Source: an uncultured Clostridia bacterium (lineage in GTDB: Bacteria > Bacillota > Clostridia > TANB77 > CAG-508). Taken from it: a stretch of DNA of 64,000 nucleotides. Location of the stretch: positions 1 to 64,000 of the forward strand of contig CALXUS010000002.1 in the NCBI GenBank assembly GCA_944391745.1. Reading direction: 5' to 3'. Position 1 is the first letter of the stretch. Each line of letters opens with the position of its first letter. This document shows, in pieces, positions 1 to 64,000 of this stretch. A program made the translations under genes and the position numbers. The notes under the pieces were generated by a model. It ran no database searches. It was not told the origin of the DNA and saw nothing but the letters and a program-made list of their open reading frames with translations.

Positions 1-288
1 TATGGACAACCAGTAGACCAATTTAATGGACAAAACTATGGACAACCAGTAGACCAATTTAATGGACAAAACTATGGACAACCAGTAAACCAATTTAATG
101 GACAAAACTATGGACAACCAGTAGACCAATTTAATGGACAAAACTATGGACAACCAGTAGACCAATTTAATGGACAAAACTATGGACAACCAGTAGGCCA
201 ATTTAATGGACAAAACTATGGACAACCAGTAAACCAATTTAATGGACAAAATTATGGACAACCAGTAAATCAATTTAATGGGCAACAA
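1..288 (+). repeat. Eight tandem 36-bp coding repeats
   Basis: Eight head-to-tail 36-bp units, phased with the reading frame (1-36, 37-72 and so on to 253-288), encode the 12-residue unit YGQPV[D/N/G]QFNGQN. The units are nearly identical at the DNA level, differing mostly at the variable sixth codon (GAC, AAC, AAT or GGC), which points to recent expansion or homogenisation. The array continues off the left edge, so the total copy number is unknown. The last unit ends in QQ rather than QN. Confidence 0.95.
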
Positions 289-1980
289 AATACTCAACAA
301 AATAATAATAAAACGAAAACAAAAAAAGGTGGCAAAAAGGCAATAATTATTATATTATCTATAATATTAATTGCAATAATTGCTTTAATAATAGTTTACG
401 CATTGGTAATAAATAAGCCTGAATTTGTTTTTTCGCAAGCAATAAATAAAGTTTTAACTATGCCATCTGAAAATTATGATACGGAAAAATTTGAACTTAC
501 TGTTAGACCAACTTTCGAAATTAATGGAATAACAAATGATGCTTTGGGAGAGATAGTTTTAAATGCAAGTACTCAATTAGATTATAATAACAAACAAGCG
601 ATACTTAATTTAGGATTACAATATAATGATGAATCTGTTGTATCAGGAGAAATTTATTATGAAGATAATATGGCTTATGTTTTCTTAAATGAATTATATG
701 ATAAAGCTATTTCAGTTGATTTAGCTTCAGATTCTAATTCTAATATTGGAAAAATAGATGAAAATTCGGAAAATACAAAAAAAGCTTTAGAGATTATAAA
801 AAAAGAGATAAAAAATCAACTTAATGAAAATGCAACTTTCGAAAAATCTAAAGAAAATTTACAAGTAAACGGAGAAGAAAAATCAGTAACAAAAAATACT
901 ATTATTTTGAATGAAGAACAATTAACTAATCTTATAAAGAATGTATGCACTAATTTAAAAAATAATGAGAGCTTTTTGAGTTGCTTTGAGGAATCACCAG
1001 AAAGCACTTTACAGAATTTAATTGACCAGATGAATAATAATAAAACAATTGATAATGAAAATAAAATAACTTTAGATATTTATACTGATGGAATATTCTT
1101 TAATTTTGTTGGATTTAAATTTGATATATATTCTGTAGAAAGTGATTTAGATAATATTTTAATATTTACAAAACAATCAGATACTTCTTATGCATTTGAA
1201 TGTAGTTCAGGGAATGACTCTTTTTCGGGAACAGTAGATATAAAACCAACAGAAGATACAAATACTGGAGATATTAACATTAGTTTAAATGCAGATAATG
1301 GCGGAATAATAGGTATGGACATAAGTTATAAAACAATTTATAATGAGCCTATTGATACAGTAGATACTACAAATACTGTTGATTATAAAGAGTTAACAGA
1401 TGCAGATTATGCAGAAATACTTCAGAATTTACTACAAAGACCTTTGATTAAAGATTTTTTCTCTCAAATAGGATTTGATGGAAATGGAATTGATCAACAT
1501 AAGTATGATCCAACAGAGCCAACAGAACCATTATACAATGAAAGTCAAGATTCTGTTACAAATGGAAATTATACTGTAACATATTCTTTACCATTAAGTT
1601 ATACTATAGATAGTACGTCTTCTATGGAAAATTCTAAAGTCTATACTGACGCTGGAGATAATATAAGAATTCAAGTTGGATTATCTGAAAATACTGATGA
1701 TGAAACACTAATTCAAGGAGTAGAAGCAATATTCAATCAACTAAAAGAAACTTCAGGTGTTACTAATGTTGAAAATAGTGGTACTTTAGTTGAAACTGTA
1801 GGTAATAATCAATATTATCATAATGACTTCTCTTGCATAGTTGAAGGAATTTCTATCGAAATTCAAGGTTGGTGGACAAGAATTGATTCAGAGAATGTAT
1901 ATTCTGTGTTAGTTATGTCTTATAATACTCCTATTCCAGATGATTTAATGGATAAATTACTAAATGTGGAGATAGAATAA
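1..1980 (+). CDS. Membrane protein with N-terminal 12-residue Gln/Asn repeats (5' end outside window)
   Basis: The reading frame is open from base 1, so the gene begins upstream of the window. The first possible start inside is a TTG at 403, but it lies within the membrane helix and lacks a good ribosome binding site, so it is not the real start. Visible residues 1-96 are eight copies of a 12-residue unit beginning YGQPV. A Lys/Asn/Gln-rich stretch follows, then one hydrophobic helix (about residues 114-136) directly after a KKGGKK cluster, and a domain of over 500 residues rich in Asp, Asn and Ser. The positive cluster before the helix predicts the repeat region inside the cell and the C-terminal domain outside. 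I do not recognise the outer domain. A terminator follows about 50 bases after the TAA. Function unknown. Confidence 0.8.
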   Translation, partial: YGQPVDQFNGQNYGQPVDQFNGQNYGQPVNQFNGQNYGQPVDQFNGQNYGQPVDQFNGQNYGQPVGQFNGQNYGQPVNQFNGQNYGQPVNQFNGQQNTQQNNNKTKTKKGGKKAIIIILSIILIAIIALIIVYALVINKPEFVFSQAINKVLTMPSENYDTEKFELTVRPTFEINGITNDALGEIVLNASTQLDYNNKQAILNLGLQYNDESVVSGEIYYEDNMAYVFLNELYDKAISVDLASDSNSNIGKIDENSENTKKALEIIKKEIKNQLNENATFEKSKENLQVNGEEKSVTKNTIILNEEQLTNLIKNVCTNLKNNESFLSCFEESPESTLQNLIDQMNNNKTIDNENKITLDIYTDGIFFNFVGFKFDIYSVESDLDNILIFTKQSDTSYAFECSSGNDSFSGTVDIKPTEDTNTGDINISLNADNGGIIGMDISYKTIYNEPIDTVDTTNTVDYKELTDADYAEILQNLLQRPLIKDFFSQIGFDGNGIDQHKYDPTEPTEPLYNESQDSVTNGNYTVTYSLPLSYTIDSTSSMENSKVYTDAGDNIRIQVGLSENTDDETLIQGVEAIFNQLKETSGVTNVENSGTLVETVGNNQYYHNDFSCIVEGISIEIQGWWTRIDSENVYSVLVMSYNTPIPDDLMDKLLNVEIE

Positions 1981-2032
1981 AAGATACTGCATTGAATTAA
2001 AATAAAATTTATATTGCAGAAGAATTATTATA

Positions 2033-2083
2033 ATGAACTTTAAAGATGAATTTGATAATATCTTTAAAGTTCATTAATTTTTT
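2033..2083 (+). terminator. Intrinsic terminator after the repeat-bearing membrane protein
   Basis: A perfect 15-bp inverted repeat (2033-2047 and 2060-2074) with a 12-base loop is followed by a T-rich run (TAATTTTTTAT). The rest of the gap from 1981 to 2335 is A+T-rich; I see no further gene or convincing promoter in it. Confidence 0.85.
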
Positions 2084-2335
2084 ATATTAAATATTAGTCT
2101 TTATAAATAATGAAAAATGTGATACAATGATAAATATAGATAGCTTATTATAAAGGAAAAATAAATTTTCTAATATGTATAATGAAAAAAATAAATAATT
2201 ATATGAAACCATCTAAAGAATGAAACATAGATATAAATTGAAGGTTATGATTATTTGATAAATAAAGACTGACATGTATTTATTACTTGAAAGATGAATT
2301 AAAGAATACTTAAATTATTATACAAGGAGGAAAAT

Positions 2336-3151
2336 GTGGGAAAAATTGCAATTATTTCAGATGTGCATGCTAACTATGAAGCACTAAAAACTGTATTGGT
2401 TGATATAGAAAAAAGAGGTATAGAGCAAATATATTGTTTAGGTGATGTTATAGGAAAAGGTAGTAGGCCAAATGAATGTCTAGATTTATTAAAAAATTGT
2501 ATAATGGTTTATGGAAATTGGGAAGATTTTTTTAATAATAAAATGTATTCAAGTGATTTAGTGAAAAAAAGGTATGAACTACTTAATAAACAACTTTCAA
2601 AGGAAAATAAAGATAGATTGAAATCATTGCCATTGTGTTGTGAGCTTTATATAAGTGGAAGGTTAGTTAGAATGTTTCATGCTACTCCTAGCAATGCATG
2701 GGATAATATTTTAGGAATAGATAGGATAGATAAAATATACAAGCAATTTTTGCCTACAAAATATACCAGTAATAAAATTGCTGATATTGTAATATATGCA
2801 CATACGCATACACAAAATTTAATGAAATTGTATAATAGAACATTAATAAATATTGGATCTGTTGGTAATGCATTTGATATAATCAGAAATAAGGAAAAAG
2901 ATGGTAGTTGTGAAAATACCACTAATGCTGATTATTTAATTATTGAAGGTGAAATAAATTGTAAAGAGCATGCTGATATTAGATTTGAATTTATTTCTTT
3001 AAATTATGATAGAAATTTAGAACTAAAAGAAAGTAAAAATAACTTAGAATTAGAAAGCTATTCTAAGGAATTATTAACAGGTGAATTTAGAAATGTAAAA
3101 AAATATAAAGATAACTTTGATGAATCATATTACGATATAACTAAGTTTTAA
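2336..3151 (+). CDS. Calcineurin-like metallophosphoesterase (YfcE/diadenosine tetraphosphatase-like)
   Basis: A 271-residue soluble protein with the motifs of a two-metal phosphoesterase: SDVHAN near residue 8, GDVIGKG near 36, GNWE near 60 (the usual N-H/E metal site), HATPSN near 112 and AHTHTQ near 153. The GTG start is chosen because AAGGAGG ends five bases upstream; the overlapping ATG is out of frame. This family hydrolyses phosphomonoesters, phosphodiesters or dinucleoside polyphosphates; the substrate cannot be read here. The gene stands alone, with over 130 bases to each neighbour. The C-terminal 50 residues are Lys/Glu-rich and beyond the core fold. Confidence 0.85.
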   Translation: MGKIAIISDVHANYEALKTVLVDIEKRGIEQIYCLGDVIGKGSRPNECLDLLKNCIMVYGNWEDFFNNKMYSSDLVKKRYELLNKQLSKENKDRLKSLPLCCELYISGRLVRMFHATPSNAWDNILGIDRIDKIYKQFLPTKYTSNKIADIVIYAHTHTQNLMKLYNRTLINIGSVGNAFDIIRNKEKDGSCENTTNADYLIIEGEINCKEHADIRFEFISLNYDRNLELKESKNNLELESYSKELLTGEFRNVKKYKDNFDESYYDITKF

Positions 3152-3289
3152 AGTAATATAAATAAAAAATGTGCTGAAATATTTATTATAGCGTTAAAAG
3201 ATATGTAGTCATATATAAATTTAGTTTAGAATAGTGAAAATTAGAAGTGAGAAAATGAAACAAAACAAAAATAGTAAAGGAGATAAAGA

Positions 3290-4025
3290 ATGTCAAAAGA
3301 TTTGATAATTAGAAGCTCTACTGAAGAATTTATTACATTTAAAGTTCAAGAAAAAGATAAAGGTATTCAAGTACGTTATGAAAATGAAACTTTATGGATG
3401 ATTCAAAAAGCTATGGCTGAATTATTTGATTGCAGTACCGATAATATTTCTTTGCATTTGAAAAATATTTTTAAAGAAAATGAATTAGATAGCAATTCAG
3501 CTACCGAGGAATTCTCGGCAACTGCTTCTGATGGAAAAATATAAAATGAAGTTCTATAATTTAGATGCAATAATATCCGTTGAGTATAGAGAAATTCTAA
3601 AAGAGCAACGCAATTTAGAAGGTGGGCGACACAAATATTGAAAACTTTTACAATTCAAGGATATGTATTAGACAAAGAAAAATGGTAAGATAATGAAATC
3701 GGATGTTTTAGTGGTTAAAAATTATTTAAATAAAGAGGAATTAGAAAGTTTAGAACTTATTGTTTCAGCTTTCTTAGATTTAGCAGAAGATAGAGCAAAA
3801 AGAAACATACCAATGACTATGGAGGATTGAGCAACTAGAATTGATAAATTTTTATTAGCAGATGATAGAGTCATATTAAAATATGCTGGCAAAATATCAC
3901 TCGAGATAGCTTGTGATAAAACACTAACAGAGTTTGAAAAATATAGAATTAAATAGGACCAATTGTATAAATCGGATTTTGATTTATTGTTAGAGGAAGT
4001 AGAAAAAGAAAAAGGAAAAGGATAA
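3290..4025 (+). pseudogene. Degraded RhuM-family (virulence protein RhuM-like) gene
   Basis: The first 84 codons, after an AAAGGAG ribosome site, encode an intact RhuM N-terminus including MAELFDCSTDNISLHLKNI, then end at TAA 3542. The rest of the family sequence follows in shifted frames: FYNLDAIISVEYR just past 3545, WATQILKTFTIQGYVLDKE from about 3624, and NKEELESLELIVSAFLDLAE from about 3733. The last block holds a TGA at 3828 where the family has Trp (MxDWA) and a TAG at 3954 where it has Gln, ending at TAA 4023. So there are at least two frameshifts and two nonsense changes. RhuM-like proteins are common accessory genes often found near defence or mobile loci; this copy looks dead, though the 84-aa N-terminal piece could still be translated. 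Confidence 0.85.
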
Positions 4026-4030
4026 AAAAT

Positions 4031-4624
4031 ATGGATTGTGTATTTTGCAATATTGATAATAGTAAAGTTGAAAATACAATTATTGACGAAAGTGATAATT
4101 TTTTTGTATTACCTTCTATAGGTTCTTTGGTTGATGGGTACTTACTTATAGTTAGTAAAAGACATATAAATTCTATGGCTGAGTTAATGGAAAATGAAAG
4201 AATAGAATATGAATTTTTAATAAAAAAATATAGAAATTTATTTAAAAATAATTATAATAAATTTCCGATTATTTTTGAACATGATTGTCCTGTTGTAAAT
4301 AGTGATATGAAAGCAAACAGCATAGTACATGCTCATACTCATATTGTTAATCACAAATTTATAGATGGAAATACAATTATTAAAAAATTAAATTTTAATA
4401 GAATTGACAATCTAAGTCATATATCGAAAGAAAAAAATTATATAATGTATATAAATCCTGACAATGTTTGTTATCTAACAAATCGTTTTGAACCAGTAAG
4501 TCAAATGATGAGAAAAATAATAGCAAAAGATTTAGGTTATGAAAATAAGTTTGATTGGAAAAAAGAAATGTTTGTAGAAAATATTAATTCTACTATAAAA
4601 AAATTTAAGGAAGGAAGTGATTAA
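4031..4624 (+). CDS. HIT-family (histidine triad) nucleotide-binding protein
   Basis: A 197-residue protein that starts with a CVFC pair (C3, C6), a possible zinc site as in many HIT proteins, and carries the histidine triad H100-x-H102-x-H104 in HAHTHIVNH. HIT enzymes cleave nucleoside phosphoramidates or dinucleoside polyphosphates through a nucleotidyl-histidine intermediate. The domain covers about residues 1-110; the C-terminal 85 residues (ending near MRKIIAKDLG) are beyond the minimal fold and resemble longer HIT proteins related to ATP adenylyltransferases. It lies 2 bases before rbgA, so the two are probably co-transcribed. Confidence 0.85.
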   Translation: MDCVFCNIDNSKVENTIIDESDNFFVLPSIGSLVDGYLLIVSKRHINSMAELMENERIEYEFLIKKYRNLFKNNYNKFPIIFEHDCPVVNSDMKANSIVHAHTHIVNHKFIDGNTIIKKLNFNRIDNLSHISKEKNYIMYINPDNVCYLTNRFEPVSQMMRKIIAKDLGYENKFDWKKEMFVENINSTIKKFKEGSD

Positions 4625-4626
4625 TA

Positions 4627-5508
4627 ATGGCAAATCAACAAAATTCGATAAACATAAACTGGTATCCAGGGCACATGGCAAAAACAAAAAAACAAATAAT
4701 AGAAGATTTGAAATTAATTGATATAGTTATCGAAATATTAGATGCAAGAGTGCCACTAGCTAGTCAAAATCCAGATATAGAGGATGTTATAAAAAATAAG
4801 AAAAAGATAATAGTTCTTAATAAAGCAGATTTAGCAGATGCAAATTCAACTAATAAATGGATTGAATATTATAATAAAGAAGGAATAAAGGCAATAGCTG
4901 TTGAATCAAATACATCAAAAGGAATTAAAGATGTAATTGAAACTATAAAAGAAGAGTATTCTGAAATAAAAGAAAAATTTATTCAAAAAGGCAGAATTGG
5001 CAAGTCTATAAGAGTAATGGTTGTAGGAATTCCAAATGTGGGGAAATCTACATTTATTAATAGTATTGCTAAGAGGAATACTGCAAAAGTTGGAAATAAG
5101 CCAGGTGTTACAAAGCAAAAACAATGGATAAAAGTAACTAATGAAATAGAATTAATGGATACACCAGGTATGTTATGGCCAAAGTTTGAAGATAATGAGT
5201 TAGCAATGCATTTGGCATTCGTAGGAACTATAGGAGATACAGCAATAGATAAAGAAGAAATTGCATATTATTTATTAGATTTCCTAATAAATAATTATCC
5301 TCAAAGGTTAATAGAAAGATTTAATATTGAGTTAAATAAAGATAATAATAATCAAAAAGAAACAATTGAAGTATTAGAAGAAATTGCCAGAAAAAGAGGA
5401 GCTTTAATTTCAGGCGGGAATATAAATATGCAAAAAGTATCAGATTTAATTTTAAATGATTTTCAAAGTGGAAAAATGGGGAGGATAACAATTGAATTAC
5501 CTAGATGA
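4627..5508 (+). CDS. rbgA: Ribosome biogenesis GTPase RbgA (YlqF)
   Basis: A 293-residue circularly permuted GTPase. Motif order is G4 (NKAD, near residue 64), then G1 (GIPNVGKST, about 134-142), then G3 (DTPG near 178), the permutation typical of the YlqF/YawG group. The N-terminus NWYPGHMAK is a family signature. RbgA acts in a late step of 50S subunit assembly. A C-terminal helical domain of about 100 residues follows the GTPase core, as in the family. The 3' end overlaps the mrnC start by 17 bases, so translation of the two is likely coupled. No GC or codon anomaly. Confidence 0.96.
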   Translation: MANQQNSININWYPGHMAKTKKQIIEDLKLIDIVIEILDARVPLASQNPDIEDVIKNKKKIIVLNKADLADANSTNKWIEYYNKEGIKAIAVESNTSKGIKDVIETIKEEYSEIKEKFIQKGRIGKSIRVMVVGIPNVGKSTFINSIAKRNTAKVGNKPGVTKQKQWIKVTNEIELMDTPGMLWPKFEDNELAMHLAFVGTIGDTAIDKEEIAYYLLDFLINNYPQRLIERFNIELNKDNNNQKETIEVLEEIARKRGALISGGNINMQKVSDLILNDFQSGKMGRITIELPR

Positions 5509-5899
5509 AATATTAAAAAAAGATGAGTCACAAATAAATATGATGTCACCTCTTACGTGGGCTTATGTAGGAGATAGTGTTTATGAATTATATGTTAGAG
5601 TTTATTTAGCTAGTACTACCAATTTAAATCCACATAAAATGCATGTAGAGTCAATAAAATATGTAAAAGCAGGAGCTCAAGCTAAAGCAGTAAAGGAACT
5701 TATAGACAATAATTTCTTGAGTGATGAAGAAAAAGATATTGTAAGAAGGGGAAGAAATACACAGAATCATCATTTGCCTAAAAATGCGAGTTTGGAAGAC
5801 TATTCGTATTCAACTGGTTTTGAAGCTTTGATTGGTTATTTATTTTTAAATAAAAAAGAAGAAAGAGTTAAAGAAATAATAGAGAATATTATAAAATAA
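5492..5899 (+). CDS. mrnC: Mini-ribonuclease III (MrnC)
   Basis: A 135-residue RNase III catalytic domain without a dsRNA-binding domain, the layout of Mini-III, which matures 23S rRNA ends in Firmicutes. Supporting motifs are LTWAYVGDSVYELYVR near residue 21 (with the catalytic-site Asp) and SLEDYSYSTGFEALIGYL near 102. The start is TTG at 5492: GGGGAGG at 5478-5484 is correctly spaced, and there is no ATG in frame before the conserved part. It overlaps rbgA, and both act on the large ribosomal subunit, so the coupling makes functional sense. Confidence 0.95.
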   Translation: MNYLDEILKKDESQINMMSPLTWAYVGDSVYELYVRVYLASTTNLNPHKMHVESIKYVKAGAQAKAVKELIDNNFLSDEEKDIVRRGRNTQNHHLPKNASLEDYSYSTGFEALIGYLFLNKKEERVKEIIENIIK

Positions 5900-5900
5900 A

Positions 5901-5939
5901 AAATAGTAGTGATTTGGTAAAATCACTACTATTTTTGAA
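5901..5939. terminator. Bidirectional terminator between mrnC and tRNA-Glu
   Basis: A perfect 14-bp stem (5901-5914 with 5921-5934), loop TGGTAA, flanked by T runs on both strands (TTTTTGAA on plus; the A run at 5896-5903 reads as T on minus). It can end mrnC transcription on plus and tRNA-Glu on minus. Confidence 0.88.
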
Positions 5940-5963
5940 GATATGTTTTGTAATGAATAGTTT

Positions 5964-6038
5964 TGGTGACCCCTACGGGAATCGAACCCATGATTCAGCC
6001 TTGAGAGGGCTGCGTCTTAACCGCTTGACCAAGGGGCC
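5964..6038 (-). tRNA. tRNA-Glu (anticodon CTC), CCA encoded
   Basis: The reverse complement folds as a complete 75-nt tRNA. The acceptor stem GGCCCCT pairs with AGGGGTC (one G-U), and the discriminator A is followed by an encoded CCA. The D arm is GGTCAAGCGGTTAAG-type, the anticodon stem CAGCC/GGCTG encloses loop CTCTCAA, and the T arm holds GGTTCGATTCC. The anticodon CTC reads the Glu codon GAG. GAG is the rarer Glu codon in so A+T-rich a genome, so a dedicated CTC tRNA is notable. Confidence 0.96.
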
Positions 6039-6050
6039 ATAACAAAACAT

Positions 6051-6079
6051 ATTATACAATATAAAATGAGCTAAGTCAA
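6051..6079 (-). promoter_or_regulatory. Sigma-A promoter of tRNA-Glu
   Basis: On the minus strand, TTGACT (6074-6079) and TATAAT (6051-6056) are separated by 17 bp. The -10 box sits 12 bases before the tRNA 5' end, so the transcript would start very close to the mature end. Confidence 0.9.
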
Positions 6080-6150
6080 ATGTTTTTTTGATTTTTATAG
6101 ACTTTTTTCAAATAAGAACAGTTTACAATTCAAAAAATTTAAAAACTCTA

Positions 6151-6179
6151 TTGACTTAAGAATAATCATTCAATATAAT
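6151..6179 (+). promoter_or_regulatory. Sigma-A promoter of the 388-aa unknown gene
   Basis: TTGACT (6151-6156) and a perfect TATAAT (6174-6179) are 17 bp apart, about 50 bases before the ATG at 6229. Confidence 0.88.
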
Positions 6180-6228
6180 AATTTCGAAAAGTTAATAGTT
6201 GTTTTTTTATGTATAAGGGGAAAATAAA

Positions 6229-7395
6229 ATGGAAAAATTAAACGTAGGAAAATTAGTATTTTTTAAAGATGGAAAACAACTTGAGTTACCGCTTTCTTAT
6301 ACAAATCTATTAAATTATGATTCTAAAATAAAGCAAAGCTTATTTTCAAAGGAAGAAGCTAAATTTTTATCTTTTCAATTAGGTTTTAAAGTTAATCAAG
6401 GAGACTCTTTTAATCCAAAATTTTATAAGAAAATTACAGAGCAAGGCTTTTCAATTATTAGGAATATGCCTTTTATTAAAGGGCAGGATACGAATTCTTA
6501 TGGTAACTTAGTTACTATTTGCGTTTCTGATAAGGTCAAAGAAGCAGATGCTAATAATTTAAGAAAATATTTGATTAGTTTAGAAGATAATTCTAAAGAT
6601 AAAAAATTGCAAGAACAATTATATGTGTATGATAAAGGAAGATACTATTACTATGAAACTAATATAGATAATAGTAGTATTAAAAGTGATGAAAGTAACG
6701 AAATGAATCATAATGCTGCTTTAGATATGTTTTTAAAATATAAAATAAACACACTTTCAGCAGATGAAGAAAAACTAATGAAAAAATATTTTAAATTTGA
6801 TATGCAAGATGTTTTTTTATCAGATACAATTAATTTATCTGTATCACATAAAAATGCTGCAGTTATTTTAATATCTCAAAATGGAAAAAGATATTCAGCA
6901 ACGAAAAAAATGGAACAACATAAATATGAAGCAATGGAGTTGATAAAAAAGATTTCCAGAGAAGATGTTGAAGATGCAGAAGTAGATGAGCTATCTAAAA
7001 AATATAATATGGTTATAATGAGAATTTTTAAGACAGATAGAAATGCTGTTGTTATTTATTGTCCTGAAAAAATGACTATTCCTCAAATTGATGAACTTGT
7101 TAAGTGCATGAACGATTTTGGGAGAATTAATTTAATGCTAAAAATAGAAAGTAAACCAGACATATTACCCTTAATAGATGGAAATGAAAATTTAGAAGCA
7201 GGATATAATGAATCTAATGGTGTAGAAATTATTAGAAAAAAGGCAATTGAATATGAAAAAAAGGAAAAAGAAAGCGGATTGGTTGGAGTTAGTAAGAAAT
7301 GGGTTACTTCAAATGTAAGCAATATAGCAAAATATTTAGAAAAGTTAAGACAATCTTTAGTATTGCAGGAAAATAAGAGTTTAGATGATAGATGA
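6229..7395 (+). CDS. Uncharacterised 388-residue protein
   Basis: The ATG follows AAGGGGAAAATAAA, and the gene has its own strong promoter. No signal peptide or membrane helix is visible, so the product is probably cytoplasmic. It is mixed alpha/beta; residues about 200-290 (LSVSHKNAAVILISQNGKRY to AVVIYCPEKMTIPQ) look like a beta-rich repeat of two similar halves, and the C-terminal 60 residues are a charged helix. I do not recognise the family and see no catalytic motif. It ends 124 bases before metK, in a gap carrying a DnaA-box pair and no clear terminator. Confidence 0.75.
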   Translation: MEKLNVGKLVFFKDGKQLELPLSYTNLLNYDSKIKQSLFSKEEAKFLSFQLGFKVNQGDSFNPKFYKKITEQGFSIIRNMPFIKGQDTNSYGNLVTICVSDKVKEADANNLRKYLISLEDNSKDKKLQEQLYVYDKGRYYYYETNIDNSSIKSDESNEMNHNAALDMFLKYKINTLSADEEKLMKKYFKFDMQDVFLSDTINLSVSHKNAAVILISQNGKRYSATKKMEQHKYEAMELIKKISREDVEDAEVDELSKKYNMVIMRIFKTDRNAVVIYCPEKMTIPQIDELVKCMNDFGRINLMLKIESKPDILPLIDGNENLEAGYNESNGVEIIRKKAIEYEKKEKESGLVGVSKKWVTSNVSNIAKYLEKLRQSLVLQENKSLDDR

Positions 7396-7431
7396 TTACA
7401 AATATTATTTTAATATTACATTTTTGTAATA

Positions 7432-7463
7432 TCATCCACAGATATGTAATAAAATGTGGATAA
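7432..7463. promoter_or_regulatory. Pair of inverted DnaA-box-like sites upstream of metK
   Basis: On the minus strand 7455-7463 reads TTATCCACA, the perfect DnaA box; on the plus strand 7432-7440 reads TCATCCACA, one mismatch. The two are inverted and 14 bases apart. A short hairpin (7413-7420 with 7425-7432) precedes them. Binding is inferred only from sequence. Confidence 0.4.
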
Positions 7464-7519
7464 CTTAATAAAAAAAATTTCAAAAAAGGAGGATTTCGTA
7501 TAAATTACGATATTAAATT

Positions 7520-8659
7520 ATGAGATATTTATTTACATCGGAAAGTGTTACAGAAGGGCATCCAGATAAATTATGTGATTATATTTCAGATAGCGTATTA
7601 GATGAGTGCTTGAAACAAGATAAAAATTCTAGAGTAGCTTGTGAAACTTTGGCAAGCAAAGGAGAAGTATATATTACAGGAGAAATTACAACTAATGCTA
7701 ATATAAATATTGAACAAATAGCAAGGAATGCTATTAAAGAAATTGGATATAATAATGCAAACATAGACATTGATTATAAAACTTGTAAAATTATTGTAAA
7801 TATTTCTAAGCAATCTTCAGATATAGCAATGGGGGTTGACAAAAGTTTAGAAGATAAAGAAGGAGAGAATGCTAATTCGGAAGGAGCAGGAGACCAAGGT
7901 ATAATGTTTGGCTTTGCCTGTGATGAAACTGAGAACTATATGCCTCTTCCAATAGATTTAGCTCATAAGCTAGCAAAAAAATTAACTAGTGTTAGAAAAA
8001 GCAAGGAAATTAGAGGATTAAGACCTGATGGAAAAGTACAAGTTACAGTTGAGTATGATGATGGGAAACCTTTAAGAATTGATACTATTGTACTTTCAAC
8101 TCAACATGTTGATGGAAAAGACATAGAAGAACTTAGAAAAGAAGTAAAAGAAAAAATTATTTATAAAGTAATTCCAAAGAATTTAATTGATTCTAATACA
8201 AAATATTATATAAACCCAACAGGAAGATTTGTTATAGGAGGACCTTTAGGAGATAGTGGGCTTACTGGTAGAAAAATAATTGTTGATACTTATGGAGGAT
8301 ACGCTAGACATGGAGGAGGAGCATTTTCCGGTAAAGATCCTACTAAAGTAGATAGAAGTGCATCTTATATGGCAAGATTTTTGGCTAAAAATATAGTGGC
8401 AAATTGGTATGCTAGAAAGTGTGAAATACAATTATCTTATGCAATTGGAGTTGCTAAACCAGTTTCAATATTTGTAGATACATTTGGTACAGAAACTATA
8501 CCAGTGTCAGCAATAATAAATAAGGTGGAAAAATTTGATTTAACACCAAGAGGAATTATAAATTATTTAGATTTGCAAAGGCCTATATATAAATTAACAA
8601 CAAATTATGGACATTTTGGAAAAGATAATTTACCATGGGAAAAAGTCGTAAAAATGTAA
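7520..8659 (+). CDS. metK: S-adenosylmethionine synthetase
   Basis: A 379-residue MetK that makes S-adenosylmethionine from ATP and methionine. All signatures are present: [13 protein letters not shown] at the N-terminus, [10 protein letters not shown] near residue 120, the [13 protein letters not shown] region near 240, and the glycine-rich [17 protein letters not shown] near 265. Length is slightly under the usual 390-400, without loss of a motif. An AAAGGAGG site lies near 7485-7492, and the ATG at 7520 begins the conserved sequence. No SAM riboswitch is seen upstream. The SDR gene follows after 24 bases. Confidence 0.97.
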
Positions 8660-8683
8660 ATGTTATCTAAGAGGAGGTTTTAA

Positions 8684-9451
8684 ATGCTAGCTTTAGTTAC
8701 TGGAGCTTCATCAGGTATAGGGAGAGACATTGCAAGAGAACTTGCTAAAAGAAATTATGATTTAATAATTGTTGCTAGAAGTGAAAATGCTTTGAAAGAA
8801 TTAAAAGATGAGTTAGAAGGAAAGTATAAAATAAATGTTTATATAAAATTGGTTGATTTATCTGATAGAAAAAATTGTGTACAATTATATAGTGAGGTAA
8901 AGGAAGAGTTTAAAAATATAGATGTACTTATTAATAATGCAGGTTTAGGAACCTGTGGAAAATTCATAGATACAAAAATAGAAAAGGAAGAACAAATTAT
9001 AGATACTAACATAACTGCACTTCATATTCTTATGAAATTGTTTTTGCAAGATATGTGCAAAGTAAATAAAGGATATATAATGAATGTGGCATCAATAGCT
9101 GGATTCATGCCAGGACCACTAATGTCTACGTATTATGCAAGTAAAGCCTATGTTGTAAGATTAACACAGGGAATCCAAAGAGAATTAAAATTTCAGAAAT
9201 CAAATGTACATGTTAGTGTGTTATGTCCAGGTCCAGTTAAAACAAATTTTCAAAAAGTTGCAGATGTTAAATTTAATTCTCCAGAGGCAGAGAGTGGAAT
9301 TGTAGCTAAAAAAGCAGTTTCAAAAATGTTTAAAGGTAGAAAAGTTATTTTTACTTCATGGTATATTAGTTTAGTAAGATTTTTTGCAAAAATATTACCA
9401 GATTCATTTTTAGCATTTTGTTGTTATTTTGCACAAAAAAGGAAAATATAA
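8684..9451 (+). CDS. Short-chain dehydrogenase/reductase
   Basis: A classical SDR of 255 residues. It has the cofactor loop TGASSGIG at residues 6-13, NNAG near 86, an active-site serine in VASIAG, and YYASK (catalytic Tyr/Lys about 151/155). The basic residue after the second strand (VARSE) suggests NADP(H). The C-terminus ends in a hydrophobic/basic tail (near ILPDSFLAF), similar to membrane-associated YqjQ/DltE-like SDRs. Substrate unknown. The stop overlaps the next ATG by one base (TAATG), so the YbaK gene is translationally coupled. Confidence 0.88.
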   Translation: MLALVTGASSGIGRDIARELAKRNYDLIIVARSENALKELKDELEGKYKINVYIKLVDLSDRKNCVQLYSEVKEEFKNIDVLINNAGLGTCGKFIDTKIEKEEQIIDTNITALHILMKLFLQDMCKVNKGYIMNVASIAGFMPGPLMSTYYASKAYVVRLTQGIQRELKFQKSNVHVSVLCPGPVKTNFQKVADVKFNSPEAESGIVAKKAVSKMFKGRKVIFTSWYISLVRFFAKILPDSFLAFCCYFAQKRKI

Positions 9452-9921
9452 TGGATATTTATGAAATTTTAGAAAAATTAAATATTAAGTATAAAGAAAT
9501 CGAACATGAGGCTGTTTTTACTGTGGAACAAGCTAAGCACTTAAAAAATAAAATAGATGGAATAGGCTGCAAAAATTTATTTTTAAAAGATAAAAATGAA
9601 AAATATTTTTTATTAGTTTTAGAAGATACAAAAAGAGCTAATATAAATAAAATATCAAAATTACTAAATGCTAAACATCTGTCTTTTGCAAGTCAAGATG
9701 AATTGAAAAACATACTTTCATTAGAACAAGGAAGTGTTACACCATTAGGAATAATAAATGATAAAGATAACAAAGTAGTAGTTCTATTTGATAAAAATCT
9801 GGAAGGTAAAGAAATTTTAGTTCATCCTAATATAAATACTAGAACAATATCAATAAATATAAATGATATTATAAAAATAATAAATTATGAGCATCATAAT
9901 TATTATTTTGTAGAATGTTAA
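9451..9921 (+). CDS. YbaK/ProX-type aminoacyl-tRNA deacylase
   Basis: A 156-residue YbaK/ProX (INS) domain protein. It has the family pattern IEHEAVFTVEQAKHL near residue 20, GCKNLFLKDKN near 40, a central LEDTKRANINKIS with the catalytic-type Lys, and LEQGSVTPLGIIND near 95. Such enzymes hydrolyse mischarged tRNA (for example Ala-tRNA-Pro) in trans. The ATG at 9451 is preferred to an in-frame TTG at 9418, which lies inside the SDR gene and lacks a ribosome site; AAAAGGAAAA precedes 9451. Which mischarged tRNA it edits cannot be read from sequence. Confidence 0.85.
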   Translation: MDIYEILEKLNIKYKEIEHEAVFTVEQAKHLKNKIDGIGCKNLFLKDKNEKYFLLVLEDTKRANINKISKLLNAKHLSFASQDELKNILSLEQGSVTPLGIINDKDNKVVVLFDKNLEGKEILVHPNINTRTISININDIIKIINYEHHNYYFVEC

Positions 9922-9953
9922 GTATTATAAATGTGAATTTCATGTAAATTTAA

Positions 9954-9981
9954 TTGACAAATATATTATATTTGATAAAAT
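9954..9981 (+). promoter_or_regulatory. Sigma-A-like promoter immediately ahead of a terminator
   Basis: TTGACA (9954-9959) and TAAAAT (9976-9981), spacer 16 bp. The predicted start, near 9988, is only about 20 bases before a strong terminator stem, so the complete transcript would be about 50 nt. Confidence 0.5.
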
Positions 9982-10006
9982 GTAAAAAGAATATTGAAAG
10001 TATTAG

Positions 10007-10037
10007 AAAGGGAGTATAAAAAATACTCCCTTTTTAT
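10007..10037 (+). terminator. Intrinsic terminator after the YbaK-type gene
   Basis: An 11-bp perfect stem (10007-10017 with 10023-10033, core GGGAGTAT) with a 5-base A loop and a TTTTT tail. Confidence 0.88.
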
Positions 10038-10121
10038 AATATTTTATAGAAATTAAAAATAAAAAATGATAAAATATAAATGAATAGTATTAAAGTTCGT
10101 TCATATATAATTATAAAATTA

Positions 10122-10137
10122 CCTTTTTATAAAAAGG
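10122..10137. promoter_or_regulatory. 16-bp perfect palindrome over the ribosome site of the ABC operon
   Basis: CCTTTTTATAAAAAGG is self-complementary and lies just before the ATG at 10144, with its right arm supplying part of the Shine-Dalgarno (AAGGAAAGGG). It could be an operator or an RNA hairpin limiting initiation; low-complexity chance is a real alternative. Confidence 0.35.
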
Positions 10138-10143
10138 AAAGGG

Positions 10144-10854
10144 ATGAAGAGGATGGCTTATATTGAATTTAAAGATGTTGTAAAAGAGTATAAAATGGGA
10201 GAAGTTAGTATTAAAGCATTGAATAATACAAATTTTCAAATAGAAAAAGGAGAACTTGTAGTTATTGTAGGTCCTAGTGGAGCTGGTAAAACAACCGCCT
10301 TAAATATACTTGGTGGAATGGATACAGCTACATCAGGAGAAGTTATTATTGATGGAAAAAATATTGCTAAATTTAAAAATAAACAATTAACTAAATATAG
10401 GAGAGATGATATTGGGTTTGTATTTCAATTTTATAATTTAGTTCAAAACTTAACTGCATTAGAAAATGTTGAGTTAGCTACACAAATTTGCAAAAAGCCT
10501 TTAGATCCAAAGGAAATACTCGTAAAAGTTGGATTGGAAGATAGATTAAAAAATTTTCCTTCACAATTATCTGGTGGTGAACAGCAAAGAGTAGCCATTG
10601 CAAGAGCTATTGCGAAAAATCCTAAATTACTTTTGTGTGATGAGCCAACTGGAGCACTTGATTATAAAACTGGTAAGCAAATACTTCAATTATTGCAAGA
10701 TACTTGTCGAAAAGAAAATATGACAGTAATAATAATAACACATAACGCAGCGTTAACTCCTATGGCAGATAGAGTAATACATTTCAAAAATGGTACAGCT
10801 TCAAATATTGAACTTAATGATAATCCTGTTCCTATTTCTGAAATAGAATGGTAA
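10144..10854 (+). CDS. ABC transporter ATP-binding protein (MacB/LolD type)
   Basis: A 236-residue ATPase. The Walker [10 protein letters not shown] is near residue 41, Q-loop FQFYNLVQ near 97, signature LSGGEQQR near 142, Walker [13 protein letters not shown] near 165 and H-loop near 200 (ITHN). EPTGALD after Walker B is typical of the MacB/LolD/FtsE-type exporters that work with FtsX-like permeases. AAGG in the run AAGGAAAGGG precedes the ATG at 10144. The permease partner follows after 49 bases. The substrate is unknown; family members move lipoproteins or peptides or transmit envelope signals. Confidence 0.93.
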
Positions 10855-10903
10855 TTAATGTAGTATAAAATAAAAGATTAAAATATGAAAAGGGGTGAGC
10901 ATA

Positions 10904-13900
10904 ATGAAAAAGGCCTTATTAAAAGATTGTTTTAAAGAAATCATAAAAGGTTTCAAAAGATTTATATCAATACTTTTGATAGTTCTTTTAGGTGTTGGCT
11001 TTTTTGCAGGAATAAAAGCTACAAGCCCCGACATGAAAGCAACATTAGATAAATATTTTGATGACCAAAATGTTATGGATATTCAAATTATATCAACATT
11101 AGGACTTACTGATGAAGATATACAAGAATTAAAAAAACTAGAAGATATAGATAATGCTGAAGGAACATACCAAACTGATGCAATAATAACCGCTGGAGAT
11201 GAGCAGTTTGTTGTAAAAATGGAAAGTATAGCTGATTCTATAAATGTTTTAAATTTAATAGATGGAAGGCTTCCAGAAAATGAAAATGAGTGTGTAGTAG
11301 AAGAGCGTTTTTTAGAAGGAACTAATTACAAAATAGGTGATACAATAGAAGTACAAGTGGACAATATTACTGATGATGATGGAAATGAAATCAATTTATT
11401 GAAAAACAATGTTTTACAAATTGTTGGAATAGTGGATTCACCAATGTATATTTCTACAGATAGGGGAAGTACAAAACTTGGCTCAGGAGTTATAAATTAC
11501 TATTTATATGTTTATGCGGGCAATATAAATACTAATATTTACACTAATATATATTTAACAGTAAAAGGGGCTAAAAATCTTAGATGCTATAAAGATGAAT
11601 ATGAAGATAAAGTACAAAGTGCAGAGGATAAAATAGAAGAGATTGCTGATAGTAGAAAAGAGGCAAGATATACAGCGTTATATGATAAAGCAAATCAAAA
11701 GTTTCAAGATGCAAAGAATGAGTTTGAAACACAAAAAACTGATGGAGAAAAAGAACTACAGGATGCAGAAAATGAGATTAATTCAGCTAAAAAAGAATTA
11801 GAAAATGGTAGAGATGAATTAGCTGCAAATAGAAATTCTGCAAATAAAAAGTTTGCTGATGCAGCTCAGCAATTAGAAGATGCAAAAAAAGTATTACAAG
11901 ATAATGAACAAACTTTTAATAATTCGAAACAAGAAGCGGAAAACCAAATAAATCAATATGAAGAAAGCTTAAAACAACTTAAAGCTATACAAACGCAGTA
12001 TAATAGTCTTAAAACGACTTTAAGTAATGACGAAGATGAAACAAAAAAGCTAACTGAGGAATTGCAAACTTTAGATGAAGTAGAGGATGCAGAAAGAATT
12101 GAAGAAATAAATGCTCAATTAACTGAATTAAATCAAGAAATAGCTAAAATACAAGCAGGACTTTTAGTAATAGATAATCAATTAAGTGCACAAGGTATTA
12201 CCGATATTAATCAAACTGTTACAGAGACAGATAGTGCATTACAAAGTGCAAAAAATAAACTTCAAGAAGGTCAAAATCAAATAGATTCTGCCAAAAGAGA
12301 ATTAGAGGCACAAGAGCAACAGCTAAATCAAACTAAAAATAGTACATATTCACAATTAAATGCAGCTCAAAGTAAGCTAAACTCAAGCGAAAAGCAAATT
12401 GAGGAAGCAGAAGTCGAATTAAATAATGCTAGAGACGAATTTAATTCTAAAATAGCAGATGCCGAGAAAAAATTAGATGAAGCAGAAGAAGAAGTTAATT
12501 CAATTGAAAGACCAACTTGGTATATATTAGATCGAGAACAAAATGCAGGTTATGTTAGTTACATACAAGATACTGATAGAGTAGCAAATTTGGCACAAGT
12601 TTTCCCAATAGTATTCTTTATAGTAGCAGCTTTAATAAGTTTAACCTCTATGACGAGAATGGTTGAAGAGCAAAGAGTACAAATAGGAACATTAAAAGCT
12701 CTAGGATATAATAAAATTCAAATAGCAAGTAAATATATAATTTACGCAACTTTAGCAACTATAATAGGTGGAATGATAGGAATTTTTATAGGATTCAGTT
12801 TATTGCCTAAAGTAATTGCAAACATATATGCTATGGTGTATGACATACCAGAAGTAATATTAGAATTTAATATGACTTATGCAACAATAGGAATGCTTGC
12901 AGCAATGATTTGTACAATTGGAGCCACAATATTCTCATGTTATAAAGAATTAAAACAAAAGCCGGCTACTCTTATGAGACCAAAAGCTCCTAAACCTGGT
13001 AAAAGAGTATTTTTAGAACATATTACTTTTATCTGGAAAAGAATGAAATTTACAACTAAAGTTACAACCAGAAATATATTTAGATATAAAAAGAGATTTA
13101 TGATGACTATTATTGGTGTAGGTGGATGTACAGCATTAATAATTGCAGGATTTGGATTAAGAGATGCAATCACTGGAATGATACCTTCACAATATGGAAA
13201 AATAGATAAATATGAAATTAGTATCTCTTTAAATGAAGAATATAAAAATGAGGATTTAGAGAATATAGATAATATTATAAGTGGATATGAACAATCTGAA
13301 AGCATTTTAAATGCTAATGTTCAATCTGTAACTATTGATAAAGATGATAATACTCAATCTATTCAGTTAATAGTACCTCAAAATATTGGTGAACTAAGTA
13401 ACTTTATAGTATTACAATCAAGAACTAACAATGATGAAAAATATACTTTAAATAATGATGGAGTAGTAATAACAGAAAAATTATCTAAATTATTAGATAT
13501 AAGTGTTGGCGATGAAATAAAATTAGTAAATGCTGATGATAAAGAATGCAATGTGAAAGTTACAGGAATTACAGAAAACTATATATATCATTATATTTAT
13601 ATGTCACCAGAATTATATAATCAATTATATAATACAAGAATAGGGTATAATGTAATTTATGTAAATGCACCAGAGATGTCTGAAGAAGAAGAAGATAATT
13701 TAGGAAAGCAAATTCTTCAAAACAAAGATTATATTTCAGGTGTTACATTTATGTCTAATACTGAAGGAATATTCTCAGAAATAATGGATAATATGGATTT
13801 AGTTGTATGGATATTGATTATCTCAGCTGGTCTATTAGCTTTCGTTGTTTTATATAATTTGTTAAATGCAAATATAACAGAAAGAATTAGAGAACTAGCA

Positions 13901-14194
13901 ACAATAAAAGTATTAGGATTTTATGATAAAGAAGTATATGACTATATTTCTAGAGAAACAATTATTCTTACAATAATAGGAATGCTATTTGGTATAGGTG
14001 GAGGCTATTTCTTAACATTATATATTATAAAAACTTGTGAAATAGATATGCTTATGTTTAATCCGCAAATAACCATTTGGAGTTACTTATTTGGAGTACT
14101 TATTACAGCTGCATTTGCTATTATAGTAAATATAATTACATATTTTTCTTTAAAGAAAATTGATATGATTGAGTCACTTAAGAGTGTAGAATGA
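10904..14194 (+). CDS. FtsX/MacB-type ABC permease with large coiled-coil extracellular insert
   Basis: About 1,096 residues. The ATG at 10904 is chosen over an in-frame GTG at 10895 because GGGG at 10892-10895 is the ribosome site. Layout: helix 1 at about residues 18-38, a folded outer domain, a long Glu/Lys/Gln/Ala heptad coiled coil (about 230-540), three helices (about 560-690), a second helix plus outer domain (about 735-960), and three final helices in an FtsX domain (about 965-1090). Two FtsX-type modules in one chain let a single gene partner the upstream ATPase. The coiled coil could reach through the cell wall. The last codon plus TGA merges into a 60-bp palindrome. Confidence 0.9.
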   Translation: MKKALLKDCFKEIIKGFKRFISILLIVLLGVGFFAGIKATSPDMKATLDKYFDDQNVMDIQIISTLGLTDEDIQELKKLEDIDNAEGTYQTDAIITAGDEQFVVKMESIADSINVLNLIDGRLPENENECVVEERFLEGTNYKIGDTIEVQVDNITDDDGNEINLLKNNVLQIVGIVDSPMYISTDRGSTKLGSGVINYYLYVYAGNINTNIYTNIYLTVKGAKNLRCYKDEYEDKVQSAEDKIEEIADSRKEARYTALYDKANQKFQDAKNEFETQKTDGEKELQDAENEINSAKKELENGRDELAANRNSANKKFADAAQQLEDAKKVLQDNEQTFNNSKQEAENQINQYEESLKQLKAIQTQYNSLKTTLSNDEDETKKLTEELQTLDEVEDAERIEEINAQLTELNQEIAKIQAGLLVIDNQLSAQGITDINQTVTETDSALQSAKNKLQEGQNQIDSAKRELEAQEQQLNQTKNSTYSQLNAAQSKLNSSEKQIEEAEVELNNARDEFNSKIADAEKKLDEAEEEVNSIERPTWYILDREQNAGYVSYIQDTDRVANLAQVFPIVFFIVAALISLTSMTRMVEEQRVQIGTLKALGYNKIQIASKYIIYATLATIIGGMIGIFIGFSLLPKVIANIYAMVYDIPEVILEFNMTYATIGMLAAMICTIGATIFSCYKELKQKPATLMRPKAPKPGKRVFLEHITFIWKRMKFTTKVTTRNIFRYKKRFMMTIIGVGGCTALIIAGFGLRDAITGMIPSQYGKIDKYEISISLNEEYKNEDLENIDNIISGYEQSESILNANVQSVTIDKDDNTQSIQLIVPQNIGELSNFIVLQSRTNNDEKYTLNNDGVVITEKLSKLLDISVGDEIKLVNADDKECNVKVTGITENYIYHYIYMSPELYNQLYNTRIGYNVIYVNAPEMSEEEEDNLGKQILQNKDYISGVTFMSNTEGIFSEIMDNMDLVVWILIISAGLLAFVVLYNLLNANITERIRELATIKVLGFYDKEVYDYISRETIILTIIGMLFGIGGGYFLTLYIIKTCEIDMLMFNPQITIWSYLFGVLITAAFAIIVNIITYFSLKKIDMIESLKSVE

Positions 14195-14252
14195 TGAATT
14201 TGGGGACACCTTCCAAAAACAGCTGTTTTTGGAAGGTGTCCCCAAATTCATC
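14193..14252. repeat. 60-bp perfect palindrome (GGGGACACCTTCC family, copy 1)
   Basis: Bases 14193-14252 equal their own reverse complement exactly, centred on the AGCT at 14221-14224. Each arm carries GATGAATTT, the core GGGGACACCTTCC and AAAAACAG. It starts inside the stop codon of the ABC permease and fills the gap between that gene and convergent ytxC, so it may also end transcription both ways, although no long T run follows. Related copies lie at 44.4, 44.6, 51.9 and 54.9 kb. Confidence 0.95.
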
Positions 14253-14262
14253 TTCAAATTTA

Positions 14263-15078
14263 TCATTTCAAATTTAGCAATTTATATGCATTACAAATAG
14301 AACATCCTGTGCATATATGAATTTTGTTTCCAAAGATTAATTCAAGTGTTTCTATATATTCATCTTTAGGTGAGATAAGATGAATATATATTGATTGTGG
14401 TAATTTACCAATCAATGTATTTAAAGCGTAGTCATTCTGTGAAAATGAAATATCTGATAAATACTCTGAGTCAAAATTTTCAAGTTCTATAATATTATAA
14501 TTTTCATCTAATATAATCGATTCCTTATTAGAGTAAATTAAGTGAAGTTTTATAGGATTTGGAATTTTAGAGTCTACATATCCTCTTAGAAGGCTCACAA
14601 ATTCTAAATATTCTTTATCTAATACAAATTTATTAACAGATTTTTCAATATAAGGCTCAAGTGAAGTTTGATAATTGGATAATCTAAAATTAACAAAACC
14701 ATTTAATACAATGTTTTTATTATTTTTGATATAATTTAGAATATCTTCTTTTATATATTTTTTGCTATTATGATTAAGCAAAGAATATTCATTATATATA
14801 GAATTTCTATCTAAAGCGTCAAAATAAAAATAATCTTTTATAATCAAACGCTTTATAATTATAGGTTCATAATATTTTATTATAACGTCTGAAAGTAAAT
14901 TGGAAATGAATTTATAAAACTTTTCGGGATTATTTCCCTTATAATGTATAATAATATTTTTATAAATTTTAAATGTATGTTTAGAATAATAGATGTCGGG
15001 AATATTTGATTCACCAATTTTTTTCATTATAAAATTTTGAATTTTTGAATTATTATCTTTAATACATAATGAAATCAT
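14263..15078 (-). CDS. ytxC: Putative sporulation protein YtxC
   Basis: A 271-residue protein matching the YtxC family layout: an N-terminal half rich in Ile/Asn/Lys, and the family region NGFVNFRLSNYQ followed by KEYLEFVSLLRGYVDS (about residues 127-167). The C-terminus ends in a Cys pair (CTGCSIC). YtxC is linked to sporulation in Bacillus; its biochemical role is not known. The ATG is preceded on the minus strand by GGGGAGG. It is convergent with the ABC permease, separated by the palindrome. Confidence 0.8.
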   Translation of the reverse strand: MISLCIKDNNSKIQNFIMKKIGESNIPDIYYSKHTFKIYKNIIIHYKGNNPEKFYKFISNLLSDVIIKYYEPIIIKRLIIKDYFYFDALDRNSIYNEYSLLNHNSKKYIKEDILNYIKNNKNIVLNGFVNFRLSNYQTSLEPYIEKSVNKFVLDKEYLEFVSLLRGYVDSKIPNPIKLHLIYSNKESIILDENYNIIELENFDSEYLSDISFSQNDYALNTLIGKLPQSIYIHLISPKDEYIETLELIFGNKIHICTGCSICNAYKLLNLK

Positions 15079-15235
15079 TTAATCCTCCCCGAATTAGTAT
15101 CTACCATATATCATATATTATTCTGAAAATTTTATTTTGTTATTGTTTTTTTATTTTGGGACGATTCATAAAATGAAAAAATTATATCTATTGAAGTTTC
15201 AAAATATAATATGAAAAACTTTTTCTTTCATTATG

Positions 15236-15264
15236 TTGAAAATGAAATTTGTATAATATATAAT
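15236..15264 (+). promoter_or_regulatory. Sigma-A promoter of the 232-aa anchored protein
   Basis: TTGAAA (15236-15241) and TATAAT (15259-15264) with a 17-bp spacer, about 100 bases before the ATG at 15365. A second overlapping TATAAT at 15252 is too close to the -35. Confidence 0.7.
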
Positions 15265-15364
15265 TTTATATAAGGTATTATTAATGATGAGATTTTTTAA
15301 AGAAAAATTATCATTTAGTTATAACTTTAATTTTTAGATTGAGAAAATATAAAAGGATTATAAT

Positions 15365-16063
15365 ATGAAAAAAAGAAATATATTGACTATATTAGCATTA
15401 ATACTTATTATTTTATTTATTATTTTATTTGTTATTTTCTTGTTAAATAAAAGAAAAGATAATAATGAAAATAAGAATATATTAGTTGAAAATGAAAATA
15501 TTGTAGAAAATCAAACTTCTTTAGATGAAAATATAGTTGAAGAGAATTCTGATTCAGAAAATGTAGAGAATATAGAAAATGTGAAAAATGACGAAAATTC
15601 AAAAAATTCCGGAAATTCAGAAGATACTGAAAATGTAACGATAAAAGAAAATGAAAATAAAAGTATTGAAAGCAGCGAAAATAACTCAAGTCAAAGTAGT
15701 TCTTCAGCTCAACCTGCACACGTACATTTTTGGAAAGATCACACTACACAGCGTTGGGTATCAAATATAGTGACTGTTGTTGACACTCCTGCTCAAACTA
15801 TTAATGGAGCGCAACTTTATACATTACATTCTGATGGTGAATGGTATAGTGATGGTGAAATATATTGGTTTGAAAACGGATTTACAATAGATGATTTAAA
15901 AAAAATAATAATTAAAGATAAAATTAAAAATGAAAGATATATTGGAAACTATGTAAATAGAACTAAAACAATACCAGCTGTTACACATACTGAAGATCAA
16001 GGTTATTGGGAAACTTATGTTGATTATCAATATTGTGATTGTGGAGCAAGAAGAGGAGTATAA
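15365..16063 (+). CDS. Membrane-anchored protein with acidic Asn/Glu linker, unknown outer domain
   Basis: A 232-residue protein. An N-terminal helix (about residues 8-27) after a KKR cluster anchors it with the C-terminus outside. Residues 30-115 are a low-complexity Asn/Glu/Ser linker made of variations on ENxEN. The C-terminal domain (about 116-232) is rich in His, Trp and Tyr, begins HVHFWKDHTTQRW and ends CDCGARRGV. I do not know its function; His and Cys at both ends could bind metal, which is a guess. It sits 82 bases before ftsK on the same strand, with no terminator visible between. Confidence 0.75.
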   Translation: MKKRNILTILALILIILFIILFVIFLLNKRKDNNENKNILVENENIVENQTSLDENIVEENSDSENVENIENVKNDENSKNSGNSEDTENVTIKENENKSIESSENNSSQSSSSAQPAHVHFWKDHTTQRWVSNIVTVVDTPAQTINGAQLYTLHSDGEWYSDGEIYWFENGFTIDDLKKIIIKDKIKNERYIGNYVNRTKTIPAVTHTEDQGYWETYVDYQYCDCGARRGV

Positions 16064-16145
16064 TAAAAATTTCTTAAAAATAGTAGAAATTAAAAAACTT
16101 TAATGATACAATAAGATAGTATTATAATAAACGGAGGAGAAGTTA

Positions 16146-18572
16146 ATGCCAAGAGGAAGAAAAAGCAAAAAAAAGCAAGAACAAAAGAAGCTAAATATAA
16201 CTGTTGCAATACTTATTGTACTTAGCATTTTACTTGCTGTGCTTATTTATACAAAATCAGGTTATTTAGGACAAACACTTAGTCCAGCATTAGGAGGAGT
16301 ATTAGGATATATTAAATACTTAGTGCCTATTGCTCTTTTTGCGTTTTCTTTATATATTGCTTATGATAAAGATACAAAATATTATATGCCTAAAATATTT
16401 ATGTTTGTATGTATATTAGTATTAATTGATGTTATTTTTAGTAGTTATCAAATATACAAAGGTAGTATAGATATTGCACAATCTATGGATACTATTCTTG
16501 GTCAAGCTTATGATTTAGGAACACGAGATATAGGTGGAGGAGTTCTTGGAACAGTAATTGCGGCTCCTTTAATTAATTTAATAGGAATTCTTGGAACTGT
16601 TATAGCTTCAATAGGAGTTTCTTTAATAGCGTTAGTATTTATTTTCGGCCTACATCCAGCTGATGCAATATCTAATTCTATAGATAAATTTGCAGAGAAA
16701 CAATCTAGAAGATATAAAGAAAGGGAGCAAAGTAAAATTCAAGAAAAACAAAATGTTGCAAATGTTGAAACCGAAAGAACAGAAACTAGAAGAGAAAGAA
16801 GACTAAGAGAAAAACAAGAAAGAGAAGCTAGAAATAAAGAAAATTTAGAAGAACAAATTACAATAAACTTAAATGAGCCTAAGAAATATGACCATTCAAA
16901 AGATAATTTAGATGCATCAATATTTTCAAAGAAAAATAATAATTCTCAAAAGCAAGTAATACAGTCTGCAGGAGATGATTTGTTTACTAGCCAAGAGGAA
17001 GAAAAAGAATCAAAAACTAAAGAGGTACTACAATTAGATCATGGTATTACTGTTCATGATGAGCATTATGAATTTCCACCAATTACACTTCTTGAAGAAG
17101 GAAAAAATACTGGAGATCAAAACAGTGAAAAGCAATTATTAGCAACAGCAGAAAAGCTTAGAAGAACATTATATAGTTTTGGAGTATCTGCAAAAGTAGA
17201 AAATGTTTCTGTAGGTCCTGCTATTACAAGATATGAGTTAGCTCCAGCAGAAGGTGTAAGGGTAAGTAAAATAGCAAATCTTTCTGATGATATAGCATTA
17301 AGCCTAGAGGCAGAAACAATAAGAATAGAAGCTCCTATACCTGGAAAACATACTGTAGGTATTGAGGTTCCTAATAAACAGAAAAATATGGTTCCATTAA
17401 GAGATATTATAGAATCAGATGAATTTATTAATAGTAAATCAAAACTTACTTTTGCACTAGGTAAAGATGTCGCGGGAGATATTGTAGTAACAGATATAGC
17501 AAAAATGCCACATACTTTGATAGCTGGTCAAACAGGTTCTGGTAAATCAGTTTGTATAAATACACTAATTACTAGTATAATATATAAAGCTAAACCTAGT
17601 GAAGTAAAACTTCTTATGATAGATCCAAAGGTTGTTGAACTTTCAGTGTATAATGGAATTCCACATTTACTTATACCTGTTGTAACTGACCCTAAAAAAG
17701 CTGCAGGTGCTTTAGCATGGGCAGTACAAGAAATGGTAAAAAGATACAGTTTGTTTGCTGAAAAGAAAGTTAGAGATATGAAAGGTTACAACAATTTAGC
17801 GGAAAAGGAAGGAAACCCTAAATTACCACAGATAGTTATAATAATAGATGAGCTTGCAGATTTGATGATGGTTGCAGCAAAAGATGTTGAAGATGCTATT
17901 TGTAGGTTAGCTCAGATGGCTAGAGCAGCTGGAATGCACTTAGTTATTGCAACTCAAAGACCATCAGTAGATGTAATCACAGGAATTATTAAAGCAAATA
18001 TTCCATCAAGAATAGCATTTTCTGTATCTTCACAAGTAGATTCAAGAACTATATTAGATAGTGCTGGTGCAGAGAAACTTTTAGGAAAAGGGGATATGTT
18101 ATTTTATCCTTCTGGTGCACCAAAGCCAATAAGAATTCAAGGTGCTTTTATATCTGATGGTGAGGTAGAAAATATTGTTAAATTCTTGAAAAAAGACGGA
18201 GAAACTGAATATGATGAAAATATAATTGAATCTATTGAAAAGAGTGGAGAAACTGAAAAAGCTGAGACAGATGAAGAAGATGATGATGATACAGATCCAT
18301 TATTAAATGATGCAATTGAATTAGTTATAGAAACTGGACAAGCATCAACATCATTTATACAAAGAAGGTTTAAAGTGGGTTATGCAAGAGCTGGTAGAAT
18401 AATTGACCAGATGGAGCAAAGAGGTATAATTTCAGGGTATCAAGGAAGCAAACCTAGAGAAGTGTTAATGTCTAAAGAAAGATGGCAAGAATTAAAAATG
18501 GCTCCAGGAGATACACCAACAGAAAATGAAGAAAATACAATAGAAGTAGAAAATTCTGAAGGACAGGAATAA
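16146..18572 (+). CDS. ftsK: DNA translocase FtsK/SpoIIIE
   Basis: An 808-residue double-stranded DNA pump that clears chromosomes from the division or sporulation septum. The N-terminal third has a basic start, about four membrane helices (residues 18-180) and a charged linker (RRERRLREKQERE region). The alpha/beta motor holds Walker A GQTGSGKS at about residue 461 and Walker B IVIIIDELADLM near 575. The C-terminal gamma winged helix (about 715-790, SFIQRRFKVGYARAGRIID) would read orienting DNA motifs. A Glu/Asp-rich stretch (EEDDDDTD) separates motor and gamma. A GGAGGAG ribosome site precedes the ATG. In a spore-former it may serve the SpoIIIE role; sequence alone does not separate the two. 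Confidence 0.95.
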   Translation: MPRGRKSKKKQEQKKLNITVAILIVLSILLAVLIYTKSGYLGQTLSPALGGVLGYIKYLVPIALFAFSLYIAYDKDTKYYMPKIFMFVCILVLIDVIFSSYQIYKGSIDIAQSMDTILGQAYDLGTRDIGGGVLGTVIAAPLINLIGILGTVIASIGVSLIALVFIFGLHPADAISNSIDKFAEKQSRRYKEREQSKIQEKQNVANVETERTETRRERRLREKQEREARNKENLEEQITINLNEPKKYDHSKDNLDASIFSKKNNNSQKQVIQSAGDDLFTSQEEEKESKTKEVLQLDHGITVHDEHYEFPPITLLEEGKNTGDQNSEKQLLATAEKLRRTLYSFGVSAKVENVSVGPAITRYELAPAEGVRVSKIANLSDDIALSLEAETIRIEAPIPGKHTVGIEVPNKQKNMVPLRDIIESDEFINSKSKLTFALGKDVAGDIVVTDIAKMPHTLIAGQTGSGKSVCINTLITSIIYKAKPSEVKLLMIDPKVVELSVYNGIPHLLIPVVTDPKKAAGALAWAVQEMVKRYSLFAEKKVRDMKGYNNLAEKEGNPKLPQIVIIIDELADLMMVAAKDVEDAICRLAQMARAAGMHLVIATQRPSVDVITGIIKANIPSRIAFSVSSQVDSRTILDSAGAEKLLGKGDMLFYPSGAPKPIRIQGAFISDGEVENIVKFLKKDGETEYDENIIESIEKSGETEKAETDEEDDDDTDPLLNDAIELVIETGQASTSFIQRRFKVGYARAGRIIDQMEQRGIISGYQGSKPREVLMSKERWQELKMAPGDTPTENEENTIEVENSEGQE

Positions 18573-18616
18573 ATTTATTTATAATAAATAATAATAAAAC
18601 ACAAAGGAGAATAAAA

Positions 18617-20110
18617 GTGAAATCAAAACTTTTAAAAAAAGATTATAGTGAAGAATTAGAAGAAATTTGCGAAAGCAAGAAGTTTGAAAAAGAAGCACAA
18701 AATCTTTTATTAAGTATGTTTTATAAAGTAGAAGGTGCTTATAATGATTACAAAACTGTAAAAAGGGAAGTACCGGAAAAAGAGGAATTTTTACAGTTAA
18801 TTGTAGACATAGTAAAAAAATATTGTAAAGAAATAGAAATAGCAAAGCCTAATTCTGCCTTAGAAAAAGAACTTACTGTGTCTAGATGTAAAATAGTAGA
18901 AGAAGAACCAGATAATAATTACAATAATGATCAAAAAGTTATATTCTTTCCTAGTGAAAAAGTAATTTTATATAGTATTATAAAAGCAAGTTTAGATAAA
19001 ATTAGTCCTAAATTAGATATTAAATATAAAGCATTACTTGCTACATTACAGATTGGAAAATGTATTTCTGCTTCAGAAGTTATAAGAGATTTCAATGGAT
19101 TTTCTTGGTCTCAAATAATTAATGAAATAGAAAGTATAGAATGTAATGCAATTTATACAGATTTACTTTATTTGTTAGGTGAAAGATATATAAATGGTTT
19201 AAATTCTACTAATATTGATAAAATTAGTAAAGTAGTAAATTCAGACTTGTTAAATGAAATTGAACAAGTTGCACTTAATTTTTATTTGTCCATGGATAAG
19301 AATCAGTCTGATTATATGAAAAAAGCTTTAAAAGAAGACAAAGAAAAATTAAAAAAGATGCAAAATCAACAAAAATATATTGAAGACATAAGTAAAAGAA
19401 AAAGAGAATTACTTAATCAAATTAAAGAATTAGATGAAGAATTAAGCGACTCAAAAAAACTTAGAGAAGAGTATGTAAAATTGAATAAAACTTTACCTAA
19501 TGAAAAGAAAATCTTTAGTGTTAGCCATTTTGAAGAAAGAGTACAAAAACAAAGACAGGAATTGCTTAACGAATTAGAAGAATGTAATTTGTTACAAAAT
19601 CCAAAAGAATTTATTAGAATAAGAACAGAACTTACTGAAAAAATTAAATATTATGATAATGTTAATGGTTATGACTTAGAAGATTTGCAAAAAGTATTTT
19701 TTACAGAGTTTTCTAAACAACTTGAAAACAGAGAATCAAAAGATGCTTTGATTGATTATATTTATAAAATAAGATATCTAAAATATTTGCCTATTAGTCA
19801 AGATAAAAAAATGATGGACATTATTGATTTTGAAAAACTTGAAAGAGATACTTTAGCAAAATGTTTAGAATTAGATATAGTAACTCCAATTTCTAAAAAT
19901 ATTGATATAGATTATAGATTGTTAAAGAGTATTTTTATTACTAAAAATATATCAATAGAATCTTTAACTATTAAGTTGAGTGTAAAAGATGGAAAATTAT
20001 ATGCTGAAATATATGATGGAGATGTTTTAGATAGTACGAACTATGTTGAACTTCCTAAAAATAGCAATATCCATATTAGAAAAACGAAGAAAGTAAAGAT
20101 ATTTGCTTAA
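18617..20110 (+). CDS. Uncharacterised coiled-coil protein, 497 residues
   Basis: Starts at GTG 18617 after AAAGGAGAATAAAA. No membrane helix or signal peptide, so probably cytoplasmic. The N-terminal 220 residues are helical; about 230-330 are a strong coiled coil (many KK/EE heptads, then KRKRELLNQIKELDEELS); the C-terminal 170 residues are mixed and end in short beta-like segments with basic KTKKVKIFA. I do not recognise it. It follows ftsK by 44 bases and precedes the nuclease gene by 74, so it may share their transcript. No frame disruption. Confidence 0.7.
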   Translation: MKSKLLKKDYSEELEEICESKKFEKEAQNLLLSMFYKVEGAYNDYKTVKREVPEKEEFLQLIVDIVKKYCKEIEIAKPNSALEKELTVSRCKIVEEEPDNNYNNDQKVIFFPSEKVILYSIIKASLDKISPKLDIKYKALLATLQIGKCISASEVIRDFNGFSWSQIINEIESIECNAIYTDLLYLLGERYINGLNSTNIDKISKVVNSDLLNEIEQVALNFYLSMDKNQSDYMKKALKEDKEKLKKMQNQQKYIEDISKRKRELLNQIKELDEELSDSKKLREEYVKLNKTLPNEKKIFSVSHFEERVQKQRQELLNELEECNLLQNPKEFIRIRTELTEKIKYYDNVNGYDLEDLQKVFFTEFSKQLENRESKDALIDYIYKIRYLKYLPISQDKKMMDIIDFEKLERDTLAKCLELDIVTPISKNIDIDYRLLKSIFITKNISIESLTIKLSVKDGKLYAEIYDGDVLDSTNYVELPKNSNIHIRKTKKVKIFA

Positions 20111-20184
20111 AAAGGTTTATAGATTTTCCATAAAATCTAAATTTTGTGCAAAAGATAAAGAAATTATCTTTGGAAAAGGAAAAT

Positions 20185-21840
20185 ATGAAAGTTACATTTT
20201 TAGGAGCAGCAGAAACAGTTACAGGGTCGAACTTTTTAGTCGAAGCTGCAGGAAAACACTTTTTAGTAGATTGTGGTCTACATCAGGGAAATTATGAAGA
20301 AGAGTTGTTAAATGATGAGCCTTTTGATTATGATATTAATACAATAGACTTTATGTTATTAACACACGCACATATAGATCATTCCGGAAGGATACCTAAG
20401 TTATATAAAGAAGGATATAGAAAACCTATATATGCTACAAAAGCAACTAGGGATTTATGCTCCATTATGTTACCAGATAGTGGACATATACAAGAATCTG
20501 AAAATGAAATAAAGAATAAAAAGAGAAAAAGAAATGGTGAAAAAACTATAGAACCACTTTATACAGTTGAAGATGCAGAAAATTCTATGGAACTTTTTGT
20601 ACCAGTAAAATATGATGAAATTATTCAAATAGATGAAAATATCTCAGTTAGATTTAATGATGCAGGACACATGTTAGGTTCTAGTATAATTGAAGTTTGG
20701 GTAACGGAAAATGGACAAACAAAAAAAGTTGTATTTAGTGGTGATATTGGAAATAATGATATACCTTTATTATCAAGCCCAACAATGATAGATACAGCAG
20801 ATTATTTAATAATGGAATCTACTTATGGAGATAGATTACATTTAAAAAATAATGAAAAGGCTTCAATGTTTTTGAAAATTGTTTCAGAAACATTAGATAA
20901 TGGTGGAACTGTAGTAATACCATCATTTGCTGTTGGTAGAACACAAGAAATATTGTTTGAACTTGATAAGATAAAAGATTTAAGAAAAAATGATGAGGCA
21001 TTTGCAAAAGAGTATGAAACTCTTATGAAAGCAAAAGTATATGTAGATAGTCCTCTTGCAACATCTGCAACAGAGGTATTTAGAAATAATATGGAATTAT
21101 TTAAACCAGAAATACAAGAATTCATAAAAAGAGGGGATAATCCACTAGATTTTCCGGGACTATCATTTACAAAAACAGTAGAAGAATCAAAAGCTTTAAA
21201 TGAATCAAATGAACCATGTATAATTATTTCAGCTAGTGGAATGTGTGATGTCGGTAGAATAAAACATCATTTAAAACATAATATTTGGAATCCTAAGAGT
21301 ACAATACTATTTGTTGGATATCAAGCACCTGGCACATTAGGTAGAAGAATAGTAGATGGAGAAAAAAAGGTTAAGATACTTGGAGAAGAATTTGCTGTTA
21401 AGGCAAGAGTAGAATATATTGAAGGATATTCTGGACATGCTGACCAAGAATGGTTATTGAATTTTGTATATTCTTTTAGAAACAAGATGCCAGAACATAT
21501 ATTTTTAGTTCATGGTGAACCACATTCACAAGAGGCGTTAAAACAAAAAATAGAAGAAACAACTAATATAGGTGTAACAATACCAAAATATGGCGAGGAA
21601 TATACATTAGATGAAACATTAGCTAAGACACAACATTGTGTAAATCCTACAGATAAACAAAAACAAAGATTAGATATATTAGATAAAATGCAGGCTTTAG
21701 AAGATGAAATTGAAGAAATGAAACATAACTTAAAAGAACATATAAGATTGTCATCAAATTCTGATGTAGATATGGTAAAACTAAATAACAGAGTAAATGA
21801 ACTTAGAAGACAAATAATTGATATTATGCAAAATAAATAA
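20185..21840 (+). CDS. Beta-CASP metallo-beta-lactamase-fold ribonuclease
   Basis: 551 residues. The ATG at 20185 is chosen because AAAAGGA lies 4-10 bases upstream and conserved sequence (MKVTFLGAAETVTGS) begins there; an in-frame ATG at 20146 lacks this. Metal-binding motifs are THAHIDHSG near residue 60, GHMLGS near 162 and GDIGNND near 185; ESTYGDR near 210 and the beta-CASP motif SASGMCDVGRIKHHL near 350 follow, with GYSGHADQ near 415. These are the marks of the RNA-processing branch (CPSF73-like, YSH1/exonuclease type), distinct from RNase J by length and the C-terminal coiled coil. Its target RNA is unknown. Confidence 0.9.
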   Translation: MKVTFLGAAETVTGSNFLVEAAGKHFLVDCGLHQGNYEEELLNDEPFDYDINTIDFMLLTHAHIDHSGRIPKLYKEGYRKPIYATKATRDLCSIMLPDSGHIQESENEIKNKKRKRNGEKTIEPLYTVEDAENSMELFVPVKYDEIIQIDENISVRFNDAGHMLGSSIIEVWVTENGQTKKVVFSGDIGNNDIPLLSSPTMIDTADYLIMESTYGDRLHLKNNEKASMFLKIVSETLDNGGTVVIPSFAVGRTQEILFELDKIKDLRKNDEAFAKEYETLMKAKVYVDSPLATSATEVFRNNMELFKPEIQEFIKRGDNPLDFPGLSFTKTVEESKALNESNEPCIIISASGMCDVGRIKHHLKHNIWNPKSTILFVGYQAPGTLGRRIVDGEKKVKILGEEFAVKARVEYIEGYSGHADQEWLLNFVYSFRNKMPEHIFLVHGEPHSQEALKQKIEETTNIGVTIPKYGEEYTLDETLAKTQHCVNPTDKQKQRLDILDKMQALEDEIEEMKHNLKEHIRLSSNSDVDMVKLNNRVNELRRQIIDIMQNK

Positions 21841-21859
21841 AATAAAGGAGTAAAATCAA

Positions 21860-23842
21860 ATGAAGAAAAAATATTATAACGATGCTTTTATAGGAAATAA
21901 GGATTTAATAGCAACCTACAGTAAATATGGAGAATTATTAAGATTATATTATCCTTCTCCAGATTATATGCAATATTCAGATTTTTATCATATAGGAATA
22001 AAAGTTAATGATTCTAATATTATCTATTTACATAATGATGTTAATAATAGATATAACCAATATTATGAAGAAGATACTAATGTTTTAGTAACAGATATAG
22101 AAAATACATACTTTAATTTAAAAGTAAAACAAATAGATTGTGCAATGATAAGTCAAGATGTATTACTAAAAAAATACATATTTAAAAATGATAATAATAT
22201 AGATTTAGCATTGAAATTTATAGTGCATTCAAAAGTGTTTTCTTCTTACAATAATACTGCCGGAGGAATGATATCAGATAATGCACTAATTCAATATAGT
22301 CACAATTATACTTGTGCAACATTCTCAAAAGAAAAATTATTTAGTCATCAATTAAATAATGTTGAAAACAATATTAACTCAGGAAATATCTATGATAAGG
22401 ATTACATTGGTATGAGTTCTGATTCAGCAATTAGTTATGACTTAGGTGAATTAAAACCTGGTGAAACTAGAGAATTTTGTATGTATGTATATATATCGTC
22501 TGGCGATGATAGCCTAACAGAAATACAGGAACAAATTGAAAAAGTTAGAAGAATAGATGTTAATAAAGAAATCAATAAGGTTATAAGACATTGGAGAAAA
22601 TATGTTGAAGACCATGATACACTAAATCTAGAGCCAGATGGAACTGATTATATGAATAAAATAATCCAAATATATAAAAGAACAATATTATTAATGGCTT
22701 TATTAATAAATGAAAGAACAGGTGGTATTTCTGCATCTGTTGAGGTTGATGAAGAAAGAGATAAAAGTGGTAGATATGCTTATTGTTGGCCTAGAGATTC
22801 TGTGTTAGTATATAAAGCTTTAGATTTTATAGGATTTGAAAATATGTCTAAAAAGTTATATGAAAACTTTTTAAGGAAAACTCAAGAAAAAAACGGAATG
22901 TGGGAACAAAGATTTTATACTGATGGAAGACTTGCACCTTGTTGGGGATATCAAATAGATGAGACTGCTACAGTTGTATATGGTGCATATAGACATTTTG
23001 AAGTAGTATCAAGAAAAAATAGTAAAAAAGATGTGAAATTCCTAAAAGATAATTTGAAAATGCTAGAGAAAGCTATTGACTTCCTTGAAAAATATATTGA
23101 CTATATTTTAGGAAGAGAAGAAAAAGATGATAAAGTTAGAATGGAATTAGAAAAAGATTATAACTATAAAGAAAGAGATGCTATATATAAACATCCAAGT
23201 TATGATTTATGGGAAAATACAGAAGGCATACATTTATATTCTTTAGCAGCAATATATAATGCTTTTGACTCAATGATAAAAATTTATAATGAAGTATTTG
23301 ATTTGTTTGAAAAAAATAGACTAAAGCAAGATGAAATACTTAAATGCAAAGATAAATTAGAAGATTATAAAAGAGATACAAAAATATTTATTTTAGATAA
23401 TTTAGTTGATAAGCACAGAAATGTTTTACTAAGAAATACAACAGACAGATTGGTAGATGTAAGCGTAGTTGCATCAATATTCCCATTCAGAGTATTTAAT
23501 ATGAATGAAAAATATGTACAAAATACAATAGATCAAATAAATATGACTTTAAGAACATATTCAGGAGGATATTTACGTTATCAAAATGATGGCTATTTAG
23601 GTGGAAATAACCCATGGATAATTGCTACTGGATGGATGGGATTGTATTTCCATGCCGCTGGAGATGATAAAAAAGCTAATGAATGTTTGAATTTTATTGT
23701 ACAAAGTGCTACTCCACAAGGATTTCTTGCTGAACAATCAAATAGTGACTTAAATGAAAAATGGGTAATAGGATTAGCTTGGTCACATGCAGTATTTATA
23801 GAATTACTTGTATTTTTATTAAATGGTAATAAAGAATATTAA
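21860..23842 (+). CDS. Glycoside hydrolase family 15 (glucoamylase-like)
   Basis: 660 residues with no signal peptide, so probably cytoplasmic. The N-terminal 230 residues form the beta-sandwich domain of bacterial GH15 proteins. The catalytic (alpha/alpha)6 barrel follows: RYAYCWPRDSVLVYKAL near 306, GMWEQRFYTDG near 345, DLWENTEG near 449 (likely general acid Glu) and NPWIIATGWMGL near 593. Members release glucose from alpha-glucans or act on trehalose. It starts 19 bases after the beta-CASP gene behind AAAGGAG. A role in intracellular glycogen/maltodextrin turnover is inferred. Confidence 0.88.
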   Translation: MKKKYYNDAFIGNKDLIATYSKYGELLRLYYPSPDYMQYSDFYHIGIKVNDSNIIYLHNDVNNRYNQYYEEDTNVLVTDIENTYFNLKVKQIDCAMISQDVLLKKYIFKNDNNIDLALKFIVHSKVFSSYNNTAGGMISDNALIQYSHNYTCATFSKEKLFSHQLNNVENNINSGNIYDKDYIGMSSDSAISYDLGELKPGETREFCMYVYISSGDDSLTEIQEQIEKVRRIDVNKEINKVIRHWRKYVEDHDTLNLEPDGTDYMNKIIQIYKRTILLMALLINERTGGISASVEVDEERDKSGRYAYCWPRDSVLVYKALDFIGFENMSKKLYENFLRKTQEKNGMWEQRFYTDGRLAPCWGYQIDETATVVYGAYRHFEVVSRKNSKKDVKFLKDNLKMLEKAIDFLEKYIDYILGREEKDDKVRMELEKDYNYKERDAIYKHPSYDLWENTEGIHLYSLAAIYNAFDSMIKIYNEVFDLFEKNRLKQDEILKCKDKLEDYKRDTKIFILDNLVDKHRNVLLRNTTDRLVDVSVVASIFPFRVFNMNEKYVQNTIDQINMTLRTYSGGYLRYQNDGYLGGNNPWIIATGWMGLYFHAAGDDKKANECLNFIVQSATPQGFLAEQSNSDLNEKWVIGLAWSHAVFIELLVFLLNGNKEY

Positions 23843-23856
23843 AAGAGGATTTAATT

Positions 23857-24945
23857 ATGAAAAAAGAAATAACCATACCTAATGGTTGGACATACTTTAT
23901 ACATGGGACAAACACTAGCAAATGGAAAGAAAATTTGGATGTATTAGATCATTTTATTACTAATTCGGAATTATCATGTATAACTGAGAAAGATGCAAAA
24001 TTAGAATTACAAAATGGAATTAGTACTACAAAAGATTATTCAGCTGGAATTGGTAAGCCTTTTGAAATAAGATGTCTTATGTATGAAGATTGCTTAAGAC
24101 ATACTGATACTCATAATCTTAAAGAGAGACTATCAAAAAATGAAATAAAAAGAATAGCTAAATATTATTTTAATAATATATTTGGTGGTAGACATGAATG
24201 CGTACCAAGGAAAACTAGACTTATTAAAATTGGAAAATCAGAAAGAGATGAACTAACAGGTGAAGCCAAAAATATATTTTGGTTTGTACCTGAAGAATTT
24301 TATGATAGATATTTAGAAGATTGCGAAAAATATGAATCTAGAAAAGTAGAATTAACTCTAAAAGATGAACCATTACCATCATGGAATTTAGATGGATATC
24401 ATTTATCCAAAGAACAACTTGATAAAATAAGAGGTGTGCCTGAGAATTATAATGCCGTTGAAGAAATAAAAGAATTTACTAATAAAGAGTATTCAGGAGC
24501 ATTTGAAACTAGTTCTATAGTAAAATTAGAAGATAAAGAAACAGTGAAAAAACTATTAGCCAGTCAAGGAATAGATCCAAATGCAAATATTAATATATTT
24601 TTGGCACAATATGAGGATAAAGAACAAGGTGGAGAAGTATATCAGCTTCTTATGAGAGATAAAAGAGGTAGAATAAGACCAGTTAAATTACCAGTAAGTA
24701 GAGGAAAGGAAAATTTAGTTACTGATAGAAAAGAAATGGCAAAAGATGAAAATGATAAATTAATTTTATCAGCTGGAATCACTAAAGAGTCACCATTAAG
24801 CTGGAGACTTCCTGATGGAACAGAATTAAATGTTTTATTGAATAATAACAATATACAGTTAGCGAGAACGGAAAATGGTAGGACAAATTCAATAGAAACA
24901 AATATATTAAAGAAAATTGATAATACACAAAGTAGAGAGATATAA
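23857..24945 (+). CDS. Uncharacterised 362-residue protein between GH15 and radA
   Basis: Starts 14 bases after the GH15 stop behind AAAGAGGA, and lies 29 bases before radA, so probably part of the same transcript. No membrane segment. The N-terminus IPNGWTYFIHGTNTSKWKEN followed by SAGIGKPFEIRCL recalls the fold of ADP-ribosyl-type domains (HGT motif, later a basic stretch RHECVPRKTR), but I cannot establish this. The C-terminal 120 residues are charged and possibly a separate small domain. I do not recognise the family. Confidence 0.65.
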   Translation: MKKEITIPNGWTYFIHGTNTSKWKENLDVLDHFITNSELSCITEKDAKLELQNGISTTKDYSAGIGKPFEIRCLMYEDCLRHTDTHNLKERLSKNEIKRIAKYYFNNIFGGRHECVPRKTRLIKIGKSERDELTGEAKNIFWFVPEEFYDRYLEDCEKYESRKVELTLKDEPLPSWNLDGYHLSKEQLDKIRGVPENYNAVEEIKEFTNKEYSGAFETSSIVKLEDKETVKKLLASQGIDPNANINIFLAQYEDKEQGGEVYQLLMRDKRGRIRPVKLPVSRGKENLVTDRKEMAKDENDKLILSAGITKESPLSWRLPDGTELNVLLNNNNIQLARTENGRTNSIETNILKKIDNTQSREI

Positions 24946-24974
24946 AGTCTGGTATTAAATTGAAAGGGTAAAAA

Positions 24975-26345
24975 ATGGCAAAGGCAAAAACAATTTTTGT
25001 ATGTAGTGAATGCGGATATGAATCGCCTAAATGGCTTGGAAAATGTCCAGCATGTAATGAATGGAACACATTTTATGAAGAAAAAGAACAGAAAACAGTA
25101 GATGTAAATGGAAGGCAAAAGCAAGCTGCTAAGCCAACTTTGCTAAAAAATGTTGAGGGTAAAGAAGCTATTAGAGTTAATACTGGATATTCAGAATTAA
25201 ATAGAGTTTTAGGTGGAGGATTAGTAAAGGGTTCACTAGTATTAGTTGGTGGTGAGCCTGGTATAGGAAAATCTACATTAATATTACAACTATGTAATAA
25301 TATTGCTAACTTGAGTGATGATTCTAAAGTGTTATATGTTTCAGGAGAAGAGTCAGCTGAACAAGTAAAGCTAAGGGCCGATAGATTAGGCATAAATAGT
25401 GATAATATAATGTTTTTAGGTGAAACAGATATTGATGCTGTAGATAATGAAATAACTTCTATGAATCTTAAACTTGTAGTAATAGATTCAATTCAAACAA
25501 TGTATTCATCTGAAATAACATCTGCACCTGGAACGGTTAGCCAAGTTAGAGAGATTACCTCTAGAATAATGAGAGTTTGCAAACAAAATCAAATTACAAC
25601 AATAATAATAGGGCATGTTACTAAAGATGGCAATATAGCAGGCCCAAGAGTTTTAGAACACATGGTTGATACTGTTTTATATATTGAAGGAGAAAGATTT
25701 TTTTCTTATAGAATTGTTAGAAGTGTAAAAAATAGATTTGGTTCTACAAATGAAGTGGGAATGTTTGAAATGCAAAATGAAGGAATGATAGAAGTTACTA
25801 ATCCTTCATCTATTCTTATTTCTGAGGGAGAAGACAAATATTCTGGTTCAGTAATTATATGTACAATTGAGGGAACAAGACCACTTTTAGTAGAAGTACA
25901 AGCTTTAACAACTATGAGTGTATATGGAATTCCTAAAAGAACTGCTAATGGTGTGGATTTTAATAGATTAGCATTATTGATAGCAGTTCTAGAAAAAAGA
26001 GCAAATCTTGCATTAGGAAATCAAGATGTATATTTAAATGTTGTTAGTGGAATGAGAATTAACGAGCCAGCTGCAGATTTAGGCATTGCATTAGTTGTTG
26101 CTTCTAGTTTTAAAAATATAAGTATTTCAAAAGAAATTGCCGTTATTGGAGAAGTAGGACTTACTGGAGAAGTAAGAAGTGTTAACCTAATAGACAAAAG
26201 ACTTAAAGAAATAGAAAGACTAGGATTTAAAAAATGTTTGATTCCAGAAAATAACAGAAAACTATTGAAAAATAAGTATAATTTAGATATAATAGGTGTG
26301 AAAAATATAAACGATGCATTAAGAGCAGTAGGAATAAAACAATAA
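24975..26345 (+). CDS. radA: DNA repair protein RadA (Sms)
   Basis: 456 residues. The N-terminal zinc finger has C10, C13, C24 and C27 (CSECG to CPACN). The Walker A GGEPGIGKST spans residues 92-101, and the RadA-specific KNRFG is near 252. The C-terminal half is the Lon-like domain typical of the family. RadA is a RecA-like branch-migration motor that promotes recombination intermediate processing; beside disA it forms the conserved Firmicute radA-disA pair that links DNA repair to c-di-AMP signalling and sporulation checkpoints. Confidence 0.96.
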   Translation: MAKAKTIFVCSECGYESPKWLGKCPACNEWNTFYEEKEQKTVDVNGRQKQAAKPTLLKNVEGKEAIRVNTGYSELNRVLGGGLVKGSLVLVGGEPGIGKSTLILQLCNNIANLSDDSKVLYVSGEESAEQVKLRADRLGINSDNIMFLGETDIDAVDNEITSMNLKLVVIDSIQTMYSSEITSAPGTVSQVREITSRIMRVCKQNQITTIIIGHVTKDGNIAGPRVLEHMVDTVLYIEGERFFSYRIVRSVKNRFGSTNEVGMFEMQNEGMIEVTNPSSILISEGEDKYSGSVIICTIEGTRPLLVEVQALTTMSVYGIPKRTANGVDFNRLALLIAVLEKRANLALGNQDVYLNVVSGMRINEPAADLGIALVVASSFKNISISKEIAVIGEVGLTGEVRSVNLIDKRLKEIERLGFKKCLIPENNRKLLKNKYNLDIIGVKNINDALRAVGIKQ

Positions 26346-26420
26346 ATTACTTGTTAATAAAATGTTTAATAAACATAAGCAAAAAAATTTAAGACTTTAA
26401 CTGAAAGGAAGGCATGCACA

Positions 26421-27494
26421 ATGGCAATAAAAGAAAATGATTTTATTAACATTTTAAAATTGATTGCACCAGGAACTCCTATAAGAGAAGGATTAGAGAA
26501 TATTTTAAAAGCCAAAACAGGTGCTCTTATAGTTATTGGCGAGAATAAAGAAGTTATGGATTTAGTAGATGGTGGCTTTAATATAGATGTAGAGTATACT
26601 TCTGCTAGATTGTATGAATTAGCTAAAATGGATGGGGCAATTATACTAAGTTCCGATTTAAAAAGAATTTTATTTGCTAATACTCAATTAGTACCATCCC
26701 AATCAATTCCTACACAGGAAACTGGTACTAGGCATAGAACTGCAGAACGTGTTGCTAAACAAACTGGTAATATAGTTATAAGTATTTCTCAAAGAAGAGG
26801 AATAATTACTATATATCAAGCTAACAATAGATATGTACTAGAAGATACGTCTAGAGTTGCTTCACAAGCTAGTCAAGCATTACAAACTGTTGAAAAATAT
26901 AAGAAGGTATTAGATAATAGGCTAAATTTACTTAATGAATATGAATTTAACGATATTGTTACTCTTCAAATAGTTATAGAAACTTTGCAAAGAGCAGGAA
27001 TGCTTATGCAAGTAGTTGATGAAGTAGAAAGAGCTATTTATGAGTTAGGTACAGATGGAAGATTAATTGAAATGCAGTTAGAAGAGTTAACAGATGGAAT
27101 AGAACAAGAAGTAGGATTAATTATAAAAGATTATGCTAAAGGAAAAAATGTAGAAAAATCAGAAAAAGCATTAGAAAAAATACAAAATATGTCACATGAA
27201 GAATTAATGATATCTACTAATATAGCAAAAGCTCTAGGATATACTTCTCAAGAAAGCTATGATGAAGTAAGTGTATATACTAGAGGCTATAGAATATTAA
27301 ATAAAATTCCTAGAATGCCAAGTAATATAGTTGAAAATTTAGTTAAGAAATTTAAGTCATTTCAAAATTTATTACAAGCAGATATAGAAGAATTAGATAC
27401 TGTAGATGGTATTGGAGAAGTAAGGGCTAAAACAATAAAAAGGTCACTAAAAAGGATGCAAGAGCAATTTATGTTTGATAATCTTTTAAATTAA
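26421..27494 (+). CDS. disA: DNA integrity scanning protein DisA, diadenylate cyclase
   Basis: 357 residues. The N-terminal DAC domain has the catalytic DGA at 71-73 and the RHR at 104-106 (GTRHRTAE), which together bind ATP and make c-di-AMP. A helical linker follows, then a C-terminal helix-hairpin-helix pair (about 320-350, DTVDGIGEVRAKTI) for DNA junctions. DisA scans DNA and signals integrity before sporulation. AAAGGAAGG precedes the ATG. It follows radA by 75 bases without an obvious terminator. Confidence 0.96.
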   Translation: MAIKENDFINILKLIAPGTPIREGLENILKAKTGALIVIGENKEVMDLVDGGFNIDVEYTSARLYELAKMDGAIILSSDLKRILFANTQLVPSQSIPTQETGTRHRTAERVAKQTGNIVISISQRRGIITIYQANNRYVLEDTSRVASQASQALQTVEKYKKVLDNRLNLLNEYEFNDIVTLQIVIETLQRAGMLMQVVDEVERAIYELGTDGRLIEMQLEELTDGIEQEVGLIIKDYAKGKNVEKSEKALEKIQNMSHEELMISTNIAKALGYTSQESYDEVSVYTRGYRILNKIPRMPSNIVENLVKKFKSFQNLLQADIEELDTVDGIGEVRAKTIKRSLKRMQEQFMFDNLLN

Positions 27495-27527
27495 ACCATA
27501 TAAAATAAATTATTTGAAATCAAAAGA

Positions 27528-27556
27528 TTGATAAATAAAACAGATTGTGATAAAAT
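27528..27556 (+). promoter_or_regulatory. Sigma-A promoter of the cyclophilin gene
   Basis: TTGATA (27528-27533) and TAAAAT (27551-27556) with a 17-bp spacer, about 50 bases before the ATG at 27610. Confidence 0.75.
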
Positions 27557-27609
27557 TATTTTCGTGAAAATGAATTTCGGATGTAGATATTTTAGGAAGG
27601 ATACATATT

Positions 27610-28680
27610 ATGAGAAAAGAATCAAAAAAAGAAGAACAAGAAAAAAATAAAAAAGTAGAAGAAAAGGAAGTAAAAAAAGAGGAATCTGCAAAAGATAAAG
27701 AAGAAGAAAAGAAAAATACAGTAAAAAAAGAAAGTAAAGATTCAAAGAAGAAGGTTGAATCAAAAAAGAAAGTTGACTCTGATAAAAAAGATGAATCTAA
27801 AAGTGGCAAAGAAGAAAATAAAAAAATAGAAAAAGCAAATAAAAAAGTAGAAAAAGCTACAGCTAAAGTTGAAGAAGCAAAAAGCAAAATTAAATCAGAT
27901 TCTAAAGAATTTAGAAAGACAAAGCTTGTAGCAACAATATTAGCAATAATAATTGTTTTAGGCTTAATTGCTTATGTAACTAATACAATTATACAAAAGC
28001 AAAACTTTTTTGCACAAAATCCTATTGCAACAATGGAAGTAGAAAATTTTGGAACTATTAAGATAGAGTTGTATCCTCAATATGCTCCAGAAACTGTTTC
28101 AAATTTTATTGCTTTAGCAAACAATGGATTTTATGATGGACTTACATTCCATAGAACTATTCCTGATTTTATGATTCAAGGTGGAGATCCTAATGGAGAT
28201 GGTTCTGGAAATGCAACATTAAGAGATTTAGGACTAGATTCAGATGATGAATATACTATAAAAGGTGAGTTTATTGCTAATGGAGATAATGATAATACAT
28301 TAAAACATGAAAGAGGAGTTATATCTATGGCAAGAGGAGATTATAGTGATTTAAGTTCATCACTTGCCACAGAAGGATACAATTCAGGTTCATGCCAATT
28401 CTTTATAACAACAACTGATCAACAAGATAATTTAGATGGTTTATATGCAGCTTTTGGTAAAGTAATAGAAGGAATGGATGTTGTTGATAGTATATCTAAT
28501 GTTGAAGTTGAAACTAGAGAAGCATCATCTAGTGATACTAATTTGACTCAGGATAAACCAGTTAATCCACCTGTAATAACAAGTATAAGAGTTGAAACTT
28601 ATGGAGTTGATTATGGTTTACCACAAACTCGTGAGCCATTTGATATAAATTCTTGGTATATGTCTAGATATGGATATTAA
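27610..28680 (+). CDS. Membrane-anchored cyclophilin-type peptidyl-prolyl isomerase
   Basis: 356 residues in three parts. Residues 1-100 are an almost pure Lys/Glu/Ser tail (KKE and KKVE repeats). A single helix follows at about 106-125 (ATILAIIIVLGLIAYV), then the cyclophilin domain to the end, with the active-site FHRTIPDFMIQGGDPNGDG near 180 and CQFFITT near 262. The charged tail before the helix places the isomerase outside, where it would help fold secreted proteins. The tail is unusually long. A terminator follows 16 bases after the TAA. Confidence 0.9.
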   Translation: MRKESKKEEQEKNKKVEEKEVKKEESAKDKEEEKKNTVKKESKDSKKKVESKKKVDSDKKDESKSGKEENKKIEKANKKVEKATAKVEEAKSKIKSDSKEFRKTKLVATILAIIIVLGLIAYVTNTIIQKQNFFAQNPIATMEVENFGTIKIELYPQYAPETVSNFIALANNGFYDGLTFHRTIPDFMIQGGDPNGDGSGNATLRDLGLDSDDEYTIKGEFIANGDNDNTLKHERGVISMARGDYSDLSSSLATEGYNSGSCQFFITTTDQQDNLDGLYAAFGKVIEGMDVVDSISNVEVETREASSSDTNLTQDKPVNPPVITSIRVETYGVDYGLPQTREPFDINSWYMSRYGY

Positions 28681-28695
28681 TAGTTAAATGATTGT

Positions 28696-28725
28696 TTCGC
28701 CCTAGTTTTTAATTAGGGCGAATTT
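28696..28725 (+). terminator. Terminator after the cyclophilin gene
   Basis: A 9-bp stem TTCGCCCTA (28696-28704) with TAGGGCGAA (28714-28722), followed by only a short TTT run. Confidence 0.65.
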
Positions 28726-28779
28726 ATAATATTTAACCCTTTTTATTTAAAGTGAAAAAATGATGGAAGGATAGATACA

Positions 28780-30978
28780 GTGGAGTTAAAAGGAACAGTA
28801 CAAGATATAATTTATAAAAATGAAACTAATGGATATACAATTGCTAGTTTTGATATGGAATCTGCTGAAACAACAATAGTGGGATATTTACCTTTTGTTC
28901 AAAAAGGTGATAGCCTAAAGGTAATAGGAAAATTTGTTGTTCATCCAGATTATGGTGACCAGTTTAAAGTTGAAACTTTTGAAAAAATAATGCCAGAAAC
29001 TTTGGATGCACTAGAAAAATATTTATCAAATGGAATTGTTAAAGGCGTTGGTCCAGCTACTGCAAAAAAGATAATAAAAAAATTCGGAGAAGAAACAGTA
29101 GAGGTATTAAAAGCTGATCCTGACAGATTAACAGAAATCAAAGGCATTACTAAAAAAAAGGCAGAAGAGATTAATGAGAGTTTTGTAGCAAATTGGGAAT
29201 TATGGCAAATAGTAGGATTCTTGGAGAAGTTTGGTATTGGACCACAAAGTGCAAATACAATATATAAAAAATTAGGTGCAAATACGATTAGTATTGTTGA
29301 GAATGATCCTTATGTTTTAAGTGAAATAGGTGTTAGAGTTGACTTCTCTCAAATTGATAAAATGGCATTGGACTTAGGAGTAGAAAGAAACAACCTAAAA
29401 AGAGTAGATGCTGGAATAAGGCATGGGTTAACCTTAGCAACATATAATGGTCATAGTTGTGTCTTAGAAGCTAATTTAATTGCTTTTGTTACTAATTTAC
29501 TTAGGGTTAGTGAAGATGATGTGCTAGATGGAATAAAAGATTTAAGGGCAAAAGAACAAATAAGAATAGAAGAAAGAGAAGAAATTGCTACAACTGCCGG
29601 AAAAACAGAATTATGTATTCAAGATTGGATATATTTAATGGATTACTACAAAACAGAATTAAATATAGTTCAGAGAATTTTAAGTTTAGAGAAAGCAGAT
29701 AATATAAAAAGAATTTCAAATTTTGATAAAGAATTAGAGAAAACTGAAAAATTGTCTTCATTGGAATTATCAGAAAAACAAGTAGAATCAGTTAAAATGG
29801 TCAATGAAAATAATGTATGTATTATTACAGGTGGTCCAGGTACTGGTAAAACTACTATAATAAAAACTATTATAGACTTGTATAAAGCTAGAGGAAAAAA
29901 GGTTGTACTATGTGCTCCAACAGGAAGAGCTGCTAAAAGAATGACAGAAGCTACTGGTGAAGAGGCTAGCACTTTACATAGATTATTGGAAATAGGAAAA
30001 GTTTCTGATGAAAAGCCAGATCCAGATATGGATGTTACACCTATAGATGCTGATGTTGTGATAATTGATGAAATGTCAATGGTAGACATATTTTTGATGA
30101 ATTATGTTGTAAAGGCATTATTTAAAGGGACAAAGTTAGTTCTAGTAGGAGATACGGACCAACTTCCTTCAGTCGGACCTGGTTCAGTATTAAAAGATTT
30201 AATAGACTCAAAAAGAGTTCCTTATGTAAGATTAAATAAAATATTTAGACAAGCTATGCAGAGTGAAATAATAGTTAATAGCCATAAAGTCAATGAAGGA
30301 ATTAATTTTTTAGAAGAAATGAAAAATGAAAAAAATTCTAAAAATGATTTTATATTCATTGAAGAAAAAAGCACTATTCAAATAATAAACAAAATAGTTG
30401 AATTATATAATTTAGATGAGCAAATAATAACGCCATCTAAAAAAGGTGATTTAGGAACAAAAAATTTAAATAAATTAATTCAAGAAAAATTTAATCCTCC
30501 AAGTGTTGTAAAAGCTGAAAAGAAATTTGGTGAAATTATTTTTAGAGAAGGCGATAAAATAATGCAAACTAAGAATAATTATGATATAATGTGGAGAAGA
30601 AAAAATGAAATAAATAGTGGTATTTTCAATGGTGAAATGGGAGTCATTGAAAAAATTGATGATGAAGCCGGAGAAATAAAAATAAGGTTTGATGATGATA
30701 AAGTAGCTTTTTATGGATATCAAGATTTAGATCAAATAGAACATTCTTATGCTATTACAGTACATAAATCACAAGGTAGTGAATTTCAAACAGTAATAAT
30801 ACCAGTATATCAAGCAGCACCAATGCTTTTAACAAGAAATTTATTATATACAGGTATGACTAGAGCAAAAGATAAATTAATTATGATAGGTAATCCTTTT
30901 ACTATTCAATTTATGATTAACAATGAGAAAATTAAGCAAAGAAACTCAGGATTAAAATATAAATTAGAGAATATGTAA
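28780..30978 (+). CDS. recD2: RecD2 DNA helicase (RecD/TraA type)
   Basis: 732 residues, GTG start. An N-terminal OB fold (about 1-80) and a helix-hairpin-helix region (about 85-195, GIVKGVGPATAKKI) precede the SF1B helicase with Walker A GGPGTGKTT at about 351, DEMSMVD near 430, GDTDQLPSVGPG near 455 and the C-terminal TVHKSQGSEF near 658. RecD2 is the form found in bacteria without RecBC; it unwinds 5' to 3' and acts in repair and replication restart. The next gene starts 13 bases downstream. Confidence 0.95.
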   Translation: MELKGTVQDIIYKNETNGYTIASFDMESAETTIVGYLPFVQKGDSLKVIGKFVVHPDYGDQFKVETFEKIMPETLDALEKYLSNGIVKGVGPATAKKIIKKFGEETVEVLKADPDRLTEIKGITKKKAEEINESFVANWELWQIVGFLEKFGIGPQSANTIYKKLGANTISIVENDPYVLSEIGVRVDFSQIDKMALDLGVERNNLKRVDAGIRHGLTLATYNGHSCVLEANLIAFVTNLLRVSEDDVLDGIKDLRAKEQIRIEEREEIATTAGKTELCIQDWIYLMDYYKTELNIVQRILSLEKADNIKRISNFDKELEKTEKLSSLELSEKQVESVKMVNENNVCIITGGPGTGKTTIIKTIIDLYKARGKKVVLCAPTGRAAKRMTEATGEEASTLHRLLEIGKVSDEKPDPDMDVTPIDADVVIIDEMSMVDIFLMNYVVKALFKGTKLVLVGDTDQLPSVGPGSVLKDLIDSKRVPYVRLNKIFRQAMQSEIIVNSHKVNEGINFLEEMKNEKNSKNDFIFIEEKSTIQIINKIVELYNLDEQIITPSKKGDLGTKNLNKLIQEKFNPPSVVKAEKKFGEIIFREGDKIMQTKNNYDIMWRRKNEINSGIFNGEMGVIEKIDDEAGEIKIRFDDDKVAFYGYQDLDQIEHSYAITVHKSQGSEFQTVIIPVYQAAPMLLTRNLLYTGMTRAKDKLIMIGNPFTIQFMINNEKIKQRNSGLKYKLENM

Positions 30979-30991
30979 TGGAGGGATTTAA

Positions 30992-31657
30992 ATGTCTGAA
31001 TCTAATGTAAAAAGATCAAGATTTGAAGTTTCAAAAAAAGAAAAAACATTGGAAAATATTAATATTCAGGTATTAAAAATACTTGATGGTGAAGGAGATA
31101 AACATTTTAAAATTAAAGAATTATTAAAATTAAAAATGCCTTATGAAGTATCTGAAATTTTAAGAATACCTGCTAAAGAAGTGTATGAAGAAATAGACAA
31201 AATGCCTGAAGAGGAAAAAACAAAAATAAAAAAAGAATTTAGAAGAAACAGATTAAATATTTATGCAAATGTTAAAGAATTACGTAATAGAGGTATGAAT
31301 TCATATAAAGCTCTAGATTATTTAGCAGAAAAAATTAAAGGTGGACTAGTTATAGAATTAGCACAAGTTTATTTTTCAATAGGAGAATATAATAAGGCAA
31401 TTCGTTCGATGAATCAAATTATGTTTCAAAAAGATATTTCACCTGTTATTAAAAATAAAATTAATAAAGAAAAAGAAGTCATTGAAAAAGAATATGTTGC
31501 AAAACAAATATATGATGATTGCAATAGAAAAAAAGGTGGAAAAAGACCATCAAATAGATATTTGGAAGAAAAATATAAAACATCTAACAGAAAATTTGTA
31601 AATGTAACTTTTATAAATGGAATTGCTGGAATGGAAGAAATTGATATAAATAGATAA
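30992..31657 (+). CDS. Uncharacterised 221-residue basic protein
   Basis: Behind GGAGGGATTTAA, 13 bases after recD2. It is Lys/Glu-rich and helical with no membrane segment. The N-terminal half has a run that looks like a helix-turn-helix style segment (PYEVSEILRIPAKEVYEEI near 50-70), which may be a regulator-type domain, and the second half has repeated short helices like a tetratricopeptide unit (IELAQVYFSIGEYNKAIRSM). No family recognised. Placement between recD2 and comF suggests shared transcription rather than shared function. Confidence 0.65.
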   Translation: MSESNVKRSRFEVSKKEKTLENINIQVLKILDGEGDKHFKIKELLKLKMPYEVSEILRIPAKEVYEEIDKMPEEEKTKIKKEFRRNRLNIYANVKELRNRGMNSYKALDYLAEKIKGGLVIELAQVYFSIGEYNKAIRSMNQIMFQKDISPVIKNKINKEKEVIEKEYVAKQIYDDCNRKKGGKRPSNRYLEEKYKTSNRKFVNVTFINGIAGMEEIDINR

Positions 31658-31689
31658 ATAGTATAATTGGGGGCAGAAAGGAATTTTTT

Positions 31690-32343
31690 ATGAATTATTT
31701 TAATGTCCTCAATTTTATTTTTCCTATAAAGTGTGGTATTTGTGGTAAGATAGGAAATCCTATTTGCGAAAAATGTGAAAATAATATAAATCAATTAAAA
31801 ATTGATTTAATAGAAGATGAAAATATTAGCGTAAATTGCAAAAATTTAAAAATACAAAAAATATATGTATTTAGATATGACAAAAAAATAAGAGAGTTAT
31901 TAATTAATTATAAATTTAATGATTGTAGCTATCTAGCAGATTCTTTTGCTTATTTAATAAAAAAAGACAAAAAAATATATGGAATTTTAAAAAGTTATGA
32001 TATAATTATTCCAGTTCCATTACATAGAAAAAGATTTTTAGAGAGAGGATATAATCAAACTGAATTAATCGCTAAAAAACTTGAAATTCCAATGGAAACA
32101 AAATGTTTATTGAAAATTAAAAATATAAAACCACAAAGTACAAAAAATGCTGAGGAAAGAAAAAAAGATATAAAAAATACATACATTTTACAAAATAAAG
32201 ATAAAGTAAAAAATAGAAAGATTTTAATTTTAGATGATATATATACTACAGGTAGTACAGCTAATGAGTGTATAAAAACGCTTTCAGAATGTACTGATAA
32301 AATTGGCTTTTTAAGCATAGCTAGAGATTACATGAAACTTTAA
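31690..32343 (+). CDS. comF: ComF-family phosphoribosyltransferase-like protein
   Basis: 217 residues. An N-terminal zinc-binding Cys set (C15, C18, C26, C29) leads into a phosphoribosyltransferase fold with PVPLHRKRFLERGYNQT near 100 and the PRPP loop ILILDDIYTTGST near 178-190. ComF is a conserved competence/DNA-uptake associated protein in naturally transformable Firmicutes and is also common outside them. No other competence genes are in the window, so a competence role is not shown here. The KAP-like NTPase gene follows after 25 bases. Confidence 0.9.
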   Translation: MNYFNVLNFIFPIKCGICGKIGNPICEKCENNINQLKIDLIEDENISVNCKNLKIQKIYVFRYDKKIRELLINYKFNDCSYLADSFAYLIKKDKKIYGILKSYDIIIPVPLHRKRFLERGYNQTELIAKKLEIPMETKCLLKIKNIKPQSTKNAEERKKDIKNTYILQNKDKVKNRKILILDDIYTTGSTANECIKTLSECTDKIGFLSIARDYMKL

Positions 32344-32368
32344 TATAAAAAACTAAAGAAAGGAAAAA

Positions 32369-34354
32369 ATGATGGATGATTTAGTAGAAAGTATATTAGA
32401 TTATATTAGGTCAGATTATACTGATTATGCGATTATGATTAATGGTGAGTGGGGAAGCGGAAAGACTTATTTTTGGAATCATAAAATACGCAATAAAATA
32501 GAAAATATGACTGTAAATGGTAAAAAGCTTACTACTATATATATGTCGCTATATGGTATTTCTAATTTAGAAGAAATAAGTAAGAAAATATTTATTGAGA
32601 CTACTCAGTTAATGGATAAAAATTTAAAAAAATACATGAATAGCAAAGGACAAACTGTCATTCCTGAATATGCAAAAACAGGGTTAGATATGGCAAACTT
32701 TTTTGGTGTTACTCAAAATGGTGATAAAATTGATTATGAAAATTTCTTTTCAACTGATGATAAGGTATTGTGTTTTGATGACTTAGAAAGAGCTAATGTT
32801 GATGTTATAGATATTTTAGGATATATTAATAATTTTGTTGAACATGATCACATTAAAACAATAATTATTTGTAATGAAAAAGAATTATCTACAAAATTAA
32901 AAAGTAGTAATCTTGAAATGAAAACATTTATTGCTACATATTTATTAGATAAAGAAGATAAACTTCTTACTACAGATAAACCAATGGTAGAAAAAATTGA
33001 AGATACAATAGAAGATGTTTTTGATAAAGCTAATGATTACGAAAGAATTAAAGAAAAACTTATTGGTGAAACTTTTGAGTATGCCCCAGAATTTACATAT
33101 ATAATTAATGGCCTTTTAATCAGATATGAGAATAATCCAGATTTAATTAGATTTTTAAGGGAAAATACTAATTTAATAGTTTCAACTTTTATAAAAAGTG
33201 GAACAAGAAATTTAAGAATTCTAAAACATGCACTTAATGACTTTAAAAAAGTATTTGATATGGTTAATAAATATTATCCTAATACAAATAATAGAATTCT
33301 TCAAACAATGCTAATATTTACAATAGCAGTTTCTTTTGAAATAAAAGCAGGTAAAGTGACAAAAGAAAAGTTTATTAATATAAACGATAATGAAGAATAT
33401 AAATCATTAGTTGTATCTTCAAGAGTATTCATGGATAATAGACAATTTTACATAAAAGAATTTGATAATAATTATTATTACAATTTTAAAACTGATTTTA
33501 GATTTTTCAAATTCATAGAAATATATGTAAGGACTAGAATTTTTGATATGAAAATCTTTAAAAAAGATATGGATGATATAATAAATACAGTAGATACAGA
33601 TAAATTGCCAGGATATAAAAGGTTACTTACTGAAGAATACTGGAAAATTTCAGATGACCAATTTCCAGATATTATTTCTGAGGTATTAGATACTGTTAGA
33701 AGCGGAGAGATCGAATTAATTGAATTGCTAAAGCTATATACATATTTTACATATTTTTCAAAAAAAGGTCTTATAGATTATGATTTGAAAACAATAAATA
33801 GTGTATTTTTAAATGGTATGAATATTTCATCATTAACTTCTAATTATTGTGAAGATGCTGAAGAACAAATAAAACAATTATCAATAGATGAAAATATACC
33901 AGAAATGGAAGAGGTATTAACAAGATTTAGAGAGCTTAATAATCAACTTAAAGATAAAATGTACAGAGATAAAGCTAGCAAAATATTTAGAAATATACCA
34001 ATGAAAATGGAAAAATTCTATGATTTGTTTGAAAAAGAATGTATGGAAATTCCAATTTTTAAATATAGTGACCCTTATCAAATTTTTCAAAGAATATCTT
34101 GTGCAAGTAATGAAGATATAGTAACTATAAAAGAAAAATTAGTTGATAGGGCAGAAAAAAATACAAAATTACTTATGTCTGAACTTACTAATATGTATAA
34201 ATTAAAGCAGGTTGTAGATGATTATTTATCAAATAAATCTCCAAATATCAAAGTTGTAATGTTGCAAGATTTTTCAGAGGCACTTGAAGAAATTATTGAA
34301 AAATATAATAAAGAGAAAGAAAAAGGGAAATTAGAAAGCAATTTAGAAAGTTAG
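32369..34354 (+). CDS. KAP-like P-loop NTPase
   Basis: 661 residues. The Walker A GEWGSGKT spans residues 26-33, followed by Walker B in VLCFDDLERA (Asp 137-138), and a pattern of IICNEKEL after a strand, as in KAP-type STAND-like NTPases. There is no membrane helix between the motifs, unlike the classic KAP group. The remaining 450 residues are helical and highly charged, ending in a Lys/Glu coiled segment. KAP-like proteins include phage-exclusion and toxin-linked members, so an antiphage or signalling role is possible but is only inference. It is transcribed after comF with no terminator and is followed by the secG promoter. Confidence 0.75.
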   Translation: MMDDLVESILDYIRSDYTDYAIMINGEWGSGKTYFWNHKIRNKIENMTVNGKKLTTIYMSLYGISNLEEISKKIFIETTQLMDKNLKKYMNSKGQTVIPEYAKTGLDMANFFGVTQNGDKIDYENFFSTDDKVLCFDDLERANVDVIDILGYINNFVEHDHIKTIIICNEKELSTKLKSSNLEMKTFIATYLLDKEDKLLTTDKPMVEKIEDTIEDVFDKANDYERIKEKLIGETFEYAPEFTYIINGLLIRYENNPDLIRFLRENTNLIVSTFIKSGTRNLRILKHALNDFKKVFDMVNKYYPNTNNRILQTMLIFTIAVSFEIKAGKVTKEKFININDNEEYKSLVVSSRVFMDNRQFYIKEFDNNYYYNFKTDFRFFKFIEIYVRTRIFDMKIFKKDMDDIINTVDTDKLPGYKRLLTEEYWKISDDQFPDIISEVLDTVRSGEIELIELLKLYTYFTYFSKKGLIDYDLKTINSVFLNGMNISSLTSNYCEDAEEQIKQLSIDENIPEMEEVLTRFRELNNQLKDKMYRDKASKIFRNIPMKMEKFYDLFEKECMEIPIFKYSDPYQIFQRISCASNEDIVTIKEKLVDRAEKNTKLLMSELTNMYKLKQVVDDYLSNKSPNIKVVMLQDFSEALEEIIEKYNKEKEKGKLESNLES

Positions 34355-34377
34355 TAACAAATTACAGAGCAAAACTA

Positions 34378-34406
34378 TTGATTTTCATATAAAAATATGA
34401 TAATAT
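34378..34406 (+). promoter_or_regulatory. Sigma-A promoter of secG
   Basis: TTGATT (34378-34383) and TAATAT (34401-34406) with a 17-bp spacer, about 65 bases before the secG ATG. Confidence 0.75.
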
Positions 34407-34470
34407 ATTATATATTGTGAAAAATGTGTTTAATTTTATATATTAAGCAAAGAGAGAGAGGAAATTCAAA

Positions 34471-34719
34471 ATGGAAATCGCAAGAAATATTATAACAGTA
34501 GTATATTTAATTGTTTGTGTAATCTTAATTTTAATTACATTATTACAAAATAAAGATAATAATCCAATGGAAGATGTAGCAGAAAATCCTAAAGCAAATA
34601 AATATTTTGAAAAAAATAAAAGCAGAACTAAAAGTGGAAGAATTCAAAAGAATACAATAATTATAGGTGTAATTTTTGCAATTCTAACAATAGTTTTAGG
34701 AATTCTATTTGTATTATAA
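34471..34719 (+). CDS. secG: Protein translocase subunit SecG
   Basis: 82 residues with two membrane helices (about 5-23 and 60-81) joined by a polar loop, the SecG topology. NPMEDVAENPKANKYFEKNK occupies the loop, and LLQNKDNN after helix 1 corresponds to the family's LLQxGKGxG-type turn, though without the usual glycines. SecG stabilises the SecYEG channel. secG upstream of rnr is a standard Firmicute order (secG-rnr-smpB), although smpB is not found here. Confidence 0.9.
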   Translation: MEIARNIITVVYLIVCVILILITLLQNKDNNPMEDVAENPKANKYFEKNKSRTKSGRIQKNTIIIGVIFAILTIVLGILFVL

Positions 34720-34722
34720 AAT

Positions 34723-34754
34723 AAAGAGTGCATAAACTAAATGCACTCTTTTTG
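34723..34754 (+). terminator. Terminator between secG and rnr
   Basis: An 11-bp perfect stem (34723-34733 with 34741-34751, AAAGAGTGCAT) with a 7-base loop and TTTT tail. Only about 40 bases separate it from the rnr start, so rnr probably relies on read-through or a weak promoter near a TATAAT-like box around 34767. Confidence 0.85.
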
Positions 34755-34791
34755 CGTGGAAATAATTATAATAATTGAAGAAAGGAATAAA

Positions 34792-36711
34792 ATGGATTTA
34801 TTACAAGGAAAATTTATAGGACATGAACGAGGCTTTGGTTTTGTAAAAATATCTGATGATGAACCAGATATTTTTATAGCAAAAAAGAATAAAAAAGATG
34901 CCATGAGTGGTGATATTGTAGAAGTAAAAATAATAGATGAGAATAGTGGAAATAGCAAAGAAGGAGCCATAGTTCAAGTAGTAGAAAGAAATACAAAACA
35001 AGTTGTTGGAACATTCGAAAAAAGCAGAAATTTTGGATTTGTAGTTCCAGATGACAATAGTCTTGGTACTGATATATTTATATCTAAAACTAATTTTGGA
35101 AAAGCAAAAAACCATCAAAAAGTAGTTGTAAAAATTACTAAATATCCTAGAAAAGGTATGAAAGCAGAAGGAAAAATTATTGAGGTTTTAGGATATGAAG
35201 ATGAAACTGGTGTTGATATGCTTTCAATAATTAAAGAATATAATTTGGAAAATGAATTTCCAAAAAATGTTTTAGAAGAGGCAAAACGAGTTAGTAAAAA
35301 GGAAATTATTCCAGATGGAAGAGTAGATTTAAGAAGTAAAGAAATTTTTACTATAGATGGAGAAGATGCTAAAGACTTAGATGATGCAGTTTGTGTAGAT
35401 AAAAACGAAGATGGAACATATACATTAGGAGTACATATTGCAGATGTAAGTAATTATGTGCAAGATGGTAGTTTGCTTAATAAAGAAGCTATTCGAAGAG
35501 GAACCAGTGTGTATATGCTTGATAGAGTTATACCAATGCTTCCAACAGAATTATCTAATGGATGTTGTAGCTTAAATGAGGGAAAAGATAGATATGCAAT
35601 TTCAGTCATTATGACAATAGACTCAAAGGGAAAAGTAGTAGATAGTAATATTTTTAAAAGTATTATAAATGTTACCAGAAGAATGAATTACAATGATGTA
35701 TATAAAATAATAGAAAAATCTGATGAAAAAGTACTTGAAAAATATAAAGATTATATTTCACATTTTGATAGAATGAAAGAATTAGCTGAAATTCTAAAAG
35801 ACAGAAGACTAAGAGATGGATATTTATCTTTAGATATTCCAGAAACAAAAATTACCTTAGATAAACAAGGAAAGCCAATAAATATTGAACCTTATGAAAC
35901 TAATTTCGCTAATGAGATAATAGAACAATTTATGCTAACTGCTAATGAAACAGTTGCAGAAAGATTTTATTGGTTAGAAGCACCTTTTATTTATAGAGTT
36001 CATGAAAAACCAGATGAAGATAAAGTTAAAGAGCTAAATAAATATTTATTTAACTTTGGATATAAAATAAAAGGAAAATTAGATGATGTAAAACCTAAAG
36101 CGTTTTCACAAATATTAGAAGAAGTTAAAGGAAAAGATGAAGAAAGAGTAGTGTCTAATTTATTATTAAGAACTCTTAAAGTAGCAAGGTATGAGGCTGA
36201 AAATAAAGGGCACTTTGGAATTTCAAGTAAATACTATTGTCATTTTACATCACCTATTCGTAGATATCCAGATCTTTTTATACATAGAGTAATATCAAAA
36301 TATCTTGAGAATGAGGAAACTGGAATAGATGAAAAATTAAAAGAAAAGTTAGAAAGACAAGCAATAAAATATGCAGAGTCATCTTCAGAATGTGAACAAA
36401 ATGCAACAAAAGCAGAAAGAGCAAGTGAAGATATTAAAATGGCAGAATATATGCAAGATAAAATTGGCGAAGAATATCAAGGTATAATTTCAAGTATAAC
36501 AAGTTTTGGTATGTTTATTCAATTAGAAAATACAGTAGAAGGTTTAGTTAGATTAGCTGAAATGAATGATGATTATTACATATATGATGATATTAATAAA
36601 CAATTAATAGGAAAAGAAACTAAGAAAATATATAAATTAGGGCAAAAAGTAAATATAGAAGTAATATTTGCAGATAAGCAAACAAGAAGAATAGATTTTA
36701 GATTAATTTAA
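34792..36711 (+). CDS. rnr: Ribonuclease R
   Basis: 639 residues. ATG 34792 with AAAGGA five bases upstream is preferred to the in-frame ATG at 34741, which lies in the terminator stem. Layout: two cold-shock OB domains (about 1-140), the RNB exonuclease core with the Asp cluster IDGEDAKDLDDAV near 188 and the GCCSLNEGKDR segment near 263, and a C-terminal S1 domain (about 560-639, YQGIISSITSFGMFIQLENTV). RNase R degrades structured RNA 3' to 5' and acts with tmRNA in quality control. The S1 domain ends right at the C-terminus, without the basic tail of longer homologues. Confidence 0.95.
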   Translation: MDLLQGKFIGHERGFGFVKISDDEPDIFIAKKNKKDAMSGDIVEVKIIDENSGNSKEGAIVQVVERNTKQVVGTFEKSRNFGFVVPDDNSLGTDIFISKTNFGKAKNHQKVVVKITKYPRKGMKAEGKIIEVLGYEDETGVDMLSIIKEYNLENEFPKNVLEEAKRVSKKEIIPDGRVDLRSKEIFTIDGEDAKDLDDAVCVDKNEDGTYTLGVHIADVSNYVQDGSLLNKEAIRRGTSVYMLDRVIPMLPTELSNGCCSLNEGKDRYAISVIMTIDSKGKVVDSNIFKSIINVTRRMNYNDVYKIIEKSDEKVLEKYKDYISHFDRMKELAEILKDRRLRDGYLSLDIPETKITLDKQGKPINIEPYETNFANEIIEQFMLTANETVAERFYWLEAPFIYRVHEKPDEDKVKELNKYLFNFGYKIKGKLDDVKPKAFSQILEEVKGKDEERVVSNLLLRTLKVARYEAENKGHFGISSKYYCHFTSPIRRYPDLFIHRVISKYLENEETGIDEKLKEKLERQAIKYAESSSECEQNATKAERASEDIKMAEYMQDKIGEEYQGIISSITSFGMFIQLENTVEGLVRLAEMNDDYYIYDDINKQLIGKETKKIYKLGQKVNIEVIFADKQTRRIDFRLI

Positions 36712-36714
36712 GTT

Positions 36715-36746
36715 ATTTTACGTTGGGGCTAGCTCCAACGTAAAAT
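36715..36746. terminator. Bidirectional terminator between convergent rnr and gerC
   Basis: A 12-bp perfect stem (36715-36726 with 36735-36746, ATTTTACGTTGG) whose 8-base loop GGCTAGCT is itself nearly self-complementary, extending the stem. A/T runs flank both ends. Confidence 0.85.
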
Positions 36747-36747
36747 A

Positions 36748-37980
36748 TTATGTGTCAATAAGCAAATATCTTGAAATAATATCTATATTTATGTCTACAT
36801 TAAAGAATGAATTTTGATAATTATCTAACCAGTTATATTCATCCCATTCATTTAAAGTAGAAAAATTAGAAACAGCATATTTACCAAATGCTGTGATATC
36901 TGATTTAAAGACTTTAGCAGTCTTATATAAATAATCATAGATAAATCTTTCTATATAATATTTTGTATATTCTTCAATTAGTAAAATATTTTCTTCTGTT
37001 AAATCTTTGTAGTCATCAGACATACTAATTATTCGACAACTTAAATCTATATCTGGTTTAATATAAGGAGTACCATTTGATAGATAAACTTTAGTTTTAC
37101 ATTTACTATCTGTGATATATAAATCGATATAATTAGTACTTTCAAATGGGCTAGGAACACTAATTACCGCATTGTCTAGTTCATTTGTTAGAATCAGATG
37201 TGCAATACATTCTAATCCATTAAGTTCACCAACTAATTTATCTCCTTTAAATACGGCTAATCCTAAGTTTTCAATATTCTTTTGAGCATCTATAGGAGTT
37301 TCAGAAGCAACATAACTGTCATCAGTTCCATTGGCAGAAATGCTAGAGTCTCGATTGTCAGATCCGCCATCATTAACACTTCCAAGTGTAGCAAAACATT
37401 CTGTAAATGAATCGGCAAAATCCGAAAAAAAGTCTAGTAAAGTTATATTATAAGTATAGCCAGTTACTTTTTCAGAAGTGGATGCTATTTTATAATATTT
37501 AGAAGATAATTGTTCAAGTAATGGGCTTGAATTATTTAAAAAGTATTTTGCATTACATTTTGAAATTATAACATTACAAGTTGGTCTTATTTCAACATGA
37601 TTAATTAATGTATATAAATATTCTCCAATTCCTTGAAAAGCAATCTCTTCAGAAAATACAATAGCTTTACAATGAGAAAGATTTAGTTCTTTACTTAAAT
37701 ATGAATTTACTAAATTTACACCTGATTCAAAAGTATTACATTCAACACTTGTTACTATTGAATCTGAAGATTGTGAAGATGTTGAACCAGATGATCCTTC
37801 ACTTCCAGAAGGAAGCGCTATTTGAAAGCTTAACTCAAGTTTCCCATTATCTTTTATATCAAAACCTATTGCAACAACGTAAGCTAAATTATCCAAAGAA
37901 TTAACAGAATTACTTCCTAAAAGAGTGATTAGGATTAACAATAATATTAGTAAAAAAATTAGTATCTTTTTAGCTTTCAT
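36748..37980 (-). CDS. gerC: Ger(x)C family spore germination protein
   Basis: 410 residues. After a basic N-terminus and hydrophobic helix (about 5-22) the mature part starts SLDNLAYVVAIGFDIKDNG, matching the family pattern in which DLAIVTAIGID-type sequence follows the lipid-modified cysteine. Here that region is LLGSNSVNSLDN: no cysteine at all. The C-terminal half carries the usual germination-protein fold. In GerA-type receptors subunit C is a lipoprotein on the outer face of the inner spore membrane. It ends the gerA-gerB-gerC operon, five bases after gerB. Confidence 0.9.
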   Translation of the reverse strand: MKAKKILIFLLILLLILITLLGSNSVNSLDNLAYVVAIGFDIKDNGKLELSFQIALPSGSEGSSGSTSSQSSDSIVTSVECNTFESGVNLVNSYLSKELNLSHCKAIVFSEEIAFQGIGEYLYTLINHVEIRPTCNVIISKCNAKYFLNNSSPLLEQLSSKYYKIASTSEKVTGYTYNITLLDFFSDFADSFTECFATLGSVNDGGSDNRDSSISANGTDDSYVASETPIDAQKNIENLGLAVFKGDKLVGELNGLECIAHLILTNELDNAVISVPSPFESTNYIDLYITDSKCKTKVYLSNGTPYIKPDIDLSCRIISMSDDYKDLTEENILLIEEYTKYYIERFIYDYLYKTAKVFKSDITAFGKYAVSNFSTLNEWDEYNWLDNYQNSFFNVDINIDIISRYLLIDT

Positions 37981-37985
37981 ATAAT

Positions 37986-39089
37986 TTAAAATTTCCCTTC
38001 AATTAAACTTTTTTTGTTTTTCTTTAAATATCCCAATAGTAAAATAATAAAACTCATACCAAATACTATAATTAAACAAGCGTATTTATAAATTACATTT
38101 TCAACAAAACGTATTTGAGCTATATTTTGAGGAATTAATGTTACAATAAAAATACCAATACATATTAGGAATGCAGGGATATTTGAAGTTGGAGTTTTAG
38201 TATTTTTATTAGTAATTTTTATAGCAAATGCTAATACAACAGATAAATATGCAAAAAATACGAGTACCCATATTAAAATAAATAATGCATCTACTCTCTG
38301 AAAAAATTTCCCAAACTGAATACTTCTTGTTATCATATAAATTGAAAGAACACCTTCACCGCCTGTGGCAAAAGGAAATATTAAAAGTAGAGCAGTCACA
38401 CTTAAGAAGAGAATCAATCCTGAGAAAATAATTGAGGTTAGCCCTATTTTTTTAGATTCTTTAGGTTCCTTATAATTTGACCTTATAAGAAATAATAGTA
38501 AAATTTCACCAAAGGCAAATATATTTGTTATTCCAAGTACAAAAGTATTATTTGTGCCATATCCCAAAACTGGAAAGAATCTTTCTGGTACAAAATGCAC
38601 TGATAGAGAAAAGAAAATTATTATAATTGTTACAATAATAAAAGGTAAAACTATTGCATTAGTTCTACTTACATTTTTAAAACCATATTGATTAGCTATT
38701 AAAGCAATTAGTATAAAAACTAAACAAAGAAGTTCAGTTGGCATATCAGGTAAATAGATGGTTTTTAAAGTATTAGAAAAATTTAAAATTAATATTCCTG
38801 CTACAAATATAAAATATAACGTATAAATTATAGAAATAATTTTTTTTAGAATACTTCCTCCAACAAATTCTGCAACATCTAAAATATCTTTTCCTTTGAA
38901 TGGAGAAAATAGTTTATTAAAAAATAAAAATATTATTGTAGCAAGTATTGTTATATATATAACATTGAGAGGACCAGCAGAAGCGGTTGAGCTTAATATT
39001 TCATTAGGCAAATTAAGTAAAATGTGGCTAATCATAACAATTATAGCAATTGATACTGATTCTACAAAACCTATTTTGCTATTATTCAT
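37986..39089 (-). CDS. gerB: GerAB/YndE-type spore germination permease
   Basis: 367 residues with about ten membrane helices and no soluble domain, belonging to the amino-acid permease-like GerAB family. Typical segments are a Pro/Asn-rich first helix (ISHILLNLPNEIL), TLKTIYLPDMPTELLCL near 110, and FFPVLGYG near 190 matching the family's xFPVxxxG motif. The B subunit is thought to bind the germinant or pass ions. It sits three bases after gerA and five before gerC, so translation is coupled. Confidence 0.92.
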   Translation of the reverse strand: MNNSKIGFVESVSIAIIVMISHILLNLPNEILSSTASAGPLNVIYITILATIIFLFFNKLFSPFKGKDILDVAEFVGGSILKKIISIIYTLYFIFVAGILILNFSNTLKTIYLPDMPTELLCLVFILIALIANQYGFKNVSRTNAIVLPFIIVTIIIIFFSLSVHFVPERFFPVLGYGTNNTFVLGITNIFAFGEILLLFLIRSNYKEPKESKKIGLTSIIFSGLILFLSVTALLLIFPFATGGEGVLSIYMITRSIQFGKFFQRVDALFILIWVLVFFAYLSVVLAFAIKITNKNTKTPTSNIPAFLICIGIFIVTLIPQNIAQIRFVENVIYKYACLIIVFGMSFIILLLGYLKKNKKSLIEGKF

Positions 39090-39092
39090 AAT

Positions 39093-40772
39093 TTACTCCT
39101 TTCTCCACTTCATACTGGTATCATTTTGAACTTTAGTTCTTTTGGTATTTAAAAAATCTGAACGATTTTCTCTTTTCCATACAGGCTTTAATAAATAGCC
39201 ATTATTTCTAATATTAGATTTTGGCATATAAGGTGATAAGTATGGCACACCATAAGAGTTTAAAGAACATAATGTTATTAAATGTATAAATATTCCTATA
39301 CCAATACCAAGAAATCCACATAGAGCCCCCAAAAGTGTATAGCCAAATCTAGCAATTCTAAGGTGAAATCCTAATGAAAAATCAGGTATAGTAAAAGATG
39401 AAATTGCAGTTATGGCTATAATAATAATTAATATAGGGGAAACTATGTTAGCTGAAACTGCAGCTTCACCTAATACTAATGCACCAACAATACCTACTGT
39501 TGAACCTAAAGGGGAGGGAACTCTTAAACCTGCTTCTCGTATTAATTCAAATGAAAGTTCCATCATTATAATTTCTACTACAATTGGGAAAGGTACATTT
39601 ACACGTGATGCAACAATAGAATAGAGCAATTCTGTTGGCAGTAATTCACGATGATATATAGTTACTGCTAAATATAGACCCGGCAAAAGTAAAGTTATAA
39701 AAAATGCAATTCCTCTTAATACTTTTAATAAATTAGAAAAGTGATAATTTAAATTAACATCTTCTTGAGATGTAAAAAAATCAAACAAAGTTACCGGCAA
39801 AATTAAAGCATAAGGAGAACCATTATAAATAATTATTACTCTTCCTTGTAAAAGTGAGGCTACTGCTTTATCAGCTCTTTCAGTGGTAAGAATTTCTGGA
39901 AGAGTAGTTTCAGGGTCATCCTTTATTAATTGAATTAGTTCACTACTAGAAAGAACATAATCAACATCAATATTGTTTAATCTATATTTAACTTCGGAAA
40001 CTAAACTGGAGTTTGTAATGTCTTTTATATAACAAACTGCACAGTTATTTTTATTTGTTTTACCAATTACAATATTTTCAATTATAAGATTTTCATTATT
40101 AATATTTCTTCTAATTAGAGAAGTATTTGTTCTTAAGTTTTCAACGAAAGCCTCTTGAGAACCTCTTACACTAGGTTCATTTTTGGGCTCTGAAATCGTT
40201 CTTTGAGCAAATTTTTTAATATCTATGTCAAAAGCAAAATTAATAGTATCTACAAATAAAGCACAATTTCCTGAATTTATATTTTGCACAATTTCATCGA
40301 ATGAAGAAATCTTTTTTACACTATTTTGAGGAAGCAAGCATTCATATATATAATCTGTTATATTAAATCTTTTAACTTTTCTTACACTAATATTATTTGT
40401 TATAGCTTCTGAAAAAATTTGAGGTTCATTAGTTTGATTTGAAAAGTTTTTTATCATAAGAGGATTTAATATAAAATCATTAATTGAAGTAGTATCAACT
40501 AAACCATCAATATATATAAGAAAAGATTTAAATTGCTTACCTTTTGCATTTAATATAAATTCACGTATTTTAATATCAGAATTTATTAAAGTATTATATC
40601 TAGCTTTTATATAATCTAAATTAACTTCTAAGCTAGGGTAAATACTTTGTTTTTTTAATAGATCTTCAGGTTGACTTTCACTAGTTTTTTCTTTTGAAAT
40701 AGTAAAATTATAACCTTCTTGATTTTGTGTAAGAGTATAAAAAAATTCTTTTAATTTTTTAATAATCTTCAT
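39093..40772 (-). CDS. gerA: GerA-type spore germination receptor subunit A
   Basis: 559 residues. A soluble N-terminal half (about 45-310, with IYIDGLVDTTSINDFIL and CAVCYIKDIT) is followed by about four to five membrane helices, and a C-terminal tail. The RVNVPFPIVVEIIMMELSFELIREAGLRVPS region near 400 is the strongest family signature. Subunit A works with B and C to sense germinants and open ion channels. GAGGAA precedes the ATG. An inverted repeat TTTGT/ACAAA (40791-40807) lies in the 136-base gap to divergent spoIIP, a possible control site; forespore-specific promoters were not identified with confidence. Confidence 0.94.
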   Translation of the reverse strand: MKIIKKLKEFFYTLTQNQEGYNFTISKEKTSESQPEDLLKKQSIYPSLEVNLDYIKARYNTLINSDIKIREFILNAKGKQFKSFLIYIDGLVDTTSINDFILNPLMIKNFSNQTNEPQIFSEAITNNISVRKVKRFNITDYIYECLLPQNSVKKISSFDEIVQNINSGNCALFVDTINFAFDIDIKKFAQRTISEPKNEPSVRGSQEAFVENLRTNTSLIRRNINNENLIIENIVIGKTNKNNCAVCYIKDITNSSLVSEVKYRLNNIDVDYVLSSSELIQLIKDDPETTLPEILTTERADKAVASLLQGRVIIIYNGSPYALILPVTLFDFFTSQEDVNLNYHFSNLLKVLRGIAFFITLLLPGLYLAVTIYHRELLPTELLYSIVASRVNVPFPIVVEIIMMELSFELIREAGLRVPSPLGSTVGIVGALVLGEAAVSANIVSPILIIIIAITAISSFTIPDFSLGFHLRIARFGYTLLGALCGFLGIGIGIFIHLITLCSLNSYGVPYLSPYMPKSNIRNNGYLLKPVWKRENRSDFLNTKRTKVQNDTSMKWRKE

Positions 40773-40908
40773 AATTCCTCATTTAACCAATTTGTAATAT
40801 TAACAAATGATTCCTTTTTGATATTTATATTAGATTTTCCTTATTTTGAAAAAATATACAATAAAATTTTGTCTCATAAAAAAATAATACAAGAATATAA
40901 TTTTTATT

Positions 40909-42039
40909 ATGATAAAAGTATTTCGTATAAAAGATTTAATTAAATATGTTATAAAAATTTTAATTATTTTACTAGCTGTATCTCTAGTAATGCAAGTTTT
41001 TAATTCAGAAAATAATACAGATAAAGTACAAGAAAATGGGCAAGAAGCATTATTTTTTTGCATTGATGATATGATACCACAAATTTCTATAGATAAAAAA
41101 GATAAAGAAGATACAAGTGTTATGAAATTTGCAATTGAGTCAGAATTAGAAGTTATAGATGCTTTGTCCAAAAATGAAAACAATTCAGGAAATAATGTTT
41201 CTAATAATATCACTAATGAGGTAAAAAACGAAAATATGCAGATAGAAGAATCAAGCAATGATATAGTAGAAGAAACAGGGATAAACAAGGAATTGACAGT
41301 AACTGAAGTAGATAATAGTGGAATAAATCCTAGATATACAGATGAATATAATGGAGTTTACATTAATAATAGTACAAATTATACTTTAACACAGGAAATG
41401 CTTACTCCAGATGTAGAAATAAATAAGAGTAAAGTCTTAATTTATCACACTCATACTTGTGAAAGTTATACACCTACTGAAAACTATCAGTATGAAGCTA
41501 GTGGAAATTTTAGGACAATAGATTTAAATTATTCTGTCGCAAGAGTTGGAGATGAGCTCCAAAAGTATTTAGAAACTTATGGTTGTAATGTAATACATGA
41601 TAAAACATATCATGATTATCCAGCATATAATGGTTCATATTCTAGATCACTTATTACTGCGGAAAATATGGTAAATTCTAATCAAGATGCAGATATAGTT
41701 ATAGACTTACATAGAGATGCAATAGCAGATGAAACTTATGGACCAAGAGTAAAAATTGGTGATGAATATGTTTCACAATTAATGTTTGTAATGGGAACAG
41801 ATGGAGCAAATTCTGAACATACAAATTGGCTACAAAATTTAAAATTTGCAATAAAAGTTCAACAAAAAGCTAATGAATTATATCCGGGATTATTTAAACC
41901 TATAATACTTAGAAATTCTGAATATAATCAGCATATTGCGAAAGGAGCGTGTATTATAGAGGTTGGCTCTACAGGAAATACATTAGAAGAAAGTATGGGA
42001 GCAATGAAATATTTAGCTAGAATATTAGAAGAAATGTAA
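40909..42039 (+). CDS. spoIIP: Stage II sporulation protein P (SpoIIP)
   Basis: 376 residues. A single N-terminal helix (about 12-30) anchors the protein outside. A Ser/Asn-rich linker is followed by the catalytic amidase/endopeptidase domain: HTHTCESY with H180, H182 and E185, the DLHRDAI near 266, and EVGSTGNTLEE near 352. SpoIIP cuts septal peptidoglycan with SpoIID and SpoIIM during engulfment. It is divergent from the ger operon; both are sporulation genes. No obvious Shine-Dalgarno precedes ATG 40909, and a mother-cell promoter was not assigned. Confidence 0.94.
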   Translation: MIKVFRIKDLIKYVIKILIILLAVSLVMQVFNSENNTDKVQENGQEALFFCIDDMIPQISIDKKDKEDTSVMKFAIESELEVIDALSKNENNSGNNVSNNITNEVKNENMQIEESSNDIVEETGINKELTVTEVDNSGINPRYTDEYNGVYINNSTNYTLTQEMLTPDVEINKSKVLIYHTHTCESYTPTENYQYEASGNFRTIDLNYSVARVGDELQKYLETYGCNVIHDKTYHDYPAYNGSYSRSLITAENMVNSNQDADIVIDLHRDAIADETYGPRVKIGDEYVSQLMFVMGTDGANSEHTNWLQNLKFAIKVQQKANELYPGLFKPIILRNSEYNQHIAKGACIIEVGSTGNTLEESMGAMKYLARILEEM

Positions 42040-42081
42040 TAATGGAAAAATATAATTTAAGAAATAATTAATAAAAATGAC

Positions 42082-42110
42082 TTGAAAGTAATAAGAAAAT
42101 ATAATAGAAT
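42082..42110 (+). promoter_or_regulatory. Sigma-A promoter of pgi
   Basis: TTGAAA (42082-42087) and TAGAAT (42105-42110) with a 17-bp spacer, about 40 bases before the pgi ATG. Confidence 0.75.
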
Positions 42111-42151
42111 ATTGAAAAATAATTTAATTAGAAAAACTAAGGAGGAGTTTT

Positions 42152-43456
42152 ATGGCAAAAATTAAACTAGATTTTAAAGAGTCAAAATTAGAAAATGAGG
42201 AAATTTTACAACACTCTGGAGTAGTGGAAGAAATTAATCAAGAATTAATAGATAAATCAGCAGATGAAACTGAATTTTTAGGATGGTTAAATCTACCTAC
42301 AGATTATGACAAAGAAGAATTTGAAAGAATAAAAAAATGTGCAGAAAAAATAAGAAATGATTCAGATATATTATTAGTAATTGGAATAGGGGGCTCTTAT
42401 TTAGGAGCAAGAGCAGTTATAGAAGCTTTGCATAGTTCATTTTCACAAATGACTAACGAAAAGCCTCATGTAATATTTGTAGGTAATAATTTAAGTCCAG
42501 ATTATATAAATGATGTTATAGATATTCTTGAAGGAAAAGATTTTAGCATTAATGTGATTTCAAAATCTGGTACAACCACTGAACCAGCAATAGCTTTTAG
42601 AATTTTCAGAGAAATACTAGAAGGAAAATATGGAATCAAAGAAGCAAGAAAAAGAATATATGTTACTACAGATAAGAAAAAAGGAGCTTTAAAACAATTA
42701 TCAGATGCAGAGGGGTATGAAAGTTTTGTAATACCAGATGATGTAGGAGGAAGATTTTCTGTATTAACTGCAGTAGGATTATTGCCAATAGCTGCAAGTG
42801 GTCTAAATATAGATAAACTAATGGAAGGAGCAAGATTTGCTCAAGATAAATATTCTGATAACTCATTAGAATATAATCAATGTTATCAATATGCTGTTGC
42901 AAGAAATTTATTATATGAGAAAGACAAATCAATTGAAATGCTAGTTTCATATAATCCAAGACTACATTATTTTATAGAATGGTGGAAGCAATTATTTGGT
43001 GAAAGTGAAGGAAAAGATGGAAAAGGATTATTTCCTGCAGGAGCTGAATTTACAACAGATTTACATTCTTTAGGACAATATATTCAAGAAGGAAGAAAAA
43101 TACTATTTGAAACAGTTTTAGATATAGATAATTCAAATACGGATATTACTATAAATATGGATGAAGACAATTTAGACAATTTAAATTATCTATATGGAAA
43201 AAAATTAAGCTATGTAAATAAAATGGCTATGAAAGGAACAATAAAAGCTCATTCAGAAGGAAATGTACCAAATATAGTAATTCATATAGATAAATTAGAT
43301 GAAGAAACAATGGGTGAATTAATTTATTTCTTTGAAAAGGCTTGTGCAATGTCAGCAGAATTATTAGAAGTAAATCCATTTAATCAACCTGGAGTTGAAA
43401 AATATAAAACAAATATGTTTAAACTACTAGAAAAACCTGGGTATGAAAATAAATAA
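42152..43456 (+). CDS. pgi: Glucose-6-phosphate isomerase
   Basis: 434 residues, the compact Firmicute size. It interconverts glucose-6-phosphate and fructose-6-phosphate in glycolysis. Family marks: [15 protein letters not shown] near 79, [14 protein letters not shown] near 139, [17 protein letters not shown] near 197, and [10 protein letters not shown] near the C-terminus. An AAGGAGG site precedes the ATG. A DedA gene follows after 76 bases. Confidence 0.96.
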
Positions 43457-43532
43457 AAATAGATAAGGTTAAGCAAGTTTATAGAAACGGAAAATCTAAA
43501 TAAAAAGAAGGAGAAAAATTAACAAGTAGGAA

Positions 43533-44219
43533 ATGGAAGCATTTATATTAGGAATTATTGAAAATTGGGGATATTTGGGAGTAGGGCTTTTAATAGCTAT
43601 AGAAAATATATTTCCACCAATACCATCTGAGGTAATTTTAGCATTTGGTGGATTCATGACAACAATAACAGAGTTAAATACTGTAGGAGTTATAATTTCA
43701 GCAACTTTAGGATCTACTATTGGTGCTATTGTATTATATTTAATAGGTAAAATATTAAATAAAGAAAGACTAGAAAAAATTGTATCAGGAAAAATAGGAA
43801 AAGTACTTAGACTTAAGAAATCAGATATAGAAAAAGCAGATAAATGGTTTGATACAAAAGGTCAAAAAACAGTATTTATATGCAGATTTATTCCAATAGT
43901 AAGAAGTTTAATTTCAATCCCTGCTGGTATGAGCGAGATGAAAATATGGAAATTCTTATTATATACAGTTTTAGGTTCAACAATTTGGAATACAGTATTG
44001 GTATGCTTGGGTAGAGCCTTAGGAGAATCATGGGAAACTGTTGTAAATATATTTGATAAATTTTCAAATGTAATTTTAGTAATATTAATAATTGCATTTG
44101 TAGCATTTGTTGTTTGGTGGTTTGGATTTAGAAAAAATAAAAAGACCAACAAGAAAACGAAAAGCAAATCTACGAAAAATGCAGAAAATATAGAAAATTT
44201 AGAAAATGACGAAAAGTAA
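43533..44219 (+). CDS. DedA family membrane protein
   Basis: 228 residues. The N-terminal motif ENIFPPIPSEVILAFGG is diagnostic for DedA/VTT proteins; about five membrane segments follow, with FICRFIPIVRSLISIPAG near 115 (the family's re-entrant basic region) and WNTVLVCLGRALG near 152. DedA proteins act in membrane lipid (undecaprenyl phosphate or phosphatidylethanolamine) flipping. The ATG at 43533 is the first in frame after TAG 43527; the AAGAAGGAG before it is about 20 bases away, so initiation may be inefficient. The C-terminal tail is very Lys/Asn-rich. Confidence 0.92.
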   Translation: MEAFILGIIENWGYLGVGLLIAIENIFPPIPSEVILAFGGFMTTITELNTVGVIISATLGSTIGAIVLYLIGKILNKERLEKIVSGKIGKVLRLKKSDIEKADKWFDTKGQKTVFICRFIPIVRSLISIPAGMSEMKIWKFLLYTVLGSTIWNTVLVCLGRALGESWETVVNIFDKFSNVILVILIIAFVAFVVWWFGFRKNKKTNKKTKSKSTKNAENIENLENDEK

Positions 44220-44256
44220 ATTAAATTAAAAAGAAAATACAATTTACAGAAAAAAC

Positions 44257-44286
44257 TTGACTTTTTTACATAAAACGTTGTAAAAT
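44257..44286 (+). promoter_or_regulatory. Sigma-A promoter of the ileS leader
   Basis: TTGACT (44257-44262) and TAAAAT (44281-44286), spacer 18 bp, placing the start near 44293 at the T-box 5' end. Confidence 0.8.
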
Positions 44287-44292
44287 AGTCAT

Positions 44293-44626
44293 ATCATATA
44301 TAAAAACTATATATAAGACACGGTAAATAGATAAGCCTTTTAAGAGAGCTAGTGGTGGTGAGATGCTAGTAAGAAACTATTTATTTATTATCACTTATAT
44401 GTTGCTAAAATGAAAGCAGCCAGTCTTGGATGTTTTTGGGGACACCTTCCAAAACAGCTAATTAAGAAAAATTCATTAAAGAATATTATGAGATTTGTTA
44501 TTAGTTTTAGCCGTAAATCTGCGTTAAAGATATTAAAGAGAAAAGAATAAGAAATAATATAATAAATTCTTTTAAATTAGGTGGTACCGCGGAAAGACTT
44601 CGTCCTATATGGATGGAGTCTTTTTT
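44293..44626 (+). promoter_or_regulatory. T-box leader of ileS, specifier ATC (Ile)
   Basis: Stem I is closed by ATATAAG (44311-44317) with CTTATAT (44394-44400), then TAAATAG (44324-44330) with CTATTTA (44377-44383); its apical part carries GAGAGCTAGTGG and GGTGAGATGCTAG. The 10-base right side of the specifier loop (44384-44393) places the codon ATC at 44390-44392, Ile. The T-box proper AGGTGGTACCGCG is at 44579-44591, and the terminator AAAGACT/AGTCTTT (44593-44599 with 44617-44623) ends in T6. Uncharged tRNA-Ile would favour the antiterminator and expression of ileS. A palindromic element interrupts the linker between stem I and the T-box. Confidence 0.92.
44428..44459 (+). repeat. GGGGACACCTTCC family, copy 2, inside ileS T-box leader
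   Basis: A single 32-base arm with GGATGTTTTT, the core GGGGACACCTTCC and AAAACAGCT, able to form only a short bulged hairpin (TGTTTTTGG with CCAAAACA). It lies between stem I and the antiterminator domain. Confidence 0.85.
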
Positions 44627-44635
44627 AGATTTTTG

Positions 44636-44737
44636 GGAGGTTGTTTTTGGGGACACCTTCCAAAAACAGCCGATAAAAGTAAGATGTTTTCGGAAGGTGT
44701 CCCCAAAAACAACCCAAAACAGCCCAGAAAACATCCA
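44636..44737. repeat. GGGGACACCTTCC family, copy 3, between ileS T-box terminator and ATG
   Basis: Two 21-bp perfectly complementary arms (44641-44661 and 44692-44712) enclose 30 bases. Extra half-arm fragments (AAAACAGC, AAAACATCC) trail to 44737. The element sits after the T-box terminator and before the ileS ribosome site AAGGAGG (about 44748). Confidence 0.92.
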
Positions 44738-44760
44738 AAAAATATTAAGGAGGTAAAATT

Positions 44761-47517
44761 ATGGAAAAAGAAAAGAAAGATTACAGTCAAACACTTAACT
44801 TACCAAAAACAGATTTCCCAATGAGAGGAAATTTGCCTGAAAAAGAGCCAGGTATATTAGAGAATGTTTTTGAAAATGGTTTGTATGAAAAGATTTTAAA
44901 GAAAAATGAGGGGCATCAAAGTTTTGTACTACATGATGGACCTCCTTATGCAAATGGAGAAATACATGCAGGTCATGCCTTAAACAAAATTCTAAAAGAT
45001 ACTATTGTTAGATATAAGTCAATGAAAGGCTATTATTCACCATACATACCAGGTTATGATACTCATGGTATGCCAACTGAAAAGAAAGCTATTGAAAAAT
45101 TAGGTCTAGATAGAAGCAAAATTCCAGTTACTAAATTTAGGGATACTTGCCAAGATTTTACTAGAAACTATAAAGACATTCAAACAGAGGGATTCAAACG
45201 TTTAGGAGTTTTAGGAGATTGGGAGCACCCATATATTACTTATGATCCTAAAATGGAAGCTAGACAAATTGGCGTATTTGGAGATATGTATCAAAAAGGA
45301 TATATATATAAGGGATTAAAACCAGTTTATTGGTGTACTGACTGCGAAACAGCACTAGCTGAAGCAGAAATTGAATACAAAGATGATGAAGCAACTTCTA
45401 TATATGTTAAATTCCCAGTTGTTGATGGAAAAGGCATATTAGATGATGAAAATACTTATATAGTAATTTGGACAACTACTCCATGGACATTACCTGGAAA
45501 TGTTGCAATCACAGTAGGACCAGATTTTGAATATAGTTTAGTAAAAACAAATGTTGGAAACTTAGTAATGGCAAGTGATTTAGTAGAAAAAGTTATGAAA
45601 CTTGCTGAAATAGAAGATTACAAAGTTTTAAAAACATTTAAAGGTGAAGATTTAAAAGGAGTACAATGTAGACATCCATTCCTAGAAAGAAATTCAGTAG
45701 TAGTTTTAGGCGGAGAAGACGGAGTTAATGTTACATTAGAAGAAGGTACTGGAGCCGTTCACACTGCACCTGGATATGGTAAAGAAGACTATTTACAAAG
45801 CCTAAAAGATGGTCTTGAAATAAAAGTTGCAGTAAATGACAAAGGTGTTCAAACAGAAGAAGCAGGACCTTTTGCAGGAATGTACTATGCTAAATCAAAT
45901 AAGGAAATAACAAAATGGCTTGAAGAAAATGGTTACTTATTAAAAGCAGTTAAATTAGTTCACTCATATCCACATTGCTGGAGATGTAAAAAGCCTATCA
46001 TATTCAGAGCAACACCACAATGGTTTGCATCAATAGATGGCTTTAGAGATGAAGTTCTAAAAGCTATAAAAACAGTTAAATGGCATCCAGCATGGGGCGA
46101 AGAAAGAATGACTGAAATGATAAAAGGCAGAAATGACTGGTGTATATCTAGACAACGTACATGGGGTGTTCCACTTCCAATATTCTATTGTGAAGAATGT
46201 GGAGAGCCTTATGTTACAAAAGAATCTATAAAGAAAATCCAAGATATATTTGGAAAAGAAGGTTCAAATGCATGGTGGGCAAAAGAAGTAACAGAGCTTA
46301 TGCCAAAAGGCGCAAAATGTGCTAAATGTGGATGCACACATTTCAAAAAAGAAACAGATATAATGGACGTTTGGTTTGATTCAGGTTCAACACATCAAGG
46401 AGTTTTAGTTGAAAGAGGAATAAGCTATCCAGCAGATATGTATCTTGAAGGAAATGACCAATATAGAGGATGGTTCCAATCATCACTTCTTACATCTGTT
46501 GCAACAAATGGAATAGCTCCATATAAAGAAGTATTAACTCACGGATTTGTAACTGATGGACAAGGAAGAAAAATGTCTAAGAGCCTTGGAAATGGTGTAT
46601 CTCCAATAGATGTATGCAATAAATATGGCGCAGACATACTAAGACTTTGGGTACTTTCAGCTGATTATTCAATGGATGTAAACTTATCTGATGATATATT
46701 AAAAGGAATCTCAGATGTTTATAGAAAAATAAGAAATACAGCTAGATATATATTAGGAAATACAAATGACTATGACCCAGAAAATCCAGTTGCTTATGAA
46801 GATTTAATGGAAATAGACAAGTGGGCATTAACAAGACTTAACAAATTAATTCGTGATTGCACAAAAGATTATGATGAATATGATTTTGCAAATTGCTATC
46901 ACGATATAAACCAATTCTGTGTTGTAGATATGAGTAGTTTCTACTTAGATATAATAAAAGACAGATTATATACATCAAAAGCTGATTCGGTTGAAAGAAG
47001 AGCAGCTCAAACAACAATGTATTATATCCTAGACGCATTAGTAAAAATATTAACACCAATGACTTCATTTACAGCAGAAGAAATTTGGAAAGCTATGAAG
47101 CATACTGCAAAAGAAAATGTAGAAAGCCCAATGCTTGCAGATTATCCAACTCCAAACGATAAGTGGGATAATAAAGAATTATCTGCAAAATGGGATAAAA
47201 TTATAAAACTAAAAGATGTAGCTTCAAAAGAACTAGAACTTGCAAGAGCAAATAAAACAATTGGAAATTCACTAGATGCAAAAGTTACAATTTATGCAGA
47301 AGGTGATGAATACAAGTTCTTAAAAGAAAATGAAGAATTAATAAAATTAGTTTTAATAGTTTCGGGCTTAAAGATAGAAGAAAACAAACGTAAAGAAGAA
47401 ACTATGGGCATCAAGGTTGAACATGCTGATGGTGAAAAATGTGAAAGATGCTGGATGTATGATGAACATACAGAAGATGGATTATGCCCAAGATGTAGAG
47501 AAGTTTTAGAAAAATAA
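44761..47517 (+). CDS. ileS: Isoleucyl-tRNA synthetase
   Basis: 918 residues, class I. It charges tRNA-Ile. The HIGH-type motif GEIHAGHAL is near residue 66, the editing (CP1) domain with WTTTPWTLPGN near 240, and the KMSKS motif GRKMSKSLGNG near 603. A C-terminal zinc motif CERCWMYDEHTEDGLCPRC ends the protein, confirming the bacterial IleRS subtype. Its leader is a T-box with an Ile specifier, so expression answers to tRNA-Ile charging. Length and frame are intact. Codon use is richer in TCA/GGA than average but not foreign. Confidence 0.98.
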   Translation: MEKEKKDYSQTLNLPKTDFPMRGNLPEKEPGILENVFENGLYEKILKKNEGHQSFVLHDGPPYANGEIHAGHALNKILKDTIVRYKSMKGYYSPYIPGYDTHGMPTEKKAIEKLGLDRSKIPVTKFRDTCQDFTRNYKDIQTEGFKRLGVLGDWEHPYITYDPKMEARQIGVFGDMYQKGYIYKGLKPVYWCTDCETALAEAEIEYKDDEATSIYVKFPVVDGKGILDDENTYIVIWTTTPWTLPGNVAITVGPDFEYSLVKTNVGNLVMASDLVEKVMKLAEIEDYKVLKTFKGEDLKGVQCRHPFLERNSVVVLGGEDGVNVTLEEGTGAVHTAPGYGKEDYLQSLKDGLEIKVAVNDKGVQTEEAGPFAGMYYAKSNKEITKWLEENGYLLKAVKLVHSYPHCWRCKKPIIFRATPQWFASIDGFRDEVLKAIKTVKWHPAWGEERMTEMIKGRNDWCISRQRTWGVPLPIFYCEECGEPYVTKESIKKIQDIFGKEGSNAWWAKEVTELMPKGAKCAKCGCTHFKKETDIMDVWFDSGSTHQGVLVERGISYPADMYLEGNDQYRGWFQSSLLTSVATNGIAPYKEVLTHGFVTDGQGRKMSKSLGNGVSPIDVCNKYGADILRLWVLSADYSMDVNLSDDILKGISDVYRKIRNTARYILGNTNDYDPENPVAYEDLMEIDKWALTRLNKLIRDCTKDYDEYDFANCYHDINQFCVVDMSSFYLDIIKDRLYTSKADSVERRAAQTTMYYILDALVKILTPMTSFTAEEIWKAMKHTAKENVESPMLADYPTPNDKWDNKELSAKWDKIIKLKDVASKELELARANKTIGNSLDAKVTIYAEGDEYKFLKENEELIKLVLIVSGLKIEENKRKEETMGIKVEHADGEKCERCWMYDEHTEDGLCPRCREVLEK

Positions 47518-47534
47518 ATTTGGATGTTTTTGTA

Positions 47535-47566
47535 AACCGTTCCAATTTTAGGAACGGTTGTTTTTT
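47535..47566 (+). terminator. Terminator after ileS
   Basis: A 9-bp perfect stem AACCGTTCC (47535-47543) with GGAACGGTT (47551-47559), followed by GTTTTTTA. The preceding GGATGTTTTT resembles the flank of the palindromic elements but lacks their core. Confidence 0.9.
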
Positions 47567-47618
47567 ATTTAGTTATTATCAAAGTTGAATATATATTTAT
47601 TTTGTAAATTGATAAAAA

Positions 47619-47647
47619 TTGACAATAAAAATATTTTATGATAATAT
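47619..47647 (+). promoter_or_regulatory. Sigma-A promoter of the PfkB-family kinase gene
   Basis: A perfect TTGACA (47619-47624) and TAATAT (47642-47647) with a 17-bp spacer, about 35 bases before the ATG at 47681. Confidence 0.85.
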
Positions 47648-47680
47648 TACTAAAAATTTACTGTAAAGGAGTGCATACTT

Positions 47681-48643
47681 ATGCAAAAACAATCTAGCAT
47701 ACGGTTCGCATGTATAGGAGATCTTGTAGCTGACTACTATTACTATGGTAATGTATTAACAAATGTAGATGGAGGTAGATCAAAATTTAATGATTTGGCA
47801 AACTTGGGCAAACTTGGAAATGAATGTGTTACATTCTCTACGTGTAGTAATTCTCAAATAGGGGAAATGTTGTGTATTGGACTTCAACGGTGTAATGTTA
47901 ATACATCTTATGTTCAAAAATTAAATGTACCTAGCAGAATATATAATCTTTTAGCAAAAGGGAATGGAGAATATTTATGTACTAAAATTTGTCCTAAATG
48001 CGGAAGAACTACATGGTATGAAGAATCTTTTACAAAATATGATAAAGTGCATGATTTAATAAGAGACAATGACGTTTTTATTTTTGATTCAATTAAGCCA
48101 GAAGATTTAGAAAATATGTCTCAACTTATTTCAAATGATAAAGTGCTTGACTTAGGCAGTACAAGTTACTTATCAAAAATATCTTTTGAAAAATTAAAGA
48201 GCATATTGCAGAATGGATACGAAATTGTTCAAATCAATAAAAAAGTTGCACAATATTTAATTAAATGTTTTAAACTTAATGAACTTGGGCAATTAAAGAA
48301 AGTTATAAGATGCAAATTATTAATTATTACGTTGGGAAACGCTGGAGCATATTTTTTTACGGCAACTAATAATTATAAAAAAATTCTGGATTTTCCGTCT
48401 AATGAGGTCGATACTCTCGGAGCAGGTGATGCATTTTTCTCTACATTTATTGATGGATATTACAAAAATAATAAGGAAGTTAATCAAGATTTTATTGATT
48501 TTTATTTTGAACAGGCTACTAGGATTACTTCAAAAGTAGTTCAGTCTTTTGGAGGGAGGGGGCATCTATATTCGAAAATAAAAATTAAGGAAAAGAGCAA
48601 TACTTGTGTATGTCAAGATTTTGAAATTCAAAATGGGAGGTGA
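47681..48643 (+). CDS. PfkB-family carbohydrate kinase
   Basis: 320 residues. The PfkB signature DTLGAGDAFFSTF at 244-256 includes the anion hole GAGD and catalytic Asp 250; the N-terminus FACIGDLVADYYYYG holds the first family motif. An extra Cys cluster (ICPKCGRTTWYEESF, C104 and C107) in the lid region is unusual for this family. The product phosphorylates a sugar or nucleoside; substrate unknown. A 7-bp GC hairpin (GGGAGGT/ACCTCCC, 48635-48652) spans its stop codon. It opens the 47.6-52 kb block. Confidence 0.85.
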   Translation: MQKQSSIRFACIGDLVADYYYYGNVLTNVDGGRSKFNDLANLGKLGNECVTFSTCSNSQIGEMLCIGLQRCNVNTSYVQKLNVPSRIYNLLAKGNGEYLCTKICPKCGRTTWYEESFTKYDKVHDLIRDNDVFIFDSIKPEDLENMSQLISNDKVLDLGSTSYLSKISFEKLKSILQNGYEIVQINKKVAQYLIKCFKLNELGQLKKVIRCKLLIITLGNAGAYFFTATNNYKKILDFPSNEVDTLGAGDAFFSTFIDGYYKNNKEVNQDFIDFYFEQATRITSKVVQSFGGRGHLYSKIKIKEKSNTCVCQDFEIQNGR

Positions 48644-48652
48644 ATACCTCCC
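48635..48652 (+). promoter_or_regulatory. GC hairpin across the kinase stop codon
   Basis: GGGAGGT (48635-48641) pairs with ACCTCCC (48646-48652) around GAAT, overlapping TGA 48641. With no U-tract it is not a clear terminator; it may modulate translation or decay of the phosphatase gene that begins 21 bases later. Confidence 0.45.
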
Positions 48653-48672
48653 TTATCTTAAAAGGAGAAAAA

Positions 48673-49407
48673 ATGTATTATAGGTATAAAAATAAAGAAG
48701 TTTTAAAAGAATTGAAATCAGAATATCCTTTTTTACACAATGTAAATATTTATTTAACTAGACATGGAGAATCACAAGGAAATGTGATGCAAGATAAAGT
48801 AATAAATGAGCAAGCTAATATTTTGCCCGAAGAAAGGATTGCTGACTACAAATTAAATTTAACTTTAAAAGGAGAAAAACAAGCTAAAATACTAGGAAAA
48901 AATATTAATGAAATAATCACAAAAAATAATATGGATAAAGAAAAAATTTTAGTACTAGTTTCTCCGTATGAAAGGACTAGGAAAACATTTGAAATTGCAA
49001 ATGAAATAATAGGCTTTGATTTTAAAAAAATATTTGTGTTAAATTCATTAAGAGAGCAATCATTTGGGGCGTTTGATTTTGTAAGTAGGAAAAGGAAAAA
49101 ATCAGAATATCCAAGAGAATATTCTGAATATATAAGAAATGATTTACATTTTTTTAGGCAACAATATTTAGGAGAATCACCTGCAGATGTATGTGATAGA
49201 CTTTATCAAGTTTTATTTTTTATAAAAGAATATTTAGAAAAAAATTCTATAGAGAATATATTTATCTTTGGTCATGGATGTGCTAATAAATGTTTGATAA
49301 TGGATATTTTTAACTTACCTCCAGAATTCTATGATGATTTTCAAATGAATACTAATTGCTCAATTATATGCATAGAAAAAGGAATTTGGAGAGGGATTAT
49401 AGATTAA
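48673..49407 (+). CDS. Histidine phosphatase (phosphoglycerate-mutase-like)
   Basis: 244 residues from ATG 48673, where AAAGGAG lies 6 bases upstream; an in-frame ATG at 48640 sits inside the kinase gene and has no such site. The phosphohistidine motif is TRHGESQGN (R30, H31, G32). The second active-site region is SLREQSFGAFDF near 122-133 and the second His is FGHG near 199-202. The family includes mutases and sugar phosphatases. Its 3' end overlaps the convergent gene on the minus strand by 11 bases. Pairing with a PfkB-type kinase suggests action on the same sugar phosphate, which is inference. Confidence 0.85.
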   Translation: MYYRYKNKEVLKELKSEYPFLHNVNIYLTRHGESQGNVMQDKVINEQANILPEERIADYKLNLTLKGEKQAKILGKNINEIITKNNMDKEKILVLVSPYERTRKTFEIANEIIGFDFKKIFVLNSLREQSFGAFDFVSRKRKKSEYPREYSEYIRNDLHFFRQQYLGESPADVCDRLYQVLFFIKEYLEKNSIENIFIFGHGCANKCLIMDIFNLPPEFYDDFQMNTNCSIICIEKGIWRGIID

Positions 49408-49867
49408 GAAATAATTTGTAATAATATGAAATTGGCTTACTAGAGATAGCTTGGATAAAGTTATCAACACCTGAAATACTTAATACTTTTAATGTTCCTA
49501 CATCAAACTTAACAACTTCCCATAATTCCTTAGGAATTGTAATTTTATATTTATTAATCAAATAACTACTTAAAATATTATAATCTTTATAAATGTCTTT
49601 AGACCAATCTCTTACAATATTTTTATAAAAAAAATAATCAGTTATCAAATGGATAAAGTATCCTTTTTCAAAATCATTTTGATTAGGATATTGTTTGAAG
49701 AACATGTTAAAATCAGGAGATTTGCTACTTCCAAAGTGGGAATCAATTCCTTGTTTTTTTAGTAAATCTGGTATAATTGTACCTCTTATAAAAGATTGTT
49801 CATCTTTAATAGCATTACTATTTATATAATTTTGCGCAATAGATAAATGAATTAAATAACCTGGCAT
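49397..49867 (-). CDS. Possible zinc-dependent phospholipase C / S1-P1-like protein
   Basis: 156 residues. The N-terminus MPGYLIHLSIAQNYI, then GTIIPDLLKKQG, then FEKGYFIHLITDYFFYKNIV, matches the general plan of small zinc phospholipase C-like proteins in which spaced His and Asp residues bind zinc. No signal peptide is visible, so the location is uncertain. The Shine-Dalgarno is weak (AAAGGAAA about 15 bases away). It is convergent with and overlaps the phosphatase gene, and is divergent from the glycosyltransferase. Function tentative. Confidence 0.6.
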   Translation of the reverse strand: MPGYLIHLSIAQNYINSNAIKDEQSFIRGTIIPDLLKKQGIDSHFGSSKSPDFNMFFKQYPNQNDFEKGYFIHLITDYFFYKNIVRDWSKDIYKDYNILSSYLINKYKITIPKELWEVVKFDVGTLKVLSISGVDNFIQAISSKPISYYYKLFLNL

Positions 49868-49954
49868 AATAAATTATAATTTCCTTTCATGGAATATTAT
49901 AATACAAATAAAGATAATTTTCAAATATTGTATGATGTAGAGAGGAGTTTGAAA

Positions 49955-51127
49955 ATGGAAAGAGAAGAATTATTTAAAAAAATAGATTCAGTTATGAATG
50001 AAGCGTTTGAAAACATGGAAAAAAGTGAAGACTTAAAACAAGTATATAATAAAATAAGAAAAAATTTTAATGAAGATGCAGATCTTTTAAGAAAAATGCT
50101 AAAAGAAGAACTAGACAGATGTTATAAAACTATCGAAAACAAAAAAATAATTACTGATAAAGTAGAAGATAAATCCATAATAAGTGACTCAGATCAAGAA
50201 AAACATGATATATTTGTAATAATTCCAATATTTAATGCAACAGATGAACAAGCAGAGGAGTGCATTTATTCGGTTATGGATAATTTTCTTGGATTTGACT
50301 ATAAAATATTAATAATATCCAATAGAATATTGCATATATTTAATGAAGAAATTTTTAAAAATACATCGCATTATGTAGTTTATAAAAATTTATTTTCTTT
50401 ACCTGAAGCCTACAATGAATTAGTTGGTTATGCTAAAGAGTATCAAAAGGATAAAAATTCAATGATTTGTCTAATGGATGATGATGCATATATTTTCACT
50501 GGTCAAAACGAAAAAATAAAAAGAAATATAGATTTGTTAAAAAATGATAAATATATAGCAGTAAGTGGACATTATTATGATACATCTCCAACAAAAACAA
50601 ATTTTCAAAGAATGATTAATGTGAGTCATAAATATAAGTTTGTAAAAGAGTATAGAAAACCATATTGCCATGGTGGAGCTTGTTTTTTTATAAAAATAAT
50701 TAATTTTCCACATACAGGATTACCACTTAATGGCCTCGGAGGTATAAGTATTAATATTTTAGAAATTAATAATATAAGTAATGAAAGAAAGGAATGGTTT
50801 TTGTATAATAATCCAGAGCTTAAAGTCTTTCACCCTAGAAAAAGAAATTTGTTTGCGTGGATTACGACTTATTTATCTTATGAAATGGCTTGGGGGAGAT
50901 CATTAAGTAGATTAGATGAAAATAAAGAACGTATATGGAGACAAGAATTAAAAAAGGATTCAGATGCTAGGGTTAATGGACTTTATAAAAATTTAAGAAT
51001 TAAAAGTGAAAGAATTTATGTCTTAGGAAATATATATCTTACTAGGTATTTAAAACCTCTATTAAATAAAAATATACAATATGGTGATTTAAAAAAATAT
51101 AATGTAAGTACACATATAAATTTATAA
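49955..51127 (+). CDS. Family 2-like glycosyltransferase
   Basis: 390 residues from ATG 49955, with AGAGGAG (49941-49947) upstream; an in-frame ATG at 49889 lacks a ribosome site. Residues about 60-330 form a GT-A fold: DIFVIIPIFNATDEQAEEC near 85-103, the metal-binding MDDDAY near 175, and SGHYYDTSPT further on. The N-terminal 80 residues are a helical extension. The donor and acceptor are unknown. It is followed by a ParB-like gene after 14 bases, so they are probably co-transcribed. Confidence 0.85.
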   Translation: MEREELFKKIDSVMNEAFENMEKSEDLKQVYNKIRKNFNEDADLLRKMLKEELDRCYKTIENKKIITDKVEDKSIISDSDQEKHDIFVIIPIFNATDEQAEECIYSVMDNFLGFDYKILIISNRILHIFNEEIFKNTSHYVVYKNLFSLPEAYNELVGYAKEYQKDKNSMICLMDDDAYIFTGQNEKIKRNIDLLKNDKYIAVSGHYYDTSPTKTNFQRMINVSHKYKFVKEYRKPYCHGGACFFIKIINFPHTGLPLNGLGGISINILEINNISNERKEWFLYNNPELKVFHPRKRNLFAWITTYLSYEMAWGRSLSRLDENKERIWRQELKKDSDARVNGLYKNLRIKSERIYVLGNIYLTRYLKPLLNKNIQYGDLKKYNVSTHINL

Positions 51128-51141
51128 TAAGGTGATAAAAT

Positions 51142-51879
51142 ATGAAAGTTGTTTATAATAGAAAAAAATGCTCCTTTGATGTTGATGGGTCACAAATTAA
51201 AGAAATAGATTTTAATTTTATAAGTTGCAATTTATTTAGAGTACAAGAGGAATATGAATATTTAAAATTAAAAGGTGTAAAACCTATAAAAAAGGAATTA
51301 TTAAAAGATGATAATGGAAGAATATATATATATGCAAAAACAAATGATGGACATATATTTATAAAAATAAATGAATTTGAAAAATCTTTTTCGATTGATG
51401 AATTAGTAAAGCTTAATGATTTATTGTCAAAAAAAATAGATGAGGCGTATAATTTAAAATATGATATTAAAAATTTTGATCCAATATTTTTGTCTATTTT
51501 TTTATGGAAAAGACTACATAAAATAAAGGATATAATTGTAGAAGATGAATATATAGATAATTTATGTGTGCCAAAAGGAAAAAACGGTGTACAAAAGATA
51601 ACTGATACACCATATTATAAAACTTTGGAAGTGGGAAAAGAAATTGATATAAAATCAGTATTTAACTCAAACCATGTAGATGAAACTCATTATGAAAGAA
51701 TAATGAAAATTAAAAAGAGTATAGAAGATAATGGATATCCATATAAAAATCAATATATAATTGTTTATAATAATGAAAACAAAATTAGAGATGGACAACA
51801 TCGAGCATGTACATTAAAATACTTATATGGAAATATAAAGGTTCCAATTATGAGAATTATATTAGAAAATAATAGTTGA
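51142..51879 (+). CDS. Protein with C-terminal ParB/sulfiredoxin-like domain
   Basis: 245 residues. The C-terminal motif IRDGQHRACTLKYLYG (D217 G Q H220 R221) is the ParB/sulfiredoxin nucleotide-binding hallmark; the linked SYVDNGYPY-type helix precedes it at about 195. The N-terminal 150 residues are of unknown type and show no DNA-binding helix-turn-helix. Such proteins occur in polysaccharide loci and do not imply plasmid partition. The final TGA is followed directly by palindromic element copy 4. Confidence 0.75.
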   Translation: MKVVYNRKKCSFDVDGSQIKEIDFNFISCNLFRVQEEYEYLKLKGVKPIKKELLKDDNGRIYIYAKTNDGHIFIKINEFEKSFSIDELVKLNDLLSKKIDEAYNLKYDIKNFDPIFLSIFLWKRLHKIKDIIVEDEYIDNLCVPKGKNGVQKITDTPYYKTLEVGKEIDIKSVFNSNHVDETHYERIMKIKKSIEDNGYPYKNQYIIVYNNENKIRDGQHRACTLKYLYGNIKVPIMRIILENNS

Positions 51880-51976
51880 TGAATTTGGGGCTGTTTTTGG
51901 GGACACCTTCCAAAAACAGCTAGATGAATATTGATGAATTTGAGGGATACGGCCTGTTTTAGGTACGTGTCCCTTA
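51877..51976. repeat. GGGGACACCTTCC family, copy 4, starting at the ParB-like stop codon
   Basis: It begins with TGATGAATTTGGGG at 51877, the same 14 bases that begin copy 1, again using the TGA as a gene's stop. Inside, GCTGTTTTTGG (51890-51900) pairs with CCAAAAACAGC (51910-51920). A second unit begins TGATGAATTTGAGGG near 51932; its hairpin AGGGATACG/CGTGTCCCT is a diverged core. The remainder to 52016 holds nothing I can name. Confidence 0.9.
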
Positions 51977-52016
51977 AAACATCTATTGAAAAATTGATAA
52001 TTGATATAGTAATAAG

Positions 52017-52045
52017 TTGAAATTTACATAAATATTTGCTATAAT
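52017..52045 (+). promoter_or_regulatory. Sigma-A promoter of the DEIH-box helicase
   Basis: TTGAAA (52017-52022) and a perfect TATAAT (52040-52045), spacer 17 bp, about 75 bases before ATG 52122 and its AAGGAGGA site. Confidence 0.85.
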
Positions 52046-52121
52046 AAAAAAAGCACATTGAAAATTTTATAAATCTCTTTCATTGTTTCTAAAATTAGCA
52101 TAATTTAAGGAGGACGTTATC

Positions 52122-54758
52122 ATGTTGACAGTGCAAAATTACCGTGAAGAGATTGTTAATTCTGTTTTGAACAATAGAGTTACAATTGTAACAGCAGAAA
52201 CAGGATCTGGCAAATCCACACAAATCCCTCAATACTTGACAAAGTACTTTAAGCAAATCATCGTAACTGAACCTCGGAGAATGGCGGCAAAAACGCTTGC
52301 TATTCGGGTTTCTGAAGAGATGGGAACAAAACTTGGTGAGGAGGTTGGATATAGGACAGCTTATGACCGGTGTGCATCTCCGGAAAGTAAAATAGTTTAT
52401 TGTACAGATGGGTTACAACTTGTGCGTTCGCTTCTTGGGAGCGATGACACAAGAAGTACTCTTCTTGTGATAGACGAAATTCATGAATGGAACAACAATC
52501 AGGAGCAACTGATTGCTTGGACTAAGCTGAAGAACGTAAGCACTCTTATAATGAGTGCTACAATGGATGTGAAGAGCTTAATGGAATATTATAAAGATTC
52601 TGTTAATGCAATTTACGTTCCAGGTAGTCAATTTCATGTAGAAATGGAGGAAAGAGGAAGTTCGGAGTTTATCAATGCTATTAAAGAGAATATTTCTGAA
52701 GGAAAGAATATTTTGGTGTTCCTTCCTGGCAAAAAAGAAATATTTATGACGATTGATGAACTCAACGGCGAAAATGCTATTGTGCTCCCCCTTCATGGCG
52801 AAATGGATTGGGAGGAACAAAGCAAATGTTTTGCTCAATATGACTTGCCGAAAGTGATTTGCGCAACTAATGTTGCTCAAACTTCGATTACTATTCCTGA
52901 TATCGATGTGGTTGTTGATCTTGGACTGGCCAGAATTTCTGACGTAAGAGATGGGATTCAGGGCTTGTTCCTTAGAAATATCAGTCAAGCTGATATTAAG
53001 CAAAGAGCAGGTAGAGCTGGCAGAACGAAGGATGGCAAATACATTTTGTGCTCTGATAAGCCGATTTCTCAAAGAGAAGAATATCAGAAACCGGAAATTG
53101 AGAGGAGCCTTTTGGAAAGAGTCGTTCTTCAGTTTGCCAACATTGGGCTCGATGCAGAGGTGGTGGAATTTTTTCATCAGCCTCCTAAGGAAGAAATCGT
53201 TCGCGCTAAGAAAGAGTTAATTAACCTTGGCGCTATGGACGATAAGAACAACGTTACTGCTATCGGCAAAGAGATGGCAAAGCTTCCTCTTAATGCACAG
53301 TCGGCTCGGATGATTGTTGAAGCTGAAAAACTGGGCGTTACCGAGGATGTGATTAAAATCGCATCTATTGTTGAAATTGGTGGCTTACTGCTGAAAAATC
53401 AAAGATACTTTTGCTATACAAGCGAAAGTAGAAGTGATTTGTTGGCTGAACTGGACGTGTGGGACAAAGTAAATAGTCAGGAAGAATTTGATTTTGAAAA
53501 AGGAGGCATTAATAAAAAGAACTTTTTCAAAATTAAAGAGCACATTCAGTTGGTAATGAATGCCATAGACGGTATTGTCACCTTGAACTCTTCTGGTAGT
53601 AGGGAGGATGTTCTTAAAGCTTGTTTGAGTGGTTTGGCTACCCATATTTATTCAAGACATTGGAATTGTTTTGTCGACAATAACTGGGACGAGAGAAAAC
53701 TCGATCGTAAATCTTGTGTTGAGATGTTCAGCTCTGACTTCTTGATTGGGATTCCCAAAACGATTGAATTTAAGAATCGGTTCGGTTATTTGTCCAAAAT
53801 GGACCTAATTACATTTGCAACTGCGGTTGATGGTGATACTGCTTTGAAAATTGTTCCGAAGAGCTACATTTCAAAAGAAATAGTAGAAGAGTATTCCGAA
53901 AACGAAGATGCAGTTGTGAAGAGAGTAATTACTAAAGTCTTGGATAAGGCTGTTAAGGAAGAACGTATCGTTGATTATGATAATCCGCGGTATGATAGCC
54001 TTAAACGGCAGTATGAAGAGATGAAAAAATGGAGAGAATCTTGGATGGGAAGAGAAGCTTTTGAACAAAGCTATAATTCGAATAAGCTTTCCAGACAAGA
54101 AGAAGTCCGCGTAAATGGAAAGTTGTATTCTGTGAACTACGAAAGCGGTGAACCTTATATTACCATTTATAACAGCGGTGAGCTGTTTGAAATTAATGAT
54201 GAGAATATTACTTTGCACGACGGAACTGTTGTTACTGTAAAGTGTGCAGGAAAGTCTAGTAAGAGTGTTAGCTCTCTGAAAAAGATGGTAAAAGAATATG
54301 TTTCCGTTATCGTAAGAAAAAAGAATAGAGATCGGCTTAACGCAAAGGTAGTTAACTCTATTCAGAATATTGACAGCGTTAAAGGAGAGCTGGGAAAGCT
54401 AACCTTTAACGGTATCATGTTTGGATATTCCGGAATCAACGTTGAAGGTTATGGCTGTTTAAAGGTTCGCAAAGATGGTCAAATCGTTTTGGACATCGTT
54501 AGCGATGAAGAAATGGCTAAAGCGCAGACGAATGAGGCACTGAAAAATCTTGCTATGAAAAAGCTGAAAAAGGATTATGTTGATTCTAAATTCAGCCATC
54601 AAACTGGCAAGAAAAAGAAAGTCTTGACTTCGAAAGAAGAAACAGTGAGAGAGGATTTTTGGCATCTGGCTACAGATGTCATTGCCTCGATTAATGTTGA
54701 AAACGTAGGCGAAAGCCTGCAGTTTATTCAAGACTATTATGTAGAGCTTATGGGTTAA
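52122..54758 (+). CDS. HrpA/HrpB-like DEIH-box ATP-dependent RNA helicase
   Basis: 878 residues. Superfamily 2 motifs: AETGSGKST at 25-33, TEPRRMAAKTLA near 49-60, the Walker B DEIH at 118-121 (most family members have DEAH), SATM near 147, and RAGRAGRTKDGKYI near 295. The family's winged-helix, ratchet and C-terminal OB-type regions follow to about 700. The last 150 residues are unusual for HrpA. Base use differs clearly: CTG, CTT, CCG, CGG, AAG and GAG codons are much more frequent than in neighbours, which suggests acquisition from another host or phage. Bounded by its own promoter and terminator. Substrate RNA unknown. Confidence 0.88.
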   Translation: MLTVQNYREEIVNSVLNNRVTIVTAETGSGKSTQIPQYLTKYFKQIIVTEPRRMAAKTLAIRVSEEMGTKLGEEVGYRTAYDRCASPESKIVYCTDGLQLVRSLLGSDDTRSTLLVIDEIHEWNNNQEQLIAWTKLKNVSTLIMSATMDVKSLMEYYKDSVNAIYVPGSQFHVEMEERGSSEFINAIKENISEGKNILVFLPGKKEIFMTIDELNGENAIVLPLHGEMDWEEQSKCFAQYDLPKVICATNVAQTSITIPDIDVVVDLGLARISDVRDGIQGLFLRNISQADIKQRAGRAGRTKDGKYILCSDKPISQREEYQKPEIERSLLERVVLQFANIGLDAEVVEFFHQPPKEEIVRAKKELINLGAMDDKNNVTAIGKEMAKLPLNAQSARMIVEAEKLGVTEDVIKIASIVEIGGLLLKNQRYFCYTSESRSDLLAELDVWDKVNSQEEFDFEKGGINKKNFFKIKEHIQLVMNAIDGIVTLNSSGSREDVLKACLSGLATHIYSRHWNCFVDNNWDERKLDRKSCVEMFSSDFLIGIPKTIEFKNRFGYLSKMDLITFATAVDGDTALKIVPKSYISKEIVEEYSENEDAVVKRVITKVLDKAVKEERIVDYDNPRYDSLKRQYEEMKKWRESWMGREAFEQSYNSNKLSRQEEVRVNGKLYSVNYESGEPYITIYNSGELFEINDENITLHDGTVVTVKCAGKSSKSVSSLKKMVKEYVSVIVRKKNRDRLNAKVVNSIQNIDSVKGELGKLTFNGIMFGYSGINVEGYGCLKVRKDGQIVLDIVSDEEMAKAQTNEALKNLAMKKLKKDYVDSKFSHQTGKKKKVLTSKEETVREDFWHLATDVIASINVENVGESLQFIQDYYVELMG

Positions 54759-54778
54759 AAGAAAGAGAGGCGATAAGA

Positions 54779-54820
54779 AAACTAGTTCCTTTAACAATTG
54801 TTATAGGAACTAGTTTTTTT
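54779..54820 (+). terminator. Terminator after the helicase
   Basis: A 12-bp stem AAACTAGTTCCT (54779-54790) with AGGAACTAGTTT (54805-54816), an inner palindrome TAACAATTGTTA in the loop, and a T8 tail. Confidence 0.93.
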
Positions 54821-54853
54821 TAGTAATAAAATAGTAATAAATCTTTAAATTAC

Positions 54854-54882
54854 TTGATTTATCAAGCAATTTATTGTAAACT
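54854..54882 (+). promoter_or_regulatory. Likely sigma-A promoter of queA-tgt
   Basis: TTGATT (54854-54859) and TAAACT (54877-54882) with a 17-bp spacer. The transcript would include palindromic copy 5 as part of its leader before queA at 55049. Confidence 0.6.
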
Positions 54883-54915
54883 ATATAAGTAAATGTTGAA
54901 TCGGAAAGAGGATTT

Positions 54916-55024
54916 TGAAGATGTTTTTAGGGATGTTTTTGGGGACACATCCCAAAAACATCTAAAAATAAAAATACAATAAGCTGTTTTTGGAAGGTGT
55001 CCCCAAAAACATCCTTCCAAAAAA
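54916..55024. repeat. GGGGACACCTTCC family, copy 5, upstream of queA
   Basis: Outer arms of 18 bp (54931-54948 and 54997-55014) are perfect reverse complements carrying GGATGTTTTTGGGG and GTGTCCCC. A nested smaller hairpin (GATGTTTTTGGG with CCCAAAAACATC) lies within 54932-54962. It would form in the leader RNA just before the queA ribosome site. Confidence 0.92.
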
Positions 55025-55048
55025 GCAAAAAAGAAAGAAGGCTTTTTA

Positions 55049-56074
55049 ATGGAATTAAAAGAATTTGATTATTATTTACCAGAGGAGTTAATTGCACAAG
55101 TACCAATAAAAAATAGAGATGAATCAAGATTAATGGTGCTTAATAGAAAAAATCAAACAATAGAGCATAAAATTTTTAAAGATATAATTGATTATTTAGA
55201 ACCAGGTGATTGCTTAGTAAGAAATAATACAAAAGTTATACCAGCAAGACTTTATGGTAAAAAAGAAACTGGAGCAAATGTAGAATTTGTACTTCTTAAA
55301 AATATTGAAGGTGATATTTGGGAGGCTATGGTAAGACCAGGTAATAAGCTTCATGTAGGAGCAAAAGTTATATTTGGTGATGGACTTTTAAAAGCAGAAA
55401 TACTTGAAACTTTACCAGATGGAACAAGGAAAGTTAAATTTACCTATGACGGAATATTTAATGAAATACTTGACCAAATAGGACTTATGCCACTTCCACC
55501 ATATATTCACGAGAGTTTAAAAGATAATGATAGATATCAAACTGTTTATGCAAAATATGAAGGTTCAGCAGCAGCTCCTACAGCTGGTTTGCATTTTACA
55601 CCAGAATTACTACAAAAAATAGAAGAAAAAGGAATAAAAATAGCAAATGTAACACTTCATGTTGGAATAGGAACATTTAGACCAGTAAAAGAGAAAAATA
55701 TTGAAGACCACCACATGCATACAGAGCATTATTATATAAAACAGGAAGATGCCGATAAAATAAATGAAACAAAAAAATCTGGGAAAAGAGTTATTTCAGT
55801 CGGCACAACTTCTTGTAGAACTCTAGAAACTGTGGCAGATGAAAAAACAGGTTTAGTTAAAGCATGTGAAGGAGATACAGGAATTTACATTTATCCGGGA
55901 TATAAATTTAAATGTATAGATGGACTGGTTACAAACTTCCATCTACCTGAATCAACATTGTTAATGCTTGTTTCAGCTTTAGCTGGAAAAGATTATATTA
56001 TGAAAGCATACAATGAAGCAGTAAAAGAAAAATATAGATTTTTTAGTTTTGGAGATGCAATGTTAATATTATAG
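55049..56074 (+). CDS. queA: S-adenosylmethionine:tRNA ribosyltransferase-isomerase QueA
   Basis: 341 residues. It makes epoxyqueuosine by transferring the ribosyl part of SAM to preQ1 on tRNA. Family signatures: [11 protein letters not shown]-type start, DESRLMVL near 27-34, GGYG-like turns, [11 protein letters not shown] near 210, HTEHYYI near 226, and [13 protein letters not shown] near 315. AAAGAAGG precedes the ATG. Next to tgt after 9 bases, as is conserved. No preQ1 riboswitch is seen. Confidence 0.96.
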
Positions 56075-57211
<1,137 letters not shown>

Positions 57212-57212
57212 T

Positions 57213-58715
57213 ATGGACTTAATTGAAAATATTCCCGATAATAATAATAATACCAACAAAAATTCGAAATTCAAGGTGTGGTTTATTATTGTAATAATAC
57301 TCATTGTATTATTAATAATTGCGGCAGTTTTTGTTTGGCTATATAGTATGAACTTATCAAGTAGCCAATTTAAGTTTAATCTAGATGGTGTTAGACAATC
57401 AAAATATTCATCTTCACTATTTGTATTTCAAAATGATAAAGTATATATATCAATTCGTGAAATTGCTTCACTTCTAGGATATAATGTATATAATGGTGGA
57501 TATGGGGAATACACAGAAGATAAAAGTAAATGTTATGTTAATAATTCAAAAGAAATAGTTTCTTTTGAATCTAATTCTAATAAAATATATAAGTATAATG
57601 CTTTTTCTGGAGAAAATCGCGATAGTCAGACTTTTACAATTGATGAACCTATTTCAACAGCAGGAGCTGAACTTTATATATCTTCAGAAGGATTAAAAAG
57701 AGCATTTAATGTAATGTTTGATTATAATTCGACAGATAATTCTGTATCAATATTTAGTTTAAATTATTTAGCTAAATATTATACAAGCAGTATTGAGAAT
57801 GCAGCTGTTACTAGTGAAGCAAGTAGTTTGTCTGAATCAGTTTTATTTAACAATCAAAAAGCCTTATTATATAATTTGGTAGTAGTAAAAGATTCAAATA
57901 CTGGATTATATGGTGTAGCAAGTTTAGCAGACCCTACAAATACTATAATTGGAACTAGATATACCAGTGTAGAATTTATGGAAGGAAGCAATGATTTTAT
58001 AGTAAAAACTTCTGAAAATAAAATGGGTATAATAGGCAGTGATGGAATTACAAAAGTAAGAATGGAATATGATGAAGTAAAAGAATTAGATAAAAATCTA
58101 GGACTATATTTAGTAACAACAAATAATAGGCAAGGTGTTGTAAATAGTAATGGAAAAACAATCGTTTACCAGGATTACGATCAAATCGGTTTACCAAATA
58201 CAATAAATGATTCTAATGTAACAAATAGATACATTTTGTTAGATAATTGTATTCCTGTTAAGAGAAATAATAAATGGGGTCTAATAGATATAAATGGTAA
58301 CGAGATTTCTCCAATTCAATATGATGGATTTGGATGTGATGCTGATACATCAGTTGATTCTAGATACAAAGATGTTTTAATTATTCCTGAATTAAATGGA
58401 ATCGTTGTTGAATTAGATGAAGTTAATGGAAATACCAAAACAAAAAAATATGGAGTTGTTACTGCAGATGGAAATTTATTTATAAATATTGTATTAGATA
58501 GTGTTTATGCACTAACAACCCAAGGCGAAACAATATATTATGCTTCTGTACAAGGACAAATTATTGATTTAGTTGATTTTGTTAGACAACAACAAGCTAG
58601 TATGAATGGAAACAGTGGAAATACTACTGAAAATGATACTAATACGGCAGATGGTAACGAAATTGGTAATGAGGCAAGAGGATTAATGCTTGATAATACA
58701 GTTACCGAAGAATAA
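57213..58715 (+). CDS. WG-repeat membrane protein
   Basis: 500 residues from ATG 57213, one base after tgt, with AGGAGGAG upstream; an in-frame ATG at 57186 falls within tgt. An Asn-rich cytoplasmic start precedes one helix (about 25-47). The outer part has a copper amine oxidase-like N-terminal-type domain near 75-145 (VYISIREIASLLGYNV), then KWG repeats: YGVASLADP, MGIIGSDGI, QGVVNSNGK, KWGLIDINGNEISPIQYDG and KYGVVTADGNLF. WG repeats form surface ligand- or protein-binding blades. Role unknown; likely envelope-associated. Confidence 0.85.
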   Translation: MDLIENIPDNNNNTNKNSKFKVWFIIVIILIVLLIIAAVFVWLYSMNLSSSQFKFNLDGVRQSKYSSSLFVFQNDKVYISIREIASLLGYNVYNGGYGEYTEDKSKCYVNNSKEIVSFESNSNKIYKYNAFSGENRDSQTFTIDEPISTAGAELYISSEGLKRAFNVMFDYNSTDNSVSIFSLNYLAKYYTSSIENAAVTSEASSLSESVLFNNQKALLYNLVVVKDSNTGLYGVASLADPTNTIIGTRYTSVEFMEGSNDFIVKTSENKMGIIGSDGITKVRMEYDEVKELDKNLGLYLVTTNNRQGVVNSNGKTIVYQDYDQIGLPNTINDSNVTNRYILLDNCIPVKRNNKWGLIDINGNEISPIQYDGFGCDADTSVDSRYKDVLIIPELNGIVVELDEVNGNTKTKKYGVVTADGNLFINIVLDSVYALTTQGETIYYASVQGQIIDLVDFVRQQQASMNGNSGNTTENDTNTADGNEIGNEARGLMLDNTVTEE

Positions 58716-58787
58716 AGTTATGAAATACTTTAGAATTAAACTCGTAATTCCTAAAAATTTCAAATAAAAAAATGAAGTGGAGGAATA

Positions 58788-59066
58788 ATGGATTATAAAC
58801 AATTAATAATTACAATAATTACAGTTTTTGTCTTATTAGGACTTTACTATTTGTCTGTACTTCCAAAGAAAAGGCAAGATAAAGAAATAAAAAAGATGCA
58901 AGATTCTTTAAAAAAGGGTGATAAAATAATTACCTATACAGGTCTTTCAGGAACTATAGACGAAGTATTAGAAGATAGAATTATTTTAGTAACGCGTCCA
59001 AATAATGTAAAATTATCAATAGAAAAATGGGCAGTTGCAGGAATAGATGATAGAACTATCGAGTAA
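58788..59066 (+). CDS. yajC: Preprotein translocase subunit YajC
   Basis: 92 residues with one N-terminal helix (about 7-25), then PKKRQDKEIKKMQDSLKKGDKIITYTGLSGTI, the invariant YajC region, here in positions 27-58. YajC associates with SecDF. TGGAGGAA lies before the ATG. It opens the yajC-TIGR04086-secD-secF set. Confidence 0.95.
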   Translation: MDYKQLIITIITVFVLLGLYYLSVLPKKRQDKEIKKMQDSLKKGDKIITYTGLSGTIDEVLEDRIILVTRPNNVKLSIEKWAVAGIDDRTIE

Positions 59067-59072
59067 TAATAC

Positions 59073-59120
59073 ATAAGCACTTAGCATATACTTATCAAAG
59101 AAAGTGAGGTAAGTGCTTAT
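59073..59120 (+). promoter_or_regulatory. 11-bp inverted repeat covering the start of the small membrane protein
   Basis: ATAAGCACTTA (59073-59083) and TAAGTGCTTAT (59110-59120) are perfect complements; the right arm includes the ATG at 59119 (and GTG 59113), while the GAGG ribosome site (59106-59109) is in the 26-base loop. It may act as a terminator-like or start-masking hairpin. Confidence 0.5.
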
Positions 59121-59514
59121 GGAAAAAATAGAAAAAACAACTAGGTCAACTAGTAACTTTGTCAAAATATTAATAGGAAGTTTAATATCTTTAATAATAA
59201 GTATAGTATTACTATTAGTTATTTCAATTATTTTGACTTATACAGATGTTTCAGAAAATATTATAACTACATCAGTTATAATAATATCAGCACTAAGCAT
59301 ATTTATAGGAAGTATAATTAGTGCAATAAATATTAATAAAAATGGAATAATAAATGGCTCAATAGTTGGGGCAATTTATATGATAACAATATATTTACTT
59401 TCAAGCATATTTGTTACAGGTTTTTCTGTTAATGCACAATCTATTATTATGATAATAGTTTCAATAGTAGCTGGAATGATTGGAGGAATAATTGGTGTCA
59501 ATTTCCATAAGTAG
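59119..59514 (+). CDS. TIGR04086-type small membrane protein
   Basis: 131 residues from ATG 59119, with GAGG (59106-59109) nine bases upstream; the in-frame GTG at 59113 is too close to that site. Four membrane helices (about 15-38, 46-66, 72-92, 104-126). Glycine-rich segments such as IIGSLISL, SIFIGSIISA and AGMIGGIIGVN match the small membrane proteins placed near yajC/secDF in Clostridia. No catalytic residues visible. Eight bases separate it from secD. Confidence 0.75.
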   Translation: MEKIEKTTRSTSNFVKILIGSLISLIISIVLLLVISIILTYTDVSENIITTSVIIISALSIFIGSIISAININKNGIINGSIVGAIYMITIYLLSSIFVTGFSVNAQSIIMIIVSIVAGMIGGIIGVNFHK

Positions 59515-59522
59515 GAGGAAAA

Positions 59523-60908
59523 ATGAAAGCACAAAAAAAACTAAGCATTGTACTAATATTATTAATAATAATTTTAATTAGTATTATTTCTTTTGTAGGT
59601 ATTTTTTATCAAAACAAAAATGAAATGGATAATGTGGTACCAGATTATAAATTAGGAGCAGATTTAAGTGGGTACAGAAGGATTGTATTAGTCGTTGATG
59701 ACGATGATGAAGAAAATACAGAGGATGTTCTTAATTATGATAATTATGTAAAATCTGCTAATATAATCAAAGAAAGATTAAGATCAATGAAGGTTCAGGA
59801 TTTTACAGTAAGATGTGATGAAACTACAGGTCAAATTGAAATTACTATTCCTGAAGATACTCAGACAGAGTACATATTAGCAGATATTACACAAAAAGGT
59901 AAATTTGAGATTCAAAATAATTCAAATAAAGAAGTTTTAATGAATAATGATGATATTAAAAGTACAGATGTAAAAGTACAACAATCTTCTTATAATACAT
60001 CATACTATCAAATTTATATGGATATTAACTTTAATGGTAAAGGTGCTAAAAAATTTAAAAATATAACTGCTGAATATCAAAATACAGTTACAAACGATAC
60101 TTCAACAAATTATATTGCAGGAACAAGCACTGCAAATAGTACAAGCACTAATGAAACCGTTAATGAAACAACAAACGAAGCTTCAAATGAAACTTCAGAA
60201 GAATCTACAGAAGAAACTGATGATACAATAGAAGTTGGATTATATATTGATGGAACCGAAATGATGTCAACATCATTTGATGAAGTAATAGATAATGGTG
60301 TAATGTCATTAACTTTAGGAAGCGCTACTTCTACAGAAAGCAGAGATATACTTAAATATCAAGCTGAAAGTTTAGCTGCTATTCTAGAAAATGATCCAAT
60401 GCCTATTCAATATTCAATTACAGGAAACTTATATATTTCTTCACCAATAGAACAAAGCACTATTAATATTTTAATAATAGTAGGTATTTGTATAGCAATA
60501 GTTATGTTTATTGTTGCAATAGTTACATATAAATTAAATGGTTTAGCAATTTCAATTTGTTCAGTTGGATTTATAGCATTGTATTTATTAATATTAAGAT
60601 ATACAAATGTAATAATTACATTAGAGGGAATATTCTCAATAGGATTAGTATTTGTTATTAATTATCTATTTAATATAATGATATTAAATAGATTGCAAAA
60701 GAATATTGAAAAAACCTTCTCAAAGGCAATTACTAAATTCTCTTTATCTATGATACCAATGTTAATATTAGCAGTAGTATGTTGTTTCTCTAGCTGGATG
60801 TCACTATTCAGTTTTGGTATGATACTATTCTGGGGATTAGTAACAAGCATTGTATACAATGTTTTACTAACTAGAATATTCTTAAAATGTATAAATTCAA
60901 GAAAGTAA
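59523..60908 (+). CDS. secD: Protein translocase subunit SecD (divergent)
   Basis: 461 residues. One N-terminal helix (about 7-27), the outer P1 domain with KLGADLSGYRRIV near 43 (normally LGLDLxGG), and five further helices (about 312-335, 341-358, 367-390, 405-425 and 430-452). A Thr/Ser/Asn/Glu-rich insertion interrupts P1 near 190-235. The key D-A-N-V segment of TM4 that carries the proton-relay Asp is replaced by VFVINYLFNIMILNRL (near 377-392). GGAGG precedes the ATG. SecD supports export using membrane energy; this copy may not use protons in the usual way. Confidence 0.9.
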   Translation: MKAQKKLSIVLILLIIILISIISFVGIFYQNKNEMDNVVPDYKLGADLSGYRRIVLVVDDDDEENTEDVLNYDNYVKSANIIKERLRSMKVQDFTVRCDETTGQIEITIPEDTQTEYILADITQKGKFEIQNNSNKEVLMNNDDIKSTDVKVQQSSYNTSYYQIYMDINFNGKGAKKFKNITAEYQNTVTNDTSTNYIAGTSTANSTSTNETVNETTNEASNETSEESTEETDDTIEVGLYIDGTEMMSTSFDEVIDNGVMSLTLGSATSTESRDILKYQAESLAAILENDPMPIQYSITGNLYISSPIEQSTINILIIVGICIAIVMFIVAIVTYKLNGLAISICSVGFIALYLLILRYTNVIITLEGIFSIGLVFVINYLFNIMILNRLQKNIEKTFSKAITKFSLSMIPMLILAVVCCFSSWMSLFSFGMILFWGLVTSIVYNVLLTRIFLKCINSRK

Positions 60909-60939
60909 AAGATAAAGCAAATTGGAAAGGAACAATATT

Positions 60940-61569
60940 ATGAGTAAAAAAAGCAAAATAATTAGTATTATTTTAATTATTATATTTATAGCTGCAATAG
61001 TGATTACTGGAATTAGAGGATTAAATGTAGACTTAAATTATGCAGAAGGTGTATCAATAGTATTTAACTTAGGTCAACAATTTAATAATTCAGATATAGA
61101 AACAATTGCTAGAGAAGTATGGCCAGATGGACAAATTGTAGTTCAAAAGGTCGAAGTATATGATGAGACAGTATTAGTAAAAGTTTCATCATTAACAGAA
61201 GAACAATTAAATTCATTTATTTCAAAAATAAATGAAAAATATTCAGTAGAAATTTCAGAAAATGAGATGTCTGTTCAATATAATTCAAATGTTCAAATTA
61301 GAGACATAGTTTATCCTTATATAGTGCCTTTAATTATTACAACTGCTCTTATTGTATTATATTATTCAATAAGATTTAGAGGAGTTAAAGAAATATTAGA
61401 TTTATTAATTAAATTAATTTTTGCTGAAGGTATAGTATATAGTATATATGCAATAACTAGATTACCAATAGATGCACTTACAATGCCTATAGTAATGATT
61501 GTATATGCTGCTGTTACAATTTATATTAGTATAAAATATGAAAAAGGGAAAATAAAATTTTCAAAATAG
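60940..61569 (+). CDS. secF: Protein translocase subunit SecF (short)
   Basis: 209 residues from ATG 60940, with GGAAAGG upstream; an in-frame TTG at 60922 is less likely. Helix 1 (about 7-24), the outer domain with LDLNYAEGVSIVFNLG near 28-45, and three more helices (about 122-145, 153-175 and 180-200). Usual SecF has about 300 residues and six helices; the last two, with the YSINDTIVVFDR-type motif, are absent. No frame continues them downstream before the terminator, so the short form is genuine. Always paired with SecD. Confidence 0.88.
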   Translation: MSKKSKIISIILIIIFIAAIVITGIRGLNVDLNYAEGVSIVFNLGQQFNNSDIETIAREVWPDGQIVVQKVEVYDETVLVKVSSLTEEQLNSFISKINEKYSVEISENEMSVQYNSNVQIRDIVYPYIVPLIITTALIVLYYSIRFRGVKEILDLLIKLIFAEGIVYSIYAITRLPIDALTMPIVMIVYAAVTIYISIKYEKGKIKFSK

Positions 61570-61574
61570 GGAAT

Positions 61575-61614
61575 AATAAAACTATACTTAGAAGAGTATA
61601 GTTTTATTAATTTT
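61575..61614 (+). terminator. Terminator after secF
   Basis: A 14-bp perfect stem (61575-61588 with 61595-61608, core AAAACTATACT) with a 6-base loop, followed by AATTTTTTAT. The next gene begins only 20 bases after it. Confidence 0.9.
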
Positions 61615-61633
61615 TTATAAAAGGAGAAATTTA

Positions 61634-63634
61634 TGATGGGAGAACAAAAGAAAAATTTGTTTAAAAAAGGTAAAAATGTGATAACAGAAGTAAAGCGGAA
61701 TTACTCTTATCGCTTTAGTTGTTACGATTATAGTTTTATTAATTTTAGCAGCAGTGGCTATTAATTTAACTATAGGTGAAAATGGAATAATATCAAGAAC
61801 TGAGCAATCAAGAGAAGCATCAATTATAGCGAGTGAAAAAGAAGCAATTTCACTTGCTTATGCAGCATGTAAAATAGATGATTATCAGAATAATGTAAGT
61901 AGTGATGCTTTGGAAAATGAGTTAAACAGTAGTAATTATAATACAACAGTAAATTTGATTAGAGAAAAAGATTTAAAAGTCTTATTTAATGATACAAAGC
62001 ATATTTACATTTTAAATCAAGATGGAACAATTAACGATGTGAGTGAAGCGGATTTGAAAAAAGTTATTGATTATGAGTATATTAATTCTAATACTCTTTA
62101 TGTTGAACTTTATGATGGAACAGTTTTAATTCCAGATGAACATTTGAAAGATGATTATACACAAAGAGTATTGAATTTGAATGGAAATACAATTACAACA
62201 GCAGGAATAAAGAAAAAATTTAGTGATGGATTTTTAGATAATGATGGAAAAGTGTTTTTCCTATCTGGAGAAGCAAGTCAAAAAGCTTCTTATGTTTGCA
62301 TGAATGATCAAGAAGGCAGTGCATTATATAAAAAAGTTATAAAGAATATAATAGTTAATGGAACAGTTATGGCATTAGATAATGAAGGAAAAGTTTATAC
62401 TTGGGGAAGTAATAAATATGGTCAAGTGGGTGATGGAACTAATACAACTAGAAACACACCAATTTGTCTAAGTGACCAAGAAAACAATTTATTAAATGGA
62501 AAAGTAATTGAAAAAATTTATAATGCAAGCTATACACTAATGGCAATAGATAATAATGGTAATTTATATACTTGGGGAGATAATGGCTCAGGAGAACTTG
62601 GTGATGGCTCAAAAGTAAGTAAAAATACTCCTGTTTGTATTACTACTCAAGATGGTAATGCCTTAAAAGATGTTAAAGTGACTGATGTATATTATTATGG
62701 TAATACATTTTTTGCAAAAGATAATAATGGGAAAATTTATTCTTGGGGATATAATTTATATGGACAGGTAGGAGATGGAACAAGTAAAGATAGATCTTCT
62801 CCAATTTGTTTATCAGATGTTGAAAGTAGTGCATTAAATAATAAAAAAATTGAAAATGTTTATTGTACTAATGATACTTCAATGGCAATAGATTCTGAAA
62901 ATAATTTATACTCTTGGGGAGAAAATTATGGTTTAAATATTGAGGATACTGAACATAAAAATGTACCTATATGTTTAAACAATATTGAAAATAGTAGCTT
63001 TTATGGAAAAAAAGTTTCTGAATTATATATTAGTCATGGAAATGTTGTGGTAATAGGCACAGACGAAAATTTATATATTTGGGGAAAAAATAGTAGAGGA
63101 CAACTTGGAAATGGAACAAGTGATTATTCAACTGAGTCCATAGTTTGCTTAACTACTCAACAAGGAAATGCTTTATTTGGCAAAAAAATAAAGCAGGTAG
63201 AATCATTAGATGAGACGATGATAGTAATCGATGAAGAAAATAAAGTATATACATGGGGAAATAATTTTAAGGGAGAAGTTGCTGATGGAACAAAAACTAA
63301 TAGGAATACACCTGTTTGTTTAACTGATGTGCAAGGAAGTCCTTTATATAATAAAAAAATAGAAACAGGAAATGTTTCATCATATACCTCATTTTTTATA
63401 GATTCAGATAGAAAGGTTTATACAGCAGGTGAGGATGCATCTGGTCAGGCTGGAAGACAAATTTCACTATCAGAGCAACCTATTTGCATAAGTGATATAG
63501 AAGAAACTCCATTATATGGGAAAAGAGTTGTTGATGTAAGGAGAGAATTTACAGATACACCTTATAAAATAATTATAATATACTTAACAGAAGACGGTGA
63601 ACTCATTTATAAAGGGTGGCCAACAGTAGGTTAG
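61634..63634 (+). CDS. RCC1-repeat surface protein with frameshifted prepilin-like leader
   Basis: The long frame is open from 61694 to the TAG at 63632. It codes in-frame for GITLIALVVTIIVLLILAA, an exact class III prepilin-type leader helix, but has no ATG, GTG or TTG before GTG 61754. A good start, AAAAGGAG plus ATGATG at 61634, opens the +1-shifted frame (MMGEQKKNLF to ITEVKR), so one extra base or two missing near 61695 breaks the gene. Downstream are about seven RCC1-type blades of the form VYTWGSNKYGQVGDG (near residues 227-600 from 61754). It is predicted to be a pilin-like or cell-surface propeller; currently a pseudogene, or one sequencing error away from intact. Confidence 0.8.
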
Positions 63635-63716
63635 TTTATTAATTAGATGTAAAATAAAGAGAAATATATTGACTATATAAAATAAATTGTTTAATAAAGT
63701 TAATATTTAAAAACTA

Positions 63717-63745
63717 TTGAATTTTAATAAATAATATGCTAAAAT
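63717..63745 (+). promoter_or_regulatory. Sigma-A promoter of the downstream T-box leader
   Basis: TTGAAT (63717-63722) and TAAAAT (63740-63745), spacer 17 bp. The rest of the gap from 63635 to 63716 is A+T-rich without visible features. Confidence 0.8.
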
Positions 63746-63780
63746 AAATATAGTTTTTGATAATAAATAAAATCTAAGAA

Positions 63781-64000
63781 AAAGCAAAGTAAGTAAATAA
63801 CACTCATATTACAGAGAGGCGGAGAGCTGAGAAACGCTATATGATATTTACCGAAATTTCACTTTTGAGATTCTTTTCTGAAATAGCAGTAGGAAAAGCG
63901 GTTGCACCGTTAAAACTATAGAGGTTAGTTTATTATATAATATAAATTAATAAAATTAGGTGGTACAACGAACTATTCGTCCTATGGATGGATAGTTTTT
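63781..64000 (+). promoter_or_regulatory. T-box leader, specifier TTC (Phe), controlling a gene beyond the window
   Basis: Stem I: base stem CAAAG (63785-63789) with CTTTTG from 63862, next GTAAATA (63793-63799) with TATTTAC (63845-63851), and an apical part with AGAGAGGCGG and GAGCTGAGAAACGC. The right side of the specifier loop (63852-63861) is 10 bases like the ileS one, placing TTC (Phe) at 63858-63860 followed by A. The T-box AGGTGGTACAACG is at 63958-63970; the terminator AACTAT/ATAGTT (63971-63976 with 63992-63997) ends at the window edge. Probably governs pheS or pheST. Confidence 0.85.

Follow-up and report, generated by a model that had tools for sequence, protein, structure and literature searches.

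Putatively mobile palindromes, probably tolerated, in the T-box leader of ileS in an uncultured Clostridia bacterium

The window, by which we mean the whole 64,000-nucleotide stretch of DNA analysed here, belongs to the 1.65-Mb genome of an uncultured Clostridia bacterium (G000) and carries a gene that we take to be ileS, judging by its T-box specifier and a likeness to the family. The gene is preceded by a T-box leader, within and just downstream of which lie members of a repeat family, here called family A, defined by a GGGGACACCTTCC core. The principal features are as follows, with the basis of each assignment in brackets where one applies.

14193-14252, no strand assigned: copy 1, a family A inverted pair whose arms touch (core search)
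44257-44286, forward strand: promoter-like pair TTGACT / TAAAAT with an 18-nt spacer (consensus match only)
44300-44610, forward strand: ileS T-box leader, from stem I to the antiterminator (Rfam RF00230 match)
44390-44392, forward strand: ATC specifier, followed by A (read from the sequence; leader alignment)
44405-44411, forward strand: 5' strand of stem II (partner 44504-44510)
44418-44496, forward strand: 79-nt insert in the apical loop of stem II, containing copy 2 (Rfam alignment, leader alignment, folding, genome matches)
44428-44459, forward strand: copy 2, a single terminal repeat GGATGTTTTTGGGGACACCTTCCAAAACAGCT of 32 nt (repeat search)
44504-44510, forward strand: 3' strand of stem II (partner 44405-44411)
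44579-44592, forward strand: T-box motif AGGTGGTACCGCGG (sequence, leader alignment)
44591-44625, forward strand: intrinsic terminator or terminator-like stem of the T-box (terminator search)
44639-44714, forward strand: copy 3, an inverted pair of terminal repeats (arms 44639-44668 and 44685-44714)
44749-44753, forward strand: Shine-Dalgarno sequence GGAGG of ileS (sequence)
44761-47517, forward strand: ileS, isoleucyl-tRNA synthetase, 918 aa
51889-51922, forward strand: family A single repeat (core search)
54924-55021, no strand assigned: family A pair, one arm with two core mismatches (core search)

A covariance search, proposed as a check in the first-pass annotation of this DNA, gives a sub-threshold T-box match for the leader. 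Model RF00230 matches it over all 219 model positions at 82.5 bits (E 2.3e-18) but does not reach the gathering score of 93, so that a scan at the gathering threshold misses it. Other T-box leaders that lack a long insert likewise score below this threshold, while the ileS leader of a congener, G028, scores 111.4. The specifier that fits the gene (ATC), the T-box motif and the terminator stem are all three present, and the sequences of helix, specifier, T-box and terminator have been retained. The promoter-like pair upstream is of a kind of which the shuffled region averages 2.5 matches.

Copy 2 lies between stem I and the T-box, as first described, and more exactly at the apex of stem II: both the Rfam alignment and an alignment of 18 ileS leaders from one genus (G000 and 17 congeners) put the extra bases in its terminal loop. 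This loop measures 92 nt in G000, 85 in G012, 39 in G017, 26 in G027 and 9-18 in the other 14, and the spacing is thus not common, 16 of the 18 loops falling within 9-39 nt. The leader had been said to hold two palindromic copies; both repeats are there, but copy 2 consists of one terminal repeat and has no full inverted pair. It is a decayed or partial element. Positions 11-46 of the insert have 39 matches in G000, its own site included, while the remaining 47 nt of the 79 are AT-rich, are not accounted for by the repeat and return weak matches only (the best, for insert positions 43-79, has E 1.5e-5 and lies in G011).

The helix beneath this loop is kept and covaries. Across the 18 leaders, 96.8% of the 126 stem II cells are paired, with double changes at five of the seven pairs; sliding the partners by one to three columns lowers pairing to 58% or less. 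Covariation as high was reached by 0 of 500 shuffles on four of five measures and by 1 of 500 on the fifth, although kinship alone can lift related sequences above shuffles in the absence of structure. All seven pairs are present in G000, which alone shows A-U at columns 112/213; 15 of the rows show U-A there. This double change keeps the helix.

The position reported for copy 3, between the terminator and the Shine-Dalgarno sequence, was borne out. Its arms, each of 30 nt and 97% complementary, stand 16 nt apart, and its 3' end lies 34 nt before GGAGG and 46 nt before the ATG. A hairpin ahead of the start is indeed predicted, self-folding within the predicted full leader, though with 23 plus 6 pairs rather than the 21 bp first given. 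The Shine-Dalgarno sequence lies outside this hairpin and may pair weakly with nearby bases: in four folding windows its unpaired probability per base is 0.18-0.73, and in three of the four it is partly paired. A terminator search found no terminator-like site on the sense strand of either copy 2 or copy 3. Matches of copy 3 to miRNA families were set aside as chance hairpin matches, far below the gathering scores.

Both copies belong to a family that is abundant in this genome. Allowing up to two mismatches, the GGGGACACCTTCC core occurs eight times in the window, where shuffles average 0.04; exact copies number 79 in the whole of G000, in which the reversed pattern occurs 0 times; GGGACACCTTCC is found exactly 86 times, at 58 places. 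A longer family A core marks 54 places, 25 of which are inverted pairs with starts less than 250 bp apart by plain count. The dispersed copies occur as singles and dimers, and in the listed copies the head is GGGGAC and not of the GTAG or CGTC type. A crude ORF call puts 23 places between tandem genes, 11 between convergent and 4 between divergent ones; 14 overlap ORF calls and 2 are at contig ends. Some of the overlapping calls are spurious, for example an antisense call over copy 3. The outer arms vary among copies (TGTTTTT, TGCTTTT, TGAATTT, TGCTTTC), often matching between the two ends of a given copy. Further tandem pieces with that copy's arm variant stand just outside, as if ends had been copied from each other.

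Several copies are associated with RNA genes and leaders elsewhere in G000. Just beyond the end of the window, at G000:C2:64015-64092, the spacer that separates the pheS T-box terminator from the start of pheS holds a family A pair. The glyS T-box leader (G000:C16:27076-27447) is bracketed by inverted family A repeats, one before the promoter region and one just before the Shine-Dalgarno sequence, and a tRNA-Arg(acg) gene is likewise bracketed by an inverted pair (G000:C6:25821-26075).

Within the genus, family A was found in 3 of 31 genomes, with 79, 2 and 1 copies, and another repeat, GGGGACGGTCC, in 11 of 31, with 237 copies in G028 and 0 in G000. A 25-base family A pattern matched 44 stretches of named genomes, all of them MAGs titled as uncultured Clostridia, Clostridiales or Clostridium, with roe deer omasum and sheep jejunum among the sources; one of the 44 has the same ileS place as G007 of the genus.

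G000 has two Y1_Tnp genes, and one of these, on contig C10, links family A to a transposase. It lies between GGGGACACCTTCC (C10:64895) and its complement (C10:65829), with GGGGACACCTTCC in one flank and GGAAGGTGTCCCC in the other, as inverted repeats that carry the GGGGWSAS motif. The protein scores 44 bits against Y1_Tnp (cut-off 23), 76.2 bits against the NCBIfam model REP_Tyr_transpos (NF047646; below the cut-off of 80) and 19.7 bits against IS200. Its sequence contains NNHAHF and YIHNNP, in which we take HAH and Y to be the Y1 motif residues. A table in the excerpted text of PMC6006769 gives the form YIHYNP. The protein has a C-terminal extension; a Pfam search with E up to 10 returned only Y1_Tnp, with no helix-turn-helix match in the C-terminal part, and a comparison with solved structures gave no match at E 0.001. 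At the point where family members begin, its frame offers no ATG, GTG or TTG; the codon found there is ATA after ATT, downstream of GGAGG. Because the protein falls below the NCBIfam cut-off and the matching stretch has no start codon, the enzyme may not be active.

Relatives of the C10 protein were recovered by protein search in 12 of 17 chosen genomes. The flanks of seven relatives were compared: five enzymes of 53-75% identity are flanked on each side by GGGGACACCTTCC or a variant differing from it by one base, and 38%-identical enzymes in G028 and G003 have GGGGACGGTCC on both sides. Transposase and repeat families thus go together across uncultured Clostridia. A further relative, of 49% identity, has two stop codons inside the match (G007:C7:6916-7542).

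The surroundings of ileS have a history of their own. Window positions 44740-47516 (ileS) share 97.3% identity with contig C3 of G028, and the next shared gene, at 55020-56074, shares 95.7%, while collinear blocks elsewhere mostly show 72-85%; by this comparison of sequences, the ileS region has likely undergone recent exchange. About 7.5 kb of G000 between ileS and the next shared gene (47517-55019) are missing from G028. At the other end of the window, positions 1-300 contain 36-bp tandem repeats in an open frame, encoding repeats of YGQPVDQFNGQN.

We favour, with a probability of roughly 0.7, the interpretation that copies 2 and 3 belong among non-autonomous mobile palindromes of a TIRYT/REPIN-like kind, spread by a Y1 transposase, that landed where the length of a T-box varies freely and left a switch that probably still senses. 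A Y1 tyrosine transposase with the same repeats at its own ends, either the C10 enzyme or a past relative, would have copied the repeats around G000, as the excerpted text of Bertels and Rainey 2011 proposes for REPINs (PMC3116915). The two landing sites, one at the apex of stem II and one in the stretch from terminator to Shine-Dalgarno sequence, would both be free in length, and insertions hitting the T-box core would have been removed by selection. Given that the core sequence is kept, sensing of uncharged tRNA-Ile has most likely persisted. Copy 3 would be confined to transcripts that read through, where it would form a hairpin ahead of the ribosome-binding site, and the overall effect of the two insertions may be near neutral. 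The mobile palindromes in the ileS T-box are, in short, probably tolerated: a known kind of element in an unusual place.

The same stretch of the leader admits of other readings. That copy 2 is simply the T-box's own normal extension of stem II, an objection raised along with the original claim, draws some encouragement from G012, where an insert of 74 nt stands at this point and shares its first six bases, AGCCAG, with that of G000. The two inserts, however, align no better than chance, 162 of 2000 shuffles reaching their alignment score, and a common origin could not be taken as proven. The loop lengths, 39 nt or less in 16 of the 18 leaders, and the recurrence of the repeat all over the G000 genome rule against a stem belonging to the T-box itself and make this reading scarcely credible. 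Damage to the switch, also unlikely, deserves more attention: the large loop of copy 2 might let the strands of stem II pair elsewhere, weakening the T-box and altering basal read-through while leaving ileS expression still sufficient. In unconstrained folding of the whole leader, G000 has a stem II probability of 0.0, the lowest of the 18 (the other 17 have 0.08-0.995), and joining the flanks without the insert raises it to 0.23-0.26 per pair; the lower RF00230 score of G000 compared with that of G028 tends the same way. The first-pass claim that the core of the leader is unbroken consequently stands for its sequences but not for this predicted fold. Folded alone, the stem II segment of G000 has a probability of 0.78, third lowest of the 18. 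Against damage, the minimum-energy folds of G001, G015, G005 and G017, leaders without inserts, also contain 0 stem II pairs, whereas G012, with its 85-nt loop, retains the stem, and the double change in G000 preserves the helix. Unconstrained folding, moreover, pairs the G000 specifier with and without the insert, and so does not model the tRNA-bound state; for this reason whole-leader minimum-energy folding was discarded as informative evidence. We would treat the stem II folding result as a warning and not as proof of damage.

The palindromes might alternatively have been kept because they are useful, the hairpin of copy 3 protecting or tuning the read-through mRNA and different lineages having gained spacer hairpins independently. 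Folding z-scores of -3 or lower in 10 of 26 ileS spacers, several of them with unrelated sequences, speak for this; among them are GGGGACACCTTCC in G000, GGGGACGGTCC in G028 and G018, GGGACGCTCC in G012 and GAATAGGAAAAATC in G008. The palindromes of these spacers elsewhere are unrelated: GGGGACGGTCC types in G028 and G018, with a degenerate form in G025 and a variant form in G027, besides GGGACGCTCC in G012, GGGACGCCCC in G017 and GAATAGGAAAAATC, which is present in G008 and again in the glyS spacer of G028. Two related species hold different repeat families in the same spacer. Family A, furthermore, is present in the spacers of three of the five T-box leaders found in G000 at E 0.001 (ileS, glyS, pheS), and a crude Poisson estimate for its occurrence in at least two of the other four is P 0.0045, a figure that depends on extrapolating the intergenic length beyond the window and on a group picked after ileS had been seen. 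A stricter palindrome test, by contrast, is passed by 7 of 26 ileS spacers, a share no higher than that of intergenic regions in general, of which 7 of 34 pass in the window and 16 of 52 in an 80-kb stretch of G028. In the closest cluster 6 of 8 leaders pass; other T-box spacers seldom score (glyS 1/10, pheS 1/15, thrS 2/11, aspS-like 0/7). G028 is longer by at least 40 nt at 19 of 28 collinear junctions, so that such growth is general in that genome. In view of the strict test and of this growth in G028 we also make no claim that insertions favour the ileS spacer as a hot spot, and retention for usefulness seems to us very improbable. A broader proposal, that mobile palindromes with terminal inverted repeats supply new T-box parts by repeatedly entering aminoacyl-tRNA synthetase leaders at the stem II loop and at the spacer from terminator to start, some altering read-through or mRNA stability, is one that we hold to be quite doubtful; if true, some unexplained T-box stem II insertions would be former mobile elements.

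Tolerated mobile palindromes, our preferred reading, have close counterparts among known systems, and yet searches of the open-licence literature turned up no report of a T-box containing a mobile element or REP, whether at the apex of stem II or elsewhere. The excerpted text of De Nocera et al. 2013 (PMC3733652) describes TIRYT genes with GGGGWSAS repeats, some families of which are moderately abundant, in singles, dimers and groups, and that of a later classification (PMC6006769) assigns 20 of 26 TIRYT genes to subclass 2.1. As far as these excerpts go, the G000 system resembles TIRYT/TIRtron in having a Y1 tyrosine transposase gene between GGGGWSAS inverted repeats, which GGGGACAC fits, in its dispersed singles and pairs and in a repeat family that differs with the enzyme. 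Subclass 2.1 is marked by a C-terminal helix-turn-helix, for which the C-terminal part of the C10 protein gave no Pfam match. The G000 system departs from TIRYT/TIRtron in general in that its repeats also lie inside a T-box leader. With the REPINs and RAYTs, as portrayed in the portion of PMC3116915 cited above, this system shares short extragenic inverted doublets capable of forming hairpins, a related transposase and decayed singles, while the family A head is GGGGAC and not GTAG/CGTC, and its spacers range from none to several hundred bp. The BOX/SPRITE elements of Streptococcus pneumoniae, in the relevant extract of PMC10969869, are likewise small mobile elements discussed alongside T-box or terminator motifs; by that account their motif is part of the element, whereas in G000 the element lies in an existing T-box.

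For the T-box itself, the extracted sections of PMC7583486 give the stem II region as about 10 to 200 nt and mention insertions of unknown structure and function in every domain, for which a possible contact with tRNA is supposed. The stem II insertion of G000 holds a recognizable, putatively mobile repeat, which offers a simple and testable alternative to such contact. Compared with the class I T-box as outlined in those sections and in a part of PMC10482949, the ileS leader has the same stem I, ATC specifier, stem II, IIA/B region, T-box and terminator; what sets it apart is a 92-nt apical loop of stem II with a putatively mobile repeat, together with a putatively mobile hairpin between terminator and Shine-Dalgarno sequence.
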